Below are positions 1 to 64,000 of a stretch of 64,000 nucleotides of DNA, piece by piece. Location of the stretch: assembly GCA_027364735.1 (NCBI GenBank), contig DAHXOT010000019.1, positions 62,001-126,000 on the forward strand. Direction: 5' to 3'. Position 1 is the stretch's first letter, and every line of letters begins with the position of its first letter. This DNA is from Hydrotalea sp. (GTDB taxonomy: Bacteria; Bacteroidota; Bacteroidia; Chitinophagales; Chitinophagaceae). A program made the translations under genes and the position numbers. Under the pieces are notes generated by a model. The model had not been told where the DNA came from. It did no database searches and was given only the letters and a program-made list of their open reading frames with translations.

Positions 1-850
1 TCGATACTTCATCAACATTACTCATGTCGTTATCCTTGTTACGAAATTTTAGTGGAATAAATGTATTAAAGCCACCTGTTTCATCTTGCAATTGGCGTAG
101 CTGTTCCATGTGGTCAATACGATGTTCATATTTTTCAATATGTCCATACAGTATAGTGGCATTGCTATGCATGCCTAAACGATGTGCTGCTCTGTGAATT
201 TTTAACCATCCGGCTGCATCAACTTTATCGGCACAAATTTTATTTCTAATTTCAGGATGAAAGATTTCGGCACCACCACCGGGTAAAGAATCATGGCCGG
301 CTTTATGAAGTAGGCTCATGCCTTCTTCTATACTAACATTGGCCTTTTTAAAAATATAATCTAATTCAACGGGCGTAAAAGCTTTGATGTGTAAGTCCGG
401 ACGATGAGTTTTGATTGCTTTAAATAGTTCGATAAAGAATTGAAGATTCATTTTTGGGTGCACGCCACCAACAATATGTACTTCAGTAACGGGTTGGTTA
501 TCGTATTTTTTTACAATATTCAGCATGTCGTTAATGCTTAGTTCCCAACCTTCTTCTTTGTGTGCGTATAATCTGCTGTATGAGCAAAATTTGCAACTAA
601 ATACACATACATTAGTTGGTTCAATATGAAAATTTCTATTGAAATAGGTTTTATTACCGTGTTTTTGTTCGCGTACCCAGTTTGATAGTGCACCTAAAAA
701 TGCTAAAGAAGCCTTTTCGAAAAGAATTACACCGTCATCGAAACTAATTCGCTCGTTATTTAAAATTTTATTTCCTATTTTTTTAAGATCGAAATTGGTA
801 GTTAAACGTACAATTTCAGTTGGATTGGAATATTGTTGAACTATTAGCAT
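1..850 (-). CDS. mqnE: aminofutalosine synthase MqnE, partial at window edge
   Basis: This is a radical SAM enzyme of the futalosine route to menaquinone. The family joins 3-[(1-carboxyvinyl)oxy]benzoate to adenosine to make aminofutalosine. I translated it by hand from the ATG at 850; 283 codons are visible and the C-terminus lies off the left edge. The cluster CVFSCKFCSY follows an EPTNV segment and gives the CxxxCxxC 4Fe-4S site. Downstream are TEVHIVGGVHP, HIKAFTPVEL and LPGGGAEIF, which are typical of MqnE rather than of its relative MqnC. A UbiD-type decarboxylase at 16846 could serve the same pathway. A good -7/-33 promoter lies just upstream. MqnC is the main alternative, but the GGVHP and GGGAEIF motifs argue against it. 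Confidence 0.87.
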   Translation of the reverse strand, partial: MLIVQQYSNPTEIVRLTTNFDLKKIGNKILNNERISFDDGVILFEKASLAFLGALSNWVREQKHGNKTYFNRNFHIEPTNVCVFSCKFCSYSRLYAHKEEGWELSINDMLNIVKKYDNQPVTEVHIVGGVHPKMNLQFFIELFKAIKTHRPDLHIKAFTPVELDYIFKKANVSIEEGMSLLHKAGHDSLPGGGAEIFHPEIRNKICADKVDAAGWLKIHRAAHRLGMHSNATILYGHIEKYEHRIDHMEQLRQLQDETGGFNTFIPLKFRNKDNDMSNVDEVS

Positions 851-874
851 GAGTAGGTATCAATTTTATGGATG

Positions 875-903
875 CAAAATTAGAGAATAGATAATAGTAA
901 CAA
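875..903 (-). promoter_or_regulatory. promoter of mqnE (Bacteroidota type)
   Basis: Read leftward, TAATTTTG (875-882) matches the Bacteroidota -7 consensus TAnnTTTG. A TTG (complement of 901-903) sits 18 nt upstream as a -33 element. The mqnE start codon follows about 25 nt downstream. Confidence 0.5.
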
Positions 904-941
904 CGTTATTTGAAGAAGGTTTTGTTTATGATTTTTATCAG

Positions 942-2201
942 TTAAAGAGTATGAGCTAAATCGAAATCTTGTGGGTTATGTTTATGTTTAAATAAAATGG
1001 CAAATAATAGGGCAACCACTAAGGCATAAATAGAAAAGGTAGTCCAAATGCCTGTCCAATCTTTTTCTCCATTCGCTAAAAGAAAAAATTTATCAATAAT
1101 TAATCCACTAAAATAACTTCCGAAGAATGCACCAAACCCATTTGTCATCATCATAAACAATCCTTGTGCACTGGCTCTTATTTTACTGTCGCTTTGTGTT
1201 TCAACAAAAAGGGAACCCGAAATATTAAAAAAATCAAAAGCCATTCCATAAATAATGCAGCTTAAAATAATCATCCATAAACCTGTACCGGGATTGCTAT
1301 AAGCAAATAATCCAAAGCGTAAGACCCATGCAATCATGCTAAATAGCATTACCTTTTTTATACCAAACTTTTTTAGAAAGAAAGGGATGGTTAAAATAAA
1401 TAGTGTTTCGGAAATTTGTGATATTGACATTACAATTGCCGGATATTTTACGGCAATTAAGTTTTTATATGCGTCTATATTGCCAAAATCGTGTAAAAAG
1501 GTATCGCCATAGGCATTGGTTAGTTGTAGTGCAGCACCTAATAACATAGAGAAAATAAAAAAGATAGCCATTTTGCTATTCTTAAATAACGAAAATGCAT
1601 TTAGGCCTAATAAACTAATGAATGATTTATTGTTGGTATTTGTAAGTTGTGGAGGGCATTTAGGTAAAGTAAATGCATAAATACCTAATAATAAGGCTGC
1701 CGAAGCAGCTACATAAAATTGTAAAGCATTTGTTTCAAATTTTAATAAGCTAACTACCCACATTGCTACAATAAATCCTATAGTTCCCCAAACCCTAATT
1801 GGTGGATATACTTTTACTACATCTAAATTTTGAGCTTTAAGCGATGTGTAGCCAACTGTAATAGTTAAAGCAATAGTTGGCATATAAAAAATCATGTTTA
1901 ATAGAATTACCCAAAAAAAAGTAGATGGATTATTTATTTGCGGAATATAAACTAAAATTAGAGCACCAATAATGTGAAATATACCTAACAATTTTTCAGC
2001 ATTAATCCATCTATCGGCTATAATACCCGCAATTGCAGGCATAAATAAAGATGATATTCCCATTGTAGAAAAGATAGCGCCAAATTCGGCACCAGACCAA
2101 TGTTTATTTTGAAACCAATAGGCTCCAATAGTTATTAGCCAAGATCCCCAAATAAAAAATTCCAAAAAATTTAAAATCAGCAATCGTAACTTAATAGGCA
2201 T
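942..2201 (-). CDS. MFS nucleoside permease, NupG/XapB type
   Basis: This is a major facilitator superfamily transporter of the nucleoside:proton symporter type, located in the inner membrane. About 12 hydrophobic segments run along the protein. The N-terminal stretch, with FFIWGSWLITIGAYWF, is characteristic of NupG-like permeases, as is the GYTSL...YPPIRVWGTIGF region about a third of the way in. I chose the Met at 2201 (MPIKLRL, 419 aa) because the family normally begins there. An upstream in-frame Met at 2225 would add eight residues. It is divergent from the glycosyltransferase at 2306. The precise substrate cannot be read from the sequence. Confidence 0.82.
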   Translation of the reverse strand: MPIKLRLLILNFLEFFIWGSWLITIGAYWFQNKHWSGAEFGAIFSTMGISSLFMPAIAGIIADRWINAEKLLGIFHIIGALILVYIPQINNPSTFFWVILLNMIFYMPTIALTITVGYTSLKAQNLDVVKVYPPIRVWGTIGFIVAMWVVSLLKFETNALQFYVAASAALLLGIYAFTLPKCPPQLTNTNNKSFISLLGLNAFSLFKNSKMAIFFIFSMLLGAALQLTNAYGDTFLHDFGNIDAYKNLIAVKYPAIVMSISQISETLFILTIPFFLKKFGIKKVMLFSMIAWVLRFGLFAYSNPGTGLWMIILSCIIYGMAFDFFNISGSLFVETQSDSKIRASAQGLFMMMTNGFGAFFGSYFSGLIIDKFFLLANGEKDWTGIWTTFSIYALVVALLFAILFKHKHNPQDFDLAHTL

Positions 2202-2305
2202 ATCTATAAGTATTTGGTTTAGCAATGAAGATAAAGAATTTATATCCTGTTAAATATATTCTCTTGTATTTTTATGGTTCTTTTTATTTCATGTAATACA
2301 ATAAA

Positions 2306-3199
2306 ATGATAATTGATACTTTTATTCAAAAACAATCAAAGGTAATACCTCAAGAAGCCGTGTTTTCTATTCTTATTCCAACTTGGAATAATATAGCATA
2401 TCTTAAACTTTGTATTGAAAGTATTCGTAAAAATTCTTCTTACCGGCATCAAATTATTGTTCATATTAACGATGGGAGTGATGGAACTTTGCAATGGGTA
2501 CAACAACAAGAGGATATTGATTTTGTGCATAGTACAAATAACATAGGAATTTGTTATGCTTTAAATGGATGCCGAAGTTTAATTGCAACAGAGTATGTGT
2601 TGTATATGAATGATGATATGTATGTTTGCCCCGAGTGGGATACATATTTATTAGAAGAAATAAAAAATATTGGTCATCCTTATTTCTTTTTATCTGCTAC
2701 ACTGATAGAGCCTACTGATACCAGAAATAAATGTGTTATAGTAAACAATTTTGGAATTGATATTGCTTCTTTTAATGAAGTGGAATTGTTACAAACCTAT
2801 TCTAAACTGGTAAAAGCAGATTGGTATGGTGCAACTTGGCCACCCAATATTGTACACGTTTCTGTATGGGATTTGGTAGGAGGGTACAGCACTGAATATT
2901 CTCCCGGCTTTTATTCTGACCCGGATTTTTCTATGAAGCTTTGGCAGCTTGGTATTAGATATTTTAAAGGTATTGGTAAAAGTAAAGTATATCATTTCGG
3001 CTCAAAATCAACTAAGCGTATTCAACAGCCAAAAGGTTATTTTACTTTTATTAATAAATGGGGAATTACAAGTAACTCGTTTACAAAAAATTATTTAAAA
3101 CGAGGTGATGTATATATTAGTTTATTAACCAATCCGGCATTTTCATTTTCTTTTAAAATAAAAATGTGGTACAAAAAAATAATTGCATCATTTCAATAA
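2306..3199 (+). CDS. glycosyltransferase family 2
   Basis: A GT-A fold glycosyltransferase of 297 aa. The N-terminal segment FSILIPTWNN, with HINDGSDGT about 25-30 residues later, is the usual nucleotide-sugar binding start of family 2. MNDDMYV near residue 105 supplies the acidic DxD-like metal site, and SPGFYSDPDFSMKLW around residue 200 matches the acceptor and base region. It has no membrane segment and no sugar-gene neighbours, so donor and acceptor are unknown. A strong hairpin terminator follows the stop codon at once. Confidence 0.85.
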   Translation: MIIDTFIQKQSKVIPQEAVFSILIPTWNNIAYLKLCIESIRKNSSYRHQIIVHINDGSDGTLQWVQQQEDIDFVHSTNNIGICYALNGCRSLIATEYVLYMNDDMYVCPEWDTYLLEEIKNIGHPYFFLSATLIEPTDTRNKCVIVNNFGIDIASFNEVELLQTYSKLVKADWYGATWPPNIVHVSVWDLVGGYSTEYSPGFYSDPDFSMKLWQLGIRYFKGIGKSKVYHFGSKSTKRIQQPKGYFTFINKWGITSNSFTKNYLKRGDVYISLLTNPAFSFSFKIKMWYKKIIASFQ

Positions 3200-3200
3200 A

Positions 3201-3231
3201 AATAATTCCTACCCATTGAGTAGGAATTATT
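3201..3231. terminator. bidirectional terminator between GT2 and thioredoxin
   Basis: A perfect 12-bp stem (3201-3212 with 3220-3231) has a 7-nt loop. It lies between two convergent genes, right after the glycosyltransferase stop and right after the thioredoxin stop on the other strand. There is no long T run, but the A/T-rich stem ends serve both directions. Confidence 0.75.
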
Positions 3232-3240
3232 AATAAGACT

Positions 3241-3558
3241 TTATAAATGTGCCAGAATCTTTTTTTCAATTACGTTTTTTGGTACTGCTCCTACTTGTTT
3301 ATCAACTACTTTACCACCCTTAATAAACAAAATTGAAGGAATTGAAGTAATCCCATAATTCATACTAATATTAGGGTTATGGTCTACATTTAATTTTCCA
3401 ATGGTTACTTTGCCTGCAAATTGATTAGATAGTTCTTCCATTGCAGGAGCAATAGCACGGCAAGGGCCACACCATTCTGCCCAAAAATCAATTACGGTTA
3501 ATTTATCGTTTTCAATAACTGAACTTTGAAAATTAGCATCTGTAAATTCTGCTGTCAT
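3241..3558 (-). CDS. trxA: thioredoxin
   Basis: A cytoplasmic disulfide reductase of 105 aa, the usual size for thioredoxin 1. The redox site WCGPC is at residues 29-33, preceded by VIDFWAE. The cis-proline loop TSIPS is at about 71-75, and the conserved FIKGGKVVDKQVGA strand follows. An in-frame Met at 3663 would add 35 unrelated residues; the start at 3558 (MTAEFTDANF) fits the family. A possible leftward -7 element TATTTTTG lies at 3588-3595. It ends at the terminator shared with the convergent glycosyltransferase gene. Confidence 0.93.
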   Translation of the reverse strand: MTAEFTDANFQSSVIENDKLTVIDFWAEWCGPCRAIAPAMEELSNQFAGKVTIGKLNVDHNPNISMNYGITSIPSILFIKGGKVVDKQVGAVPKNVIEKKILAHL

Positions 3559-3587
3559 ATTATATATTTTATATTTTTTGTAGAAAT

Positions 3588-3595
3588 CAAAAATA
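3588..3595 (-). promoter_or_regulatory. possible -7 element for thioredoxin
   Basis: On the minus strand this reads TATTTTTG, a match to TAnnTTTG, about 30 nt upstream of the chosen thioredoxin start. I see no clear -33 element, so this is tentative. Confidence 0.35.
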
Positions 3596-3689
3596 AATCC
3601 AAAGGTTAATTTATGCAGATTTGACTTATCCACTTTTGTGATTAATGACGAATAAATGACCAAATGCTGACAGCTGGTCAGATGATTTT

Positions 3690-3754
3690 TTAAAAAACAA
3701 AAGCATCAAATCTGTTTTTGTTAAATTTTCACTTAACTATTCAGATCCGATGCT
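3690..3754 (-). terminator. hairpin terminator of the leftward unit at 3.7-4.3 kb
   Basis: Read leftward, the stem AGCATC...GATGCT (3749-3754 with 3702-3707) continues inward as ATCTG/CAGAT (3710-3714 with 3742-3746) across a 2x2 internal loop. A T-rich run, TTTGTTTTTT, follows it. This is the form of an intrinsic terminator. It implies that a minus-strand transcript ends here, after the broken gene. Confidence 0.6.
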
Positions 3755-4160
3755 CTTGGTTAAATAACCTTTCCCTTTTACAGAATTGGTACTATTTAAC
3801 TGCATCGTGTTTTTTAGGTGGTTTCTTTGCAGTTGCCACTTCTTACTAACCCGATGCTTTCAATTGAAGAGCGAACTTTTTTTGCAAAAACTTCGCATTT
3901 CAATTTCATCAAGAAGTTGTACTACAGCTTTAGCCGGTAATAACTTACTTGATGTTGGTTTAATAAAATATTCTTGTTACAGAATATTTTGGGTTAAACC
4001 AGATTTTTCGAAATACTCACTTCATTAATTGTAATTAAATCCATTTTCTTTTCGAAAAATCGGAAACTTTCTCATTTAACTTCGAGTTACCGATAATTAA
4101 ATGGTGGGTTTCCATATCGTAAGTTTCAATTTTTCTTTCGATTAATTTACTTTTTACGAT
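3702..4160. repeat. chain of consecutive inverted repeats
   Basis: At least eight stem-loops stand one after another in about 460 bp. Stems are 3702-3714/3742-3754; 3759-3769/3788-3800; 3802-3807/3852-3857; 3871-3875/3892-3896 plus an inner T5/A5; 3907-3918/3942-3953; 3957-3963 and 3965-3974 with 3981-3990 and 3994-4000; 4002-4013/4050-4061 (12 bp, perfect); and 4062-4067/4108-4113 with 4073-4079/4097-4103. A ninth pairs 4116-4122 with 4154-4160. This density is well above what I see elsewhere in the window. It could be RNA secondary structure or DNA-level quasi-palindromes in a decaying gene. Confidence 0.7.
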
Positions 4161-4273
4161 AACATTTTACTTTGATGGAATCCTTATTGAAGGGATAGTA
4201 TCGTTTCATTTGCTGCATAAAGATAGTTTTCAATTACTTCTATTTCCAAATTTTTAAGCTCATTGTTACGCAC
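3792..4273 (-). pseudogene. frameshifted remnant of an unrecognised gene, or structured RNA
   Basis: I do not recognise this gene. Read leftward, protein-like stretches appear in different frames. A GTG-started run (4273) includes NELKNLEIEVIENYLYAANE. Next come KLIERKIETYDMETHHLIIG, then MDLITINEVSISKNLV (ATG at 4044), then KPTSSKLLPAKAVVQLLDE. A lysine-rich end, VATAKKPPKKHDAVK, closes at a TAG (3792-3794). Together they would make about 160 codons of a basic protein. Each frame break falls in or beside one of the inverted repeats listed for 3702-4160. A terminator-like hairpin follows on the same strand. The alternative is a non-coding structured RNA whose AT-rich sequence only looks coding. 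I found no hallmark of tmRNA, RNase P RNA or SRP RNA. Confidence 0.45.
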
Positions 4274-4361
4274 TTATTTTTAACTGTAAAAGCAGGCTAA
4301 TGCACAGGTTTATTAACAACTGCTTAATGTAGATTGCCTGTATTTTTATGGTTAATTACAC

Positions 4362-4392
4362 TTTGTATAAGCACCGGCAACCCTTACCTTTG
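4362..4392 (+). promoter_or_regulatory. promoter of prfC
   Basis: TTTG (4362-4365), a 19-nt spacer and TACCTTTG (4385-4392) match the full Bacteroidota consensus TTTG-N19-TAnnTTTG. Transcription would start near 4398, giving a leader of about 85 nt before prfC. Confidence 0.7.
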
Positions 4393-4482
4393 CGACTATT
4401 TTTTAAAAACTTGAATTTTTTAAATAAAAGAAGAGAAGTGAAAAGTTAATGCCTTCATCATTCCATTTTCTATACTAATACA

Positions 4483-6069
4483 ATGAAATACGAAAAAGAA
4501 ATAGTACGCCGCCGAACATTTGCAATTATATCTCACCCCGATGCCGGTAAAACCACATTAACCGAAAAATTATTGTTATTTGGTGGAGCTATTCAAACAG
4601 CAGGAGCAGTAAAAAGTAATAAAATTAAAAAGCATGCAACCAGCGACTTTATGGAAATAGAAAGGCAACGTGGTATTTCGGTTGCTACCAGTGTAATGAC
4701 TTTTGAATATAAAGATTGCTTAATAAACTTATTAGATACTCCGGGCCACAAAGACTTTGCAGAAGATACTTACCGAACTCTAACGGCAGTAGATAGTGTT
4801 ATTTTGGTAATTGATAGCGTGAATGGTGTAGAAGCTCAAACCAGAAGATTAATGGAAGTGTGCCGAATGAGAGATACACCTGTAATTGTATTTATTAATA
4901 AAATGGATAGAGATGGGAAAAACAGATTTGATTTATTGGAAGAAATTGAAAAAGAACTGAAAATTTCTTTACATCCTATGACATGGCCTATTAATAGTGG
5001 AAAAGATTTTAAAGGAGTATATGATTTAAGCGAAAAAAGTTTGTTACTCTTTACAGCCAATACAAAAGCCGATGATGAAGATGCTATTGTAATTGAAAAT
5101 TTACAGGATACAATATTAGACACGAAAATTGGAGAAGCCGATGCTAAACATTTACGCGATGATGTTGAATTAATAGAAGGTGTACATGGCGAACTAAGTG
5201 TGGATGATTATTTAGGCGGAAAAATTGCTCCAGTGTTTTTTGGAAGTGCAGTAAATAATTTTGGTGTACGCGAAATGTTGAACACATTTATCAAAATTGC
5301 TCCAATACCAAGAAGCAGAGAAACATCTTTGCGTGAGGTGGAAGTTGGTGAAGATAAATTCAGCGGATTTATTTTTAAAATACATGCCAATTTAGATCCT
5401 AAGCATAGAGATAGAATTGGTTTTATGCGTGTTTGCAGTGGCAAATTCGAACGCAATAAATATTACCATCATGTTCGGTTAGATAAAGATATTCGTTTCA
5501 GCAACCCTTACTCATTTTTAGCCAGAAGTAAAGATGTAATTGAAGATGCTTACCCGGGCGATGTGGTAGGGTTATTTGATACCGGTAATTTTAAAATAGG
5601 AGATACATTAACCGAAGGAGAGAATTTTTATTTTACAGGGATACCTACTTTTTCGCCGGAAATATTTAAAGAATTGGTAAATAAAGATCCGATGAAAACT
5701 AAGCAATTAGAAAAAGGAATTCAGCAGTTAACCGATGAAGGTGTGGCACAATTATTTACTCAATTTGGTGGTACTAAAAAAATTATTGGTTGTGTAGGAG
5801 AATTGCAGTTTGAAGTAATTCAATACAGGTTATTACAAGAATATGGGGCAGCTTGCGAATTTAGGGCTTTGCCTTTTTATAAAGCTTGTTGGTTAACTTC
5901 AAAAAATCAGAAAAAGTTAGATGATTTTCTTCGATATAAACAAACCAATACTGCCGAAGATAAAGATGAACATCCGGTTTATTTAGCACAAAGTGAATGG
6001 TTTTTGAATACAGAAATTAACAATAACTCAGATATACAATTTCATTTCAGTAGCGAAATTCATAAATAG
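4483..6069 (+). CDS. prfC: peptide chain release factor 3
   Basis: RF3 is the translational GTPase that removes RF1/RF2 from the ribosome after peptide release and takes part in post-translocation quality control. The 528-aa length is standard. The P-loop is in SHPDAGKTT (residues 17-25). Switch II is DTPGHKDF (86-93), with the catalytic histidine at 90, and NKMD is at 140-143. [10 protein letters not shown] marks switch I, and the TDEGVAQLF region in the C-terminal half is RF3-specific. The sequence [22 protein letters not shown] gives the natural start. A textbook promoter lies about 90 nt upstream. It converges on the acyltransferase gene that follows. Confidence 0.96.
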
Positions 6070-6112
6070 CAGTGATACATCTGCCGTTAAATAAAAAGCT
6101 GATGCCTATTAC

Positions 6113-7261
6113 TTAAATTGAGTTTGTTGTTTTGTAAATAAAACGATTACCTAACCATTTTCTTAAAGGCATATCATAGAACTTTAAACAAACATACGCC
6201 AGCAAAATACTAGAAAAAAGAACAAGTATGCCCATGGGCCATGCTTGTTGTAACGGCACTTTATTATCGCTTACCCATGCGGTATACATGTATATAATTG
6301 GATAATGGGTAATATATATTGGATAAGAAATATCGCCCAGAAATTTACAAAGCTTTGATGTGTATTTGCCTTTTATTTCACCATTGGCACCAATAAATAC
6401 TATTAACGGAAATACCAATATTACACATAAAGAATCGTAAAGTCCGTTCATCCATAAATGATTAGTTCCTCCAATTCTTGGGATAGAAAGAAATATAATA
6501 ACCAGCATACTGCTTAATAAAAATGAATATTTAATAGGTGTAAGCCGATTAATACGAGAAAGTAAAAGTCCGGCAAAAAATGGATACATTAAACGAGAAA
6601 TACCAATACGAAGCTGTTCCGGTTCAACCGACCATCCACCAATAATATCTCCATTAGTACTTGTTACTGCAAGATGAATAAGTGCAATGCCCGATAGAAT
6701 AACCAATATTGATAATGCTGTATTCGAAAATTTTCGAACAAAAACTGCATAAAGTATATTGGCAATGTATTCAAAAAAAAGAGACCATCCGGGGCCGTTA
6801 AGGGGATGCATTTCGTGCCATCCTCTAATATCCATTGATAATGGCACAGGAATTAATGTAAAACCAATTAACATAACAAGTAACATTTTCCATACAGGTG
6901 TTTGGCCGATGGTTGGCCAATAATTACATGCCTGAAAATAGAAACCTATTGCTCCTACAATCATACCCATTATTACCATTGGATGTAATCGAATAAGGCG
7001 GCGTTTGAAAAATCCGGCTAATGTCATTTTTCCCCAACGATCATCGTAGGCATAGCCAATCACAAAACCCGAAAGAACATAAAAAAAATCTACTGCTAAG
7101 TAACCGTGATTGATTATTTGATCTTGATGACTTGTAGAATGCGTTTCAAATACATGAAAAGCAACTACTATAATAGCAGCAACACCACGTAATCCATCAA
7201 GTATTTTATAATGATTTTTAGAATCGGGGAAAGCCGAAAGTTGCGTATTTAAAGTATTCAT
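6113..7261 (-). CDS. acyltransferase family 3 membrane protein (OatA/NodX-like)
   Basis: An integral membrane O-acyltransferase that transfers acyl groups, usually acetyl, to surface sugars or lipids. Features are LDGLRGVAAIIVVAFHVFE near residues 21-39 with the conserved Arg and His, YVLSGFVIGYAYDDR, and FKRRLIRLHP, the R/KxxRxxP-like motif at the second loop. About ten hydrophobic helices follow. The Met at 7261 (MNTLNTQ, 382 aa) is preferred over the one at 7318, which adds an unlikely 19-residue leader. No glycan genes are adjacent, so the acceptor is unknown. Confidence 0.85.
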   Translation of the reverse strand: MNTLNTQLSAFPDSKNHYKILDGLRGVAAIIVVAFHVFETHSTSHQDQIINHGYLAVDFFYVLSGFVIGYAYDDRWGKMTLAGFFKRRLIRLHPMVIMGMIVGAIGFYFQACNYWPTIGQTPVWKMLLVMLIGFTLIPVPLSMDIRGWHEMHPLNGPGWSLFFEYIANILYAVFVRKFSNTALSILVILSGIALIHLAVTSTNGDIIGGWSVEPEQLRIGISRLMYPFFAGLLLSRINRLTPIKYSFLLSSMLVIIFLSIPRIGGTNHLWMNGLYDSLCVILVFPLIVFIGANGEIKGKYTSKLCKFLGDISYPIYITHYPIIYMYTAWVSDNKVPLQQAWPMGILVLFSSILLAYVCLKFYDMPLRKWLGNRFIYKTTNSI

Positions 7262-7428
7262 GTTAATTGTGTAATAGGTAGATTTGGAAATTAAGTAACA
7301 GAAAATAAAACTCTGCATTATTTCTAACTCCCGAATTGATATTTGTCAAAATATACTATTATAAATTCTGCAATAATTAGTAAATGACTTACAAGTTACA
7401 CTAATGATAAATATCGTTTCTGTTATAT

Positions 7429-7436
7429 TATCTTTG
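7429..7436 (+). promoter_or_regulatory. -7 promoter element of rimO
   Basis: TATCTTTG fits TAnnTTTG exactly and is followed by GC. The rimO ATG is at 7445, only 8 nt downstream, so the mRNA would have a leader of a few bases at most. No clear TTTG stands 19 nt upstream. Confidence 0.55.
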
Positions 7437-7444
7437 CCGCTTCT

Positions 7445-8752
7445 ATGAAAGCAAAATCAATAAAGAAAGATAAAGTAAATATTATTACACTTGGTTGTAG
7501 TAAAAATTTAGTGGATAGTGAAGTATTAAGTGGCCAATTAGCAGCAAATGAAATTGATGTGGTGCACGAAAATAAAAAATTAGATCACAATATAGTAGTA
7601 GTAAATACTTGTGGTTTTATTGATAAAGCCAAAGAAGAAAGTATCAATACAATACTTGATCAGCTGGAATTGAAACGAAGAGGAAAATTAGATAAAGTAT
7701 ATGTTACCGGTTGTTTAAGTGAACGTTACCGAAACGATTTGGAAAAAGAAATTCCTGAAGTAGATGCTTGGTTTGGTACTTTAGAATTGCCATTAATGTT
7801 ACAAAAATTTAATGCAGATTATAAAAGCGAATTATTAGGAGAAAGATTATTAAGTACACCCCAACATTATGCATATTTAAAAATTAGTGAGGGTTGCAAC
7901 AGAACTTGTAGTTTTTGTGCAATACCATTAATGCGTGGCAAACATATCAGCAAGTCTATTGAAACATTGGTTAAAGAAGCCGAAAATCTTGTACAAAAAG
8001 GCGTTAAAGAAATTATGTTAATTGCCCAAGAACTTACTTATTACGGATTAGATATTTATAAAAAAAGAGCTTTGCCCGACCTGTTAAATGCATTGGCCGA
8101 TGTAAAGGGATTAGAGTGGATACGCTTGCATTATGCATATCCTTCAAAATTTCCAATGGAAGTGTTAGATGTAATACGTGAAAGAGATAACATTTGCAAA
8201 TATTTAGACATGCCATTGCAGCATGCCAGTAATAATATGTTGAACGCAATGAAACGTAATATTACGCAAGAAGAAATGACAGAATTGATTGATGAAATAC
8301 GCACACGTGTGCCCGGAATTTGTATAAGAACTACTTTAATTGTAGGATTTCCCGGAGAAACTGAAGCAGATGTTGATGAGTTAAAAGCTTTTTTGCAAAA
8401 ACATCGTTTCGATAGAGTGGGTATATTTCAATACAGCCATGAAGAAAATACGGCTGCTTACAGTTTGGAGGATGCCATTTCTTCGGAAGAAAAAGAAAGA
8501 AGGGCTCAAGAAATAATGGAAATTCAACAAGAAATTAGTTTAGAAAAAAATCAGGAGAAAGTAGGTAAAATTTTAAAAGTAATTATTGATAAAAAAGAAG
8601 CCGGGCGTTACTTAGGCAGAACGGAGTTTGATAGTGTTGAAGTAGATAATGAAGTAATTATTCACTCTACAAAAAAATTAACTATTGGCGATTTTGTACA
8701 TGTGCAAATTTCCAAAGCGTATGATTACGATATAGAAGCTGTGGTTGTTTGA
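7445..8752 (+). CDS. rimO: ribosomal protein S12 methylthiotransferase RimO
   Basis: A radical SAM enzyme that adds a methylthio group to the conserved aspartate of ribosomal protein S12. The N-terminal UPF0004 domain carries the auxiliary cluster cysteines in LGCSKNLVDS (Cys18), VVNTCGF and VTGCLSERY. The radical SAM CxxxCxxC is at Cys151, Cys155 and Cys158, in GCNRTCSFCAIP. A C-terminal TRAM domain runs from about residue 370 (VGKILKVIIDKKEAG). The SKNLVDS and IPLMRGKHISK segments favour RimO over MiaB. Length 435 aa is normal. It probably has a near-leaderless transcript. Confidence 0.95.
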   Translation: MKAKSIKKDKVNIITLGCSKNLVDSEVLSGQLAANEIDVVHENKKLDHNIVVVNTCGFIDKAKEESINTILDQLELKRRGKLDKVYVTGCLSERYRNDLEKEIPEVDAWFGTLELPLMLQKFNADYKSELLGERLLSTPQHYAYLKISEGCNRTCSFCAIPLMRGKHISKSIETLVKEAENLVQKGVKEIMLIAQELTYYGLDIYKKRALPDLLNALADVKGLEWIRLHYAYPSKFPMEVLDVIRERDNICKYLDMPLQHASNNMLNAMKRNITQEEMTELIDEIRTRVPGICIRTTLIVGFPGETEADVDELKAFLQKHRFDRVGIFQYSHEENTAAYSLEDAISSEEKERRAQEIMEIQQEISLEKNQEKVGKILKVIIDKKEAGRYLGRTEFDSVEVDNEVIIHSTKKLTIGDFVHVQISKAYDYDIEAVVV

Positions 8753-8801
8753 TGATTGTTTATATTGTATTATTGAGTTATGGGTAATTAAAATAAGTTT
8801 T

Positions 8802-9530
8802 ATGTTGGACAAAATATTTGGGATTATCGGACTGATTTTTGGAATAGTCGGAATTTATCTAACTATTAAGTCGATAAGAAAAAAAAGGCCTTTATACGTA
8901 ATCCAAAATGCAAATCTGATTAATAATCAACAAAAAATAAATAAGCCTTTAAAACTTCTGTATAATGACTATGTTATTGACAATATGACAATTACAAATA
9001 TAGTTTTTTGGAATGCAGGTAATGACACTCTTTCATCTCAGGATTTGCCTTTAAATTCGAAATTATATTTCATGATTGGTCAAGAATCAGTAATTATAGA
9101 TTTTAATATTTTAAATCAAACTATTGACACTAATGGAACAACGTTGAGAAAGGTAGAAAAAAATAAGTTACAAATTGATTTTGATTATTATGATTCTAAA
9201 CAAGGATTCATTTTACAGATTTTTCATACAGAAAAAAATTTCGAAGCAATATCTTTGCACGGAATATTCAAAGGGGCTTTATCATTAAAAAGGACAAAAT
9301 CAAATTCTGACAAAGACTTAAAAGGAATTATAGGAGTGTTTATTTTAGCTTGTTTTGGAATTAGTTCTTTATCTCTTAATTTTTTAAATAATATCCCAAT
9401 ATATAAATACTTTCTTTATAGTGCTCTTATAATTTTGATGCTTTATATACTAATAATAGCTACTAAAGAACTTGTATCAATCTTAAGAGACGGAATCCCA
9501 AAGAGTTTGGCTGATTTTAATAAATTATGA
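8802..9530 (+). CDS. hypothetical membrane protein
   Basis: I do not recognise a family. From the Met at 8802 the product is 242 aa. An N-terminal hydrophobic helix (about residues 5-23) precedes a basic KSIRKKRP stretch. A beta-rich soluble region of about 140 residues has one repeated pattern of polar strands. Two adjacent C-terminal helices (about 175-220) follow, with a short tail. The layout resembles proteins that display a soluble domain between membrane anchors. The upstream in-frame Met at 8745 overlaps rimO by 8 nt and gives no signal-like sequence. It lacks family neighbours and may be a lineage-specific insertion between rimO and the hydroxylase. Confidence 0.6.
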   Translation: MLDKIFGIIGLIFGIVGIYLTIKSIRKKRPLYVIQNANLINNQQKINKPLKLLYNDYVIDNMTITNIVFWNAGNDTLSSQDLPLNSKLYFMIGQESVIIDFNILNQTIDTNGTTLRKVEKNKLQIDFDYYDSKQGFILQIFHTEKNFEAISLHGIFKGALSLKRTKSNSDKDLKGIIGVFILACFGISSLSLNFLNNIPIYKYFLYSALIILMLYILIIATKELVSILRDGIPKSLADFNKL

Positions 9531-9668
9531 GCTGCCAACAGCATTTCATTTGCATTACTGAGATTGGACGATAAAGCAGGTGATGAACATTTTATCTTTA
9601 ATAAGCAAAATAGTCAATTCGACAATATAATTTCAAATACTGCCACATCGCAAATGCAGATTCGTTAA
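9531..9668 (+). other. open in-frame extension after the TGA stop; possible gene remnant
   Basis: Directly after the stop of the hypothetical gene, the same frame stays open for 45 codons to a TAA at 9666-9668. It reads as plausible protein, including FALLRLDDKAGDEHFIFNKQ. There is no start codon near its beginning. It could be the 3' end of a gene whose front has been lost, or the original C-terminus of the upstream gene after a nonsense change. No similarity is claimed. Confidence 0.3.
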
Positions 9669-9683
9669 TTTAAACCAGCTATA

Positions 9684-10952
9684 TTAAATTGATTTTTTTT
9701 CTTTCATAAACTCTACACAAAATACAGCAGAAATAATGGAAGAAGCCGAAAAGTAAATTAAAAGAATTTGGTTAATCATTGGGTGAATAAGGTTACTGCC
9801 AAACCAATCGCTGTATCGTAGTATAAAATATATACCCATCATATTCTTTATCATCTCCACTATAAAAGCCAACTTATTTTTGTCCATCAATTCGGTATAA
9901 GCATATACACTTAAAAAAATAAATAGCCCATACCAATATATAAATGTTGCATTTAAGCTATTAATATAGGCAATATTGCCAAATAAATAGCTAATAAAAA
10001 GCAGCATCATAAACAATTGTATATAACTCCAACTCACTAATAATTGAGATGCTTTTGGTTGGTATTTAGTAAAGTGATATACATCGTTAATTTTAAAAAC
10101 AGGATATTTTTCTGCAACATCTGCCGGTCTCCATCCTGTTGGCATTATCCATATTCTACATTTATCTTTCCAGCTATTTGTACGCCACGCATCTTTAATT
10201 AAAAGCCACAAATGCAAAAAATTTATTTTAATGGGATTCCATGTTTGTACCGGTCGTGTAATACCATACACTGCAGGAACTTCAGGTAATTCTTCCTGAA
10301 AAGTTCCAAAAAGTTTATCCCAAAAAATAAAAATTTGCGAATAGTTTTTATCAATATATTCGGCATTAATAGCATGGTGTACTCTATGGTGAGAGGGTGT
10401 TACAATTATTTTTTCTAAAAATCCCATTTTATGGATATGCTTGGTATGATACCAAAATTGAGCAAACAAATGCAATGGTGCAATAGTGGCAATTACAGTT
10501 GGAGAAATTCCTAATAGTGCAGCAGGTAAAAGTAAAATACCATAAATTTTTACAAAAACAGAAATACTTTGGCGTAATGCACAAGCCAAATTATACTCTT
10601 CGCTGCTGTGATGAATAATATGATTGTTCCAAAAAAAATTATATTCATGTGCAATCCGATGTGTCCAATAGCCGGCAAAGTCAAGTGAAAAGAATGCTAT
10701 TACATAAATAAGAAAGGTAGATTGAATATGAATAACAGCAATTTTATTCACTAACCAGCTATACGAAATAATGGCTACACTGATGCCTAATACATCTTTA
10801 GTAACATTGGTAATGCCGGAACTTAGACTGGCAATCATATCCATATTATTTACTGTATCATTACCTTTATACCAGCCATAAAATTTTTCAAATAATACTA
10901 ATGCTAAAAATGCAGGCATGGCAATTAACAAAATTTTACCGTAAGTTTCCAT
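9684..10952 (-). CDS. sterol desaturase / fatty acid hydroxylase superfamily protein
   Basis: A di-iron integral membrane oxygenase that hydroxylates or desaturates lipid chains. The eight-histidine pattern is visible: HRIAHE near residue 99, HHSSEE about 15 residues later, then HTKHIHK, and TPSHHRVHHA near residue 188. Four or more membrane helices surround this region, and the C-terminal third has several further helices after the catalytic domain. Length 422 aa is longer than minimal family members. The lipid substrate is unknown; bacterial relatives act on sterols, carotenoids or ornithine and sphingolipids. Confidence 0.86.
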   Translation of the reverse strand: METYGKILLIAMPAFLALVLFEKFYGWYKGNDTVNNMDMIASLSSGITNVTKDVLGISVAIISYSWLVNKIAVIHIQSTFLIYVIAFFSLDFAGYWTHRIAHEYNFFWNNHIIHHSSEEYNLACALRQSISVFVKIYGILLLPAALLGISPTVIATIAPLHLFAQFWYHTKHIHKMGFLEKIIVTPSHHRVHHAINAEYIDKNYSQIFIFWDKLFGTFQEELPEVPAVYGITRPVQTWNPIKINFLHLWLLIKDAWRTNSWKDKCRIWIMPTGWRPADVAEKYPVFKINDVYHFTKYQPKASQLLVSWSYIQLFMMLLFISYLFGNIAYINSLNATFIYWYGLFIFLSVYAYTELMDKNKLAFIVEMIKNMMGIYFILRYSDWFGSNLIHPMINQILLIYFSASSIISAVFCVEFMKEKKSI

Positions 10953-11092
10953 AAAGCAATTGTTGTAAAGTGAGAATAAATTAACTAAAAGTAAAAATAA
11001 TAAAGTTTCTTTCGATTTTCAGAATCGTTATAACCAACATCAATAATTTAAAATATTTGCCGTTATTTCGTACATAAAATGTAACATACTTA

Positions 11093-12691
11093 ATGGATTT
11101 TTCTACCAACAAAATATCATACCGTGCAACAGGATATTTTTCTAAAATTATTGATGATTATTTAAATGGAAATAATTTTCTTCAAAATTTTTATGTACAT
11201 CAACCTTCTTTAGAAGGAATACAATCTGCTATTAAAGCAAGAAAAAATTTCGCTACTGATAGGCATTTATTGGTTAATGAATTAAAAAAGCAGTATCAAG
11301 AAATTACTTTTTCTTCTGTTCAAGAAAAAAACATTTCACTGTTATTAAACGAAAATACTTTTACTGTTACAACTGCTCATCAGCCCAATATTTTTACAGG
11401 TCCGCTTTATTTTATTTATAAAATATTTCATGCAATTAAATTAGCCGATGAATTAAATAAACAATTACCTGAGTATCATTTTGTACCCATTTATTATATG
11501 GGAAGTGAAGATGCAGATTTAGATGAATTGGGATATTTGCATGTTGATGGAAAAAAATTAATATGGCAAACCAATCAAATAGGTGCAGTTGGAAGGATGA
11601 AAGTAGATAATGCTTTACTAAAATTAATTAATGAAATTTATGGAAGAGTAGGAGTAGAACCTTATGGCGAAGAAATTGTAGCATTATTTAAAGCAACTTA
11701 TACGCTTAATAAAACTATTCAGCAAGCAACTTTAGAATTGGTAAATACATTATTTGCCGAATATGGATTATTTATTATTATTCCCGATAATGCTGCTTTA
11801 AAAAAATCTTTTCAACCGGTAATTGAGAAAGAATTAGCAGAGCAGTTTTCTCATAAAGAAGTTGATAAAACAATTGCTTTGCTTTCCTCCGAATATAAAA
11901 TACAAACGAGGGGAAGAACATTGAATTTATTTTATTTGATAGATGATAAGCGAGAAAGAATTGAAATCATAAATTCAAAATTTCAAGTTTCCTCTTTAAA
12001 AATTGAATGGAGTAAAGAGGAAATTTTAGGTGAATTACAAACTTATCCTGAGCGATTTAGTGCCAATGTTATTTTGCGTGGTGTTTTTCAAGAAACTATT
12101 TTGCCTAATGTTGTTTTTATTGGCGGCGGGGGTGAATTGGCCTATTGGCTTGAATTAAAAAATGTTTTTAATGCAGTTAAAGTACCCTATCCGGTATTGT
12201 TAATTAGAAACAGTTTTGCTTTTATTACAAAACAACAAGCTCAAAAATTTAAAAGCTTCGGATTTTCAATACACGATTTATTTACACCGGTAGATGATTT
12301 GTTAAGAGAATATATCAATAAACAATCTGTTCAAAAATTAAACTTGCAAAGTGAGTTGGAAAATATGAATGAATTGTATAATAAACTACAACAACTTGTT
12401 GCTACTACTGATGTTACTTTAGGCAAACACACAGAAGCTTTAAAAGTAAAGGCTTTAAACCGTTTGCATGAATTGGAAAAGAAAATGTTTAGGGCTGAGA
12501 AGAAAAAATTTGAAGTCGAAAAAAATAAAATAAAAGCTATTCGGGCAATTGCCTTTCCCGATGATAATTTGCAAGAGCGGGTAGAAAATTTTTCGCTGTT
12601 ATATGCAAAGTATGGAAAAAGCTTTTTAAATATAATTTATACAACATCTAAAGGATTACAACAAGAATTTGAAATAATTGAAATTCATTAA
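11093..12691 (+). CDS. bshC: bacillithiol biosynthesis cysteine-adding enzyme BshC
   Basis: BshC joins L-cysteine to glucosaminyl-malate, the last step of bacillithiol synthesis. Diagnostic segments are [19 protein letters not shown] (about residues 95-113), [18 protein letters not shown], and [15 protein letters not shown] near residue 346. A C-terminal coiled-coil region (about 410-490) rich in Lys and Glu is typical. Length 532 aa fits. No BshA or BshB gene is in the window. Its stop codon overlaps that of convergent purE by 4 nt. An imperfect -7 element (AATATTTG) lies around 11052-11059. Confidence 0.93.
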
Positions 12692-13203
12692 TTATCAAAT
12701 TCATTAGCCCAATCTTCCTTTAAGGTTTTTACTTTGTTTAAAACTTCATTTTGCATTTCTTGTTTATATTCTTGTAAAGCTGTACTTACAGATTCATTAA
12801 AAGTGCCAATAATTTCAGCTGCTAAAATTCCTGCATTTTTAGCAGCGTTTAAGGCAACAGTTGCAACCGGAATGCCATTTGGCATTTGAAGAATGGAGAG
12901 AATAGAATCCCATCCATCAATAGAGTTTGATGATTTAATTGGAACTCCAATAACCGGTAACGTAGTAATAGAAGCTATCATGCCGGGTAAATGAGCAGCC
13001 CCACCTGCACCTGCAATAATTACTTTAATGCCTCTTTGCTTTGCTTTTTGGGCATATTCAATCATTCTATTGGGTGTTCGGTGAGCAGAAACAACAGTTA
13101 ATTCAAAAGCAATATTAAATTGTTGTAAAATAGCTGCTGCTGCTTGCATTACAGGAAGATCGCTATCACTTCCCATGATAATTCCTACTTGAATTGTTGA
13201 CAT
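12688..13203 (-). CDS. purE: N5-carboxyaminoimidazole ribonucleotide mutase PurE
   Basis: This enzyme moves the carboxyl group of N5-CAIR to C4 in purine synthesis. Class I features are [13 protein letters not shown] at residues 8-20, the catalytic histidine in [11 protein letters not shown] (about 38-48), and [14 protein letters not shown] around 62-75. Length 171 aa is typical. Its 3' end overlaps bshC by 4 nt in convergent orientation. PurK is not in the window. Confidence 0.96.
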
Positions 13204-13290
13204 AAAAAAAATTCTGTTTGCAAGATAATTGTAAAAATTAAAACTTGGGAAACAGAATAATATTTTGGCTAATCAGTTTATTGGGTATTT

Positions 13291-14010
13291 TTAAAGCAAT
13301 TGCCTTTTATACAGTTGAATTGTATTTTCTAATCCTAAATAAATTGCATCGCAAATTAGTGCATGCCCAATACTTACTTCATCTACCCAAGGAATATGTT
13401 GTTTAAAATATTGCAAATTTTGCAAATCCAAATCGTGCCCCGCATTTATTCCCAATTCCAACTCTTTTGCTTTTTCAGCGGCAGCAATATAAGGTTCAAT
13501 AGCTTTTTGCTTATTTCCTTGTGCGTAAATTGTAGCATATTTTTCGGTATATAACTCAATTCTATTGGTGCCTGTTAATGCAGCAGCTTCAACCATTTCA
13601 ATAATAGGGTCAACAAAAATAGAAACCCGAATACCTGCATCTTGAAATAGGCGAATGATTGTTTTTAAATAATCTTTATGTTCTACGGTATTCCATCCAT
13701 GATTACTTGTAATTTGTTCTAACGCATCTGGTACTAAAGTTACTTGTGTTGGATTAGTTTCTAATACCAAATCAATAAACTTTTGTTCAGTGCAATTGCC
13801 TTCAATATTCAATTCGGTAGTAATTATTTTTTTTATATTTCTAACATCATTATACCTAATATGTCTTTCATCTGGTCGTGGATGCACGGTTATTCCGTCG
13901 GCACCAAAATTTTGTGTATCAATTGCTGCTTTAGTAACATCGGGGTTATTTCCTCCTCTGGCATTGCGAAGGGTAGCAATTTTATTAATGTTTACGCTAA
14001 GTTTTGTCAT
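13291..14010 (-). CDS. pdxJ: pyridoxine 5'-phosphate synthase PdxJ
   Basis: PdxJ condenses 1-deoxy-xylulose 5-phosphate with 3-amino-2-oxopropyl phosphate in the DXP-dependent vitamin B6 route. Family markers are KLSVNINKIATLRNARGG at the start, GADGITVHPRPDERHI (about residues 34-49), NIEGNCTE, VTLVPDALEQITS, and NAGHDLDLQN near residue 195. Length 239 aa is normal. A -7 element ends 4 nt before the start codon, suggesting a leaderless message, and overlaps the terminator of the upstream gene. Confidence 0.96.
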   Translation of the reverse strand: MTKLSVNINKIATLRNARGGNNPDVTKAAIDTQNFGADGITVHPRPDERHIRYNDVRNIKKIITTELNIEGNCTEQKFIDLVLETNPTQVTLVPDALEQITSNHGWNTVEHKDYLKTIIRLFQDAGIRVSIFVDPIIEMVEAAALTGTNRIELYTEKYATIYAQGNKQKAIEPYIAAAEKAKELELGINAGHDLDLQNLQYFKQHIPWVDEVSIGHALICDAIYLGLENTIQLYKRQLL

Positions 14011-14014
14011 ACTG

Positions 14015-14022
14015 CAAAAATA
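14015..14022 (-). promoter_or_regulatory. -7 promoter element of pdxJ
   Basis: On the minus strand this reads TATTTTTG, matching TAnnTTTG, and ends only 4 nt before the pdxJ ATG. Transcription would start at or very near the start codon. It abuts the T-rich end of the DUF1761 terminator. Confidence 0.45.
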
Positions 14023-14052
14023 AAAAACCCTGAGTGTTGTACTCAGAGTTTT
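14022..14052 (-). terminator. intrinsic terminator after the DUF1761 gene
   Basis: Read leftward, the stem CTGAGT/ACTCAG (14041-14046 with 14030-14035) has a 5-nt loop and continues into a run of six T residues. It separates the DUF1761 gene from pdxJ. Confidence 0.75.
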
Positions 14053-14075
14053 ATGAATAATTTATTGTGAAGAGA

Positions 14076-14498
14076 TTAATGCCATCCTGCAATAATGGCG
14101 CTTGCTATGGCTATGCCAAGTATATGATAGCCGCAATCTATAAGAAATAAAGCTATTGGCTTTTTGGTATATAAGTAGTTTATGCTAATAGAAGTAGAAA
14201 CTAAAGTTACGCCAATTAATAAACCAAGTTTAAGACCACCAAGTGCATCTATTGCAGGTAAAATTTGTTGAAAAATAGCAAGACCTGCAGATGTAATAAT
14301 TATTAAAATAAAAGTTTTGGCAAATAATAATCCCATTCCTTTTTTGGCATTGGGATCTGAAATGTCAATGTTTACCAATTTTACCCATTGTTTAGAAAAT
14401 AAGGCAGGGCTGTACCATACGGCTCCTAAAGCAAAATAGGCTATTGCAGCTACAATTACATGCAGCCATTGAATATTTGATAATACGTGATTGAACAT
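14076..14498 (-). CDS. DUF1761 family membrane protein
   Basis: A small integral membrane protein of 140 aa with four hydrophobic helices. The first helix, WLHVIVAAIAYFALGAVWYS, followed by PALFSKQWVK, is the DUF1761 signature. Function is unknown. The start at 14498 (MFNHVLSN) is preferred to the one at 14561, which adds a basic 21-residue leader unlike the family. The gene lies just downstream of the alpha-galactosidase, 66 nt away on the same strand, and ends at a clear terminator. Confidence 0.8.
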   Translation of the reverse strand: MFNHVLSNIQWLHVIVAAIAYFALGAVWYSPALFSKQWVKLVNIDISDPNAKKGMGLLFAKTFILIIITSAGLAIFQQILPAIDALGGLKLGLLIGVTLVSTSISINYLYTKKPIALFLIDCGYHILGIAIASAIIAGWH

Positions 14499-14564
14499 AA
14501 CATGTTGTTTTTTGGGTGAAGAAGAGTATAACAAGGTAAAAATATTTTTTGACATTTGCAATAC

Positions 14565-16745
14565 CTACTTATTTAATTTTAATACTTTTATTAAGGTTAC
14601 TCCATGTGGTGCTACTTTTGTGCTAAAGTTATTTTTAAAAGTTCCTACATCTTTTTGTCGCCATACATCTCTTACTTTTTTAGCTGTAAGTTGTTTTAAA
14701 CCCATATCGCTCCATTGAACTGTTATGTTTTGATATTTTTCCGATAAATTGAATATGCCCATGGCATAATTACCATCCTCTAATTCTTTCATCCAAATTT
14801 GGTAAGCTGTATTTTTAACTACTTGATGTGCTTGTTTGCCTAATATATCTTGGTCAATAGCTATCACTTCGTCGTTAGATAAAAGATTTAAAGTAAAATC
14901 GTCCATCTTACTAATATCACATCCAATTAAAAGCGGAGCTGATAGTAAACTCCATAAACTAATATGTGTATATTGTTCATCTGGGGTTAGTCTTGTTGGA
15001 TGTAAATTTTCACCCCAGCCAACCATTCCAACAATTAACATATCGGGGTCATTCCATCTTCCGGGTTGTGCGTACTTATATTGTTTGGTTTGGCTAAATC
15101 CAATACTGCTAAGGCTTTGCCAGGTATCTTCTATATCGCCTGTGGTACGCCAACAATTGCCATTTACCAATGCTCCCCATTCCCATACATTCTTCATTCC
15201 ATATTGGCATAAGCTAAAAATAATATCTCTATTTTGTTTAGCTAAAGCATTTTGCATTATAGAGTAAGGTTTCTTATAAGTGGCCAACGATGTATCTTTA
15301 CCTGCAATTGATTCGTAACTGCACCAATCGTATTTTAAATAATCAATTCCCCAATTGGCGTAAGAGTTAGCATCGGCTATTTCGTGTTGGTACGATCCTA
15401 AATAGCCACCACAGGTTAAAGGGCCAGGAGATGAGTAGATACCCCATTTTAAACCTTTGCCATGTAGCCAATCTCCTAAGTCTTTCATATTGGGAAATTT
15501 TTCGTTAGGAATTATTTTGCCATTGGCATCTCTTTGTGGTTTTTCCCATCCATCATCAATATTCATAAAAGTCCAGCCATGATCAATTAATCCTTTATCA
15601 ATTAATGCTTGTGCACTTGATTTTACTTTTTCGGCACTTACACTTAATCCCCAGCAGTTCCAACTATTCCAACCCATTGGTGGTGTTAGTGCTAGAACAT
15701 TGCCTACTTTAATGGTTAAATTGTTTGTGGTTGTTCCTTTTTTATTTTTTACAATCAGTTGTAAAATATAGTTACCTTCTTTTGGCAAAGTGCCTGTAAT
15801 AATTCCACTATTAGTATCAATTGTAAGTTCTTTAGGCAGGTTTTTTACTTTATATTCTAAAGGTTTTTCTCCGGTTGCTGCTATTTTATATAGTATTGGT
15901 GAACCGGGTCTAACGCCCAATACTTTTGCACCATTAATTCTTGGAAAGGCGGAAGGTAATGGAGTTAAGATGTAGGGAGTTGTTTCACTAATGTTTAATG
16001 TTTTTCCGGTTTGTTGTTCTTTAAATGTTGCAGTAATGATAAACCTATTATTAATATTGTTGATTATTGGGAGAGATAATTTTTCGTTTGCATTTAGCTC
16101 AATTTCTTTATTAATATTAGCAGTTACTTTATTGTTTTCGGGGTTAATTACCGATGCATATAATTCGCCCATTATTTTTTTGGGTAAGGCATTGTGCAGT
16201 TCAATATTTCCATTATTGGCAGTAAAATTCAGTTTCATGGAAATGCCATCAATTATATCCATCATATTAATAAAAGCAACACCTCCATACATACCGCCGC
16301 CGCCGCCGCCATCAAAAACTCTTACAGCTAACACATTCTCGGCATCCCATTTTAAGAAGATACTGTTGGTAGCTACATGATATTCTCTTACTTTATTCCA
16401 GCCATTGGTTTTGCCAATTAAAGTGCCATTAATATATGTTTCATCATTGTCATCAATTTTATTTAAGAAAATGCGTAATGAATCTTTCCAAAAAGATTTT
16501 TCTTTTATTGAAGTGGGAAGATAAAAATGAAATCGATACCATGCATAACCATTATAATCGGGAAATCCTTGTAACTCCCACATTGTAGAACTTTTAATAG
16601 AGCCCCATTTGCTGTCATCGGTCAACAACTCTTTCCATTCTATATTATCTCCTGTTTTAAATTTAGCAGTTTCAAGTTTTATTTGTTGTTGTGCAAACAT
16701 TTGGGTAGCAAAACAAGTTACTACTAGTAGCATGTATTTCTTCAT
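14565..16745 (-). CDS. GH27 alpha-galactosidase, secreted, with carbohydrate-binding and Ig-like modules
   Basis: An exported glycoside hydrolase that removes alpha-linked galactose. A signal peptide (residues 1 to about 19) precedes a galactose-binding-type beta-sandwich (about 30-165). A putative Ig (He-PIG) domain follows at about 270-350, with ITGTLPKEGNY. The GH27 barrel starts at PPMGWNSWNCWG near 357. The nucleophile is Asp474 in LKYDWCSYE and the acid/base is Asp538 in RTTGDIEDTW. A C-terminal beta-sandwich ends the protein. Six consecutive glycines (147-152) come from a GCC-type triplet run at 16294-16310, very GC-rich for this DNA. No SusC/SusD pair is near, so this is not an obvious polysaccharide utilisation locus. 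Confidence 0.93.
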   Translation of the reverse strand: MKKYMLLVVTCFATQMFAQQQIKLETAKFKTGDNIEWKELLTDDSKWGSIKSSTMWELQGFPDYNGYAWYRFHFYLPTSIKEKSFWKDSLRIFLNKIDDNDETYINGTLIGKTNGWNKVREYHVATNSIFLKWDAENVLAVRVFDGGGGGGMYGGVAFINMMDIIDGISMKLNFTANNGNIELHNALPKKIMGELYASVINPENNKVTANINKEIELNANEKLSLPIINNINNRFIITATFKEQQTGKTLNISETTPYILTPLPSAFPRINGAKVLGVRPGSPILYKIAATGEKPLEYKVKNLPKELTIDTNSGIITGTLPKEGNYILQLIVKNKKGTTTNNLTIKVGNVLALTPPMGWNSWNCWGLSVSAEKVKSSAQALIDKGLIDHGWTFMNIDDGWEKPQRDANGKIIPNEKFPNMKDLGDWLHGKGLKWGIYSSPGPLTCGGYLGSYQHEIADANSYANWGIDYLKYDWCSYESIAGKDTSLATYKKPYSIMQNALAKQNRDIIFSLCQYGMKNVWEWGALVNGNCWRTTGDIEDTWQSLSSIGFSQTKQYKYAQPGRWNDPDMLIVGMVGWGENLHPTRLTPDEQYTHISLWSLLSAPLLIGCDISKMDDFTLNLLSNDEVIAIDQDILGKQAHQVVKNTAYQIWMKELEDGNYAMGIFNLSEKYQNITVQWSDMGLKQLTAKKVRDVWRQKDVGTFKNNFSTKVAPHGVTLIKVLKLNK

Positions 16746-16845
16746 ATAGCAAGTTTGATTGCATGAATGTAAAAAAAAATTGGGGAGAATATTTTCTTTT
16801 ATTCAAACAATCAGTTGCAATTTTGTTGTTAATTAGAATACTATT

Positions 16846-18681
16846 ATGGCTTATTGCACATTGGAAGATTGTTTACTTGATTTAGAGAAAACTAATCAGT
16901 TAATTAGAATTAAAGAAGAAGTTGACCCGCATTTAGAAATGGCCGCTATTCATTTGCGTGTACATGAGTTAGGAGGCCCTGCCTTATTATTTGAGCATGT
17001 GAAAGGAACAAAATATAGAGCTGCATCGAATATTTTTGGAACGGTTGAGAGAAGTAAATTTATTTTTAGAGATACTTTTCAGTTGGTGCAACAGCTAATT
17101 AAACTAAAAAATAATCCTACAGAAATATTCAAACATCCTATTACCAATATTCGTGCAGGTTGGTTGGCTTTGCAATCTTTTCCATTAAAAGTAGCTGTGC
17201 ATAAATCAATTGTGCAGCAGCCAATTCAAATAAAAGATTTACCGCTCATTCAGCATTGGCCAATGGATGGTGGTGCTTTTGTAACCTTGCCGCAAGTGTA
17301 CACCGAAAATATAGATAAACCGGGCATTGGGCAATCTAATTTAGGAATGTATCGAATTCAATTAAATGGAAATGATTATGTATTGAATAAGGAAATTGGA
17401 TTGCATTATCAATTGCATCGTGGAATTGGAATTCATCAAACAAAAGCAAATAATAAAAATTTGCCTTTAAAAGTAAGTTGTTTTGTAGGAGGCCCTCCGG
17501 CACACACACTAAGTGCTGTAATGCCATTGCCCGAAAATGTAAGCGAATTAACTTTTGCAGGCATTTTAGGTAATAGGCGGTTTAGGTATTTTTATGAAGA
17601 TGGATATTGTATAAGTGCCGATGCCGATTTTGTAATTACAGGCGAAATTTACCCGAATGAAAATAAACCCGAAGGCCCCTTTGGTGATCATTTAGGATAT
17701 TATTCTTTGCAACATTCTTTTCCATTAATGCGTGTTCACAAAGTATATGCAAAAAATAATGCAATTTGGCCATTTACAGTTGTGGGAAGACCTCCACAAG
17801 AAGATACCAGTTTTGGTGCTTTAATACATGATTTAACCAGCGATGCATTGCAAACAGAAATTCCGGGTGTAAAACAAGTTCATGCTGTTGATGCTGCAGG
17901 AGTGCATCCACTTTTATTGGCAATAGGAAATGAAAGATATACTCCTTATCAACCCACCAATAAACCGGCAGAGTTGTTAACTATTGCTAACCATATATTG
18001 GGTACGGGACAATTAAGTTTAGCTAAATTTTTATTTATTACGGCCGAAGATAATAAACCACTTTCTGTGCATAACGTACCCGAATTTATGCACCATATTT
18101 TAGAAAGAATTGATTGGCGAAGAGATATTCATTTTCATACCAATACTACTATAGATACGTTAGATTATTCGGGTACTTCATTAAATAGTGGCAGTAAAGT
18201 TGTATTTGCAGCGTATGGAAATAAAAAAAGAACATTGTGTACCGAAGTACCACAAGTATTAAAAGAATTAAATAATTTTCATAATCCTCAATTAATAATG
18301 CCGGGAGTTGTTGCTTTGCAGGCATATCAATTTTCTACTTATAGCAAAGCCAAAAGCGAAATGGATGAATTAAATAAACAACTTATCAACCATCATGCAG
18401 AGCTTGCCAATTGCCCATTGCTTGTTATTTGTGATGATGCCAATTTTCTATCTTCTAACTTTAAAAATTATTTATGGGCAACTTATACGCGTTGTAATCC
18501 TTCGCATGATATGTATGGTATTGATGAGTTTGTTGCATACAAACATTGGGGTTGTAATAGCTCTTTAATTATTGATGCGAGAATAAAACCTCATCATGCT
18601 CCTTCGGTTGAAAAAGATCCTGTTATTGAGAAAAGAGTGGATAAATTATTTGAAAAAGGTGGAAGTTTATATGGGTTGTAG
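16846..18681 (+). CDS. UbiD family prenylated-FMN decarboxylase (possible menaquinone MqnL)
   Basis: UbiD enzymes use prenylated FMN to remove an aromatic or alpha,beta-unsaturated carboxyl group. The 611-aa length and VDPHLEMAAIHLRVHELGG near residue 26 are typical. So are NLGMYRIQLNG around 165, the EPxGPFGDHxGYY segment (KPEGPFGDHLGYY, about 277-289) and DDANFLSSNFKNYLWATYTR late in the protein. Long Bacteroidota forms like this are usually called menaquinone-related decarboxylases. Since mqnE is also present, removal of the carboxylate of 1,4-dihydroxy-6-naphthoate-type intermediates (MqnL) is a reasonable inference. UbiX is not in the window. Confidence 0.88.
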   Translation: MAYCTLEDCLLDLEKTNQLIRIKEEVDPHLEMAAIHLRVHELGGPALLFEHVKGTKYRAASNIFGTVERSKFIFRDTFQLVQQLIKLKNNPTEIFKHPITNIRAGWLALQSFPLKVAVHKSIVQQPIQIKDLPLIQHWPMDGGAFVTLPQVYTENIDKPGIGQSNLGMYRIQLNGNDYVLNKEIGLHYQLHRGIGIHQTKANNKNLPLKVSCFVGGPPAHTLSAVMPLPENVSELTFAGILGNRRFRYFYEDGYCISADADFVITGEIYPNENKPEGPFGDHLGYYSLQHSFPLMRVHKVYAKNNAIWPFTVVGRPPQEDTSFGALIHDLTSDALQTEIPGVKQVHAVDAAGVHPLLLAIGNERYTPYQPTNKPAELLTIANHILGTGQLSLAKFLFITAEDNKPLSVHNVPEFMHHILERIDWRRDIHFHTNTTIDTLDYSGTSLNSGSKVVFAAYGNKKRTLCTEVPQVLKELNNFHNPQLIMPGVVALQAYQFSTYSKAKSEMDELNKQLINHHAELANCPLLVICDDANFLSSNFKNYLWATYTRCNPSHDMYGIDEFVAYKHWGCNSSLIIDARIKPHHAPSVEKDPVIEKRVDKLFEKGGSLYGL

Positions 18682-18710
18682 TAAGAATATACTATCACTA
18701 TTTTCATAAT

Positions 18711-20573
18711 TTAGTTTACTGTAACAAAGTCGGGGCGTTTTATAAATTGGCTAATATATTTGTATTGCAGGTTGGTGTTGAAACTAATATTCCAAGTACT
18801 CATTCCCGGCGTAGTTACGGGGTAGTACGATACTTTAAGTTCCATAGTTCCAAAAATTAAGTTTTCATTTCTACTTCTAACACCTGCTCCTAATTCGGTA
18901 TAAATACTTCCTTTCGAAAAACTTTTTCCTATTGGTTTTAAGTAGGTCATATTCCCGAAGCTAAAAGGTGCAAAATTAAATCCAAAAAATTTCCATGTAT
19001 TGTAAAAAACAGATTGGTAATTGATGGTTGCCCTTGATGAACCGGTTGTATCTTGATTAATAAAATCCTGAAGTCCATAAGCACTGTTTAGCAGTAAAGG
19101 CTGATTAAGATTGTTATTAATTTGTTGCGTAAAACTTCCACTGATAAAGTGGCGTAAAAGCCAATTGCTATTACCTAATTTTCTTAATCGGGTAAAAGAT
19201 TCAATACTTGCCAAAAAACTCATATCCTGAAAATTGCCTTTATAGAAATAGGAGCCGGCTTTTAAAGTAATATTTAAATAATTTTTTTGTGTACTAAAAT
19301 AATTTTTTTCAATGTCTATACCTGCGTAGGGGCGTATCAAGCTTTGTTTGTCTGTCCATCCACTTATAAGCGAAAAAGTATAACCTTCCGGCACATCTTC
19401 ATTTCTACCAAAACCATATATGTACGATGTATGATAATATTCTTGTTTAAATATGGTATAAGTACCTAAAATACTTGTTTGGTCGGCATACATATAATTG
19501 TATTGGTTGGCAAATTTAGATGGACGTTCAATAAATTTTTTTCTTATAACTCTTATGCCTAAAAATTCTTTTTCCTTTCGAATAAAAGTTTCATTGAACT
19601 TTTCTTTTGCCGAAATATTATAGCCAATCCATCCATCTAAATAATTGTATCGATAATTGTAATCGGAGTTAAATAGTGAATCGCTTGAGTAGGTATTATT
19701 GGTATAATGGATGGAGGCTTCTGCAGAACCGGTCCATAGTCTATGCGGACTTACTAATGGCATTTCAAATTTGCTGTAAATAGTATTTTCTTCTCTTAAT
19801 CCGGTATTAAATGTTGGGTTTAAGTTTTGATATCCAATAGTACCATTTATAAAACTACTTTTAATATTTCTCATTAAGTATTCTGCTCCATAGCCCATTT
19901 TGGGCGATCTTTCTAAATCGAATAATGAGCGAACTTGTAAGCGGTCGCCTCGTCCCCACATATTATCGTCTTGAGTTTCAACAAACAAGTTTTTGCCATC
20001 TTCCGAAACTATATTACCACCAATAGGAAAAACATCTTTATATAAAACAATTACATCTGCAGAGTCTGTATTCGATAAAGCATCGTACACATCGCGTATG
20101 GTAATTCTGGCATCTTGTAAGTAAGGTATGGTTCTTAAATAGGTTTCATTATCGGCAATTAAATACGGCTGAATAGCTTCTTTTTCCTTAAAAAATAAAT
20201 TATTTCTAATGGTTTCTTCTTTGGTGTTTTTATGCAATTTTTTAGCTAAGTCGTTAAAAAAATTTTTGTTGATAGAACTGGTATCATTAATAGATTGGCC
20301 ATAATCTACTTTTTCAACTAATACTCTTCTAATAGGAAGACCTCTGTACACAATAAATGGAGAAATATTTTTAAGTGCAATAGTTACAGAATCTACAGGC
20401 GGCGGGGTATTTACCGATATGCTTTGTATCAGCATTTTTATCCATTTCTTTTTCGATGAAAGAAAAAAGCTGTCGGGCGAATTTTTTATTTGTGCAAAAC
20501 CACTTAAACTAATTAGCAGTAAACTAACTGTTGCAATAGTTTTTGAATAAAAATAAAGCCTGATTTTTTGCAC
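18711..20573 (-). CDS. predicted outer-membrane beta-barrel protein with POTRA-like N-terminus
   Basis: A 620-aa exported protein with a signal peptide (about residues 1-27, ending SGFAQ). The region from about 60 to 190 has alternating short strands and helices, with IPYLQDARITIRDV and DVIVLYKDVFP. It resembles the POTRA repeats that precede Omp85/BamA barrels. The remaining 420 residues are amphipathic strands rich in Tyr, Asn and Phe, ending in a short strand near the C-terminus. I cannot place it in a named family. An Omp85-like surface antigen or a Bacteroidota-specific barrel are both possible. It stands alone between ubiD (convergent) and the GNAT gene. Confidence 0.65.
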   Translation of the reverse strand: MQKIRLYFYSKTIATVSLLLISLSGFAQIKNSPDSFFLSSKKKWIKMLIQSISVNTPPPVDSVTIALKNISPFIVYRGLPIRRVLVEKVDYGQSINDTSSINKNFFNDLAKKLHKNTKEETIRNNLFFKEKEAIQPYLIADNETYLRTIPYLQDARITIRDVYDALSNTDSADVIVLYKDVFPIGGNIVSEDGKNLFVETQDDNMWGRGDRLQVRSLFDLERSPKMGYGAEYLMRNIKSSFINGTIGYQNLNPTFNTGLREENTIYSKFEMPLVSPHRLWTGSAEASIHYTNNTYSSDSLFNSDYNYRYNYLDGWIGYNISAKEKFNETFIRKEKEFLGIRVIRKKFIERPSKFANQYNYMYADQTSILGTYTIFKQEYYHTSYIYGFGRNEDVPEGYTFSLISGWTDKQSLIRPYAGIDIEKNYFSTQKNYLNITLKAGSYFYKGNFQDMSFLASIESFTRLRKLGNSNWLLRHFISGSFTQQINNNLNQPLLLNSAYGLQDFINQDTTGSSRATINYQSVFYNTWKFFGFNFAPFSFGNMTYLKPIGKSFSKGSIYTELGAGVRSRNENLIFGTMELKVSYYPVTTPGMSTWNISFNTNLQYKYISQFIKRPDFVTVN

Positions 20574-20626
20574 TTATTTTAAAAATATTGGTTAGTAATT
20601 ATTACGTGCTATAGAATTATCGTGGT

Positions 20627-21145
20627 TTAAGTTATTACTTTTTCAAGTAGTACAAATTCTAATTTTTGATTGGGTATACCAAATCTTTCATCAGTAGGAA
20701 ATGGTTTTGTTTTTCCTGTTAAACAATACCCTTTACTACAATACCATTGTATTAATTCTTTTCTTATAGAAATAACACTCATGGTAATTGTGGTTAATTG
20801 ATGTTCTTTCGCAAATATTTCAGCAGTGGCTAACAGTTTTTTTCCTATTCCTTTATTTTGTAATTCCGGGTTTACAGTAAGCATTCCCAAATATAATTGG
20901 GTAAGTTGATTTTCTAAAAGAACACAGCCAACTATATTAGTATCAATTGTATATTTTAGGATGGTATTATTGGCATTATTCATAATGGTAGTAATACTAT
21001 CGTTATCGGTTCTAATACCATCTAATAAATCGGCTTCGGTAGTCCATCCCTTTTTCGATGTTTCTCCTCTGTAAGCACTATTTACTAAAGTTACAATCTC
21101 ATCAATATCAGATAAAGTAGCAACTGAAATAGAATGTTGATGCAT
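20627..21145 (-). CDS. GNAT family N-acetyltransferase
   Basis: An acetyl-CoA-dependent acyltransferase of 172 aa. The core motif A, LGMLTVNPELQNKGIGKKLL (about residues 91-110), has the QxxGIG acetyl-CoA loop, and IQWYCSKGYCLTGKTKPFP is the usual motif B with aromatic residues. HSISVATLSDIDEIVTLVN is the GNAT opening strand and helix. The acceptor cannot be inferred. It lies 53 nt upstream of the outer-membrane barrel gene on the same strand. Confidence 0.85.
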   Translation of the reverse strand: MHQHSISVATLSDIDEIVTLVNSAYRGETSKKGWTTEADLLDGIRTDNDSITTIMNNANNTILKYTIDTNIVGCVLLENQLTQLYLGMLTVNPELQNKGIGKKLLATAEIFAKEHQLTTITMSVISIRKELIQWYCSKGYCLTGKTKPFPTDERFGIPNQKLEFVLLEKVIT

Positions 21146-21317
21146 AAGCTAACTAATTGCCGTGAAATTATTAATTATCTACGAAGAATAAAGTTTATGA
21201 AAGATGATAATACTCATTTTTAAACTATTTAAGTAAATTTAACTTGGTTGTTTATAGCACTAATTAGGAATAAGTGCCATAATACTATCTACATTTTTAT
21301 AATTTAAAACTTTTGCT

Positions 21318-23453
21318 ATGCCAGAATTTGATACCGCACACGTAAAAAACATTGCGTTGCTTGGACACTCGGGTAGCGGCAAAACAACATTGGCCGAATG
21401 TATGTTGTTTGAAGCCGGTTTAATTAATCGCCGTGGTACTATTGAAGAAAAAAATACAGTAGCCGATTATACCGAATTAGAGCAGGAACGTGGTAATTCT
21501 ATCTATTCAAAATTATTACATACTCGCTGGCGAGGGTTTAAAATAAATATTTTAGATACACCTGGTTATGATGATTTTTCGGGCGAAGTAATTAGTGCTT
21601 TGCGTGTTGCCGATACGGGTATTATGTTATTAAATGCTGCAATGGGTGTAGAAGTGGGTACCGATATTATTTGGGAATATACCGACAAGTTTAAAACACC
21701 AATGATTTTTGCAGTAAATCAATTAGATAATGGTCAAGCCGATTTTGATAAAACAATTCGAGAAGCTAAAACACATTTTGGTGCCAATGTAGCCGTTGTA
21801 CAATATCCGTTAAATCAAGGATTAGGTTTCAATGCCATTGTAGATGTGTTAAATATGGTATTATATCAATATTCAATCGAAGGTGGAAAACCTGAAAAAT
21901 TACCCATTCCGGATTCGGAAAAAGAGAAAGCAGAAACTTTACATAAAGAATTAATAGAAGCTATTGCATCGAATGATGAAACCCTCATGGAAAAATATTT
22001 TGATAAAGGTGAATTAACTGAGGATGAAATGAAACAGGGATTGCATCTATCCATGATACAGCACGATATTTTTCCTGTATTCTGCATGTCTGCCAAACGT
22101 AATATGGGGGCTGGTAGGTTAATGGGATTTATTGATAATGTTTGTCCGCCGGCTAACGAAATGGCTCCTCAAAAAACTGTTGACGATAGAATTATTCCTT
22201 GCGATGCCACTTCACCCGTTTGCATATTTGTTTATAAAACTGTTTCAGAACCTCATATTGGCGATTTAAGTTTCTTTAAAGTATATTCCGGTACCGTAAA
22301 AGCCGGAATGGAATTGGTAAATGAAAATACCAATGTGGCGGAAAAGCTTAATCAACTATTTGTAGTAGAAGGAAATAAACGGGTACCTGTAACCGAACTG
22401 GTAGCAGGCGATATTGGAGCAACTTTAAAACTTAAAAATACGCATACCAATAATACATTACATGAAAAGGGTAAACAAATAGAATTAGTTCCTATTATTT
22501 TCCCCTCACCGGTGATGAGTGTAGCAATTTCAAATACAAGAAAAGGGGAGGAAGAAAAATTGGCTAATGCTTTACATCAATTAAAAGAAGAAGATACTAC
22601 GTTACAAGTAGAAGTTTCTTCAGAGCTAAAACAAACTTTACTGCATTGCCAAGGAGATATGCATTTGGCAGTTATTAAATGGAAATTAGAGCATTTATAT
22701 AAATTAGATGTTCAGTTTAATAAACCAAGAATTCCTTATCGAGAAACTATTCGTAAATCTGCCGATGCAACATATAGGCACAAAAAACAATCGGGCGGAG
22801 CGGGACAATTTGGTGAAGTTACCTTGCGAATTGAGCCATGGTACGATGGAATGCCCGACCCATCTGGATTAAATATTAGAGGAAGGGAAGAGCATGTATT
22901 AAATTGGGGTGGTAAATTAGTGTACTTTAATTGTATTGTAGGTGGGGTTATTGACCAAAGATTTTTACCCTCTATTTTAAAAGGCGTAATGGAAAAAATG
23001 GTAGAAGGTCCTTTAACGGGTTCTTATGTAAGAGATATTCGTGTAAGTGTGTACGATGGTAAAATGCACCCTGTAGATAGTAATGATATGGCTTTTAAAA
23101 CAGCGGGAATAATGGCATTTAAAGAGGCTTTTCAGCACGCAGATCCATTATTGCTGGAACCAATATACTATTTAACTGTATCATGCCCTGATGAATTAAC
23201 AGGGAATATTATGGGCGATTTACAAACTCGTCGTGCGATGGTAGAAGGTTTTGATACCGAAGGCCATTTTACGGTAATTAAAGCAAAAGTTCCTTTAGCC
23301 GAAATGTATGGATATGCTTCTACACTTCGTTCCTTAACACAAGGAAGAGCCAGATTTAAAATTAAGTTTAATGAATATGCACCCGTTCCATTTGATTTGC
23401 AAAAGAAACTGGCAGATGCATATAAAAAAGAAGCTGAATTGATTGAAGCATAA
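21318..23453 (+). CDS. elongation factor G-like protein lacking the catalytic histidine (EF-G2 type)
   Basis: A second translation factor with all five EF-G domains in order, 711 aa. The P-loop is GHSGSGKTT (16-24), not the canonical GHIDAGKTT. Switch II reads DTPGYDDF (80-87), so the GTPase-activating histidine is replaced by Tyr84. The guanine-specificity motif is NQLD (134-137) instead of NKxD. Domain IV has FNKPRIPYRETI and the AGQFGEV loop. Bacteroides carry an EF-G2 reported to translocate without GTP hydrolysis. The residues here fit such a paralogue, but orthology is inferred, not shown. The main fusA is not in the window. A perfect 12-bp hairpin terminator follows the stop. Confidence 0.88.
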   Translation: MPEFDTAHVKNIALLGHSGSGKTTLAECMLFEAGLINRRGTIEEKNTVADYTELEQERGNSIYSKLLHTRWRGFKINILDTPGYDDFSGEVISALRVADTGIMLLNAAMGVEVGTDIIWEYTDKFKTPMIFAVNQLDNGQADFDKTIREAKTHFGANVAVVQYPLNQGLGFNAIVDVLNMVLYQYSIEGGKPEKLPIPDSEKEKAETLHKELIEAIASNDETLMEKYFDKGELTEDEMKQGLHLSMIQHDIFPVFCMSAKRNMGAGRLMGFIDNVCPPANEMAPQKTVDDRIIPCDATSPVCIFVYKTVSEPHIGDLSFFKVYSGTVKAGMELVNENTNVAEKLNQLFVVEGNKRVPVTELVAGDIGATLKLKNTHTNNTLHEKGKQIELVPIIFPSPVMSVAISNTRKGEEEKLANALHQLKEEDTTLQVEVSSELKQTLLHCQGDMHLAVIKWKLEHLYKLDVQFNKPRIPYRETIRKSADATYRHKKQSGGAGQFGEVTLRIEPWYDGMPDPSGLNIRGREEHVLNWGGKLVYFNCIVGGVIDQRFLPSILKGVMEKMVEGPLTGSYVRDIRVSVYDGKMHPVDSNDMAFKTAGIMAFKEAFQHADPLLLEPIYYLTVSCPDELTGNIMGDLQTRRAMVEGFDTEGHFTVIKAKVPLAEMYGYASTLRSLTQGRARFKIKFNEYAPVPFDLQKKLADAYKKEAELIEA

Positions 23454-23454
23454 A

Positions 23455-23484
23455 AGAAAGCCTCGCAATGCGAGGCTTTCTTTT
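23455..23484. terminator. terminator between the EF-G-like gene and the deacetylase
   Basis: A perfect 12-bp stem, AGAAAGCCTCGC with its complement (23455-23466 and 23470-23481), encloses a 3-nt loop and runs into T residues. It is placed to stop both convergent transcripts. Confidence 0.9.
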
Positions 23485-23496
23485 AAATTGCTAATA

Positions 23497-24327
23497 TTAT
23501 TTTTTTCTTTGAAGAGAAGGATAATGATCGATAGTTTCGAAAACATTTCTTGGATCTTTTTTTAATTCTGCAATAAATGTTTCCAAAGAATCGGCGAATT
23601 GTTTTTTCTCGAATAACCTGTCGTGAGATAGAATAACTATCATATTTTGTTCATTGGTGCTGCCATCATCAAATTTTTGATTCACTCTTTTAATCATCTC
23701 AACAACACTTTCTTTTGGTTCTTTTTTTTTGCCGTTTTGCCCCCATTCAATATCCCATCCTATAATTGTATAACCGGCAGAATCTAATCTCTTAATTAAA
23801 GGGTTTTCAGCTTTTTGTCCATGAATATTACCATTAGAAGCCCATGTATTATTGCCCGGTAAGCGAATAATTTTTACAGGAATTTGTAATTCTTTTTCAT
23901 TCTTCATAAAATCGGAATATGCACTATCGGTAAGCGAATAAAATTTTGCATACTTATCATTAAAGCCATGCGTAAAACTATGATTGGCTAATAAAAATTC
24001 GGGGTAAGCATTGCGAATAGAATCGATTAACCTTTTTTTCAGTGGACCAACCTGATTGAAGCCTACAGAAAAAAATGTTGCTTTAATTCCTTCTTTATGA
24101 AAAATGGCTTTGCAATTAATGGTGCCCGGTGGTTGAGGGGAATCGTCCCATGTTAAAAATATGTATCTTTTAGAACTGTCATATTTAATTACACTTCCGG
24201 GTAGTGGTTTGGCAGGTTGAATAGCCGTTGAATCTTTTTTTCCTTCATTTTTTGAAGTGGCATTATTGCAACTGGTAAAGCCAACCATCAATGATAAACT
24301 AATAGGCAGTATAGAAAAAACTTTCAT
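23497..24327 (-). CDS. polysaccharide deacetylase-like lipoprotein (NodB homology)
   Basis: A carbohydrate esterase family 4-like protein of 276 aa anchored as a lipoprotein; the lipobox is GFTSC near residue 20. The NodB domain shows motif 1 as FLTWDDSPQPPGT (usually TFDDGP), with the catalytic and metal Asp pair kept. Motif 2 is ANHSFTHGF, with the HxxxH metal ligands. Motif 3 is IRLPGNN (usually RxPYG), and motif 4 includes VILSHD. The metal site is intact, so activity on an N-acetylated glycan is plausible, but motif 3 is divergent. The substrate is unknown. Confidence 0.78.
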   Translation of the reverse strand: MKVFSILPISLSLMVGFTSCNNATSKNEGKKDSTAIQPAKPLPGSVIKYDSSKRYIFLTWDDSPQPPGTINCKAIFHKEGIKATFFSVGFNQVGPLKKRLIDSIRNAYPEFLLANHSFTHGFNDKYAKFYSLTDSAYSDFMKNEKELQIPVKIIRLPGNNTWASNGNIHGQKAENPLIKRLDSAGYTIIGWDIEWGQNGKKKEPKESVVEMIKRVNQKFDDGSTNEQNMIVILSHDRLFEKKQFADSLETFIAELKKDPRNVFETIDHYPSLQRKK

Positions 24328-24344
24328 AAACAGATTATTTTAAA

Positions 24345-24352
24345 CAAAAATA
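24345..24352 (-). promoter_or_regulatory. -7 promoter element of the deacetylase gene
   Basis: On the minus strand this reads TATTTTTG, matching TAnnTTTG, 17 nt before the start codon. A TTG occurs 22 nt further upstream, slightly beyond the usual spacing. Confidence 0.4.
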
Positions 24353-24533
24353 CTTGACTGTATTTTCTTTTACGCAACTAGTTATCCTCTTTTGTGGATG
24401 GATTAATTTTTGCTTAATATTATATCCACATTTTAGTAGGTTGTTAGTTTTCTCGTTAAATATTAAGAAATTCATAAAGAAATATTTTCATAGTTTTATA
24501 GAATATACTATTTATGAAAAAATTTTCTACTTA

Positions 24534-26720
24534 ATGCAGTATAGGGCAACTTTTATAAAGGCTTTATTTTTACTACTTATAGTTTGTATAAGTAGTACAT
24601 CTTATACTCAAAATAAGTTAGATACTACAAAAGCTCAAATGCTTTTATACAAAGATTCGGCCGATTGGCAAATAGGCTTAATGCTTTTAAATACATCAGA
24701 ACATGAGTTTGCTCCAACTATATTTAATCGCGGACTATTTTTTTGTACCAATGCAGCTTTTATTGGGCATGGAAGGCATGATATTCGTTGGGATGGCAAG
24801 TTAGGATATACCCATGTTTTGTACATACCTAATGTATACAAAATGCCCACCATTGAGTTGATAAAAAAACAATACTCGCCACTTTCAAAAGCCAATTATT
24901 ATTTAAAAGAATTTCATAAAAATTTTTTCAGAAAAACGTTAAAAGATTTTTCTGTTAATTATCATTATGGTCCTTTATGTTTTAGTGCTGATGGAAAAAA
25001 AGTTTTTTTTACTCGCACGCAACAAACCTCTGCAATTATGTATGAAATATGTGAGGCAGATATTAATGAAGAAGGCAAATTTGAAAATGTAAGAAAATTA
25101 CCTTTTAATAGTAAATATTATAATTGCTATCATCCTGCAATAACAAAAGACGGTAATAAATTATATTTTGTTAGTGATAAATTAGGCGGAATGGGCAAAG
25201 CTGATATATATTATGTTGATAGGTTTGGAGATACTTGGTCGCAATTGCCTCTTAATGTTGGAGCTCCTATTAATACACCGGGTAATGAAATGTTTCCATT
25301 TATATTTAATGATACTTTGTATTACAGCTCTGATGCAATGCCCGATGGATTAGGTGGAATGGATATTTATGAAGTGAATTTAAAACAAAGAATAGGAAGA
25401 GTACCTAAGAATCTAGGATATCCTATTAATAGTGTATTTAATGATTTTGGCATTTTTAAAAGTACTACCGATGGTAACTATTTTTCGTCGAATAGAAATG
25501 GCAATGATGATATTTATAAGTTAGAGTATCACCCCATTTTTTATCCGCTTAAAGGTATTATTGTTGATAGCAAAAATAGAGAAGGGTTGGCTAATATCAT
25601 TGTTTCGCAATATTTAGTAGATGATGGAATAGCTGCTATAAGAATGGATAGTTTGCGAACGGGTGCATCGGGGCATTATGCGTTTACAGTAAAACCTAAT
25701 CATACATATCAATTTATTGCCAAGGGTAAAAATATCACAACTGCATCGTATACAATTAATACTGATAGATTAGCATCCGAAATAAATAAAGGCGAATGGG
25801 CATTTGATGTTGCAATAGATTCTTCATTATATTTTGCAAAAAAAGCAAAAGAGGATAGAGAAGATTCATTATTAAAAATACAAGCTTTACAGAATAAAGC
25901 AGTTGCTAAAGAAGGTGCAAATAATTACGATAGTTTGCATAAAATCAATCCATACCTTACTTTTTATTTTAATTATAATAGTGCACAAATATTGTCCTCT
26001 GGTTTTACAGCTTTAAATGAACTGGCACAAAAACTACTTTCTTATCAAGATCAAAACATTTCAGTTATTATTAGTGGTTATACCGATAATGCCGGAAGTA
26101 AAGAATTTAATATTCAATTATCTAAAAAACGTGCAGAAGTAATTGCTGCGTATTTAAAAACCAAAGGTGTGCCCGATTCGTTATTAAAGGTTCAATATTT
26201 TGGGAAAGAAATGCCTATTATGCGAGAAGGCCATATTGTTACATGGATGAGCAGAAGAGCTGAAATATATCTTTCTAAACCATTTAAAAGAAATATTTAC
26301 AAATATGCGTTTAAGAAAAAGCCTGCTGTAGTGCAATCTTATGCCGATACTGCTTTTAGTTATGTGAATAATGATAGCACATTATATACTATATTATTTG
26401 ATTACAATAGCGATGAGTTAAATACTACTGCTTTCTTAATTTTAGATAAATTGGTATCTCAAACTTTGAAAGATTCAAGTAAGTTTACTTCAATTACTTT
26501 TATAGGATATAGCGATTCTACCGAAAAAATATCTAAAAATTTAATTCTTGCTAAAAAGAGAGTAGATGTTGTTATTGCTTATTTGCAAAGCAGAAATTTA
26601 AATGTTACGCAACCTAAAGTTGCGTATAAAGATAGAGAAGTGCCTACCAATAAAGATGGAACTATAATTTCATGGATGAATAGAAAAGTTGAAATTGTTA
26701 TTAAGCGAATTAATAAATAA
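24534..26720 (+). CDS. PD40 beta-propeller protein with two C-terminal OmpA domains
   Basis: An exported envelope protein of 728 aa from the Met at 24534, which opens a clear signal peptide ending near SYTQ. The earlier in-frame Met at 24354 would put 60 residues ahead of it. The middle region has PD40/TolB-like blades (GPLCFSADGKKVFFTR; DGNKLYFVSDK; DTLYYSSDAMPDGLGGMD). A carboxypeptidase regulatory-like segment follows (LKGIIVDSKNREGLANIIV). Two OmpA-type peptidoglycan-binding domains follow in tandem. The first has ISGYTDNAGSKEFNIQLSKK and the second GYSDSTEKISKNLILAKKR. PorE of the type 9 secretion system has a related layout, but with TPRs and a single OmpA domain. Confidence 0.82.
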   Translation: MQYRATFIKALFLLLIVCISSTSYTQNKLDTTKAQMLLYKDSADWQIGLMLLNTSEHEFAPTIFNRGLFFCTNAAFIGHGRHDIRWDGKLGYTHVLYIPNVYKMPTIELIKKQYSPLSKANYYLKEFHKNFFRKTLKDFSVNYHYGPLCFSADGKKVFFTRTQQTSAIMYEICEADINEEGKFENVRKLPFNSKYYNCYHPAITKDGNKLYFVSDKLGGMGKADIYYVDRFGDTWSQLPLNVGAPINTPGNEMFPFIFNDTLYYSSDAMPDGLGGMDIYEVNLKQRIGRVPKNLGYPINSVFNDFGIFKSTTDGNYFSSNRNGNDDIYKLEYHPIFYPLKGIIVDSKNREGLANIIVSQYLVDDGIAAIRMDSLRTGASGHYAFTVKPNHTYQFIAKGKNITTASYTINTDRLASEINKGEWAFDVAIDSSLYFAKKAKEDREDSLLKIQALQNKAVAKEGANNYDSLHKINPYLTFYFNYNSAQILSSGFTALNELAQKLLSYQDQNISVIISGYTDNAGSKEFNIQLSKKRAEVIAAYLKTKGVPDSLLKVQYFGKEMPIMREGHIVTWMSRRAEIYLSKPFKRNIYKYAFKKKPAVVQSYADTAFSYVNNDSTLYTILFDYNSDELNTTAFLILDKLVSQTLKDSSKFTSITFIGYSDSTEKISKNLILAKKRVDVVIAYLQSRNLNVTQPKVAYKDREVPTNKDGTIISWMNRKVEIVIKRINK

Positions 26721-26752
26721 TTGATTGTGAAAAATGTACAAAAGAAAACACA

Positions 26753-29700
26753 TTAATTGGCTAATCCAATAGTTACTTCAACTTCGGGATTGTTTAATAA
26801 AAATTCGGCCATTTCTTCATTCATCTCAAATCCTTTTTCGTAGTTGTATAAGCTTATTTTTAAGTTCTCAACCGGTTCTACTATGGTAAATTTTAGAAGT
26901 GTTTTTCCTTGATATTTTTTTACATTCTTTTCTATAAAAAGAAGAAATTCTTTAGTAATTGAAATCGGGTTTAAATTAAGTTCAATGCTTTTAGTTAAGG
27001 TTTGTTTTAAGGTTTCTAATAACGAAATGTTACTTACTTTAAATTCAAAAACATTTGGTTGGTTAAACCTATTTCTGAAAAATCCGTTAATTACAATATT
27101 TTGCCCTTTTTCTAAATAATTCTGAAAACGAATATATTCTTCACTCCATAATACAAAATCGGTTTTGCCACTAAAATCTTCAATAACAAATGAGCCAAAA
27201 TTCTTTCCCGTTTTAGTTACTCTGTGCTGTACATCAATTACTAAACCTGCAACTCTAAAAGGTTTTCCTGCATTTGCTGCTGCGAGTGTTGATGATTCTT
27301 TAAATTCATTAAAGTCGGATAATGGCATGATACCATAATATTTTAATTCAAACTTAAAATGATCTAAAGGATGCCCACTCATAAACATACCTGTTACATC
27401 TTTCTCATGTTCTAACTTCTCTGTTAACGTCCATGGTTGGCAGTTGGGTATTTTAGGAATTGGTACTTGAATAGCTTCGGGTAAATCTCCAAATAAAGTA
27501 TTTGAATTACCTGTTTTAATTTGATTTTGAGCTTGGCCATAATTAATAATTTTTTCTATACCGGTTGTTTTATCTCCATCCGGTAAATAAAAATATTGTG
27601 CTCTATGTAGGAGGGGAAAGCAATCGAATGCGCCTCCATAGGCTAAACTTTCTAAAGATTTTTTATTTACGGTACGCTGATTAATTCGTTTAATAAAATT
27701 GAATATATCGGTATATTGACCATTTTTGTTTCGTTCAGTAATAATATCTTCAATAGCATTTTCTCCAACACCTTTTAATCCGCCTAAGCCAAAACGTATT
27801 TCACCTTTTTTATTTACAGCAAATCCTTGTAAAGATTCGTTGATGTCTGGTCCTAAAACCGTTATGCCCATTCTTTTACACTCTTCCATAAAGAAGGTTA
27901 TTTTTTCAATTGCTCCTGCATGATTTAAAACAGCAGCCATATATTCACTGGGGTAATGTGCTTTTAAATAAGCCGTTTGATACGCAACTAAAGCATAACA
28001 AGTTGAGTGTGATTTATTAAATGCATATTGTGCAAATGCTTCCCAATCAGTCCAAATTTTATTGAGTATTTCTGCAGGATGCCCTTTGGCAGAAGCACCT
28101 GAAATAAATTGCGATTTCATTTTATCCAATACCGATTTTTGTTTTTTCCCCATGGCTTTACGTAAAACATCTGCATCGCCTTTGCTAAAATCGGCCAGTT
28201 TTTGGGAAAGTAACATTACTTGTTCTTGATACACAGTAATGCCATACGTATCGGACAAATACTCTTCCATTTCAGGAAGGTCATAAACAACTTTTTCTTT
28301 ACCATGTTTGCGTGCAATAAATTTAGGAATATACGCAATAGGGCCTGGACGGTACAATGCGTTCATGGCTATTAGGTCATCAAATTTATCGGGTTTTAGT
28401 TCGCGTAAATATTTTTGCATTCCTATACTTTCAAACTGAAAAGTTCCATTGGTTTCGCCACGTTGGTATAAGTGAAATGTTTTTTCATCATTCAATGCAA
28501 TTGTATCTAAGTTAATTTTTGTATGATGATTTAGTTCAATTAGTTCTAATGCAGTTTTTAATATTGATAAAGTTTTTAAACCCAGAAAATCCATTTTAAT
28601 TACACCTGCATCTTCAATAGTACTACCTTCTATTTGTGTAACCCATAAATCAGAATCTTTCGCAGTTGCAACCGGAATTAATTCTGTTAAGTCTTTTGGT
28701 GCAATAATAATTCCTGCCGCATGAATACCTGTATTACGTACACTTCCTTCCAATCTTTCGGCTTCTTTTAGTACTTGAGCTCTAATATCATTGCCCTGAT
28801 ATATTTCACGTAATCGTTTAATATTTTCAATATCATCTGGCGAAAAAGCTTCTTTTTCATCCAAACTTTTTTCTCCATCTTTTGCTTCTTTCGAAGTAAT
28901 TGGTGCTGTAAGTACTCTGCCTAAATCTGTTCCGGGTTTATCGGGAACCAATTTTGCTAGGGCATTGCTTTCTGCTAATGGTAAATCTAATACACGTGCA
29001 ACATCTTTAATGCTCATTTTGGCTGCCATAGTGCCATAGGTAATAATTTGCGCAACCTGATTTTTACCGTATTTATCTACTACATAGTCAATTACTTTTT
29101 GTCGCCCTTCATCATCAAAATCTGTATCAATATCGGGCATTGATTTTCTATCTGGATTTAAAAATCTTTCAAAAAGTAAATTGTATTTAATTGGATCAAT
29201 ATTGGTTATGCCAATACAATAAGCCACTACAGAACCCGCTGCTGAACCACGGCCAGGACCCACGAAAACACCTAAATCTCTTCCGGCTTTAATAAAATCA
29301 GACACTATTAAAAAATAACCGGCAAATCCCATTGTTTTAATGGTAAATAATTCAAACTCTATTCGCTCTAACGTTGCGGCGTCTATATTTCCATAACGCT
29401 GCATGGCACCTTTGAATGTAAGGTCTTTAAGATATTCAAATTGATTTAAATTGGCATCTTCGTGTAGCTTAAATTCTTTTGGTATTGGAAAGGCGGGAAG
29501 TAAAATATCTTTTTTCAGATTTAAAATTTCAACCTTATCAACAATTAAATTAGTATTATCAATTGCTTCAGGAACATCGTTGAAGAGTTGATTCATCTCT
29601 TCGGATGTTTTAAAATAAAATTGGTCGTTAGGAAATTTAAATCTTCTGTTTTTAATGTGTAGTTCATCATTTACAAAATCATCAAAACCTGGTGTAGCTT

Positions 29701-30439
29701 GTTTTTCGCCGGTATTGATACAAAGTAAAATATCATGTGCATTGTAATCGGATCTTTCGGTATAATGGCTATCGTTAGTAGCAATTACCGGTACATTATA
29801 TTTTTTAGCAAATTGCAATAATGTTTGATTAACTTCTTCCTGTTCTTTAATATTATGTCGTTGTAGTTCTATAAAATAATCAGTACCAAATAAATTCAAC
29901 CACCACTTAAATTCTTCCTCAGCTTGTAATGCTCCGTGTTGTAAAATAGTTTGAGGTACATAAGCACCAATGCAACAAGTTGTGGCAATTAAGCCTTCAT
30001 GGTATTTTTCAATTAATTCTTTATCAATGCGAGGATATTTGCTGTACATGCCTTCTATAAAACCTAAGGAAGTAAGTTTTATTAGGTTTTGATATCCTAT
30101 TTTATTTTTTGCCAATAATACTTGATGAAACCTTTCATCTTTTATTTCTTTAGTAAAAGATTTTGCGTGCCGATCTTTTACTACATAAAATTCGCACCCA
30201 ACAATTGGTTTTACTCTTGGTTCAAGAATATCTTTTCCATTAGAATCTTTTCCAACAATTTTAGCGTCTTTCCATGCCTGATTAACAAATTCAAATGCAC
30301 CAAACATATTTCCATGATCGGTTATAGCCAATGCCGGCATATTATTTTTAGCTGCTTTTTTGTATAAACTTTCAATAGATGCTGCTCCATCTAATAAGGA
30401 ATATTGTGTGTGAACGTGCAAATGCGAAAATTGTGGCAT
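26753..30439 (-). CDS. dnaE: DNA polymerase III subunit alpha
   Basis: The replicative polymerase subunit. The PHP domain opens with HLHVHTQYSLLDG (residues 6-18). The C-family polymerase active-site aspartates are Asp436 and Asp438 in MPDIDTDFDD. GPGRGSAAGSVVAY lies about 40 residues before that. The fingers region contains YQEQVMLLSQKLADFS. A helix-hairpin-helix segment (FGLGGLKGVGENAI) precedes the C-terminal OB fold (FRVAGLVIDVQHRVTKTGKN). Length 1228 aa agrees with Bacteroidota DnaE1. It is divergent from the NlpC/P60 lipoprotein. Confidence 0.97.
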   Translation of the reverse strand: MPQFSHLHVHTQYSLLDGAASIESLYKKAAKNNMPALAITDHGNMFGAFEFVNQAWKDAKIVGKDSNGKDILEPRVKPIVGCEFYVVKDRHAKSFTKEIKDERFHQVLLAKNKIGYQNLIKLTSLGFIEGMYSKYPRIDKELIEKYHEGLIATTCCIGAYVPQTILQHGALQAEEEFKWWLNLFGTDYFIELQRHNIKEQEEVNQTLLQFAKKYNVPVIATNDSHYTERSDYNAHDILLCINTGEKQATPGFDDFVNDELHIKNRRFKFPNDQFYFKTSEEMNQLFNDVPEAIDNTNLIVDKVEILNLKKDILLPAFPIPKEFKLHEDANLNQFEYLKDLTFKGAMQRYGNIDAATLERIEFELFTIKTMGFAGYFLIVSDFIKAGRDLGVFVGPGRGSAAGSVVAYCIGITNIDPIKYNLLFERFLNPDRKSMPDIDTDFDDEGRQKVIDYVVDKYGKNQVAQIITYGTMAAKMSIKDVARVLDLPLAESNALAKLVPDKPGTDLGRVLTAPITSKEAKDGEKSLDEKEAFSPDDIENIKRLREIYQGNDIRAQVLKEAERLEGSVRNTGIHAAGIIIAPKDLTELIPVATAKDSDLWVTQIEGSTIEDAGVIKMDFLGLKTLSILKTALELIELNHHTKINLDTIALNDEKTFHLYQRGETNGTFQFESIGMQKYLRELKPDKFDDLIAMNALYRPGPIAYIPKFIARKHGKEKVVYDLPEMEEYLSDTYGITVYQEQVMLLSQKLADFSKGDADVLRKAMGKKQKSVLDKMKSQFISGASAKGHPAEILNKIWTDWEAFAQYAFNKSHSTCYALVAYQTAYLKAHYPSEYMAAVLNHAGAIEKITFFMEECKRMGITVLGPDINESLQGFAVNKKGEIRFGLGGLKGVGENAIEDIITERNKNGQYTDIFNFIKRINQRTVNKKSLESLAYGGAFDCFPLLHRAQYFYLPDGDKTTGIEKIINYGQAQNQIKTGNSNTLFGDLPEAIQVPIPKIPNCQPWTLTEKLEHEKDVTGMFMSGHPLDHFKFELKYYGIMPLSDFNEFKESSTLAAANAGKPFRVAGLVIDVQHRVTKTGKNFGSFVIEDFSGKTDFVLWSEEYIRFQNYLEKGQNIVINGFFRNRFNQPNVFEFKVSNISLLETLKQTLTKSIELNLNPISITKEFLLFIEKNVKKYQGKTLLKFTIVEPVENLKISLYNYEKGFEMNEEMAEFLLNNPEVEVTIGLAN

Positions 30440-30599
30440 AATTAGGGAATGCTTAATACATTAATTAGGGTCAAATATCGCTTAATAGCCGGTGAGTGGT
30501 GTACTCAATTTTCCACAATTAACTTCTGATGATAGTTATGTTAAAAACTTATACAGAGTTTTGGAATGTAAGCCATTACCTGATTACTTTGCAACTTTT

Positions 30600-31310
30600 A
30601 TGATGTATATGAGGCAGTTTTTTGTAGTAATTATATTGGTTGCTTCTTTAGCAAGTTGCTCTTCATTTCGAAGGCTTACTTCTTCTAATACCAATGTTTC
30701 TGCAAAACGGGTAACCCATAAACATCAAAATAAAAAGGTAGAATTTTTAAATGGAATAGAATTAATGCCCGGTACAGTAGTAATATCTAAGCATAAAACT
30801 GCTACCAATCAATACCAAAGTAATACAACTGATGGAACTACCTACAGCTCATTAAGTGGCAATATTGAAAAACTAAATTGGTTACAATTAAAATACGGAC
30901 TAATTCTAAATACTACTGTAGAAACTGTATCGAATATTTTATTATTACAGAAACTGGAGGAGTGGTGGGGTACAAGATATTGTTTAGGCGGCAGTACCAA
31001 AAATTGTATTGATTGTTCTGCATTTAGCCAGTTATTAATGCACGATGTGTATAATATTAGTTTACCGCGTACTGCACAAGAACAGTATAATAGTTGCGAT
31101 AAAATTGATGAATCAAATTTAAAAGAAGGCGATTTGGTTTTTTTTCATACCGGTGGTAGAAGAGGTCATTCCATTTCGCATGTTGGTGTATATATTACCA
31201 ATAACAAATTTGCAAATGCCTCAACAAGCGGAGGTGTAACTATTAGTGATTTGGAAGATCCTTATTGGAAATCTCGATATAGAGGTGCAGGTAGAATTGC
31301 CCAAAAATAA
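30600..31310 (+). CDS. NlpC/P60 family lipoprotein (cell wall peptidase)
   Basis: A cysteine peptidase of the type that cuts D-gamma-glutamyl-diaminopimelate links in peptidoglycan. From the Met at 30600 a lipoprotein signal ends in SLASC (Cys20). The catalytic Cys139 lies in NCIDCSAFSQ and the histidine in GHSISHVGVYI (His194), with the third polar residue about a dozen residues later. The longer frame opening at a GTG (30492) is unlikely because it buries the signal peptide. A near-match to the -7 element (TTACTTTG) lies at about 30584-30591. 236 aa. Confidence 0.87.
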   Translation: MMYMRQFFVVIILVASLASCSSFRRLTSSNTNVSAKRVTHKHQNKKVEFLNGIELMPGTVVISKHKTATNQYQSNTTDGTTYSSLSGNIEKLNWLQLKYGLILNTTVETVSNILLLQKLEEWWGTRYCLGGSTKNCIDCSAFSQLLMHDVYNISLPRTAQEQYNSCDKIDESNLKEGDLVFFHTGGRRGHSISHVGVYITNNKFANASTSGGVTISDLEDPYWKSRYRGAGRIAQK

Positions 31311-31314
31311 TTTT

Positions 31315-32808
31315 CTATTTATTTATCCATTTTAATTTTGCATTGTTAAAAAGTTGGGTTGCATCCGGACTAATTTTAAAGGCAATTGTTCCGCCAATAA
31401 GTATCAAAGAAAAAATACAACTTCTAAGTATTATTCCAATCCATCCTTGTATTCCATTCCATAAAAAGTAGCTTAACGCATAAGCAGCGATGCATAACAA
31501 AATAGCATACAATGTTTTTGCATTAAAAGGTTGCATGTTAAACTTTCGTCTAATAAATTCAAACCGTATAAAATTATATACTGATAAGCTTATTAATTCG
31601 GCAGTTGCAGAACCAATAATGCCATAATGTTTAATTAAAATCCAAGTAAGTGGCAACCTAAAACTTAACAATATTACACCACTTAAAAAATCAAATTTCC
31701 AAAAGGTAGATGTTCCAATTACAAAACCATTTACACCCGTTCCTGCATCAATAATTCTGGCAAAGCCTACAATTAAAATTACGCTTAATCCTGCTGCATA
31801 TTCTTTTTGCAAATTCAATACTTCCATGCCATGTTTTGCATTAAGCCAAACGTTTCCAAAAATAAACAACCCCAATAATAATAGGTTGATGCATGATCTT
31901 GTATAAATGCGATTAATTTCTTTATAGTTTTTATCTTTCCAAGCTTGCGATAAATATCCTACAGAAATAGATTGAATGCTTCTTTGTGGTACTTGAATTA
32001 AGTTGGCGGCATATTGCGATAATGTAAAAACACCAACTGCTGCTAAGTTTTGAAATCCTGCTATTAAAAAGCCATCAATAGTTTGTGAGATAGAATTAAT
32101 AATATTTCCTCCGGATAGAAAGAACTGCATTCGAATCATTTTTTTTCTGAATTTTTTAGTAACGCGACTTACTTTAAAACATACATGCAGTTGATTGTTT
32201 TTTTTCAGAAATATGATTAATATAATAAAAATGCTAAAAAATAAGCTGGAAAATAAAGTAATGAATGTATTAAAGTTGATGATTTTGAAGTAGTACAATA
32301 AAATAAATAGAGAAGTAATAATTCTTAAAACGGTTTCTTTTAAAAAATTGGCAACTATTGCTTTTTTTATTGCCCATGCAAATGCCTCAAATAGCGAGAA
32401 TAATAGCATGCCCAATGCAAATGGAAACATTAAGTGATAATAATCTACTATCAGCTTCGATTTGGCAGAATATTTTCTAATGAATAATGGTTCAAAATAC
32501 CATCCGGCAAGCAAAGCCAAAGAGAAACCTATTAAGGCTACAACAACTGCCCATGTCATTAAATCAATTTCATGTTCTGCTAAATTATCTTTGTAGTAAG
32601 GATAAAACTTATAAATAACCGGAATAACGCCAAAGCTGGAAAATATGTAAATGATTTGTCCAAAATCAAAAAATATTCTTGTTAAGCCAAATTGATCGGG
32701 CGAAAATGAGCCATTTTTTGTATAAAAATACATATTTAACGCACCTATTAAAAATCCTATATATACTAATAGGCTCGATATGATAGTTTGTTTTCTTATA
32801 CTGCTCAT
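31315..32808 (-). CDS. polysaccharide biosynthesis / flippase membrane protein
   Basis: An integral membrane protein of 497 aa with about 12 to 14 hydrophobic helices. It has the layout of Wzx-like flippases of the MOP superfamily, which move lipid-linked sugar chains across the inner membrane. Recognisable parts are KQTIISSLLVYIGFLIGALN at the start and QTIDGFLIAGFQNLAAVGVF around residues 240-260. The 11-nt gap to the M1 peptidase upstream suggests one transcript. No glycan synthesis genes flank it, so the cargo is unknown. Confidence 0.82.
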   Translation of the reverse strand: MSSIRKQTIISSLLVYIGFLIGALNMYFYTKNGSFSPDQFGLTRIFFDFGQIIYIFSSFGVIPVIYKFYPYYKDNLAEHEIDLMTWAVVVALIGFSLALLAGWYFEPLFIRKYSAKSKLIVDYYHLMFPFALGMLLFSLFEAFAWAIKKAIVANFLKETVLRIITSLFILLYYFKIINFNTFITLFSSLFFSIFIILIIFLKKNNQLHVCFKVSRVTKKFRKKMIRMQFFLSGGNIINSISQTIDGFLIAGFQNLAAVGVFTLSQYAANLIQVPQRSIQSISVGYLSQAWKDKNYKEINRIYTRSCINLLLLGLFIFGNVWLNAKHGMEVLNLQKEYAAGLSVILIVGFARIIDAGTGVNGFVIGTSTFWKFDFLSGVILLSFRLPLTWILIKHYGIIGSATAELISLSVYNFIRFEFIRRKFNMQPFNAKTLYAILLCIAAYALSYFLWNGIQGWIGIILRSCIFSLILIGGTIAFKISPDATQLFNNAKLKWINK

Positions 32809-32818
32809 TCCAACAAAA

Positions 32819-34537
32819 TTAATTAGTTTGAGCTATCTGTTTTGTTTTTACATAATATAGTTGTTCAATTAAATTGCCGGTTATTAATTTTAATTGTTCG
32901 GTTGTAAGTGTAGATGTTTTTTGTTTTGTTTCTGGAAAGAGTGTAACCAATGTAGTATCGTTATAAATTCTTAGTGGTAAATTAAAATTTTTATTGCAGT
33001 TTGTCCATTGATAAGTAATTGATTGGTTATTCTTATTAACTGAAAATTCAAGTACCGGAATTTGCGTTGTTCGTAAATATTGATTGAATACGTTGTTATA
33101 ATTAAAGCCTGCTTTTGTACTGATATATTTTTCTATTTGTGCCGATGTAACTGTTTGGTGATAAAAAGTTTTATTTAAGCCTCTTAATATTTTTCTGAAT
33201 AAGGGATCATTATTAATTGAGTGCCGTATAGTGTGTAATAAATTAGCTCCCTTAAAGTACATATCGCCGCTACCTTCTTTATTTACACCGTACATGCCAA
33301 TTATTGGTGCATCGTTCTGAATGTTTTTTCTTAAACCATAATTATATTCATTAGCGGCTTTTTTTCCGTAATAATATTCTACAAATAAAGTTTCGCTATA
33401 ATCGGTAAAGCCTTCGTGTATCCACATGTCGGCAATATCTTTTGTGGTAATATTATTGGCAAACCATTCGTGTCCACTTTCGTGAACAATAATATAATCC
33501 CATTTTAATCCCCAGCCTGTACCACTTAGATCTCTGCCTAAATAACCATTTTTAAATTGATTGCCATAAGCAATAGCACTTTGATGTTCCATGCCTAAAT
33601 GTGGCGATTGCACCAATTTGTAGCTGTCTTCATAAAACGGATATGGCCCAAACCAATATTCAAATGCACGCAACATTGGCTTTACTTGTTTAAATTGTTC
33701 TTTAGCCTCATTTATATTATAATCCAGTACCCAATAACTTAAGTTTAATATTCCTTTCTCGCCGTGTAAGGTATCGGCAAAGTTTACATATTTGCCAATA
33801 GAAGGAATAATTAAATAATTATTGATGGGATTTTTTACTTGCCATGTATAAGAAGTTAATGAGCTATTTGCTATTTTAAGTGTGTTAGTTAATCTGCCAT
33901 TGGCAACTGCTACCAATGTATCGGGAACAATGATGGTTAACGATGCACCACTGTCAGGTTCATCTCCCTGATAATCTTTGCAGGGATACCAAACACTTGC
34001 CCCCAACCCTTGGCAAGCAACGCTCATCCAAGGGTTACCATTTTTATCTTTCTTCCAAATCCATCCACCATCCCATGGCGGAAATTTTGCTTCACGAGGT
34101 TTGCCGTGATAATAAATGGTAATTTTTTCATCTGGTATTATTACTGAAACGGGTTCTTTCCCTTTTGTTATTTTTTTCTTTAAATTTTTTAGTTGTATTA
34201 ACCACACGTTACTATCTACTTTCGAGAATGATTGTTTACTTTTTAGAAGAAGAACGGAATCAATTATCAATGGTGATTGTAAATCTATTTGAATTGTTTT
34301 CTTTTCTTTTAAAGGGGAAAATGTAATAGCAACAATTCCTTGAATGGTTTTATTGTCATAATCAGGAGTAACCGTAATGTCATAACGCAATACATCCCAC
34401 CAATCTCTGTTTTCATTTAAACTTCCACGTAAAGTATCGGCATGGGTAAATGTGTTTTTCTTTTCACTTGTTTGTGCAAAAGAGTTTGCGGATAACAAAA
34501 ATATAATTGAAGCAAAAAATATTAATTTCTTATTCAT
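32819..34537 (-). CDS. M1 family metallopeptidase (aminopeptidase-like), exported
   Basis: A zinc aminopeptidase of the gluzincin clan, with an N-terminal signal peptide (about residues 1-22). The zinc site is HESGH at 352-356 with Glu375 in WIHEGFTDYSE, the exact 18-residue spacing of M1. The substrate-recognition GxMEN motif is GMEHQ here, a variant common in the small Bacteroidota forms. The N-terminal beta domain is present. The long C-terminal helical domain of classical M1 enzymes is missing, consistent with 572 aa. Secretion suggests a role in peptide scavenging. It lies next to the flippase gene, probably by co-transcription only. Confidence 0.9.
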   Translation of the reverse strand: MNKKLIFFASIIFLLSANSFAQTSEKKNTFTHADTLRGSLNENRDWWDVLRYDITVTPDYDNKTIQGIVAITFSPLKEKKTIQIDLQSPLIIDSVLLLKSKQSFSKVDSNVWLIQLKNLKKKITKGKEPVSVIIPDEKITIYYHGKPREAKFPPWDGGWIWKKDKNGNPWMSVACQGLGASVWYPCKDYQGDEPDSGASLTIIVPDTLVAVANGRLTNTLKIANSSLTSYTWQVKNPINNYLIIPSIGKYVNFADTLHGEKGILNLSYWVLDYNINEAKEQFKQVKPMLRAFEYWFGPYPFYEDSYKLVQSPHLGMEHQSAIAYGNQFKNGYLGRDLSGTGWGLKWDYIIVHESGHEWFANNITTKDIADMWIHEGFTDYSETLFVEYYYGKKAANEYNYGLRKNIQNDAPIIGMYGVNKEGSGDMYFKGANLLHTIRHSINNDPLFRKILRGLNKTFYHQTVTSAQIEKYISTKAGFNYNNVFNQYLRTTQIPVLEFSVNKNNQSITYQWTNCNKNFNLPLRIYNDTTLVTLFPETKQKTSTLTTEQLKLITGNLIEQLYYVKTKQIAQTN

Positions 34538-34611
34538 GCATTAAAAATAAGCTATTCGGTTTTCGCAATGCCATTCATATATAAAAAGTATCCTAATTTA
34601 TAATTAAATTT

Positions 34612-35271
34612 TTATTGCTTTTTTAGCTTTGCTTTAAATACTTTTTCAAATTTTTCAAGTTTAGGTTGTATCACAAATCGGCAATAGCCCTGATTGGGAT
34701 TATCGTTATAGTAATTTTGATGATAATTTTCGGCAGGATAAAAGTTTTTAAATGGTTCAATGGTTGTAATAATGGGATTGTTCCAAGCACCACTTTTTGC
34801 CAATTCGGCTTTATAATGCTCGGCTTTTTCTTTTTGCAATAAGTTATGATAGTAAATAACACTTTTGTATTGAGGTCCTATATCATTTCCTTGCCTATTG
34901 GCAGTAGTTGGGTCGTGTGTTTTCCAAAATATTTCTAATAATTCATCAAAACTAATTACCGATGGGTCATAAATTATCTCAGCCAATTCAACATGTCCGG
35001 TTGTATGGTCGCAAACCTGCTCGTAAGTTGGGTTTTCAACAAATCCGCCACCATAACCACTGGTAACTTTTAATACGCCTTTTAATCTTTGAAAAAATGC
35101 TTCTGTACACCAAAAGCAGCCTTCTCCAAATGTGGCTGTGTCGGTTTTTATTGCCGAAAAGTTGGTTGTTGTGTTCATAGTAGTTTTCTTTTGCGCACAT
35201 GAAAATAAAGCAGTAGTAAGATAGATATTCAGGAATACTATTTTTTTAAAATTTAATAAATGAATAGGCAT
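34612..35271 (-). CDS. msrA: peptide-methionine (S)-S-oxide reductase MsrA, lipoprotein form
   Basis: MsrA repairs oxidised methionine in proteins. The active-site Cys52 is in GEGCFWCTEAFF, followed by VTSGYGGG and the conserved H-x-E patch (HVELAEIIYD). The C-terminal motif YHQNYYND is present. A lipoprotein signal ending at Cys25 (ALFSCAQ) places it in the envelope, where it would protect periplasmic proteins. Length 219 aa. No MsrB domain is fused. Confidence 0.94.
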   Translation of the reverse strand: MPIHLLNFKKIVFLNIYLTTALFSCAQKKTTMNTTTNFSAIKTDTATFGEGCFWCTEAFFQRLKGVLKVTSGYGGGFVENPTYEQVCDHTTGHVELAEIIYDPSVISFDELLEIFWKTHDPTTANRQGNDIGPQYKSVIYYHNLLQKEKAEHYKAELAKSGAWNNPIITTIEPFKNFYPAENYHQNYYNDNPNQGYCRFVIQPKLEKFEKVFKAKLKKQ

Positions 35272-35435
35272 GGTAATAATATAATTTTAAAAGTAACAAT
35301 TGTAAACCAATTTGGTTGTAAATTCATTGTTGTAAAAAGAATAAACGTTGTTAAAGTTAAATCGAAATAAAGAATGTGAGTAAATGAATTATAGGAAGGA
35401 ATTGTTGTTTAAATATTGTTTTAATATAACTGCAA

Positions 35436-35894
35436 ATGGGTGAAACTAATTTCAAAATTGAAAATTTATTATTAATTGCCCCTTTTTTGTTTCTTTTTTT
35501 GTTATCAACTTTAATGCCTAATCAGCAAATTGAAGTGGTAGTTTTTAATACCGAATTAATACTTTCATCGGTAGAATTATCATTTGTATTAGGATTGCTT
35601 ACCTCTATACCTTTTATTTTCCACTATTTACTGCGAAAGCTAAATAAAGGAAATCAAGCGGTTCTAAATCTGCATGTTATTGTATCTTGTATCATCATTA
35701 TAGCCTTGCCTATTGCTTATTATAACCTTCCGATGATTTCTAAAAATTGGCGTTATGATGAGTTTCCACTTCCTGTATATGAACAATGGAAATCGCTTAT
35801 GGATATTGTAAATTTTCTTTGGGAATTATATATTATTCTTATACTATTATTCATTGGTTATTGTATAGTTGTACTTAATCGCAAAAATTCTTAA
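35436..35894 (+). CDS. hypothetical four-helix membrane protein
   Basis: I do not recognise this 152-aa protein. Four hydrophobic segments are visible, at about residues 10-27, 45-65, 75-95 and 125-145, with few charged residues and a short loop containing NWRYDEFPLPVYEQWKS. The gene is 82 nt ahead of mutS2 on the same strand and might share its transcript. Codon use looks like that of its neighbours. Confidence 0.6.
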   Translation: MGETNFKIENLLLIAPFLFLFLLSTLMPNQQIEVVVFNTELILSSVELSFVLGLLTSIPFIFHYLLRKLNKGNQAVLNLHVIVSCIIIIALPIAYYNLPMISKNWRYDEFPLPVYEQWKSLMDIVNFLWELYIILILLFIGYCIVVLNRKNS

Positions 35895-35976
35895 ATACCT
35901 TAATTTATTTGTTTTCTGTATTCATGCAAACATTTTTCTTGTAGTATCTTTATCAATTAAAACATAGAAATTTTTT

Positions 35977-37905
35977 ATGCGGTTGTATCCGGAGTCTGCT
36001 GCTTTTCAATTAGAATTTGAGAAAGTAAAGTTTTTGCTGAAAGAATTAAGTAAAACAGAATATGCCAAACAAAAGGCAGAAAGTTTACGTATTCATACTA
36101 AGAAAGAATATATTCAACTTGAACTAAATCAGTCAAACGAGTTTAAGTTGCTTTTGTTGCAATCGCAATATTTTCCAAATGATTTTTATCAAAACATTCA
36201 GAAAGAATTACAATTATTATCTATTCAAGGTGCCACTTTATCCGGAGATCAGTTTATTCAAATTCGAAAACTTACGCAATCTATCGGAAATATTTTTAGG
36301 TGGTTCGATAATGAAAAAAGATTGGCTTATCCTTTTTTAACTACCGTAATTGCCAATACCCATTTTGAGAAGTTAATTATTGAAATGATAGACGTTGTAT
36401 TAGATGAAGTGGGTAATGTAAAAGATACAGCCAGCGAACAATTGCAAAAAATAAGATTAAGCTTATTTAGAAAAAGAAATGAATTGCGAAAAGCGTTTGA
36501 AAAGGTACTGCAGAAACTTTCTAAAGCAGGCTACTCTGCCGATATTGAAGAAAGTTTTAGCGGTGGAAGAAGAGTAGTAGCTGTTTTTTCGGAGCATAAA
36601 CGTCAAATAAAAGGTATTTTACATGGAGAAAGTGATACACGTAAAACTGCATTTATTGAGCCGGAAGAAACAATTGAACTGAATAACGAAGTTTTTGAAT
36701 TAGAAAATGATGAAAGAAGAGAAGTACAAAGAATTCTAAAAGGATTAACGGCTAAACTTAGTTTGTACTCCAATTTGTTGAAAAATTATTTAAGCATTGC
36801 CGGCGAATACGATTTTATTGCAGCTAAAGCTAAATTGGCTATTGAAATGAATGCCAATTTACCCGAAGTGTCCGATAAAGCATATATCCATCTCATCGAA
36901 GCCTATCATCCATTATTGTATATATACAATAAAGCAGCAAAAAAAAATACCATTCCGGTATCGCTTTCTTTAACCGATGCTAATAGAATATTACTGATAA
37001 GTGGTCCGAATGCAGGTGGAAAAACGGTTACCATGAAAACAATTGGATTAAACCAATTGATGTTACAAAGTGGGTTATTAATTCCTGTTCATCCTACTTC
37101 TCAAATGGGCGTATTTAAACAACTCTTTATTCATATTGGCGATACACAAAGCATTGAGTACGATTTAAGCACTTACTCGTCTCATTTATTGCACATGAAA
37201 TATTTTATCGAAATGGCTAATGGAAAAACATTATTCTTTATTGATGAATTGGGCAGCGGCAGCGATCCTAATCTTGGAGGTGCATTTGCCGAAGTAATAA
37301 TGGAAGAATTGGCTAAAAAACATTCTTTTGGTGTTGTAACAACCCATTATTTGAACCTAAAAATTATGGCTAATAAAACACCAGGAATATTAAATGGAGC
37401 AATGGCATTTGATGAAAAAAATTTACAGCCTCTTTATAAATTAACCGTTGGAAAACCGGGTAGTTCTTATACATTTTCTATTGCTGAAAGAATTGGATTA
37501 CCTCAACATTTAATTCAACGCGCCAGAAAATTGGTAGATGATGATCATTTTAAACTGGATAAATTATTGAATAATACCGAGAGAAATTTGCAAGAATTAG
37601 ATAAAGAAAAGCGAGTGCTTCAAAAAGTTTTGAAAGAAAATGAACGATTAAAAAAAGAAATGGAAATAGTAATAGAAAGTGAAAAGCACAAGCAGCAAGT
37701 TGAATTATTAAAGCAGCAAAATAAAATTACCGAAGAAAAGCTGGTGTATTTGAAAGATATGGAACGGAAGCTTAGACAGATTATAATTGATTGGAAGAAA
37801 AGTGACAATAAAACTGAAATAATTAAGCATTTACAACAATTATTGTTTAAACAAAAAGATAAGGTAGTAATTAATAAACTGGCCAAAAAGGTTGATTTAG
37901 CGTAA
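35977..37905 (+). CDS. mutS2: MutS2-family DNA/ribosome-associated ATPase, stopped early by an in-frame TAA
   Basis: MutS2 proteins act in suppression of recombination or in ribosome collision rescue. The ABC-type ATPase has the Walker A ISGPNAGGKTVTMKT near residues 344-358, Walker B LFFIDELGSGSDP, and the TTHYLNLK switch histidine. A coiled coil runs at about 520-620. The frame ends at TAA (37903-37905) after 642 codons. However, the same frame continues unbroken for another 59 codons with recognisable MutS2 sequence (see the entry at 37906). So this is a C-terminally shortened product unless the stop is read through or is an assembly error. No Smr domain is seen in either part. Confidence 0.85.
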   Translation: MRLYPESAAFQLEFEKVKFLLKELSKTEYAKQKAESLRIHTKKEYIQLELNQSNEFKLLLLQSQYFPNDFYQNIQKELQLLSIQGATLSGDQFIQIRKLTQSIGNIFRWFDNEKRLAYPFLTTVIANTHFEKLIIEMIDVVLDEVGNVKDTASEQLQKIRLSLFRKRNELRKAFEKVLQKLSKAGYSADIEESFSGGRRVVAVFSEHKRQIKGILHGESDTRKTAFIEPEETIELNNEVFELENDERREVQRILKGLTAKLSLYSNLLKNYLSIAGEYDFIAAKAKLAIEMNANLPEVSDKAYIHLIEAYHPLLYIYNKAAKKNTIPVSLSLTDANRILLISGPNAGGKTVTMKTIGLNQLMLQSGLLIPVHPTSQMGVFKQLFIHIGDTQSIEYDLSTYSSHLLHMKYFIEMANGKTLFFIDELGSGSDPNLGGAFAEVIMEELAKKHSFGVVTTHYLNLKIMANKTPGILNGAMAFDEKNLQPLYKLTVGKPGSSYTFSIAERIGLPQHLIQRARKLVDDDHFKLDKLLNNTERNLQELDKEKRVLQKVLKENERLKKEMEIVIESEKHKQQVELLKQQNKITEEKLVYLKDMERKLRQIIIDWKKSDNKTEIIKHLQQLLFKQKDKVVINKLAKKVDLA

Positions 37906-38085
37906 AAAGAAACAGCTCAAAATATTGTAATAGGTGGGTTGGTTAAGCTAAAAAAAAATTATCAAATAGGCGAAGTAATAGAAATCAGAGGCAAAAGAGC
38001 CATAGTTAAAATTGGGCAATTACCCATTAATGTAAATATAACCGACTTAACAGCTGTAGAAAAAGTTGAACCGAAAAAAGATTAA
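37906..38085 (+). pseudogene. detached C-terminal segment of mutS2
   Basis: In frame with mutS2 and directly after its TAA, 59 codons read to a second stop (38083-38085). The segment contains GLVKLKKNYQIGEVIEIRGK and RAIVKIGQLPINVNITDL. This is the small beta-barrel that normally follows the coiled coil in MutS2 proteins. It has no start codon of its own near the front. A strong terminator lies 105 nt further on. Confidence 0.75.
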
Positions 38086-38189
38086 TTTTTTTATACCGAT
38101 GCAACACTTTTTGATACTTCTTTGTCTTATATCATAAGTTTTGGCAAACTTTTTGAAATTAAAACGTAATTTCATTTACACTAATCAAC

Positions 38190-38223
38190 AAAAAAGGTTC
38201 TGTTTTATAGCAGAACCTTTTTT
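38190..38223 (+). terminator. intrinsic terminator downstream of mutS2
   Basis: The stem GGTTCTG/CAGAACC is extended by an A6/T6 arm (38190-38202 with 38211-38223) and has an 8-nt loop. It ends in a T run and closes the mutS2 unit. It lies after the second mutS2 stop, as expected if the full-length gene was the original unit. Confidence 0.85.
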
Positions 38224-38345
38224 ATTGCTCACTAAAAATTAAAAGTTCTATTTTAACAAGGCAATTGTATAAATTTTATTTAAGTATATCAACTTAAAAT
38301 ATCTTTATACATCATTTTTAATGTAAAAACTGTTAAGTTAATAAT

Positions 38346-39725
38346 ATGAACAAAGAACTTTTTTTGCAACAATACCCAGCGTATGCTGTGGCAAATTTCG
38401 ATGAAATACGAAAAGAACAATATGCACAATTAGACGAGACCGGGCAAATATATTTTGATTATACAGGTGGTAATTTATATTCAAAATATCAAATAGAACA
38501 GCATTTCTCATTTCTGCAAAATCATGTTTTCGGGAATCCGCATTCTACCAATCCAACTTCAATGCTTTCAACAGAATACATTGAACAAACACGTAAAGCC
38601 GTTCTGAATTTTTTTAAGGCCAATGACGATTATTATTGTGTTTTTACTGCTAATGCAACCCAAGCTTTAAAAATAGTAGGCGAATCATATCCCTTCGATC
38701 ATAAAAGTTATTTATTGTTGTTATTCGATAATCATAATTCTGTAAATGGTATTAGAGAATATGCCAAACGCAAAGGGGCAAGTTTCGATTATTGTCCCGT
38801 TTATCTCTATGATTTGAGAATTGATGAAAATAAATTATTGCAAAAACTTACTTCTTCTAATTTTAAGCATAATAAATTATTTGCCTATCCTGCACAATCG
38901 AATGTTTCCGGAGTAAAACATGATTTAAAATGGATTGAAATAGCCCATCAAAATGGATGGGATGTGTTGCTCGATGCAGCTGCATTTGTACCAACCAATA
39001 GTTTAAATTTACAAGAAGTTAAACCGGATTATGTTTCAATTTCGTTTTATAAAATATTCGGATATCCTACCGGTGTAGGGGCATTATTAATTCAAAAGAA
39101 GGCTTTCGAAAAATTAGATAAACCATGGTTTGCAGGAGGTACTGTTTCGTATGCATCGGTTACAATGCCCGAATTTTTTTTGGTAGAAAAGCAAGAAAGA
39201 TTTGAAGAAGGTACTTTAAATTATTTATCTATTCCTGCGGTTAAAATTGGGTTAGATTGGATTGCTAAATTGGGGATGGATGCCATTCAAACAAGATTAT
39301 TTTGTTTAACCGATTATTTGTTGAAAGAATTACAAAATTTAAAACATGATAATGGTAAAAATTTAATTCATGTATTTGGTCCCGCCAATTCCGATAAAAG
39401 AGGTTCTACCATAATTATGAATTTTTTCGATGCTGAAGAAAAAAAAATTGAAGTAGAAGAAATTGAACAAAAAGCTACTCAAAAAAATATTTCTATACGC
39501 ATTGGTTGTTTTTGTAATCCGGGAATTGATGAAATTACCAATTGTATTACATCCGATGAATTAGAAGTATTTTATTCTTCACGATCTGATAATAAATTCG
39601 ATAAGATTCACTTTTTAGGTAAAATGCGAGGAGCCATTCGAATTTCACTGGGGCTAATGAGTAACTATGAGGATTGTATGTATTTTATAAGCTTTTGCAA
39701 AGAGTTTATAAAAAAAAGCGAGTAA
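38346..39725 (+). CDS. aminotransferase class V / cysteine desulfurase-like protein
   Basis: A PLP-dependent fold-type I enzyme of 459 aa. The PLP lysine is Lys236 in SFYKIFGYPTGVGALL. That motif is closer to molybdenum cofactor sulfurases than to IscS/SufS. FDYTGGNLYS at the N-terminus and HSTNPTSM are likewise of that subgroup. A cysteine near the C-terminus, in IRIGCFCNPG, could carry a persulfide. There is no MOSC domain and no molybdopterin gene nearby, so its sulfur acceptor, or whether it is a desulfurase at all, is open. Confidence 0.8.
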   Translation: MNKELFLQQYPAYAVANFDEIRKEQYAQLDETGQIYFDYTGGNLYSKYQIEQHFSFLQNHVFGNPHSTNPTSMLSTEYIEQTRKAVLNFFKANDDYYCVFTANATQALKIVGESYPFDHKSYLLLLFDNHNSVNGIREYAKRKGASFDYCPVYLYDLRIDENKLLQKLTSSNFKHNKLFAYPAQSNVSGVKHDLKWIEIAHQNGWDVLLDAAAFVPTNSLNLQEVKPDYVSISFYKIFGYPTGVGALLIQKKAFEKLDKPWFAGGTVSYASVTMPEFFLVEKQERFEEGTLNYLSIPAVKIGLDWIAKLGMDAIQTRLFCLTDYLLKELQNLKHDNGKNLIHVFGPANSDKRGSTIIMNFFDAEEKKIEVEEIEQKATQKNISIRIGCFCNPGIDEITNCITSDELEVFYSSRSDNKFDKIHFLGKMRGAIRISLGLMSNYEDCMYFISFCKEFIKKSE

Positions 39726-39878
39726 AAAAATATAAATAAACAATTCTTATCTGAGAACCAACTTCGCTTATTTTAATTTAAAAGCTATAGTAAGTAGCGG
39801 TAACAGCTATTTTGTGGGAGTAAAAAATTCGATGAGATAATTTCTTGAATACTATTTATTGTATTATTCTACAAAATT

Positions 39879-39966
<88 letters not shown>

Positions 39967-40070
39967 GCCACAAAAATACAGTTTGAACTATATCAACCAA
40001 AAAATAAAAACAATTTTCTCATTATTTCTTGAATTTTATTGTAATTTTCTTTCACTGAAAAAATATACTT

Positions 40071-40502
40071 ATGAAAAAAGTAGCTCATATTCTTCAAAGA
40101 AAAGGCAATGCGGTTATTGCTGTAAATGATTCCACAACTGTTTTAGATGCACTTAAGTTAATGGCCGAAAAAAATATTGGTTCTGTAGTAATAAAAAAAG
40201 ATGGAGAATATTTTGGGTTATTAACAGAAAGAGATTATGCACGTAAAGTTATTTTATTAGGAAAATCATCGAGTGAAACTATTGTTACCGAAATTATGAG
40301 TACCGTCCTACCACGCATAACACCCGATTTTTTTATTGAAACTTGTATGCATATTATGAGTGATAATAATATAAGGTATTTGCCTGTTTTTGATATGGAA
40401 GATAAATTGGCCGGAATTATCTCTATTAATGATGTTATTCAGGAAACTATTCACTCGCAAAGAGAAATGATTGAACAGTTGCATAATTATATTCAATCAT
40501 AA
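40071..40502 (+). CDS. CBS-domain pair protein
   Basis: A 143-aa cytoplasmic protein made of two CBS domains, a module that binds adenine nucleotides. The first runs about residues 10-65 (TVLDALKLMAEKNIGSVVI, then YFGLLTERDYARKVI). The second runs about 75-130 (ETCMHIMSDNNIRYLPVFD, then LAGIISINDVIQ). There is no fused enzyme domain, so it probably acts as a regulatory partner. Its target is unknown. Confidence 0.87.
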   Translation: MKKVAHILQRKGNAVIAVNDSTTVLDALKLMAEKNIGSVVIKKDGEYFGLLTERDYARKVILLGKSSSETIVTEIMSTVLPRITPDFFIETCMHIMSDNNIRYLPVFDMEDKLAGIISINDVIQETIHSQREMIEQLHNYIQS

Positions 40503-40526
40503 CTCTTTTGTGATAGCAATTATTTA

Positions 40527-42713
40527 TTAAAACTTTGCTGTAAGCCCTATATAAATGCTTCTGCCTATTGCAGGAATAATTCCAGGACCCGGGTATTCAT
40601 CTGTTCTTCTGGTAAAATACATTGCATTAGTTATATTATTGATGCCTGCTTTTAATACATAATTTTTAATACGATAAGTAGTACTAAAATCAGCAACAGT
40701 ATAAGATGGAATATATCCTGCAATTGGATTGCTACTTGTTACTGCATTGCTCGCATCGCCAAATGCATCACCAATTTGATTTATTTGTAGTGTAGATGAG
40801 AAAGTTTTGGTGTTAAAAATAATTCCTATTCTATTAATACTACTTGCAGCAGCTTCCACTCTATTCCCCTTAAATTGACCACTGGTATATTTTGCATTGA
40901 TATAAGAAAATGAATTGAAAACGCTTAATCCATAATTCGATTTTTCGTTTAAGTATTTTAAAATATTAAATTCAATATAGCTTTCAATTCCCTTATGTAC
41001 ACTGTTGCCAATATTAGTTCTATAGGCATACGGAATACCTGTTTGTGCATCTGTTTCAACTTTTTCGCCAATTCGGTTATTGTATAACATATAAAATAAG
41101 CCAATATCAAAATTTAAAAAGTTTTTTATGGTTCCTCTATAGCCAATATCCGAATTTAAACCGGAGGCATCTTTTAAATTAGGATCAATTATCGCAGCAA
41201 CGCCAAATGGAGCTAATTGGCTATAATCAATAGGGCGGTAAGATTGACTAACATTTGCATACAAATTAGTGTTACGTGATGTTTTAAACTCAATTCCTAA
41301 ACCAAACAATGGTATCATACGAGTTTGTACGTTATTGGATGATTGTTTGGTGGTATCGAAATTTTTATATCCATTAACAGTGCTATTAATATATTCCAAC
41401 CTCAATCCCGGCGTAATAGTTAATTTTTTTCCTATTCTAAATATATTTTCAGCAAATGGGGCAACGTTAGTGGTTGTAAAGCGTAAGTTGTATCCCCAAT
41501 TACCTGTAATAGATAAATTAAAATCGCTACCTGTAGTTCCTTGTCCACCACCTTTTCTTATCAACCATGCATGCGATACTCTAATACCAGTAGCTAAGGT
41601 AGCTTGCCTATTTCCTATCGTATAATTTTTTGAAATTCGTAGTTCATTAGCAATACTATTCATATTTCCTATTCCAACTTCTCTTGGCACATAGCTATTG
41701 GTTAATGGGTCTATATTGTCTAAGGCAGATGGGCCTCCATCTTCATTTCTCCAAACTAATGAGCGGTTACTAAACAAGTACGTTGTTTTAAGTGAAATAG
41801 AAGTATTTTCAGAAGGGCTGTAATTTAAAAATGCCGTAACAATATTCCATGGAGTTGTTAACCAATTTCTGGCTCTGGTAGATGAGGTGGGATTGGCATA
41901 AAATAAACTATCGGTTAAACCACCCGGCATTTGAATTTTATTTCTTAATATGGAATATTCTATTCCTGCATTTAATTTTTTTGAAATAGAATATTGTATT
42001 TTACCAAAGCCGGATGCTTGCCATTGTTGGCTGTTAGGTCGATACCCCTCCATATTTCTGTATTGTAAAAATGCGTAATAATTTACGTTTTTGTAGGTGC
42101 CGCTGATGGCATTAAAAGTATTAAACATACCAAAGCTGCCAATGGTTTGAGATGTTGTAAACTCAAAAGGTTTTGTTGAGGGCAATTCTCCAACAACATA
42201 ATTTACTAATCCGCCAAATTGAGGGCCAAACTGCAAAGATGCAGCACCTCTTATCATTTCAATTCTTTGTACGGCTTCCATAGGCGGAATATAATATGCT
42301 TCGTTATAGCCAAAAATATCACCACTAATATTATAGCCATTTTGCCTTGTATTCATTTCTATACTCTGAATTGGATTTAAACCTCTTGTAGCTATTCCAT
42401 TCGCGGTAAATCCTGAGCTTTCTGTTTCCGCAATATTCAATCCGGGAATTCTTCCCAAAATTTGTCTTGTGTTATTAATTGCTTTATTAGCGTCAAGGCT
42501 ATCTACTATAATTACTTCGTTCTTTTTTCCGGCATAAATGATTCCATTTTTAAAATCTGGCATGTGTCCTGTACCTTTTACTGTTTTAAAGGCTGTAACG
42601 CTAACTTCTTTTAAAATTCTTGTTTTGATGGTAGAATCGAATAAATTTATTTGTGCAGATGCACTAATTGAGAGGCTTATTGCAATAATACATGTTATGT
42701 TTTTTATTGGCAT
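40527..42713 (-). CDS. TonB-dependent receptor, FecA-like
   Basis: An outer-membrane active transporter of 728 aa with a signal peptide (about residues 1-22). The plug domain (about 65-180) has ILGRIPGLNIAETESSG, the NTRQNGYNISGD loop, and the VQRIEMIRGAASLQFGP motif. The remainder is a 22-strand barrel ending in a typical Phe (GLTAKF). The plug resembles ferric dicitrate receptors, so iron-chelate uptake is likely but not proven. There is no N-terminal signalling domain and no SusD partner. Confidence 0.9.
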   Translation of the reverse strand: MPIKNITCIIAISLSISASAQINLFDSTIKTRILKEVSVTAFKTVKGTGHMPDFKNGIIYAGKKNEVIIVDSLDANKAINNTRQILGRIPGLNIAETESSGFTANGIATRGLNPIQSIEMNTRQNGYNISGDIFGYNEAYYIPPMEAVQRIEMIRGAASLQFGPQFGGLVNYVVGELPSTKPFEFTTSQTIGSFGMFNTFNAISGTYKNVNYYAFLQYRNMEGYRPNSQQWQASGFGKIQYSISKKLNAGIEYSILRNKIQMPGGLTDSLFYANPTSSTRARNWLTTPWNIVTAFLNYSPSENTSISLKTTYLFSNRSLVWRNEDGGPSALDNIDPLTNSYVPREVGIGNMNSIANELRISKNYTIGNRQATLATGIRVSHAWLIRKGGGQGTTGSDFNLSITGNWGYNLRFTTTNVAPFAENIFRIGKKLTITPGLRLEYINSTVNGYKNFDTTKQSSNNVQTRMIPLFGLGIEFKTSRNTNLYANVSQSYRPIDYSQLAPFGVAAIIDPNLKDASGLNSDIGYRGTIKNFLNFDIGLFYMLYNNRIGEKVETDAQTGIPYAYRTNIGNSVHKGIESYIEFNILKYLNEKSNYGLSVFNSFSYINAKYTSGQFKGNRVEAAASSINRIGIIFNTKTFSSTLQINQIGDAFGDASNAVTSSNPIAGYIPSYTVADFSTTYRIKNYVLKAGINNITNAMYFTRRTDEYPGPGIIPAIGRSIYIGLTAKF

Positions 42714-42853
42714 AGTTTGGTTTTTTGCAAAGAAACAACGGCTGATATTTAGCTATTTATACTATTAGGAACTTAGTTTACGCAAAGAGGAAATTAAAGT
42801 TTATATAAATGGTTATTAGTAAGTAGGTAAACAAAAAATTATACTCATTCATA

Positions 42854-42861
42854 TATCTTTG
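42854..42861 (+). promoter_or_regulatory. -7 promoter element of the ABC exporter gene
   Basis: TATCTTTG matches TAnnTTTG and ends 7 nt before the ATG at 42869. A message starting here would be close to leaderless. No -33 TTTG is seen at the usual distance. Confidence 0.5.
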
Positions 42862-42868
42862 ACTAATT

Positions 42869-44731
42869 ATGCAGCATCTCAAATCGGTAAATAAATATTT
42901 TTGGAAGTATAAAACACGATTAATACTTGGTGTACTCTTTATCATTCTATCTAACTATTTTAGAATTTTAACACCTCAAATTTCGGGATATGTGGTTGAT
43001 AAGGTTGAGCGTTCTATTAATCAAGTTGTAGGAAAAGCTACCAAAGTAGAAAATAAAAAAAGTAGTTATGACGAGTTGGTAGTTGCTTTTATTCACACAA
43101 TAGAGTCGGCTAATTTTAGCTTAAAAGAAGATATTATTATTTGTGGAGTTACACTTTTTATATTAGCCATTGTAGGTGGTTTTTTTATGTTTTTAATGCG
43201 GCAAACTATTATTGTAATGAGCCGGCATATTGAATTTGACCAAAAGAATGAAGTATTTACGCATTACCAAAAATTAGATACACAATTTTATAAAACGCAT
43301 AGTACCGGCGATTTAATGAATAGAATCTCAGAAGATATAAGTAGAGTAAGAATGTTTACAGGGCCGGCCATTATGTATTTAATTAATTTAGCAGCCACAA
43401 TTGGGTTTAGTTTATTTTTTATGTTTCGAGAAAATTGGCGATTAACCATTTATGTGCTTTCTCCTTTACCTATTTTAGCTATTACCATTTATTATGTAAA
43501 TACCATCATTAATAAAAAAAGTGAAAAAATACAATCGTTGTTATCTGATTTAACTACTACTGCACAAGAATCCTATTCGGGAATTAGAGTAATTAAATCG
43601 TTTGTACAAGAAGCCTCTATGTTTTCTTTTTTCGAGAAAAATAGTGAAGCCTATAAAAAAAATGCTATTGGGTTGGCTTCTGTAGAAGCTTTGTATTTTC
43701 CTTCAATGGCATTATTAATTGGCTTAAGTAATTTGTTGGCTATTGCTATTGGCAGTTATTATGTTATTACGCATCAATACCAAGTTACAGCGGGCACAAT
43801 AACCGAATTTGTAATTTATGTAAACATGCTTACTTTTCCGGTTAGTGCAATTGGTTGGACGGCGAGTATGATTCAACGAGCTGCTGCTTCGCAAAAAAGA
43901 TTAAACGAATTTTTGCAAACCAAACCCACAATTACAGATAATAACAATGTATTGACCAAAATAAGTGGAGATATTGTTTTTTCCGATGTTAGTTTTACGT
44001 ATCCGCATACAGGCATTAAAGCTTTACAGCATATTAATCTTACCATTAAAAAAGGCGAAAAAGTATTAATATTAGGCCGAACAGGAAGTGGAAAATCTAC
44101 TTTTGCCCAACTATTATTACATTTTTATAAACCATCATCAGGCAAAATAACAATTGGAGGTTCAGATGTTCAAGATATTTCTATCAAACAATTAAGAGAA
44201 AATATTAGCTACGTTCCGCAAGATGTATTTTTGTTTAGCGAAACCGTATAGAATAATATTGGTTTTGGTCTTCAAGACAAATTTTCATTCGAGCAAATAG
44301 AACAAGCTGCTGTATTTGCCAGTGTAAAAAAGGAAATTACAGGCTTCTCTCATCAGTTCGAAACAATGATAGGAGAGCGTGGTGTAACCTTAAGTGGTGG
44401 CCAAAAGCAAAGAATTTCTATAGCCAGAGCCTTAATTAAAAATCCGGAGATTGTAATTTTCGACGATTGCTTAAGTGCAGTTGATGCAAAAACTGAACAA
44501 GAAATTGTAGCCAACTTATACCGAGTTTTATTCGATAAAACTGCTATTATTATTACACACAGAATTTTTTCATCTTTTCAATTCGATAAAATTATTGTAT
44601 TAGAAGATGGTGCCATAATTGAAGAAGGAACACACGAAAAATTAATGGAAATGAAAGGTTATTATGCCGATTTATACCAAATTCAATTAGCCGGAAACAA
44701 CAGCGAAATTGAATCGTTTTCAATTGAATAA
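42869..44731 (+). pseudogene. ABC transporter (permease-ATPase fusion) interrupted by an in-frame TAG
   Basis: A type IV exporter half-transporter with six helices (about residues 15-330) fused to an ATPase. The frame has 460 codons to a TAG at 44249-44251. It then continues without a frame change for 159 more codons. Before the stop are Walker A LGRTGSGKST near residue 405 and the Q-loop YVPQDVFLFSETV. After it are NNIGFG, the signature LSGGQKQR, Walker B IVIFDDCLSAVD and the H-loop ITHR. A full gene would give 619 residues plus the stop-position residue. The first fragment lacks the signature motif and Walker B, so it cannot hydrolyse ATP. Family members usually have E, K or A at the stop position, one base change from TAG for E or K. 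The substrate is unknown. Confidence 0.88.
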
Positions 44732-44765
44732 AATAATCTATTTCAGAAACTTCTTTTTGCAAAAT

Positions 44766-44795
44766 TTTGGCAATTCCGAAACAATACTATATTTG
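44766..44795 (+). promoter_or_regulatory. promoter of the DUF3276 gene
   Basis: TTTG (44766-44769), an 18-nt spacer and TATATTTG (44788-44795) fit the Bacteroidota promoter. The GTG start at 44840 follows about 44 nt later. Confidence 0.6.
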
Positions 44796-44839
44796 CTACT
44801 CAATTTTTAAAAGGATTTATTCACTAAAATTTATTAACT

Positions 44840-45283
44840 GTGGCGTACGAGAATAACGATAAGAAACAGGAAAGTGTTTATAGTAAAAGAATTAGAGCCG
44901 GAAAAAGAAGAACTTACTTTTTTGATGTAAGAGCTACACGTGCTAATGATTATTATTTAACCATTACCGAAAGCAGAAAACGCTTTGATGATAATGGGTA
45001 CGACAGGCACAAGATTTTTTTATACAAAGAAGATTTTAATAAATTTATTAAGGCATTAACCGAAGCAGTTGATTATGTAAAAACCGATTTAATGCCCGAT
45101 TTTGATTTTGATGCTTTTAATCATGAATATAATGAATTGGAATCTGCAGATACTAACGAAAATACGGTAACTCCAATTCCAGATACTCCCGAACCTATAG
45201 TTCCTGTTCAAAAACCTATTTCAAATACTTCAGAAACTACAACCAATAATAGCACTGCTCATGAAGAAGTAGATAAATGGTAA
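44840..45283 (+). CDS. DUF3276 family Pur-alpha-like nucleic-acid-binding protein
   Basis: A 147-aa protein found in nearly all Bacteroidota and related to the PUR domain, which binds single-stranded nucleic acid. The core is VYSKRIRAGKRRTYFFDVRA followed by YYLTITESRKRF and HKIFLYKEDFNKFIKALTEA. The C-terminal 50 residues are acidic, then Pro/Thr-rich, and probably disordered. The start is a GTG at 44840; no suitable in-frame ATG precedes it. A good promoter lies just upstream. Confidence 0.85.
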   Translation: MAYENNDKKQESVYSKRIRAGKRRTYFFDVRATRANDYYLTITESRKRFDDNGYDRHKIFLYKEDFNKFIKALTEAVDYVKTDLMPDFDFDAFNHEYNELESADTNENTVTPIPDTPEPIVPVQKPISNTSETTTNNSTAHEEVDKW

Positions 45284-45313
45284 TGTATGCAATAAAGGCT
45301 CATACAATTAGCA

Positions 45314-45742
45314 TTAAACATATTCCGGAATAAATGAAATAAATTTATTGGTATTTGTATCAAAACAAAAAGTTTGATGGCCATTAGTTATTATTAAATA
45401 TGCAACTTGTAGCACCAACTGATAGACTAATATTTGCGATACGGTTTGTTCTGATAAAGTAACGTTCATTTCTTTACATTCTACAATAAGCCAAGGAATA
45501 CTGTTTTTATACGCTACAATATCGTAACGCTTTTTTAAATCACCCAGCATAATCTCTTTCTCAATAGATAATAGTGATGAAGGATATTTTTTTGTTTGAA
45601 TAAGATATTGAATAAAATTTTGGCGTACCCATTCTTCAGGCGTTAATCGAACCCAAATTTTTCTAATTTCATCAAAAATAAATTCTTTATTATTTTCTTC
45701 TTTTATTCTGAAATTGGGTGGAGGAAATTGAACGAATAGCAT
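45314..45742 (-). CDS. stand-alone HsdR N-terminal-type nuclease domain protein
   Basis: A 142-aa protein resembling only the N-terminal domain of type I restriction enzyme R subunits (HSDR_N_2). The PD-(D/E)xK pattern is visible as RYDIVAYKNSIPWLIVECKE, with the Asp, then Glu and Lys of the ExK motif. No helicase, HsdM or HsdS gene accompanies it. Stand-alone proteins like this occur widely in Bacteroidota as conserved genes of unknown role. Whether it cuts DNA is not known from sequence. Confidence 0.78.
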   Translation of the reverse strand: MLFVQFPPPNFRIKEENNKEFIFDEIRKIWVRLTPEEWVRQNFIQYLIQTKKYPSSLLSIEKEIMLGDLKKRYDIVAYKNSIPWLIVECKEMNVTLSEQTVSQILVYQLVLQVAYLIITNGHQTFCFDTNTNKFISFIPEYV

Positions 45743-45846
45743 TGGTTAAAATTAATTTGTTTATTTTTACTGATTAACGAAGATGGCAAATAATATAACT
45801 CGGGTAAAAAGTTTATGTGCAATAGGCAATTCCGAATTTAAAAATA

Positions 45847-46623
45847 ATGGTTATGAAAACTAAAGAAGAAATAGTGAATAATTGGCTACCAAGATATACC
45901 GGCGAAAAGTTAGAAAATTTTGGTAAATATATTCTGCTTACCAACTTTGGTAATTATGTTGATTTGTTTGCTAAATGGAATAAAGTACCTGTGGTTGGAA
46001 AAGATAGGCCTTTTCAATGTGCTACAGCTAATGGAATAACCATTATTAACTTTGGAATGGGAAGTCCTGGTGCTGCTACTGTAATGGACTTGCTTTCGGC
46101 CATTGAACCCAAAGCAGTTTTGTTTTTAGGGAAATGCGGTGGGTTAAAAAAGAGAAATAAAATAGGAGATTTAATTTTGCCAATAGCTGCAATTAGGGGA
46201 GAAGGTACCTCTAACGATTATTTTCCTCCCGAAGTTCCGGCAATGCCGGCATTTGCTTTGCAAAAAGCTATTTCAACTACTATTAGAGATTATAAAACCA
46301 ATTATTGGACTGGCACTGTTTACACTACCAATCGCCGTGTTTGGGAACACGATGAAGAATTTAAAAAGCAATTACAACGTGTAAGGGCTTATGCTATAGA
46401 TATGGAAACTGCTACTATTTTTACAGTAGGTTTTTATAATCATATACCAACGGGGGCATTGTTATTGGTTAGCGATTCGCCCATGGTACCCGAAGGCGTA
46501 AAAACAGAAGCAAGCGATAAGAAAGTTACCAACCAATTTGTTGAAAGGCATATTAAAATTGGTATTGACTCTTTAAAGCAATTAATCAATAAAGGACTAA
46601 CAGTGCGGCATTTAAAATTTTAG
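45847..46623 (+). CDS. amn: AMP nucleosidase / nucleoside phosphorylase family
   Basis: A 258-aa member of the PNP/UDP phosphorylase family in the short form usually annotated as AMP nucleosidase in Bacteroidota. That enzyme splits AMP into adenine and ribose 5-phosphate. Family segments are GMGSPGAATVMDLL (phosphate/ribose site), VLFLGKCGGLKKRNKIGDLI, and YAIDMETATIF with the conserved MEtE-like glutamate. The Met at 45853 is an alternative start. It is convergent with the hddC end of the heptose operon. Nucleoside phosphorylase activity remains possible. Confidence 0.83.
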   Translation: MVMKTKEEIVNNWLPRYTGEKLENFGKYILLTNFGNYVDLFAKWNKVPVVGKDRPFQCATANGITIINFGMGSPGAATVMDLLSAIEPKAVLFLGKCGGLKKRNKIGDLILPIAAIRGEGTSNDYFPPEVPAMPAFALQKAISTTIRDYKTNYWTGTVYTTNRRVWEHDEEFKKQLQRVRAYAIDMETATIFTVGFYNHIPTGALLLVSDSPMVPEGVKTEASDKKVTNQFVERHIKIGIDSLKQLINKGLTVRHLKF

Positions 46624-46643
46624 AGTTTTGTAAAATAGTATCA

Positions 46644-47336
46644 TTATAATTCTTTTTGAGCTTTTGTATAATCTTCCGGAATGCCAATATCAATAAAATA
46701 TTCATCTTGAATAGAGCCATACATAGTTCCATTCAAATAATCTTTCTCTAAATAATCTTTTTCAAACGAAAACTTTTCGGGTAATTTTTTATGTACAAAT
46801 GAGTCAACCCGTAAGGCATATATTCCTCCGTTAATTAATCCCTTTTTGTAAAATTGTTTTTCTTTAAATGAAATAATTGTATTGTTTTTATTTAATTCAA
46901 CAACACCATATCTTTCAAAATTTTCTAAAGGTTTTAAGCTTAATGTGCAAGTTGCATTTAATTGATGATGTACTTGGGAAAGTTGATTTAATTTAACCTT
47001 AAATAACGTATCGCCATTGGTAATAATAATATTTTCAGATGTTGTTTGTTGGCAGGCTAATAAAATAGCACCTCCCGTTCCTAATGGTTCATTTTCGATA
47101 GAATATTTAAAATTGGTTGATGAATATTTTTGGTTGATGAAATCAATAATTATTTCACTTTTATACCCAAGCGATAATATAAACTTTTCAATACCTTGTT
47201 CTTGTAAATAATTTATTACATAAGCAATAAATGGAATTCCGTTAATAGGAGCCATGCATTTGGGCAGCTCAGGCACTGCAGAACGTAATCTTGTTCCTAA
47301 GCCACCTGCTAAAATAATTGCTTCCTTTATTTGCAT
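46644..47336 (-). CDS. hddC: heptose 1-phosphate guanylyltransferase HddC-like nucleotidyltransferase
   Basis: A sugar-1-phosphate nucleotidyltransferase of 230 aa. The signature is IILAGGLGTRLRSAVPELPK (residues 8-27), followed by CMAPINGIPF. NGDTLFKV carries the metal-binding Asp near residue 109. In this operon, with gmhA and a heptose kinase, it most likely makes GDP-D-glycero-alpha-D-manno-heptose, hence HddC. Relatives that use glucose- or mannose-1-phosphate look similar, so the assignment rests on context. Its start codon overlaps the gmhA stop by 1 nt. Confidence 0.82.
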   Translation of the reverse strand: MQIKEAIILAGGLGTRLRSAVPELPKCMAPINGIPFIAYVINYLQEQGIEKFILSLGYKSEIIIDFINQKYSSTNFKYSIENEPLGTGGAILLACQQTTSENIIITNGDTLFKVKLNQLSQVHHQLNATCTLSLKPLENFERYGVVELNKNNTIISFKEKQFYKKGLINGGIYALRVDSFVHKKLPEKFSFEKDYLEKDYLNGTMYGSIQDEYFIDIGIPEDYTKAQKEL

Positions 47337-47911
47337 TATTCAAAAACTTTTTCTTCAACCAATTCACAAATAATATGGCCTAACATAATATGGCTTTCTT
47401 GAATTCTTGGAGTATCTTTTGATGGTACATTGAAAATAAAATCACTAAGTTCTTTCATTTTTCCACCCGAAGCACCGGTAAAGCCTATTGTTGTTATTCC
47501 CATGTTTTTGGCAACTTCAAATGCTTTAATAATATTACCCGAATTTCCGGAAGTGCTTAATCCTATCAAAACATCTCCTTTTGTGCCTATGCCTTCTACC
47601 ATTCTTGAATAAATTACATCGTAACTATAATCGTTGGCAACTGCTGTTAAATACGAAGTGTTGCAATGCAAAGCTTCGGCCGGTAAGGCTTTTCTATCTT
47701 TATAAAATCTTCCGCTAAATTCAGCAGCTAAGTGTTGTGCATCGGCTGCACTGCCTCCATTGCCACAGAACAATACTTTATTTCCATTTTTAAATGCTAT
47801 GGTAATAACTGCAATAGCATCTGCTAAACTTTGCTGTATAATTTCATCACTTAATAGTTGTTGTTTTACAGCAATGGATGCAGTAATTATTTGTTTTATT
47901 TTTTCTTTCAT
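47336..47911 (-). CDS. gmhA: sedoheptulose 7-phosphate isomerase GmhA
   Basis: A SIS-domain isomerase of 191 aa that converts sedoheptulose 7-phosphate to D-glycero-D-manno-heptose 7-phosphate, the first step of heptose synthesis. Key segments are VLFCGNGGSAADAQHLAAE (about residues 45-63), FSGRFYKDRKALPAEAL, and GLSTSGNSGNIIKAFEVAK. The late HIMLGHIICELVE contains the conserved histidine and glutamate. It is coupled to hddC (1-nt overlap) and lies 19 nt after the kinase gene. Confidence 0.9.
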   Translation of the reverse strand: MKEKIKQIITASIAVKQQLLSDEIIQQSLADAIAVITIAFKNGNKVLFCGNGGSAADAQHLAAEFSGRFYKDRKALPAEALHCNTSYLTAVANDYSYDVIYSRMVEGIGTKGDVLIGLSTSGNSGNIIKAFEVAKNMGITTIGFTGASGGKMKELSDFIFNVPSKDTPRIQESHIMLGHIICELVEEKVFE

Positions 47912-47930
47912 AATTCAATATATAAGTAGT

Positions 47931-48956
47931 TTATAAGGTTGTCCAAGTAGTCAATCCATTCTCAGTAAACTGATATTTTTTTATTTCGCCACCAAATTTT
48001 TGTAAAGTGTCAATTACTTTGTATCGTGTGTTTTTGGGGCAATAGAAAGTCATAAATCCGCCACCGCCGGCACCACTTATTTTACCGCCTGTTGCACCGG
48101 CATTTTTAGCTGCATTATATATTTCTTCAATTAAACTATTAGAAATATTATGTGCCATATTTCTTTTTTGCTGAAAGCCATAATCTAATATTTCTCCAAA
48201 CTCCTGTAACCTGCCTTTTAATAAGGCCTCTTTCATCATTCTGGCTTGATCTTTTAAATGATGCATTGCTTCAATACTTTTTTCATTTTTTTGTGTTACA
48301 TTTTTTTGCTGTTCTTTAATTATGTGGGCACTTTCTCTACTGGTACTGGTATAGTATAATACCAAATTATTTTCTAATTCATTCAGGTACTCTTGTTTAA
48401 TGCGTAATGGATTTACAATTACTTTATCATTTCCATAAAACTCCATAAAATTTACCCCGCCAAATGTAGCAGCATATTGATCTTGTTTGCCACCGGCTAA
48501 TTGTAAATCATTTCTTTCAATGTCATAAGCATAATGAGCAATATCATAATCGCCTAAAGGTAGTTTCAGCATTTCGGTAAATGCGCCAATAATAGCAACA
48601 ACTAAGGTTGAAGATGTTCCTAAACCACTACCTGCAGGGGCATCTACAAATGTTGATATTTTAAAATTAGAAATTGGTAAGCCATAATCTTTTTGAATAC
48701 GGTTATATACACCTTTTACTAAATCTAATTGTCCGTTAATAGGTAATTCATTGCTCCATGTAAACCTTTGTTCTTCCTTCCTGTCATGTGCTTCAATAAT
48801 AATTCCATTATCTTCCATTGGCTCAATGGTGGCATGTGCATATAATGAAATGGTAGCATTTAAAATGGCACCGCCATATTCATCACTATACGGACTAACA
48901 TCGGTTCCTCCACCGGCTAATCCTAATCGTAATGGTGCTTTACTTCTATAAATCAT
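47931..48956 (-). CDS. hddA: D-glycero-alpha-D-manno-heptose 7-phosphate kinase HddA
   Basis: A GHMP-family kinase that phosphorylates C1 of heptose 7-phosphate. From the Met at 48956 (MIYRSKAPLRLGLAGGGTDV) it has 342 aa. The ATP loop is DAPAGSGLGTSSTLVVAIIG (about residues 97-116), and the C-terminal GKISGAGGGGFMTFYC is the third GHMP motif. The longer frame to 49031 adds 25 non-family residues. The LAGGGTDVSPYSDEYGG start favours HddA over galactokinase-like relatives. The next gene downstream is gmhA. Confidence 0.88.
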   Translation of the reverse strand: MIYRSKAPLRLGLAGGGTDVSPYSDEYGGAILNATISLYAHATIEPMEDNGIIIEAHDRKEEQRFTWSNELPINGQLDLVKGVYNRIQKDYGLPISNFKISTFVDAPAGSGLGTSSTLVVAIIGAFTEMLKLPLGDYDIAHYAYDIERNDLQLAGGKQDQYAATFGGVNFMEFYGNDKVIVNPLRIKQEYLNELENNLVLYYTSTSRESAHIIKEQQKNVTQKNEKSIEAMHHLKDQARMMKEALLKGRLQEFGEILDYGFQQKRNMAHNISNSLIEEIYNAAKNAGATGGKISGAGGGGFMTFYCPKNTRYKVIDTLQKFGGEIKKYQFTENGLTTWTTL

Positions 48957-49031
48957 TTTCTCAACTTTGTTGCCAGTAATTATATTTTCTTGCTTTTGTA
49001 ATTGTACAATTGATATTATATTAATTAACAT

Positions 49032-50156
49032 TTATAGTTCTGCAATTGTATCTACTAAAGTTTTCCAACTATATTTCTTTTTCTCTTCGCGAAGATGCGG
49101 TAAAAAATAATTTTCTCCTAATTGATATAATTCTTTAATACTCTCGGCAATTGACTTTGCATTGGCTTCTGTAACTAAGCCAACTTTTTTATGAGGTACT
49201 AAATTAGGTAACCCACCTACATTGGTTACTAACATTGGTTTTTCGAAATGATAGGCGAGAGGTGTAACGCCACTTTGTGTTGCATTTTTATAGGGCTGAA
49301 TTACAAAGTCGGCAGCACTTAAATAATATTTTACTTCACTATCTGAAATAAAGTTGGTTCTTAATAGTAAGCAGTTATTTAAATTGTAGGTACTAATTAA
49401 ATCATCATACACTTTTCTATCTTCGTAAAATTCACCGGCAATTAATAATTTGATATTTAGGTTGTTGGATTGTTGATTAAGTATACTCATTGCTTCTAAC
49501 AATAAATCTAATCCTTTATACTTTCTAATAAAGCCAAAAAATAAAATGATATTGGCTTCTTGTGGTAAGTTTAAGTAAGTTCTTGCTGTTTGTTTTAATA
49601 CGGGTTCTCCAAAATTATCGTATAATGGATGTATAATTTGTGTTGCCTTTTTTGTGGTAAGTTTTTTTAAATCATCTGTTACTTTTGAACTCATTGTAAC
49701 AAAAGCATCAATGGATTTAATAAAGTATTTTGTAAAATAAATATCACCAATTCTTTTTTCATGCGGAATAATATTATCGGCAATACAAATAATTTTTGTA
49801 AACTTATTAAGTTTAATAATTCTTGTTATTGTTCCTAAGCATGGTCCCATAAATGGAAGCCAATATCTAACAACTACTATATCGGGCTTTTCTTTTTTTA
49901 GTATATATCCAATTTTTAGCCAGTTGAATGGATTTATGGAATTGATGACAACTTTTATTGTAATATTTGAAGGAGCTGGATCGGATGAATATTGTGTTGT
50001 TCCGGGAAATAAAAAATTGGGATATTGTAATGAAAAAGTGTAAATAGTGGTAGTATATTTTTGTTCTTGAAATTGTAGGGCTAATCTTTCATCAAAAGAT
50101 GCCAAACCGCCACGCAGCGGATGTGCCGGGCCAATGATGATTACTTTTTTATTCAT
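49032..50156 (-). CDS. glycosyltransferase family 4
   Basis: A GT-B fold retaining glycosyltransferase of 374 aa. The N-terminal GPAHPLRGGLASFDERLA carries the glycine-rich loop. The C-terminal half has ILFFGFIRKYKGLDLLLEAM and the nucleotide-sugar site ADFVIQPYKNATQSGVTPLA, with the usual acidic residue replaced by Gln. It is inside the heptose operon, directly upstream of hddA, so it may add the activated heptose or another sugar to a surface glycan. No membrane helix is seen. Confidence 0.86.
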   Translation of the reverse strand: MNKKVIIIGPAHPLRGGLASFDERLALQFQEQKYTTTIYTFSLQYPNFLFPGTTQYSSDPAPSNITIKVVINSINPFNWLKIGYILKKEKPDIVVVRYWLPFMGPCLGTITRIIKLNKFTKIICIADNIIPHEKRIGDIYFTKYFIKSIDAFVTMSSKVTDDLKKLTTKKATQIIHPLYDNFGEPVLKQTARTYLNLPQEANIILFFGFIRKYKGLDLLLEAMSILNQQSNNLNIKLLIAGEFYEDRKVYDDLISTYNLNNCLLLRTNFISDSEVKYYLSAADFVIQPYKNATQSGVTPLAYHFEKPMLVTNVGGLPNLVPHKKVGLVTEANAKSIAESIKELYQLGENYFLPHLREEKKKYSWKTLVDTIAEL

Positions 50157-50168
50157 GCTGTAAACTTA

Positions 50169-51110
50169 CTAAACACCAATTTTATCTTCTAACAAATACA
50201 TATTTCTTTCCGAGGCATTGCGTACAACTAATTCGGCAACAAATCCGGCTAAAAATAATTGAGATCCTATAATCATTACAGTTAATGCAATGTAAAATGT
50301 GGGGCGATTGGTAAGTGCAAATTCGGAATCGAGAAATTTGGCAACTATAAAATAAATAATCATTGCTAACCCAACTAAAAAAGCCAATGTGCCGTATAAA
50401 CCAAAAAAATGCATTGGTTTTTTACCAAAACGATTAATAAAGCGAATGGTAAATAAATCTAAAAAACCATTTACAAAACGTTCCCAACCAAACTTAGTTA
50501 CACCATATTTTCGGGCACGATGTTCTACCACTTTTTCGCCTATTTTTTTAAAGCCTGCTCCTTTAGCAATTACAGGAATATAGCGGTGCATTTCGCCAAA
50601 TACTTCTATACTTTTTACCACTTTTTTTCTGTAGGCTTTTAGTCCGCAATTAAAGTCGTGTAAATGAATTCCACTGCTCCAGCGTGCAGCAGCATTAAAA
50701 ATTTTCGATGGCAAATTTTTGGTAAAGGTATTATCGTATCGTTTCTTTTTCCAGCCGCTTACAATATCATAATCTTCTTCCACAATCATTCTCATTAACT
50801 CCGGAATTTCATCGGGTGAGTCTTGCAAATCTGCATCCATTGTAATTATTACATTGCCCAATGCAGCTTTAAAGCCTTCGTTTAATGCAGCACTTTTTCC
50901 ATAATTTCTACGAAATTTAATGCCTTTGAAGTGATTATTTTTTTCTGAAATATTTTGTATTATATTCCAACTATTATCGGTACTACCATCATCAATAAAA
51001 ATAACTTCGTACGAAAATTGATGCTCGGTTGTTACACGTTCAATCCATTCACTCAATTCGGGTAGCGATTCTTCTTCATTAAAAAGTGGAATGATAATAG
51101 ATAAGTCCAT
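50169..51110 (-). CDS. membrane-bound glycosyltransferase family 2 (polyprenyl-phosphate type)
   Basis: A 313-aa GT2 enzyme of the dolichyl/undecaprenyl-phosphate sugar transferase type. MDLSIIIPLFNEEESLPEL opens the protein, and IFIDDGSTDNSW and ITMDADLQDSPDEIPEL (DxD region, about residues 90-106) follow. Two C-terminal membrane helices (about 230-255 and 270-295) anchor it, as in ArnC-like proteins. Such enzymes load a sugar on a lipid carrier at the inner membrane. The gene is part of the heptose operon, 12 nt from the GT4 gene. Confidence 0.9.
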   Translation of the reverse strand: MDLSIIIPLFNEEESLPELSEWIERVTTEHQFSYEVIFIDDGSTDNSWNIIQNISEKNNHFKGIKFRRNYGKSAALNEGFKAALGNVIITMDADLQDSPDEIPELMRMIVEEDYDIVSGWKKKRYDNTFTKNLPSKIFNAAARWSSGIHLHDFNCGLKAYRKKVVKSIEVFGEMHRYIPVIAKGAGFKKIGEKVVEHRARKYGVTKFGWERFVNGFLDLFTIRFINRFGKKPMHFFGLYGTLAFLVGLAMIIYFIVAKFLDSEFALTNRPTFYIALTVMIIGSQLFLAGFVAELVVRNASERNMYLLEDKIGV

Positions 51111-51128
51111 TTATTGGTGTAATTAAAA

Positions 51129-51638
51129 TTAAGCTATTTCAGCGTTAGGATTTTTTTTGGCAATTGCTGCACCAATTAAAGAAAATAGGGCTCCTAAAAG
51201 TGCATACATGATTAATCCGCCACCAATAGCAAATGGTACAAAGAATTTTTTTGTCATTGTTAGTGCTTGATCAATTTGATCGGGTGTTAATTTTCCTTGA
51301 GCCTCCATTTGTTGCCTGGATATTTCTAGAGTTTGATCGATAAATGAAGGGGCAATAAATTTTAAAAATAGAAAAAGGTAAGCTAAAAGAATGGCTGTGG
51401 TTGCGGCAGAAGTTTTAAAACCATGTGCAAAAGCATTTCCAAAGGTGATATTGCCATTCATTTGTTTAGAGAAGGAAATACATGCCCAAATAATTCCTAT
51501 GCCAAATAATGCCGATTGAATCCATTGAATGGCTTTATTTTGACTTTGTCCGGCAAAATAAATTACCATGGATAAAACTATCAGAATTAAGCTGATGAAA
51601 ATTCCTTTAATGGCTGGGCTGGTTACTTTTGGTTGCAT
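51129..51638 (-). CDS. DUF4199 family membrane protein
   Basis: A 169-aa integral membrane protein with four hydrophobic helices. KGIFISLILIVLSMVIYFAG is at the start, and GNITFGNAFAHGFKTSA is the conserved cytoplasmic link of DUF4199. A charged, helical segment (about 105-130, MEAQGKLTPDQIDQALTMT) lies between the third and fourth helices. Function is unknown. In Bacteroidota it often sits beside membrane GT2 and dihydroorotase genes, as it does here. Confidence 0.82.
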   Translation of the reverse strand: MQPKVTSPAIKGIFISLILIVLSMVIYFAGQSQNKAIQWIQSALFGIGIIWACISFSKQMNGNITFGNAFAHGFKTSAATTAILLAYLFLFLKFIAPSFIDQTLEISRQQMEAQGKLTPDQIDQALTMTKKFFVPFAIGGGLIMYALLGALFSLIGAAIAKKNPNAEIA

Positions 51639-51649
51639 AATGGTTGGTT

Positions 51650-52915
51650 TTATTGATTCAAATATAAATTTCCTTTATTAATAATTCCCAAAACTTTTCC
51701 AATTAACTCTTTATCGAGAAAAGGTGTATTAACTGATTTGCTTTTATTAGATTGCTTTGTAATGGTAGTTTTTTCAGTTCTATGAAATAAAGTTAACTCG
51801 GCAATATTCCCTTCTTCAATAGACTGGGCAGGTAAATTAAAAATACTTCTTGCATTGCTACTGAAGAGTGCAACAATTTTTTCGTTGCTTAATTGAGGCA
51901 TAACATGATTCACTGCCGCAAATGAACTTTGTAAGCCAATCATTCCATTGCCTGCATATTCAAATTCGCAAACTTTTTTATCCCAATTTTGTGGTAAATG
52001 GTGCGATGCAATACAATCTATTGTTCCATTTGCAACAGCATTTTGCAGGGCTATCATATCGGTTTTAGAGCGTAAAGGTGGATTAACTTTTAAATTGGTA
52101 TTATAATCTTGTAAATCTTCATCGCAAAAAAATAAGTGATAAGGTGTAACACTACAACTAATTACTATTCCTTCGGCTTTGGCTTTTTGTATCAAATTTA
52201 TTGATTGAGCTGTGCTAACACCCGTAATATGCAATTTGCTTTCTGTATATTTTGCTAAATCAATATCTCTTTTAATAATAATTTCTTCAGCTATAGCCGG
52301 AATGCCTTGGATACCTAATTTGGTAGAAATAATTCCTTCATTCATTAATCCGTATGTGCCAATACTTTTGTCAATTGGAAGTTGAATAATGGTGCCATCA
52401 AATACTTTAATATATTGTAATGCTTTTAATAATAAGCCAGATGTTTGAACGGGTTGTAACCCATCGCTAAATGCAATAGCACCGCTGGCATACATATCGT
52501 ACATTTCGGCTAAATCTTTCCCTTCCACATTTTTCGTAACTGCACCTAAAGGATGAATAGTAGTGCCAAAATTGGCTGATTTTTGTAAAATATATTCTAC
52601 CTGCGATTTGGTTTGTACCAATGGGTTGGTATTAGGTAAACTAAAAACATGTGTATAGCCACCGGCAATTGCTGCATTTGCACCTGTTTCTAAAGTTTCT
52701 TTGTACTCGAAACCGGGATCACAAAAATGAGCAAAACAATCTACCCATCCATTAGAAACAATGGTTCCGTTAATATCAATTATTGTATCTGCTGTTTGAG
52801 GAATGTTAGATGCAATGGAAACAATTGTATTATCGTGAATTAAAATATCTTTAATTGAGCCGTTGTGAGTAGAATGCGTATCTACAATTAGTGCATTTCT
52901 TACAAGAATCTTCAT
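51650..52915 (-). CDS. dihydroorotase-like amidohydrolase with degenerate active site
   Basis: A cyclic amidohydrolase fold of 421 aa from the Met at 52915; a Met at 52939 is the alternative. The family metal motif DxHxHxR is altered to DCFAHFC (59-65): the first His is Phe61 and the substrate Arg is Cys65. The usual catalytic ATDHAPH is ASHHLPQ, so the catalytic Asp has become His. The IHCED-like ligand region reads IIQLPIDKS. The fold markers GGYTHVFSLPNTNP and GNGMIGLQSSFA remain. It probably cannot make dihydroorotate and may act like the inactive PyrC' proteins that support aspartate transcarbamoylase. It is the first gene of the heptose operon. Confidence 0.82.
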   Translation of the reverse strand: MKILVRNALIVDTHSTHNGSIKDILIHDNTIVSIASNIPQTADTIIDINGTIVSNGWVDCFAHFCDPGFEYKETLETGANAAIAGGYTHVFSLPNTNPLVQTKSQVEYILQKSANFGTTIHPLGAVTKNVEGKDLAEMYDMYASGAIAFSDGLQPVQTSGLLLKALQYIKVFDGTIIQLPIDKSIGTYGLMNEGIISTKLGIQGIPAIAEEIIIKRDIDLAKYTESKLHITGVSTAQSINLIQKAKAEGIVISCSVTPYHLFFCDEDLQDYNTNLKVNPPLRSKTDMIALQNAVANGTIDCIASHHLPQNWDKKVCEFEYAGNGMIGLQSSFAAVNHVMPQLSNEKIVALFSSNARSIFNLPAQSIEEGNIAELTLFHRTEKTTITKQSNKSKSVNTPFLDKELIGKVLGIINKGNLYLNQ

Positions 52916-52966
52916 GAACTGAAATAAAATTTTGTGCAATATAATCTGAAAATTTGTTTTTGCACC

Positions 52967-52974
52967 TATATTTG
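52967..52974 (+). promoter_or_regulatory. -7 promoter element of tRNA-Pro
   Basis: TATATTTG matches TAnnTTTG exactly and ends 28 nt before the mature tRNA start. The divergent dihydroorotase-like gene begins 51 nt away. Confidence 0.5.
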
Positions 52975-53002
52975 CAGCCCATTTTGTAATACTTATATAA
53001 TA

Positions 53003-53076
53003 CGGGTGGTGGCGCAGTCCGGTAGCGCACTTGTATGGGGTGCAAGGGGTCGCTGGTTCGAATCCAGTCCACCCGA
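53003..53076 (+). tRNA. tRNA-Pro (anticodon GGG)
   Basis: The acceptor stem CGGGTGG pairs with CCACCCG, with discriminator A. The D arm is GCGC...GCGC. The anticodon stem CTTGT/GCAAG has loop ATGGGGT, giving GGG with U33 kept. The T arm is CTGGTTCGAATCCAG. CCA is not encoded. 74 nt. Confidence 0.94.
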
Positions 53077-53085
53077 CATTTTTTG

Positions 53086-53118
53086 AACTTTGTAGTTTTT
53101 ACTGCAAAGTTTTTTTTA
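53086..53118 (+). terminator. terminator downstream of tRNA-Pro
   Basis: The stem AACTTTG/CAAAGTT (53086-53092 with 53105-53111), with a further AGT/ACT pairing inside, leads into a run of T residues. Confidence 0.65.
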
Positions 53119-53229
53119 TGAAAAATTTACTACATAAATGGCTTACGTTATTTTGTAAAATTATTTAGTGTTATGTATGATGTTATGTGATGAATGTTAC
53201 ATTGTTTTAATTGATGTTGTAACGTTAAA

Positions 53230-53263
53230 TGATAATTGTCATCTTTTTTACTGATAACTGTCA
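53230..53263 (+). promoter_or_regulatory. two Crp/Fnr-like operator sites upstream of the cytochrome operon
   Basis: TGATAATTGTCA (53230-53241) and TGATAACTGTCA (53252-53263) both have the TGA-N6-TCA symmetry of Crp/Fnr-family boxes. Their centres are 22 bp apart, about two helical turns. The second is centred roughly 43 bp before the expected transcription start, a normal place for an activator that touches RNA polymerase. A regulator such as an oxygen- or NO-sensing Fnr/Dnr protein is inferred; none is encoded in the window. Confidence 0.55.
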
Positions 53264-53287
53264 TTTTTATCAGCACCTGCTTGCATA

Positions 53288-53295
53288 TAACTTTG
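53288..53295 (+). promoter_or_regulatory. -7 promoter element of the cytochrome operon
   Basis: TAACTTTG fits TAnnTTTG. No TTTG is found 19 nt upstream, which agrees with dependence on an activator bound at the adjacent palindromes. The first start codon is 50 nt downstream. Confidence 0.55.
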
Positions 53296-53344
53296 TGTTA
53301 CAACATTATTTTAAAATCAATTATTTACTAACAAAAATTTAATT

Positions 53345-53758
53345 ATGAAAAGAGAAACAAAATACAAATTGAAATTTGTATTGATGATTGTTTGTTTACA
53401 GTTTGTAAGTGCACATGTGTTTAGCCAACAAAAACCATGGGTAGCACCTGCAAGCTCAAACGCCATTGTTAACCCTATAAAGGGTAATAAGCAGGTTTTG
53501 GCCGATGCTAAAACGATTTATATGACCAATTGCAGTCCATGCCATGGACCTTCAGGAAAAGGCAATGGTGTAGCAGCAGCAGCATGTAACCCTAAACCTG
53601 CAGATCATACTTCAGCAAAGGTACAAAGTGAATCTGATGGTTCTTTGTTCTGGAAAATAGCTGAAGGACGTGGTTCTATGCCTTCTTTCAAACAATCAAT
53701 TCCCGAAGCTAAAAGATGGGAATTGGTAAACTTTATTCGCTCATTAGCTAAACGCTAA
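53345..53758 (+). CDS. exported c-type cytochrome, single haem
   Basis: A 137-aa class I c-type cytochrome that carries electrons in the periplasm. The signal peptide covers about residues 1-28, ending FSQQ. The haem site is CSPCH at 63-67. The likely distal ligand is the Met in GRGSMPSF, near residue 112, and the end, WELVNFIRSLAK, is the typical closing helix. It is the first gene of an operon with an outer-membrane barrel and a haem lipoprotein. A Crp/Fnr-like promoter suggests induction when oxygen falls or nitric oxide rises. Confidence 0.9.
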   Translation: MKRETKYKLKFVLMIVCLQFVSAHVFSQQKPWVAPASSNAIVNPIKGNKQVLADAKTIYMTNCSPCHGPSGKGNGVAAAACNPKPADHTSAKVQSESDGSLFWKIAEGRGSMPSFKQSIPEAKRWELVNFIRSLAKR

Positions 53759-53833
53759 TTAATAAATTCTTTCTTTTCTTTCTTACACAAAACTAAAAAA
53801 CAGTATTATGAAATACACAATTTCTGTTTTGAA

Positions 53834-55030
53834 GTGTATTGGTTTATTTTACTCGTTGCAGTAAATTTTAATAAACTATCCGCTCAAAATACAGTTACTT
53901 TCGACTCAACGGTATTAGATAGAATTAATGCTTTAGAAAATGCCGTAAATAGTAATAGACCCGGTAACGACCATTTTATGGTTGTTGGGTTAACTACTTT
54001 TGGCTATACCAGCAGTTCAAATAATAACACAATTGGTGGTGTTAGTACAATTACTAAAGCTAATAGCCTTGCCGATGCAAACCACTACGAGTTTAGCCCA
54101 ATGTTTTTGTGGCGTCATGGAAAAAAATTCTTAATGGAATTTGAACCCTCTTTCAGTAACAATGGATTAGGTGTAAACTGGGCAGATATCTCTTATTTTG
54201 CCGCACCTAATTTAATTTTAAGAGCAGGTTATTTTGTATTGCCTTTTGGTACGTATGCTAAAAGAGAAGCTGCAGGTTGGATTGATAAATTAGGAACAGA
54301 TCCAATGGGAATTACAGCATTGCCAAGTACCGATTATGGTGTTGAAGCAGAAGGTGGATTAGCATTGGGTAGTATGAAAATGAATTACGATGTTGCTTTA
54401 ACAAATGGTATGCAATTAAATGCAGATGGTACACTTGCCGGCGGTAATATTGTAGATAATAATAACAATAGAACTGTTACTGCAAGGTTAGGTTTATTAC
54501 CTTTCTCTAATTCTTCTTTAGAACTTGGTGTATCGGGCATGTTTGGTAAAGTAGGAACTCCTGGTACTAATACCGATGGTGCTACCGGTAATATGTATGC
54601 ATTAGATTTAAACTATGTGAAACAAGTAAATAGTGTATTGGTAAATATTAAAGGCCAATATAATATCATGAGTGTAAGTGATGTTAATTATATAAATCCT
54701 TTTGATGCTACTAAAACTTACACATTTAGGAATCATTCTACAGCAGGTTTTATACAATGTTCATTACGTCCAACCGGAGTTGATAATTTCTTGAAAAATT
54801 TTGAAATTGCCGGTAGATATACCAGTTATAATGCTCCAGGTCATTCAACTTGGGGGGCTGATCAACATACTGTAACGCTTGGATTAGATTATTGGTTGAG
54901 CTGGAGAACAGTAGTAAAAGCTACTTATGATACTTATCAAGGAACTAGCACTGCCAGTCAAGCTCTTAATGCTTACACCGGATTAACTACAACTAATACC
55001 TTTTCTTTGCAAGTTTCAATTCAACTTTAA
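53834..55030 (+). CDS. outer-membrane beta-barrel porin-like protein, start uncertain
   Basis: About 398 aa of amphipathic strands with Tyr, Asn and Gly-rich loops, ending FSLQVSIQL. This matches a 16- to 18-strand phosphate-selective or DcaP-like porin, though the family is not certain. The open frame begins at a GTG (53834) and gives a signal sequence with no basic start. An ATG at 53808 opens MKYTISVLK in another frame that stops soon after. Adding one base near 53835 would join them into a good signal peptide (MKYTISVLK, then YWFILLVAVNF, then LSAQ). A one-base loss or a sequencing error is therefore likely. A short coiled segment (LDRINALENAVNS) follows the signal. Confidence 0.75.
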   Translation: MYWFILLVAVNFNKLSAQNTVTFDSTVLDRINALENAVNSNRPGNDHFMVVGLTTFGYTSSSNNNTIGGVSTITKANSLADANHYEFSPMFLWRHGKKFLMEFEPSFSNNGLGVNWADISYFAAPNLILRAGYFVLPFGTYAKREAAGWIDKLGTDPMGITALPSTDYGVEAEGGLALGSMKMNYDVALTNGMQLNADGTLAGGNIVDNNNNRTVTARLGLLPFSNSSLELGVSGMFGKVGTPGTNTDGATGNMYALDLNYVKQVNSVLVNIKGQYNIMSVSDVNYINPFDATKTYTFRNHSTAGFIQCSLRPTGVDNFLKNFEIAGRYTSYNAPGHSTWGADQHTVTLGLDYWLSWRTVVKATYDTYQGTSTASQALNAYTGLTTTNTFSLQVSIQL

Positions 55031-55041
55031 AAAAAATAGTT

Positions 55042-55326
55042 ATGAAAATAATGAAAAAAATAAATATGATAACGGCTTTTCTTGCTGTATCTTGTTTACT
55101 AATAGTTAGTTTAACTTTTAACAGTTGTGCCCCCACTAAAGCAGTAGCCGATAAATCTGGAGCTCAATTATGGGCAGAAAACTGTCAACGTTGCCACAAT
55201 ACACCTGCTCCCTCAAGTTTTGGACCAGAACAATGGGAAACCATTGGTATGCACATGCAAACAAGATCGTTGATAACTGAAAAAGAGAGAGATAAAATTG
55301 TTGATTTTCTGAAAGGAAGCAGATAA
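55042..55326 (+). CDS. small haem-binding lipoprotein (cytochrome c-like)
   Basis: A 94-aa exported protein with a lipobox ending at Cys29 (TFNSCAP) and one haem motif CQRCH at 48-52. GMHMQTRSLITEKERDKIVDFL gives a possible Met ligand and the closing helix. The first 25 residues after the lipid Cys form a short tether. It lies 11 nt after the barrel gene. Together with the soluble cytochrome and the barrel it could move electrons to or through the outer membrane, which is an inference. The Met at residue 4 is an alternative start. Confidence 0.83.
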   Translation: MKIMKKINMITAFLAVSCLLIVSLTFNSCAPTKAVADKSGAQLWAENCQRCHNTPAPSSFGPEQWETIGMHMQTRSLITEKERDKIVDFLKGSR

Positions 55327-55461
55327 GTTTACTCTTTTATAAATCACAAATCACTAATCGAGAATTTAAGTAATAATTGATATGCAATATTGTTAGCAAA
55401 GTTTGGAAATCAGATTATCTGATAAATTCTAGTGAAGATTGATTTAGATATGTATGCTGAT

Positions 55462-55493
55462 AAAAATGTCCTGAAATATTTCAGGACATTTTT
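55462..55493. terminator. bidirectional terminator after the cytochrome operon
   Basis: A perfect 15-bp stem (55462-55476 with 55479-55493) begins with A5 and ends with T5. It is placed to stop both the cytochrome operon and the convergent YncE-like gene. Confidence 0.9.
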
Positions 55494-55512
55494 ATGTGTA
55501 ATAACTGAAGCA

Positions 55513-56523
55513 TTATTTTGTAAGTACTAATACTTGGAAAGTACCGTCAATCATTTTTGGTCTTCCTTTTTCTCCGGCAGGTCTTGGTTCAAATTCAGCT
55601 GTAGGCAAATAAAGCTTATGGCTTTTTTCATCAACACAAATTGTTCTTGCCCCTCTTTTGGTAATTACATTATCTAAAACACTATAATCGGTAGCATTAT
55701 TTTCTTTGATAACGGTTACAGTGCCAGAGCCATTAGAGGTAAAAATAAGTTTACTGGTATTATCAAAAGCAACTCCATCGCATCCTTCACCAATTGGAAG
55801 TTTAGTGATAATTTTTCCATTATCGGCATTCATTACAACTAATTGTTTTTCGCATCCGGCAAATAATCTTTTTGTTGTAATATCAATTGCTAAGCCGGTT
55901 GGACCATCGGCAGGTTCTAAAGACCAATGTGCTATTACTTGATGTTTTGTTATGTCTATTACTACAATTTCATTTTTATCTTCAATGTTTACAAAAACTT
56001 TTCCAGCTTCATCACTAACAGCTGTTTCTGGTTTTCCTTCTACGGGAATAGTAGCAATTACCGTATTATCGAGCGGATTAATTACAGAAAGGTTTTTACT
56101 TCTGCCATTGCAAGTAATGATTGTTTTTGAATAAGGTTCGTAAAAAATAGCATCCGGATTTTCGCCTGTTGCAATTTGTGTAAGTACTTTATTAGTTGCC
56201 AAATCAAAAACTGTAACATTATTGCTTCTTCCATTACTGGTATATCCTTTTCCGAGTGAGTTGATAAAAGCAATACCATGTACACCTTCGGTATTGGGAA
56301 TAATGCCTAATGAATCTCCATTTGTTTTATCTAAAATATTAACCTGTGTGCCATGAGATACATACAGTTTATTAGTAGTTTCATTAACAGCAATATAATC
56401 CCACCATCCGGTACTTTTTATGTGAAATGTGTTACTTAGTTTATATCCGCTTTGAGCTGTTGCGTTATTAACAGCCATTAGTGTAGCAAATAAGCTACCC
56501 ATTAATACTAGTTTTTTTTTCAT
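55513..56523 (-). CDS. YncE-like beta-propeller protein, exported
   Basis: A 336-aa secreted protein with a signal peptide (about residues 1-23) and seven propeller blades of the 40-residue YVTN type. Repeated pieces are NKLYVSHGTQVNILDKTNG, NVTVFDLATNKVLTQIATGE, KNLSVINPLDNTVIATIPVE and NEIVVIDITKHQVIAHW. Such proteins are common in the bacterial envelope and bind varied partners; the role here is unknown. It is convergent with the cytochrome operon, sharing the terminator but not the promoter. Confidence 0.87.
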   Translation of the reverse strand: MKKKLVLMGSLFATLMAVNNATAQSGYKLSNTFHIKSTGWWDYIAVNETTNKLYVSHGTQVNILDKTNGDSLGIIPNTEGVHGIAFINSLGKGYTSNGRSNNVTVFDLATNKVLTQIATGENPDAIFYEPYSKTIITCNGRSKNLSVINPLDNTVIATIPVEGKPETAVSDEAGKVFVNIEDKNEIVVIDITKHQVIAHWSLEPADGPTGLAIDITTKRLFAGCEKQLVVMNADNGKIITKLPIGEGCDGVAFDNTSKLIFTSNGSGTVTVIKENNATDYSVLDNVITKRGARTICVDEKSHKLYLPTAEFEPRPAGEKGRPKMIDGTFQVLVLTK

Positions 56524-56749
56524 TTTAAATTAATTAATTAGATGAGAAAATGTGAATTGAAAATTTTTATCCATAGTTAAAAAATTTTAAGGAGTATTTT
56601 TTTGATAAAACAGGTTTGATATTATCTTCTGTTAAATTATATATCCAATAAAATTGATGCAGCAGAGAGAAATACCCCTGCTAATACAGAGGTGTTTTTT
56701 AAAAAAAACTTGACTAATGTAAACAATCATTTTGAAGCAATTCTGAAGT

Positions 56750-59700
56750 TTATAAATTAGGCATTCTATTTTTGAACAATAATCTAATCATGCTGGGCAA
56801 TACAATTAATAATAAAGGCATGGCAATAATAAATCCGCCAATAACAGCAATAGCCAATGGTTGATGCAATTGAGCTCCTGTACCAATACCTAATGCAATA
56901 GGCAGTAAAGCAATAATAGCTCCTAATGCCGTCATTAATTTTGGTCGAAGTCTTGTAGAAATGGAATAAATTATTGCTTCATCCACATTTTTCGATATTC
57001 GCCACGATTCTCTAAATTGTAAAAATGTAAAAATGGCATTTTCGCCAATAATTCCTACAATCATAATTAATCCGGTATAGCTTCCTACATTTAATGGAGT
57101 ATTGGTAATATATAATCCTAAATAACTTCCGCTAATACCTAATACAGCAATTAATAAAATGGTAAATGCCACTCGAAAATGTTTAAATAAAAATAATATC
57201 ACACCAAAAACCAATAAGCTGGCAGTAATTAAAATAATTAATAACTCTTTAAAAGATTGTTGTTGCTCGGCATAAGCTCCGCCATAAACTATGGTATAAC
57301 CTTCGGGCAAAACAATTTTTGAAGAAATACTTTTTTGAATATCTCTAATTACACTGCCTAAATCTCTTCCTTCTAATCTGGCAGAAACTACACCCATTGA
57401 TTGTAAATCTTCTCTTTGAATTTCGGCATCGCCGTTATTAATTTTAATGTTAGCTAATTGGTCAATAGGTTTTAATTTGCCATTAGGTAAAAATATCATT
57501 GTTTTATGTACATCATTAACACTTAAATTTCTATTGCCGGGATACACTAATCTTAAATTACTTAATTGTTCTTTATCATAAACCGATCCTACAATATTTC
57601 CTTCCAATGAAGTTTGTAACTGGAATTGCAAATTAGCAGGTGTTATACCAAATTGATTTAGTATGACATTATTGGGTTCCATATTAATAGAAGGACCTGC
57701 AATTACAATTCCATCAAAAACATCGGCTGTACCATTAACTTTTGAAACAACTGATGCTACTTGTTGAGACAATGCTTGTAATTGTTTTTGATCGTTTCCA
57801 AAAATTTTAACTTCAATTGGCTGAACCGATGTCATTAAATCGCCCAACATATCGCCAATAACTTGTCCAAAATCTATTCGAAGTGCGGGCTGAGTGGCTT
57901 CAACTTGTTTTCGAATATCACTAATCACTTCCTCGGTTGATTTATCTCTTTTCTTTTTTAATTGAATTAAATAATCTCCTCTATTAGGTTCTGTAATAAA
58001 AAAACCCATTTGTGTTCCTGTTCTTCTGCTATATGCTGCTACTTCCGGAACTTTTACTAAAATTTTCTCCACTTCTCGAAGCATTCTATCAGTTTCTTCC
58101 AACGAAGTTCCGGGTGGAGAACTATAATCTAATACAATACTTCCTTCATCCATTTCGGGTAAAAATCCGGTTTCTAATTTTGGATAGATATAGTAAATAG
58201 AATAAGCCAATGCTACAATAATCACTAAACTTAAGTAAGGACGTTTAATAAAAAAGCCCACCCAGCGTTGTGGTTTAACCTGATGGGATGCCAGTTTTTT
58301 ATTTTTATGCAGTGTATTTACACTTGCATTTCGAGTAAATAATAAATAAAGTACCGGTAAAATAATCCATGTTATAAAGAAAGAGCAAACCAAAGTAATA
58401 ATCATAGTATTTGTCATTACTTTAAAATAAGCGCCCGCAACACCACTCATTAATACAAAAGGAAGAAAAATAACAATTGTACTAAGTGATGAACCAATCA
58501 TGGCAGGTAATAAATAGCGAATTGCTTTGGTTATTAAAGTATTGGTAGGTTCTTCCGGGTGTTCTTCGTGGGTTCTATGAATTTGTTCAACTACTACAAT
58601 TGCATCGTCAATAATTAATCCAATAGCTGCAGCAATGGCACCAAGTGTCATAATATTTAGTGTTTGCCCAATAGCCAATAAGCAAATTAAAGTTGAAAAA
58701 AGTGTAACCGGAATAGTAATTAAAATAACCGAACTTGCTTTAAACGACCGTAAAAAAATAATTGCAACTATAATGGCTAAGCCTAATCCAATCCATAAAC
58801 TATCGGTAACACTTTTTACAGAATCTTTTACAAAATCGGCCTGCTCGTAAAAAGGATGAATTGTAACATCTTTTGGAATAATTTTCTTCAGATCATTTAT
58901 TTTAGCATCCATCTTATCGCTCAGCTCAATTAAATTAGCGTTGGGTTGTTTAATTACTGCTAATAAAATTCCTTCTCTTCCGTTAGCATTTATTTTAATA
59001 TATTCTTTTGCTTCTTGAATTTTTACATCGGCTATATCTTTTAGTTGTATAATTCGTTTTCCGTTATTACTGATAACAATATTTTGTAATTGTTCTTTTG
59101 AGGTAACCGATGCATCGGTTACGGTTAAATACAGTAATCTATAATCCGATAAATAACCATTCGATGTTACAAAATTTGTTTGAAGTAAAGCGGTATCAAT
59201 TATATTAGGCGTAATACCTAAGGTGCTCATCTTTTGCAAGTTTAGTACTAACCAATATTCTTTTGTTTTGCCACCAATTACCCGTATTTCAGAAACTCCC
59301 TCTACTTGCGATAAAAAAGGTTTTATAGTATACAAAGCCAATAACTTCATATCAATAGGAGAGCGGTTTTTACTTTCTAACGAATAGCCGATAATAGGTA
59401 GAATAGAAGGATTCATTCTTTCTACAGTAATATTAATATTGGGAGGTAAAATATTTCGAATCTCATTAATTTTCGATTCTATTCTTTGTACGCTAATATC
59501 AATATTTGTATTCCAATCCATGTAAGCAGATATTTCGCAACTGCCTCTGCTGGTAGTGCTGCGAATCATCTTTAAATCGGGTACTTTTTTAACTGCATTC
59601 TCTAACTCACGTGTTACTGTAATCATCATTTTTTTTACCGGTTGCTGACCGGCATCGGCAATGATTTTAATTTTAGGAAAAGTAATTTCAGGAAATAGTG

Positions 59701-59797
59701 AAGTTTGCATTTTGCTGTATGCAAATAATCCTCCCATAATGATAATTACTATTAAAACTGTAACCGGATTTTTATACGTTGTAAAAAAATTACGCAT
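56750..59797 (-). CDS. RND family efflux pump inner-membrane subunit
   Basis: A proton-driven resistance-nodulation-division transporter of 1015 aa with 12 helices and two large periplasmic loops. The start FFTTYKNPVTVLIVIIIMGG and SLFPEITFPKIKI are typical. TM4 contains the proton-relay aspartates in GLIIDDAIVVVEQIHRTHEE. Porter-domain markers include FYEQADFVKDSVKSVTDSL. It is the last gene of a five-gene operon with regulators, TolC and adaptor. Neither a heavy-metal nor a drug substrate can be assigned from sequence alone. Confidence 0.93.
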   Translation of the reverse strand: MRNFFTTYKNPVTVLIVIIIMGGLFAYSKMQTSLFPEITFPKIKIIADAGQQPVKKMMITVTRELENAVKKVPDLKMIRSTTSRGSCEISAYMDWNTNIDISVQRIESKINEIRNILPPNINITVERMNPSILPIIGYSLESKNRSPIDMKLLALYTIKPFLSQVEGVSEIRVIGGKTKEYWLVLNLQKMSTLGITPNIIDTALLQTNFVTSNGYLSDYRLLYLTVTDASVTSKEQLQNIVISNNGKRIIQLKDIADVKIQEAKEYIKINANGREGILLAVIKQPNANLIELSDKMDAKINDLKKIIPKDVTIHPFYEQADFVKDSVKSVTDSLWIGLGLAIIVAIIFLRSFKASSVILITIPVTLFSTLICLLAIGQTLNIMTLGAIAAAIGLIIDDAIVVVEQIHRTHEEHPEEPTNTLITKAIRYLLPAMIGSSLSTIVIFLPFVLMSGVAGAYFKVMTNTMIITLVCSFFITWIILPVLYLLFTRNASVNTLHKNKKLASHQVKPQRWVGFFIKRPYLSLVIIVALAYSIYYIYPKLETGFLPEMDEGSIVLDYSSPPGTSLEETDRMLREVEKILVKVPEVAAYSRRTGTQMGFFITEPNRGDYLIQLKKKRDKSTEEVISDIRKQVEATQPALRIDFGQVIGDMLGDLMTSVQPIEVKIFGNDQKQLQALSQQVASVVSKVNGTADVFDGIVIAGPSINMEPNNVILNQFGITPANLQFQLQTSLEGNIVGSVYDKEQLSNLRLVYPGNRNLSVNDVHKTMIFLPNGKLKPIDQLANIKINNGDAEIQREDLQSMGVVSARLEGRDLGSVIRDIQKSISSKIVLPEGYTIVYGGAYAEQQQSFKELLIILITASLLVFGVILFLFKHFRVAFTILLIAVLGISGSYLGLYITNTPLNVGSYTGLIMIVGIIGENAIFTFLQFRESWRISKNVDEAIIYSISTRLRPKLMTALGAIIALLPIALGIGTGAQLHQPLAIAVIGGFIIAMPLLLIVLPSMIRLLFKNRMPNL

Positions 59798-59802
59798 GGG
59801 TA

Positions 59803-60744
59803 CTAATTATTTATAATGGTTACTTTAGCAGTATCGGGTAAGCCGTAATTGCCTGTTAATAATATTTTATCACTTGGTTGTAATGTGGGAGAAACAATTT
59901 CTACCGAGCTATTGGTTTCTAATCCTTTTCTTATAGCAACTTTTATTGCAGTAGTGCTGTCAATTAATTTCATTATCCAAAATTCTGATTGCACTTCATT
60001 CGATAAAACGGCTTCTTTAGGTAATGAAGTAGTATTTATCTTTATTTGTTTTACCAAGCTAACTTTTGCTATTAAATTTTCAGGAATTTGTTTATTGGTA
60101 TTTACATGAATTATATAACTCTGTGTTTGTGAAACAGCATCAACTGTTGGTAATGCAGCATCAACAGTTCCATTTAAATAGGTTCCATCGGGTAATTTTA
60201 GTTGAAGAGAGCGGTTATTGTTCAAATACGGTTTTAGTTCGTAAGGTAAATTTAATAAAAAAACAAAGCTCCTTGTATCTGTAATAGTGGCTAATTGTTC
60301 TCCATCTTGCACATAATCGCCGGAGCGATAATTTAATTGTGTAATATATCCTGTTCCTGGCGATTTAATATGAATTATACCATTAAAGTGTAAAGAAGAG
60401 TCAATAGCATTAATCGTATTACCAAGACTTTGCGATTCTTTGGTTTTTATTACAAACAATTCTTCTCCTTTGGTTACAAATTTTCCTAATTCAACATTGG
60501 CTAATTGTAAATAGCCAATTGCATTGGCTTTTACATATGTTTTTAGCAGAAAAGAAGAAACTGCATTAAGTTCTACTGCATCGGTAATATTTCCATGTTG
60601 TGGATGAGTAATTGTAACCGGTATTCCCGATGCCTCAGATTTTTTCTCATCTGTTATAGTTACTGACTGATTTTTTGATGAACAAGCCGATATTAAAATA
60701 GTAAACAATACAAAAAAATAATATGGTTTAATTAAGGTTTTCAT
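59803..60744 (-). CDS. periplasmic adaptor (membrane fusion) lipoprotein of the RND pump
   Basis: The linker between the pump and the outer-membrane channel, 313 aa from the Met at 60744. A Met at 60765 would overlap the tolC gene by 16 nt. The lipobox ends ILISACSS (Cys near residue 21). The two halves of the biotinyl-lipoyl domain are seen at KTYVKANAIGYLQLANVELG and IHIKSPGTGYITQLNYRSGD, with a very short hairpin between them. Beta-barrel and membrane-proximal domains follow. The gene ends 5 nt before the pump gene. Confidence 0.88.
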   Translation of the reverse strand: MKTLIKPYYFFVLFTILISACSSKNQSVTITDEKKSEASGIPVTITHPQHGNITDAVELNAVSSFLLKTYVKANAIGYLQLANVELGKFVTKGEELFVIKTKESQSLGNTINAIDSSLHFNGIIHIKSPGTGYITQLNYRSGDYVQDGEQLATITDTRSFVFLLNLPYELKPYLNNNRSLQLKLPDGTYLNGTVDAALPTVDAVSQTQSYIIHVNTNKQIPENLIAKVSLVKQIKINTTSLPKEAVLSNEVQSEFWIMKLIDSTTAIKVAIRKGLETNSSVEIVSPTLQPSDKILLTGNYGLPDTAKVTIINN

Positions 60745-60749
60745 AGTAT

Positions 60750-61994
60750 TTAGTTTCTGTTCCAATAGTTAATTTGATTTATAATTTGAAGTTTAGTGAT
60801 ATTATTTTGAGTAATAATATTTTTTGTGGTAAGGTAATTGCCAATTGCTAAAATATAATCTGGCATTCTGGCTTCACCTGTTTCTAATAATTTTTTATTG
60901 GCTTCAATTAATGTTTCGGTATATTTTATTTGTTCTGAAGCCTGATTTATTATTTCTTGTGCTGCATGTAATTGTTGAGATAATTGCTGAATTTGCTGAT
61001 CGAACTGATTTTTAAAATAATCTCTATATCCTTCTCTTGTTTGTTCTGCAATATTTAATTTTCGGTGAAGTAGTTGTCTCTGATTTCCGTCATAAATGGG
61101 TACTGTTACACTTATGCCGAAACTTGTACCAAAATTTTTATAAGCTTGATATGCAAATGAGGTTAAATAACCTGCATCGGCATATAATCCAACTTTTGGT
61201 TTATACGAAAAATCTAGTCGAGCTGCATTATTTTTTATTTTTAAACTATCTATAGTAAGCTGTTTATAAAAAATGGTGCCTTCTGCATCAGGGGCTACAG
61301 ATATATGTAGTAAAGGCTCTTCCAATTCAACTGTATTGGTATCTTTAAGTGCACATAAATAATTTAATGCGGCAAAATCGTATTTATATTGGTTGGTTAT
61401 TTGTGTAATAAAAAGTTCTTGTTGTTGTGTAGTAACTAAAAAGCTTAAATAATCTGTTTGCCTGTATATTCCTTTCTCTGCTTGTTTTTTTAATATTAAA
61501 GCTTCTTTCCGTAGTAAGGTATTTATTTCTTTATTAAATTTTATTTGAAGCCAATCTCCATAAGTAGTAATATATTGAGCTGTAATTGTTTTACGCAAAT
61601 CCTGTTCCGTTATCTTACCCGAAATAGTGAGTGATTCATTTAATAGTTTAATTGCTTCATGTTGATTCGCTAAGTTCTTTTTACTGACTAATCTTTGATT
61701 AAATGTAACTAGTTGTTCGTAAATACCACTATTAGTTACTGTCGCATCATATCCCCAACCTTTATAGTATGGTGCAAAAATATTTGTACTTACTCCTATA
61801 ATTTGTGGTTTATAACCGGATAAAATTTTCATACTATCTATTAAGTTAGATAGTTTTTGGTTGTTATAATCTTTTAATAACGGACTATTATTGATTCCTG
61901 CAGTAATATAATATTCAATATTTTTTTTTTGTGATAGCCCACTAATTGAAATAATAAAAACCGATAAAAGTGTATAAAAAAATTTATGCTGCAT
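60750..61994 (-). CDS. TolC family outer-membrane efflux channel
   Basis: A 414-aa outer-membrane factor with a signal peptide (about residues 1-21). Long heptad-rich helices run at about 95-215 and 310-400, in two related halves as in TolC. The strand YKPKVGLYADAGYLTSFAYQ and the FGTSFGISVTVPIYDGNQR motif mark the second repeat. It is placed between the sensor kinase and the adaptor, so it is the dedicated exit duct for this pump. Confidence 0.87.
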   Translation of the reverse strand: MQHKFFYTLLSVFIISISGLSQKKNIEYYITAGINNSPLLKDYNNQKLSNLIDSMKILSGYKPQIIGVSTNIFAPYYKGWGYDATVTNSGIYEQLVTFNQRLVSKKNLANQHEAIKLLNESLTISGKITEQDLRKTITAQYITTYGDWLQIKFNKEINTLLRKEALILKKQAEKGIYRQTDYLSFLVTTQQQELFITQITNQYKYDFAALNYLCALKDTNTVELEEPLLHISVAPDAEGTIFYKQLTIDSLKIKNNAARLDFSYKPKVGLYADAGYLTSFAYQAYKNFGTSFGISVTVPIYDGNQRQLLHRKLNIAEQTREGYRDYFKNQFDQQIQQLSQQLHAAQEIINQASEQIKYTETLIEANKKLLETGEARMPDYILAIGNYLTTKNIITQNNITKLQIINQINYWNRN

Positions 61995-61999
61995 TCGAT

Positions 62000-63259
62000 T
62001 TATTGATTAAAAAATATGGTAAAGATGTGTTGATTATCTGCGTATGAATATTGTAAACTAAAACCTGCTACTTTGCATATTTCATTTACTATAGCAAGCC
62101 CTAATCCAATCCCTTCTTGGTTTTGCTGTGCTTTATAGAATCGTGTAAGAATTTTGTTGGCATCTAATTGACCGTTTATTGCGGTATTTTTTACTACTAA
62201 TTTTTCTTTTGTAACCACTACTTCTACTTTGCCATTTTCCGGGCTATATCTAATGGTGTTAGTTAATAGGTTATTGACTAAAATTTCGGCAAAGTGGTGA
62301 TGAAATAAAATTTCAACCGGTATTATATTCTCTTCAATTGACAATAATTTTGATTGAAAAATTTCTCTTTTTTCCTCAATTTTTTGCTGAATAATGGTGC
62401 TAATATTTATTTTCTCTGTAAATGAAAAATTTAAATTTTCGATTTTTGTTAGTAGTAATAAAGATTGGTGTAGCCGAGATAGTTTTGTAATTCCATCTTC
62501 AATGCCTAATATGTGTTTAATAGAAGTTTCGGTTAGATCGGTTTGCTGCAATAAAATATCTGTTTTAGATCTAATTACTGCTAATGGAGTTTGCATTTCG
62601 TGAGAAGCATTTTCTGTAAATGATTTTAGTGCTTGATAATCGTTATAAATGCTTTTTGTCATTGTATTTAAACTTTCATTTAATAAGTTAAACTCCTCTA
62701 TGTTTTGATTGGGTAACGAAAGCGATTGCCTGTCGTTAATATGATAGGATTTTATTTGTTCAATAGCTGTATAAAATGGTTGCCAAAGCCGATTAATAAT
62801 TTTTCTGTTTACATATAAATTAATTAAAAGGATTAATGCAATCATGCACATGGTTACTAAAATAATCAGTTGTAAAATATCTTCAGTTTCAACTTTCGAT
62901 TTATTGACTGTTATTTTATATAATGTTCCATTTAATGCTGTAGTAAATATAATTTGCCGTATAGCTTCTTCTTCGTTTTCTTTTGTGTTTAAAAGAGTAA
63001 TGTTTTTAAATACTTCTTTTTTTGTTAGCGTATTTGTTTTTTCAATAGTAGTCCATTGATGTTTTGTATTTTGAATATCAGGTATTTGATGGTGTGTTTC
63101 AATGTATCTGTTTATTTCTTGTTCTTCAGCTCTTAATGTTTCATCTAATTGACGTATTAATACATAATGTAAAACGAAGTAAAATGCAATACTGCCCACC
63201 AAAAATGTAAATATGGTTGCAGCAATGTTTATGCGATTGTATTTTGTAAATAATTTCAT
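62000..63259 (-). CDS. sensor histidine kinase
   Basis: A membrane sensor kinase of 419 aa. Two helices (about residues 12-32 and 133-152) enclose a periplasmic domain of about 100 residues. A HAMP-like linker follows. The phospho-accepting His is in ENASHEMQTPLAVIRSKTD (near 219), and the ATPase domain has NNLLTNTIRYSPENG and GIGLGLAIVNEI. It probably senses the substrate of the adjacent efflux pump. The gene overlaps the response regulator by 4 nt, indicating translational coupling. Confidence 0.92.
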   Translation of the reverse strand: MKLFTKYNRINIAATIFTFLVGSIAFYFVLHYVLIRQLDETLRAEEQEINRYIETHHQIPDIQNTKHQWTTIEKTNTLTKKEVFKNITLLNTKENEEEAIRQIIFTTALNGTLYKITVNKSKVETEDILQLIILVTMCMIALILLINLYVNRKIINRLWQPFYTAIEQIKSYHINDRQSLSLPNQNIEEFNLLNESLNTMTKSIYNDYQALKSFTENASHEMQTPLAVIRSKTDILLQQTDLTETSIKHILGIEDGITKLSRLHQSLLLLTKIENLNFSFTEKINISTIIQQKIEEKREIFQSKLLSIEENIIPVEILFHHHFAEILVNNLLTNTIRYSPENGKVEVVVTKEKLVVKNTAINGQLDANKILTRFYKAQQNQEGIGLGLAIVNEICKVAGFSLQYSYADNQHIFTIFFNQ

Positions 63260-63933
63260 GATAAAACCATTTTATAACCCTCTCTGTACATAGATTTTAT
63301 GCAATCTTCTCCACCGGCAGTTATAATTTTTTTTCTTATATTTTTTATGTGCGTATAAATAAAATCATAATTATCAGAATAGTCCATATCATCGCCCCAT
63401 AAATGTTGGGCAATTGCATTTTTGGATAATACTTTATTTCGGTTTACAATAAAAAATAGCAATAGCTGATATTCTTTTTGGGTAAGTTCTAACAAATTAT
63501 TTTCAATTTTTACTGTTTTACTTGCGGTATCAACTGTGAAGAAATCGAATTGTAAAATAGATTGACCATTAAATTGTTTTCTTCTTATAATAGCTGCAAT
63601 TCGAACACTTAATTCTGAAAGATGAAATGGTTTTGTGAGATAATCATCTGCACCTAAATTCAGTCCTTTAATTTTATCTTCTAACGAGTCTTTTGCCGAT
63701 ATAATAATTACGCCATCTGCTTTTTTATTATCTTTTAAATATTGCAATATTTGAAGTCCTGAACCTCCCGGCAGCATTATATCTAATATGATACAATCGT
63801 AATCGTATAATTCAATTTTTTCAACGGCTTCGTTAAAATTACCTACAGCCTCGCATAAATAATTCGAAGCAGATAGATATTCTATTAAGCTTTGCCTTAG
63901 TGCAACTTCGTCTTCAACAATTAACAGCTTCAT
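63256..63933 (-). CDS. OmpR/PhoB family response regulator
   Basis: A 225-aa two-component transcription factor. The receiver domain has Glu7/Asp8 in LLIVEDEVALRQ, phospho-acceptor Asp51 in CIILDIMLPGG, and Lys near 102 in GADDYLTKPFHL. The C-terminal winged helix has LTQKEYQLLLFFIVNRNKVL and DFIYTHIKNIRKKI. It is the first gene of the efflux operon and most likely activates it. Only 67 nt of upstream sequence are in the window, and I see no clear promoter there. Confidence 0.94.
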   Translation of the reverse strand: MKLLIVEDEVALRQSLIEYLSASNYLCEAVGNFNEAVEKIELYDYDCIILDIMLPGGSGLQILQYLKDNKKADGVIIISAKDSLEDKIKGLNLGADDYLTKPFHLSELSVRIAAIIRRKQFNGQSILQFDFFTVDTASKTVKIENNLLELTQKEYQLLLFFIVNRNKVLSKNAIAQHLWGDDMDYSDNYDFIYTHIKNIRKKIITAGGEDCIKSMYREGYKMVLS

Positions 63934-64000
63934 ATATACAAATTACAGAACAAAATACCATATAAATTCTGTAGAAATTCTGAATTAAGAGAAGTGTTAG

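Follow-up and report, generated by a model that had tools for sequence, protein, structure and literature searches.

A chain of hairpins upstream of trxA in Hydrotalea is probably a long member of a structured RNA family of Chitinophagaceae

A chain of hairpins in the window (the whole 64,000-nucleotide stretch of DNA that was analysed, on a 134-kb contig of a 2.77-Mb Hydrotalea genome) is most likely, to judge from sequence comparison, a long member of an RNA family of one bacterial family, Chitinophagaceae. The preliminary description had left three readings open, i.e., a structured, roughly 500-nt non-coding RNA, a pseudogene, or a gene whose hairpin inserts are skipped by translational bypassing. 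The first of these is upheld by the folding z-scores, the covariation, a promoter and terminator, and the homologues, and we consider it very probable that the feature is a structured non-coding RNA gene of a Chitinophagaceae family. The gene (about 520 nt; 3690..4213, minus strand; limits estimated from the -7 box at the start and a T-run at the end) carries, to judge by sequence pattern, a promoter and an intrinsic terminator of its own, both conserved in position, and the minus strand is the sense strand of the RNA. It sits between trxA on the minus strand (stop end at 3241; longest ORF called 3241-3663) and prfC on the plus strand (4483-6069), both named from their translations.

Both strands of positions 3690-4290 (601 bases) fold far better than dinucleotide-shuffled controls, the comparison proposed with the preliminary description, at z-scores of around -9. 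The minimum free energies were -149.5 kcal/mol (plus) and -158.3 kcal/mol (minus) against shuffled means of -99.5 and -101.1, respectively (z = -9.5 and -9.1; 100 shuffles per strand). Ten adjacent hairpins are predicted on the minus strand from 4202 to 3698 (within the long multiloop, positions were read off the dot-bracket string by hand), which bears out the earlier count of at least eight consecutive stem-loops. From the 5' end these are hairpins 1 (4174..4202), 2 (4115..4161), 3 (4062..4113), 4 (4002..4061), 5 (3956..4001), 6 (3907..3954), 7 (3862..3905), 8 (3802..3857), 9 (3759..3800; apical UUCUGUAAAAGGGAA) and 10 (3698-3758). With the T-run that follows it, hairpin 10 forms the predicted long-form intrinsic terminator of the window's clade (3690..3758), and is the terminator-like hairpin that had been seen to close the unit. 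The basal stem of hairpin 4 is the perfect 12-bp stem described at 4002-4013/4050-4061. Hairpin 5 (apical UUCUGUAACAAGAA) has the two-part stem described at 3957-4000, but with 8+10 rather than 7+10 pairs and a domain of 3956-4001. Hairpin 7 is the probable counterpart of the first hairpin of short family members (CAATTGA..TCAATTG), and hairpin 8, with the 5' arm GCATCGGGTTAGTAAG, is the family's hairpin B, which serves as the terminator in short forms. The unit extends beyond the earlier limits of 3690-4273, with a promoter region at about 4218-4305.

A study of Flavobacterium psychrophilum (PMC9723704) reports a sigma-A motif TAnnTTTG at -12 to -5, and placing the window's -7 box (TATCTTTA; 4218..4225, minus strand) by this consensus puts the RNA start near 4213. 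The -33 box TTTGG, with an A-tract before it, lies at 4246..4250, at the same spacing from the -7 box as in most collected members of the family. A proximal upstream element GTGCGTAAC (4265..4273), which holds a GTGCGTA copy, starts 23 bp before the -33 box, and a possible distal element GTGCATTAG (4297..4305) lies off the family's standard positions; both are on the minus strand.

The hairpin arm GCATCGGGTTAGTAAG was the lead to the wider family. An exact scan for it in one genome per species returned 58 stretches (47 from Bacteroidota by title, 11 from other phyla). Among the Bacteroidota stretches, 29 had the promoter and the 3' arm, five the arm only, five the promoter only and eight neither; a promoter or matching 3' arm was found in none of the 11 from other phyla. 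Adding genome searches to the scan gave a set of 60 distinct members, each having a promoter and a hairpin B. They come from 153 sources (152 loci plus the window, with many places represented twice) after identical sequences were dropped and loci without a promoter or hairpin-B match were left out. The window's promoter reads TTTGG...TATCTT, and the other 59 members have similar boxes, TTTGG and TATCTT-like boxes being a condition of collection. The window's nearest relatives, in genera g25 and g73, have TACTTTTA for TATCTT, fail the promoter pattern and were handled separately (A5).

Lengths were taken between the -7 box and a point just beyond the stem of the terminator. By this measure the 60 members fall into three sets: 22 of 118-140 nt, in which a single hairpin is predicted ahead of hairpin B; 24 of 151-189 nt, which have two or three such hairpins; and 14 of 309-743 nt, which have 2 to 15. 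The window's entry ends at hairpin B (426 nt), and its 3' part is outside these counts. Two more long genes were read in G249 (~616 nt) and G072 (~774 nt). Total length in the family ranges from about 118 to 774 nt, chiefly according to how many hairpins (1 to ~15) precede hairpin B. The core common to its members measures about 110 nt, and members below 200 nt make up 46 of the 60. Nearly all of the 60 fold better than shuffled controls (z < -2 in 59/60, mean -5.4; 20 shuffles each). The members have in common the promoter, one or more 5' hairpins and hairpin B (AAAGCAUCGGGUUAGUAAG...GRUGCUUU), usually together with phased GTGNANA elements. Most forms use hairpin B as their terminator; the window's clade adds two hairpins and a new terminator after it.

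Frequent features of the hairpins before B are a GNRA-like cap, GGAA and an A-rich stretch (U-[ACU]-A-A-[AC]-A-R). Counted at any position before hairpin B, and with patterns that, like those for promoter and terminator, were picked after data inspection, the A-rich motif T[ACT]AA[AC]A[AG] occurred 84 times against 39.3 +/- 5.8 in 100 shuffles (present in 49/60 RNAs), GNRA-like caps 59 times against 23.0, and GGAA 130 times against 73.4 (100 shuffles in each case). GAUAACA is the repeat in the 628-nt long form L168 (G068), GCAAUG caps recur in Niabella-type long forms, and UUCUGUAAAAGGAA-like caps recur in the window's clade; different lineages seem to have amplified different loops.

Upstream of TTTGG, GTGNANA elements, which were not a condition of collection, start at -46 (39/60), -34 (33/60) and -23 (44/60), i.e., 12 and 11 bp apart, and at least two occur within 70 bases in 47 of the 60 members. 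The window's copy at -23, GTGCGTA, is one base off GTGNANA and stands outside the 44. Searching 12 genomes (including G142, which has no match to the RNA models) for the triple element with up to two mismatches gave seven matches in six genomes; six were at this promoter, and the seventh was inside a coding sequence read as a histidine kinase. At this threshold the triple element was absent from five RNA-bearing genomes (G000, G024, G091, G102 and G238), one of which is the window's own. These upstream elements suggest control by one regulator. The GTGNANA elements resemble the DnaA box consensus TTATNCACA, and a replication origin was considered and rejected for G238: the RNA lies at 2.946 Mb in the negative-skew arm, and skew sampled in 20 stretches puts the switch to positive at 3.36-3.84 Mb, too distant for the locus to be the origin there. 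On the window's contig, GC skew is mostly positive on either side of the locus.

Long homologues of the window's RNA were found in two other genera, g25 (G024, G121, G147 and G148; DNA 69-77% identical to the window) and g73 (G153). In an alignment of six long homologues, 93.1% of cells were paired across 131 predicted pairs. Changes on both sides occurred in 33 of these 131 pairs (shuffled mean 13.4, 0/500 as high; slid controls 3-9) and, for 14 medium-length members, in 22 of 36 pairs (shuffled 12.9, 0/500; slid controls 5-9); as each structure was predicted from the very alignment used to score it, these figures are biased in its favour. Such changes on both sides with pairing kept support the fold. 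A BLAST search with the window's DNA picked up very little of the RNA family: 10 of 147 genomes matched. These were the window's genome, G024 and G121 with long matches, and seven with matches of 24-61 bases. One of these seven, in G072, is at that genome's RNA promoter, and the other six look like chance.

The distribution was profiled with three models, for the 3' part in the window's clade (R1), the promoter plus short form (R2, A4; from 12 of 19 short or medium sequences) and the medium form (R3, A6; from 14 of 16 candidates). Among Chitinophagaceae, R1 matched 20 of 394 genomes, R2 77 of 294 (30 of 92 genera) and R3 81 of 294 (36 of 92 genera). With strict filters, R2 and R3 jointly covered 92 of 294 genomes, a union that assumes that both draws of 294 were identical, as their equal settings imply. 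Both find the window's locus weakly (best E 0.0015 and 1.3e-4, respectively). The 202 genomes with neither an R2 nor an R3 match may lack the RNA or carry forms missed by the models and strict filters. R1 had no match in G037 (86% complete), the sole other genome of the window's genus searched, by loss, divergence or an assembly gap.

Few matches fell outside the family, in draws that themselves contain some own-family genomes. R2 gave three weak ones in 346 class-drawn genomes (G397, G709 and G512; E 0.0064-0.0099), and R3 matched 43 of 393 order-drawn genomes, 41 in the family and two outside (G742 and G781). Both R3 outsiders lie inside sequences read as protein genes, the G397 match overlaps the start of a 417-codon open frame, and the G709 match resembles a simple terminator just after a gene; these four were rejected as false-looking. 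In the G512 match, the hairpin-B motif was not seen. At gathering score, Rfam 15 matched only two tRNAs in the window and nothing in 12 related loci, and at a relaxed threshold the four matches within 3600-4500 (E 1.7-3.8) were all far below gathering; the RNA family is so far unlisted where tested, in the window and these 12 loci. We found no description of such an RNA in the open-licence literature searched by title and abstract.

The genomic context of the RNA changes between lineages. Across 70 loci, the neighbours (gene names from reading the sequences) recur inside clades and vary between clades, including dnaE/trxA, yajQ, tyrS, rarA and a glucosidase-like gene. Since the neighbours vary in this way, the RNA is probably not the leader of one gene, and action in trans is likely. 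The pair of RNA and trxA is common to the window, L003 and L018, with prfC as the upstream neighbour in the window and dnaE in the other two, where the RNA is flanked by dnaE and trxA; gene order has thus been altered on the upstream side of the RNA. Window positions 3575-3690, between the RNA terminator and trxA, also hold sequence shared among genera, including GTGGATAAGTCAAA and a box resembling TATTTTTG, and are probably the trxA promoter region. Some genomes (G123, G140, G239 and that of JACDBU010000215.1, the last with L046 and L083) apparently have two copies of the RNA gene at separate places.

From the enriched motifs and the changing neighbours, we infer a trans-acting RNA with protein-binding hairpins. 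CsrB/CsrC and RsmX/Y/Z are free-standing titrating RNAs with many small hairpins, repeated caps and an intrinsic terminator, and the CsrB-type partner is CsrA. Minus-strand positions 4213-3690 would be transcribed as a free-standing non-coding RNA acting in trans, whose repeated hairpins would be the binding units for an RNA-binding protein. One RNA could then hold many copies of the protein and titrate them, the number of hairpins would set its valency, and the logic would be that of CsrB with a protein other than CsrA as the partner. CsrA (PF02599) was found in none of 14 genomes, the window's own included (3/14 controls positive), of which 11 match the RNA models and three (G142, G061 and G087) do not; with no CsrA found in these genomes, membership of the CsrB family proper was rejected. 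Against titration, the A-rich motif is missing from 11 of the 60 RNAs, the loops are not uniform, and the 22 members with a single predicted hairpin before hairpin B would make a poor sponge. Also to be weighed against the explanation are the lack of a CsrA match in the 14 genomes, the five RNA-bearing genomes in which the triple element was not found, G037 with no R1 match, and the 202 family genomes that neither R2 nor R3 matched. We regard the titration mechanism as plausible, though somewhat short of an even chance. The explanation as a whole, a family RNA gene combined with protein titration, is marginally favoured, as a compromise between its parts. It is a tentative further step to propose a new class of titration RNAs, with a family-wide core, 1 to ~15 protein-binding hairpins depending on the lineage, a protein other than CsrA, and a dedicated regulator acting via the phased promoter elements.

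The reading as protein-coding DNA fared worst among the alternatives. It had been claimed that the minus strand carries an unrecognised gene whose frame breaks coincide with the hairpins, and the minus strand does have short open stretches. However, none of nine open stretches (29-86 aa, both strands) had a Pfam match at E <= 1, no ORF longer than 64 aa lies within the RNA interval in the five relatives from g25 and g73 (L003, L010, L011, L004 and L018), and alignments with relatives have gaps of 1, 2 and 4 bases, not multiples of three. ORFs of 40-64 aa in that interval number 0, 1, 2, 2 and 2, respectively, and are mostly antisense. An intact orthologue in close relatives had been named as a find that would point to an ordinary gene with errors; these five relatives hold none, and it is the pairing and not the frame that is conserved, which speaks against a pseudogene, and no coding sequence was found that would give translational bypassing a substrate. 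Both the pseudogene and the bypassed gene were rejected on these grounds and keep a negligible probability. In our view, frame switches in an AT-rich non-coding stretch with nearly every position in a hairpin would fall in hairpins anyway. A cis-acting leader (attenuator) of trxA would fit the gene order in the window and two further genera, where the RNA immediately precedes trxA on the same strand. TrxA-like proteins are nevertheless encoded downstream in only 9 of 70 loci, the downstream gene in other clades being different or pointing in the opposite direction, and the RNA ends in a terminator, with a further TATTTTTG box between it and trxA; with neighbours that change between clades, we judged such a leader highly unlikely.

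Among readings that keep a free-standing RNA, a trans-acting base-pairing sRNA is a possible though unlikely one, in which exposed loops (e.g., the AGUAAG strand of hairpin B and the A-rich apical loops) would pair with target mRNAs and the extra hairpins would supply target sites or stability. The short forms have the size of an ordinary sRNA and a terminator, and AGUAAG beside stem B is invariant in 12 aligned short forms, by construction, as that set was collected by the motif. Against this, AGUAAG varies in several medium members found by the covariance model, and base pairing does not readily explain the amplification of whole hairpins with repeated caps. The array could instead be the machine itself, a structural RNA that assembles, e.g., into a homo-oligomer of the ROOL, GOLLD or OLE kind whose geometry would depend on the number of hairpins; large ornate bacterial RNAs do form homo-oligomers according to PMC12286853. 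The long, strongly structured members (to 743 nt among those collected, and G072) would suit such a role, but the short common core and the preponderance of members below 200 nt make it improbable. It is very improbable that the RNA is this lineage's own equivalent of 6S RNA and binds RNA polymerase. Hairpin B does have an apical stem separated from its closing stem by an internal loop, and RF01685 (6S-Flavo) matched none of 14 Chitinophagaceae genomes (among them G142, G061 and G087, which the RNA models do not match), though no control genome was positive either; the short forms, however, fold as side-by-side hairpins and not as a single rod closed by the RNA ends.

To our knowledge, post-transcriptional control in Bacteroidota is little mapped beyond Bacteroides and Flavobacterium. 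A conserved RNA with a signature promoter in about one-third of the sampled Chitinophagaceae offers a direct handle on the RNA-binding protein that it may serve. The natural members with 1 to ~15 hairpins also provide a ready series to ask whether valency sets the strength of regulation.

Compared with known systems, the RNA is structured, conserved, from Bacteroidota and under the same type of sigma-A promoter as Rfp18 and other sRNAs of Flavobacterium psychrophilum (PMC9723704), but it belongs to another bacterial family. It shares with 6S-Flavo (RF01685) the character of a short structured non-coding RNA in Bacteroidota, and differs in overall fold. Like OLE, ROOL and GOLLD it can be a long, highly structured non-coding RNA, but it has no Rfam match at gathering (window and 12 loci), its core is short and its long forms look like hairpin expansions. 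In architecture there is a parallel with CsrB/CsrC and RsmX/Y/Z, which are likewise free-standing, with many small hairpins, an intrinsic terminator and a variable number of hairpins. Repeated caps may be a further likeness, although here the caps differ from theirs, the RNA occurs in one Bacteroidota family, and hairpin number ranges from 1 to ~15 within that family. If the proposed mechanism holds, the RNA would work like a hairpin-array titration RNA, yet stand outside the CsrB family by the CsrA test.
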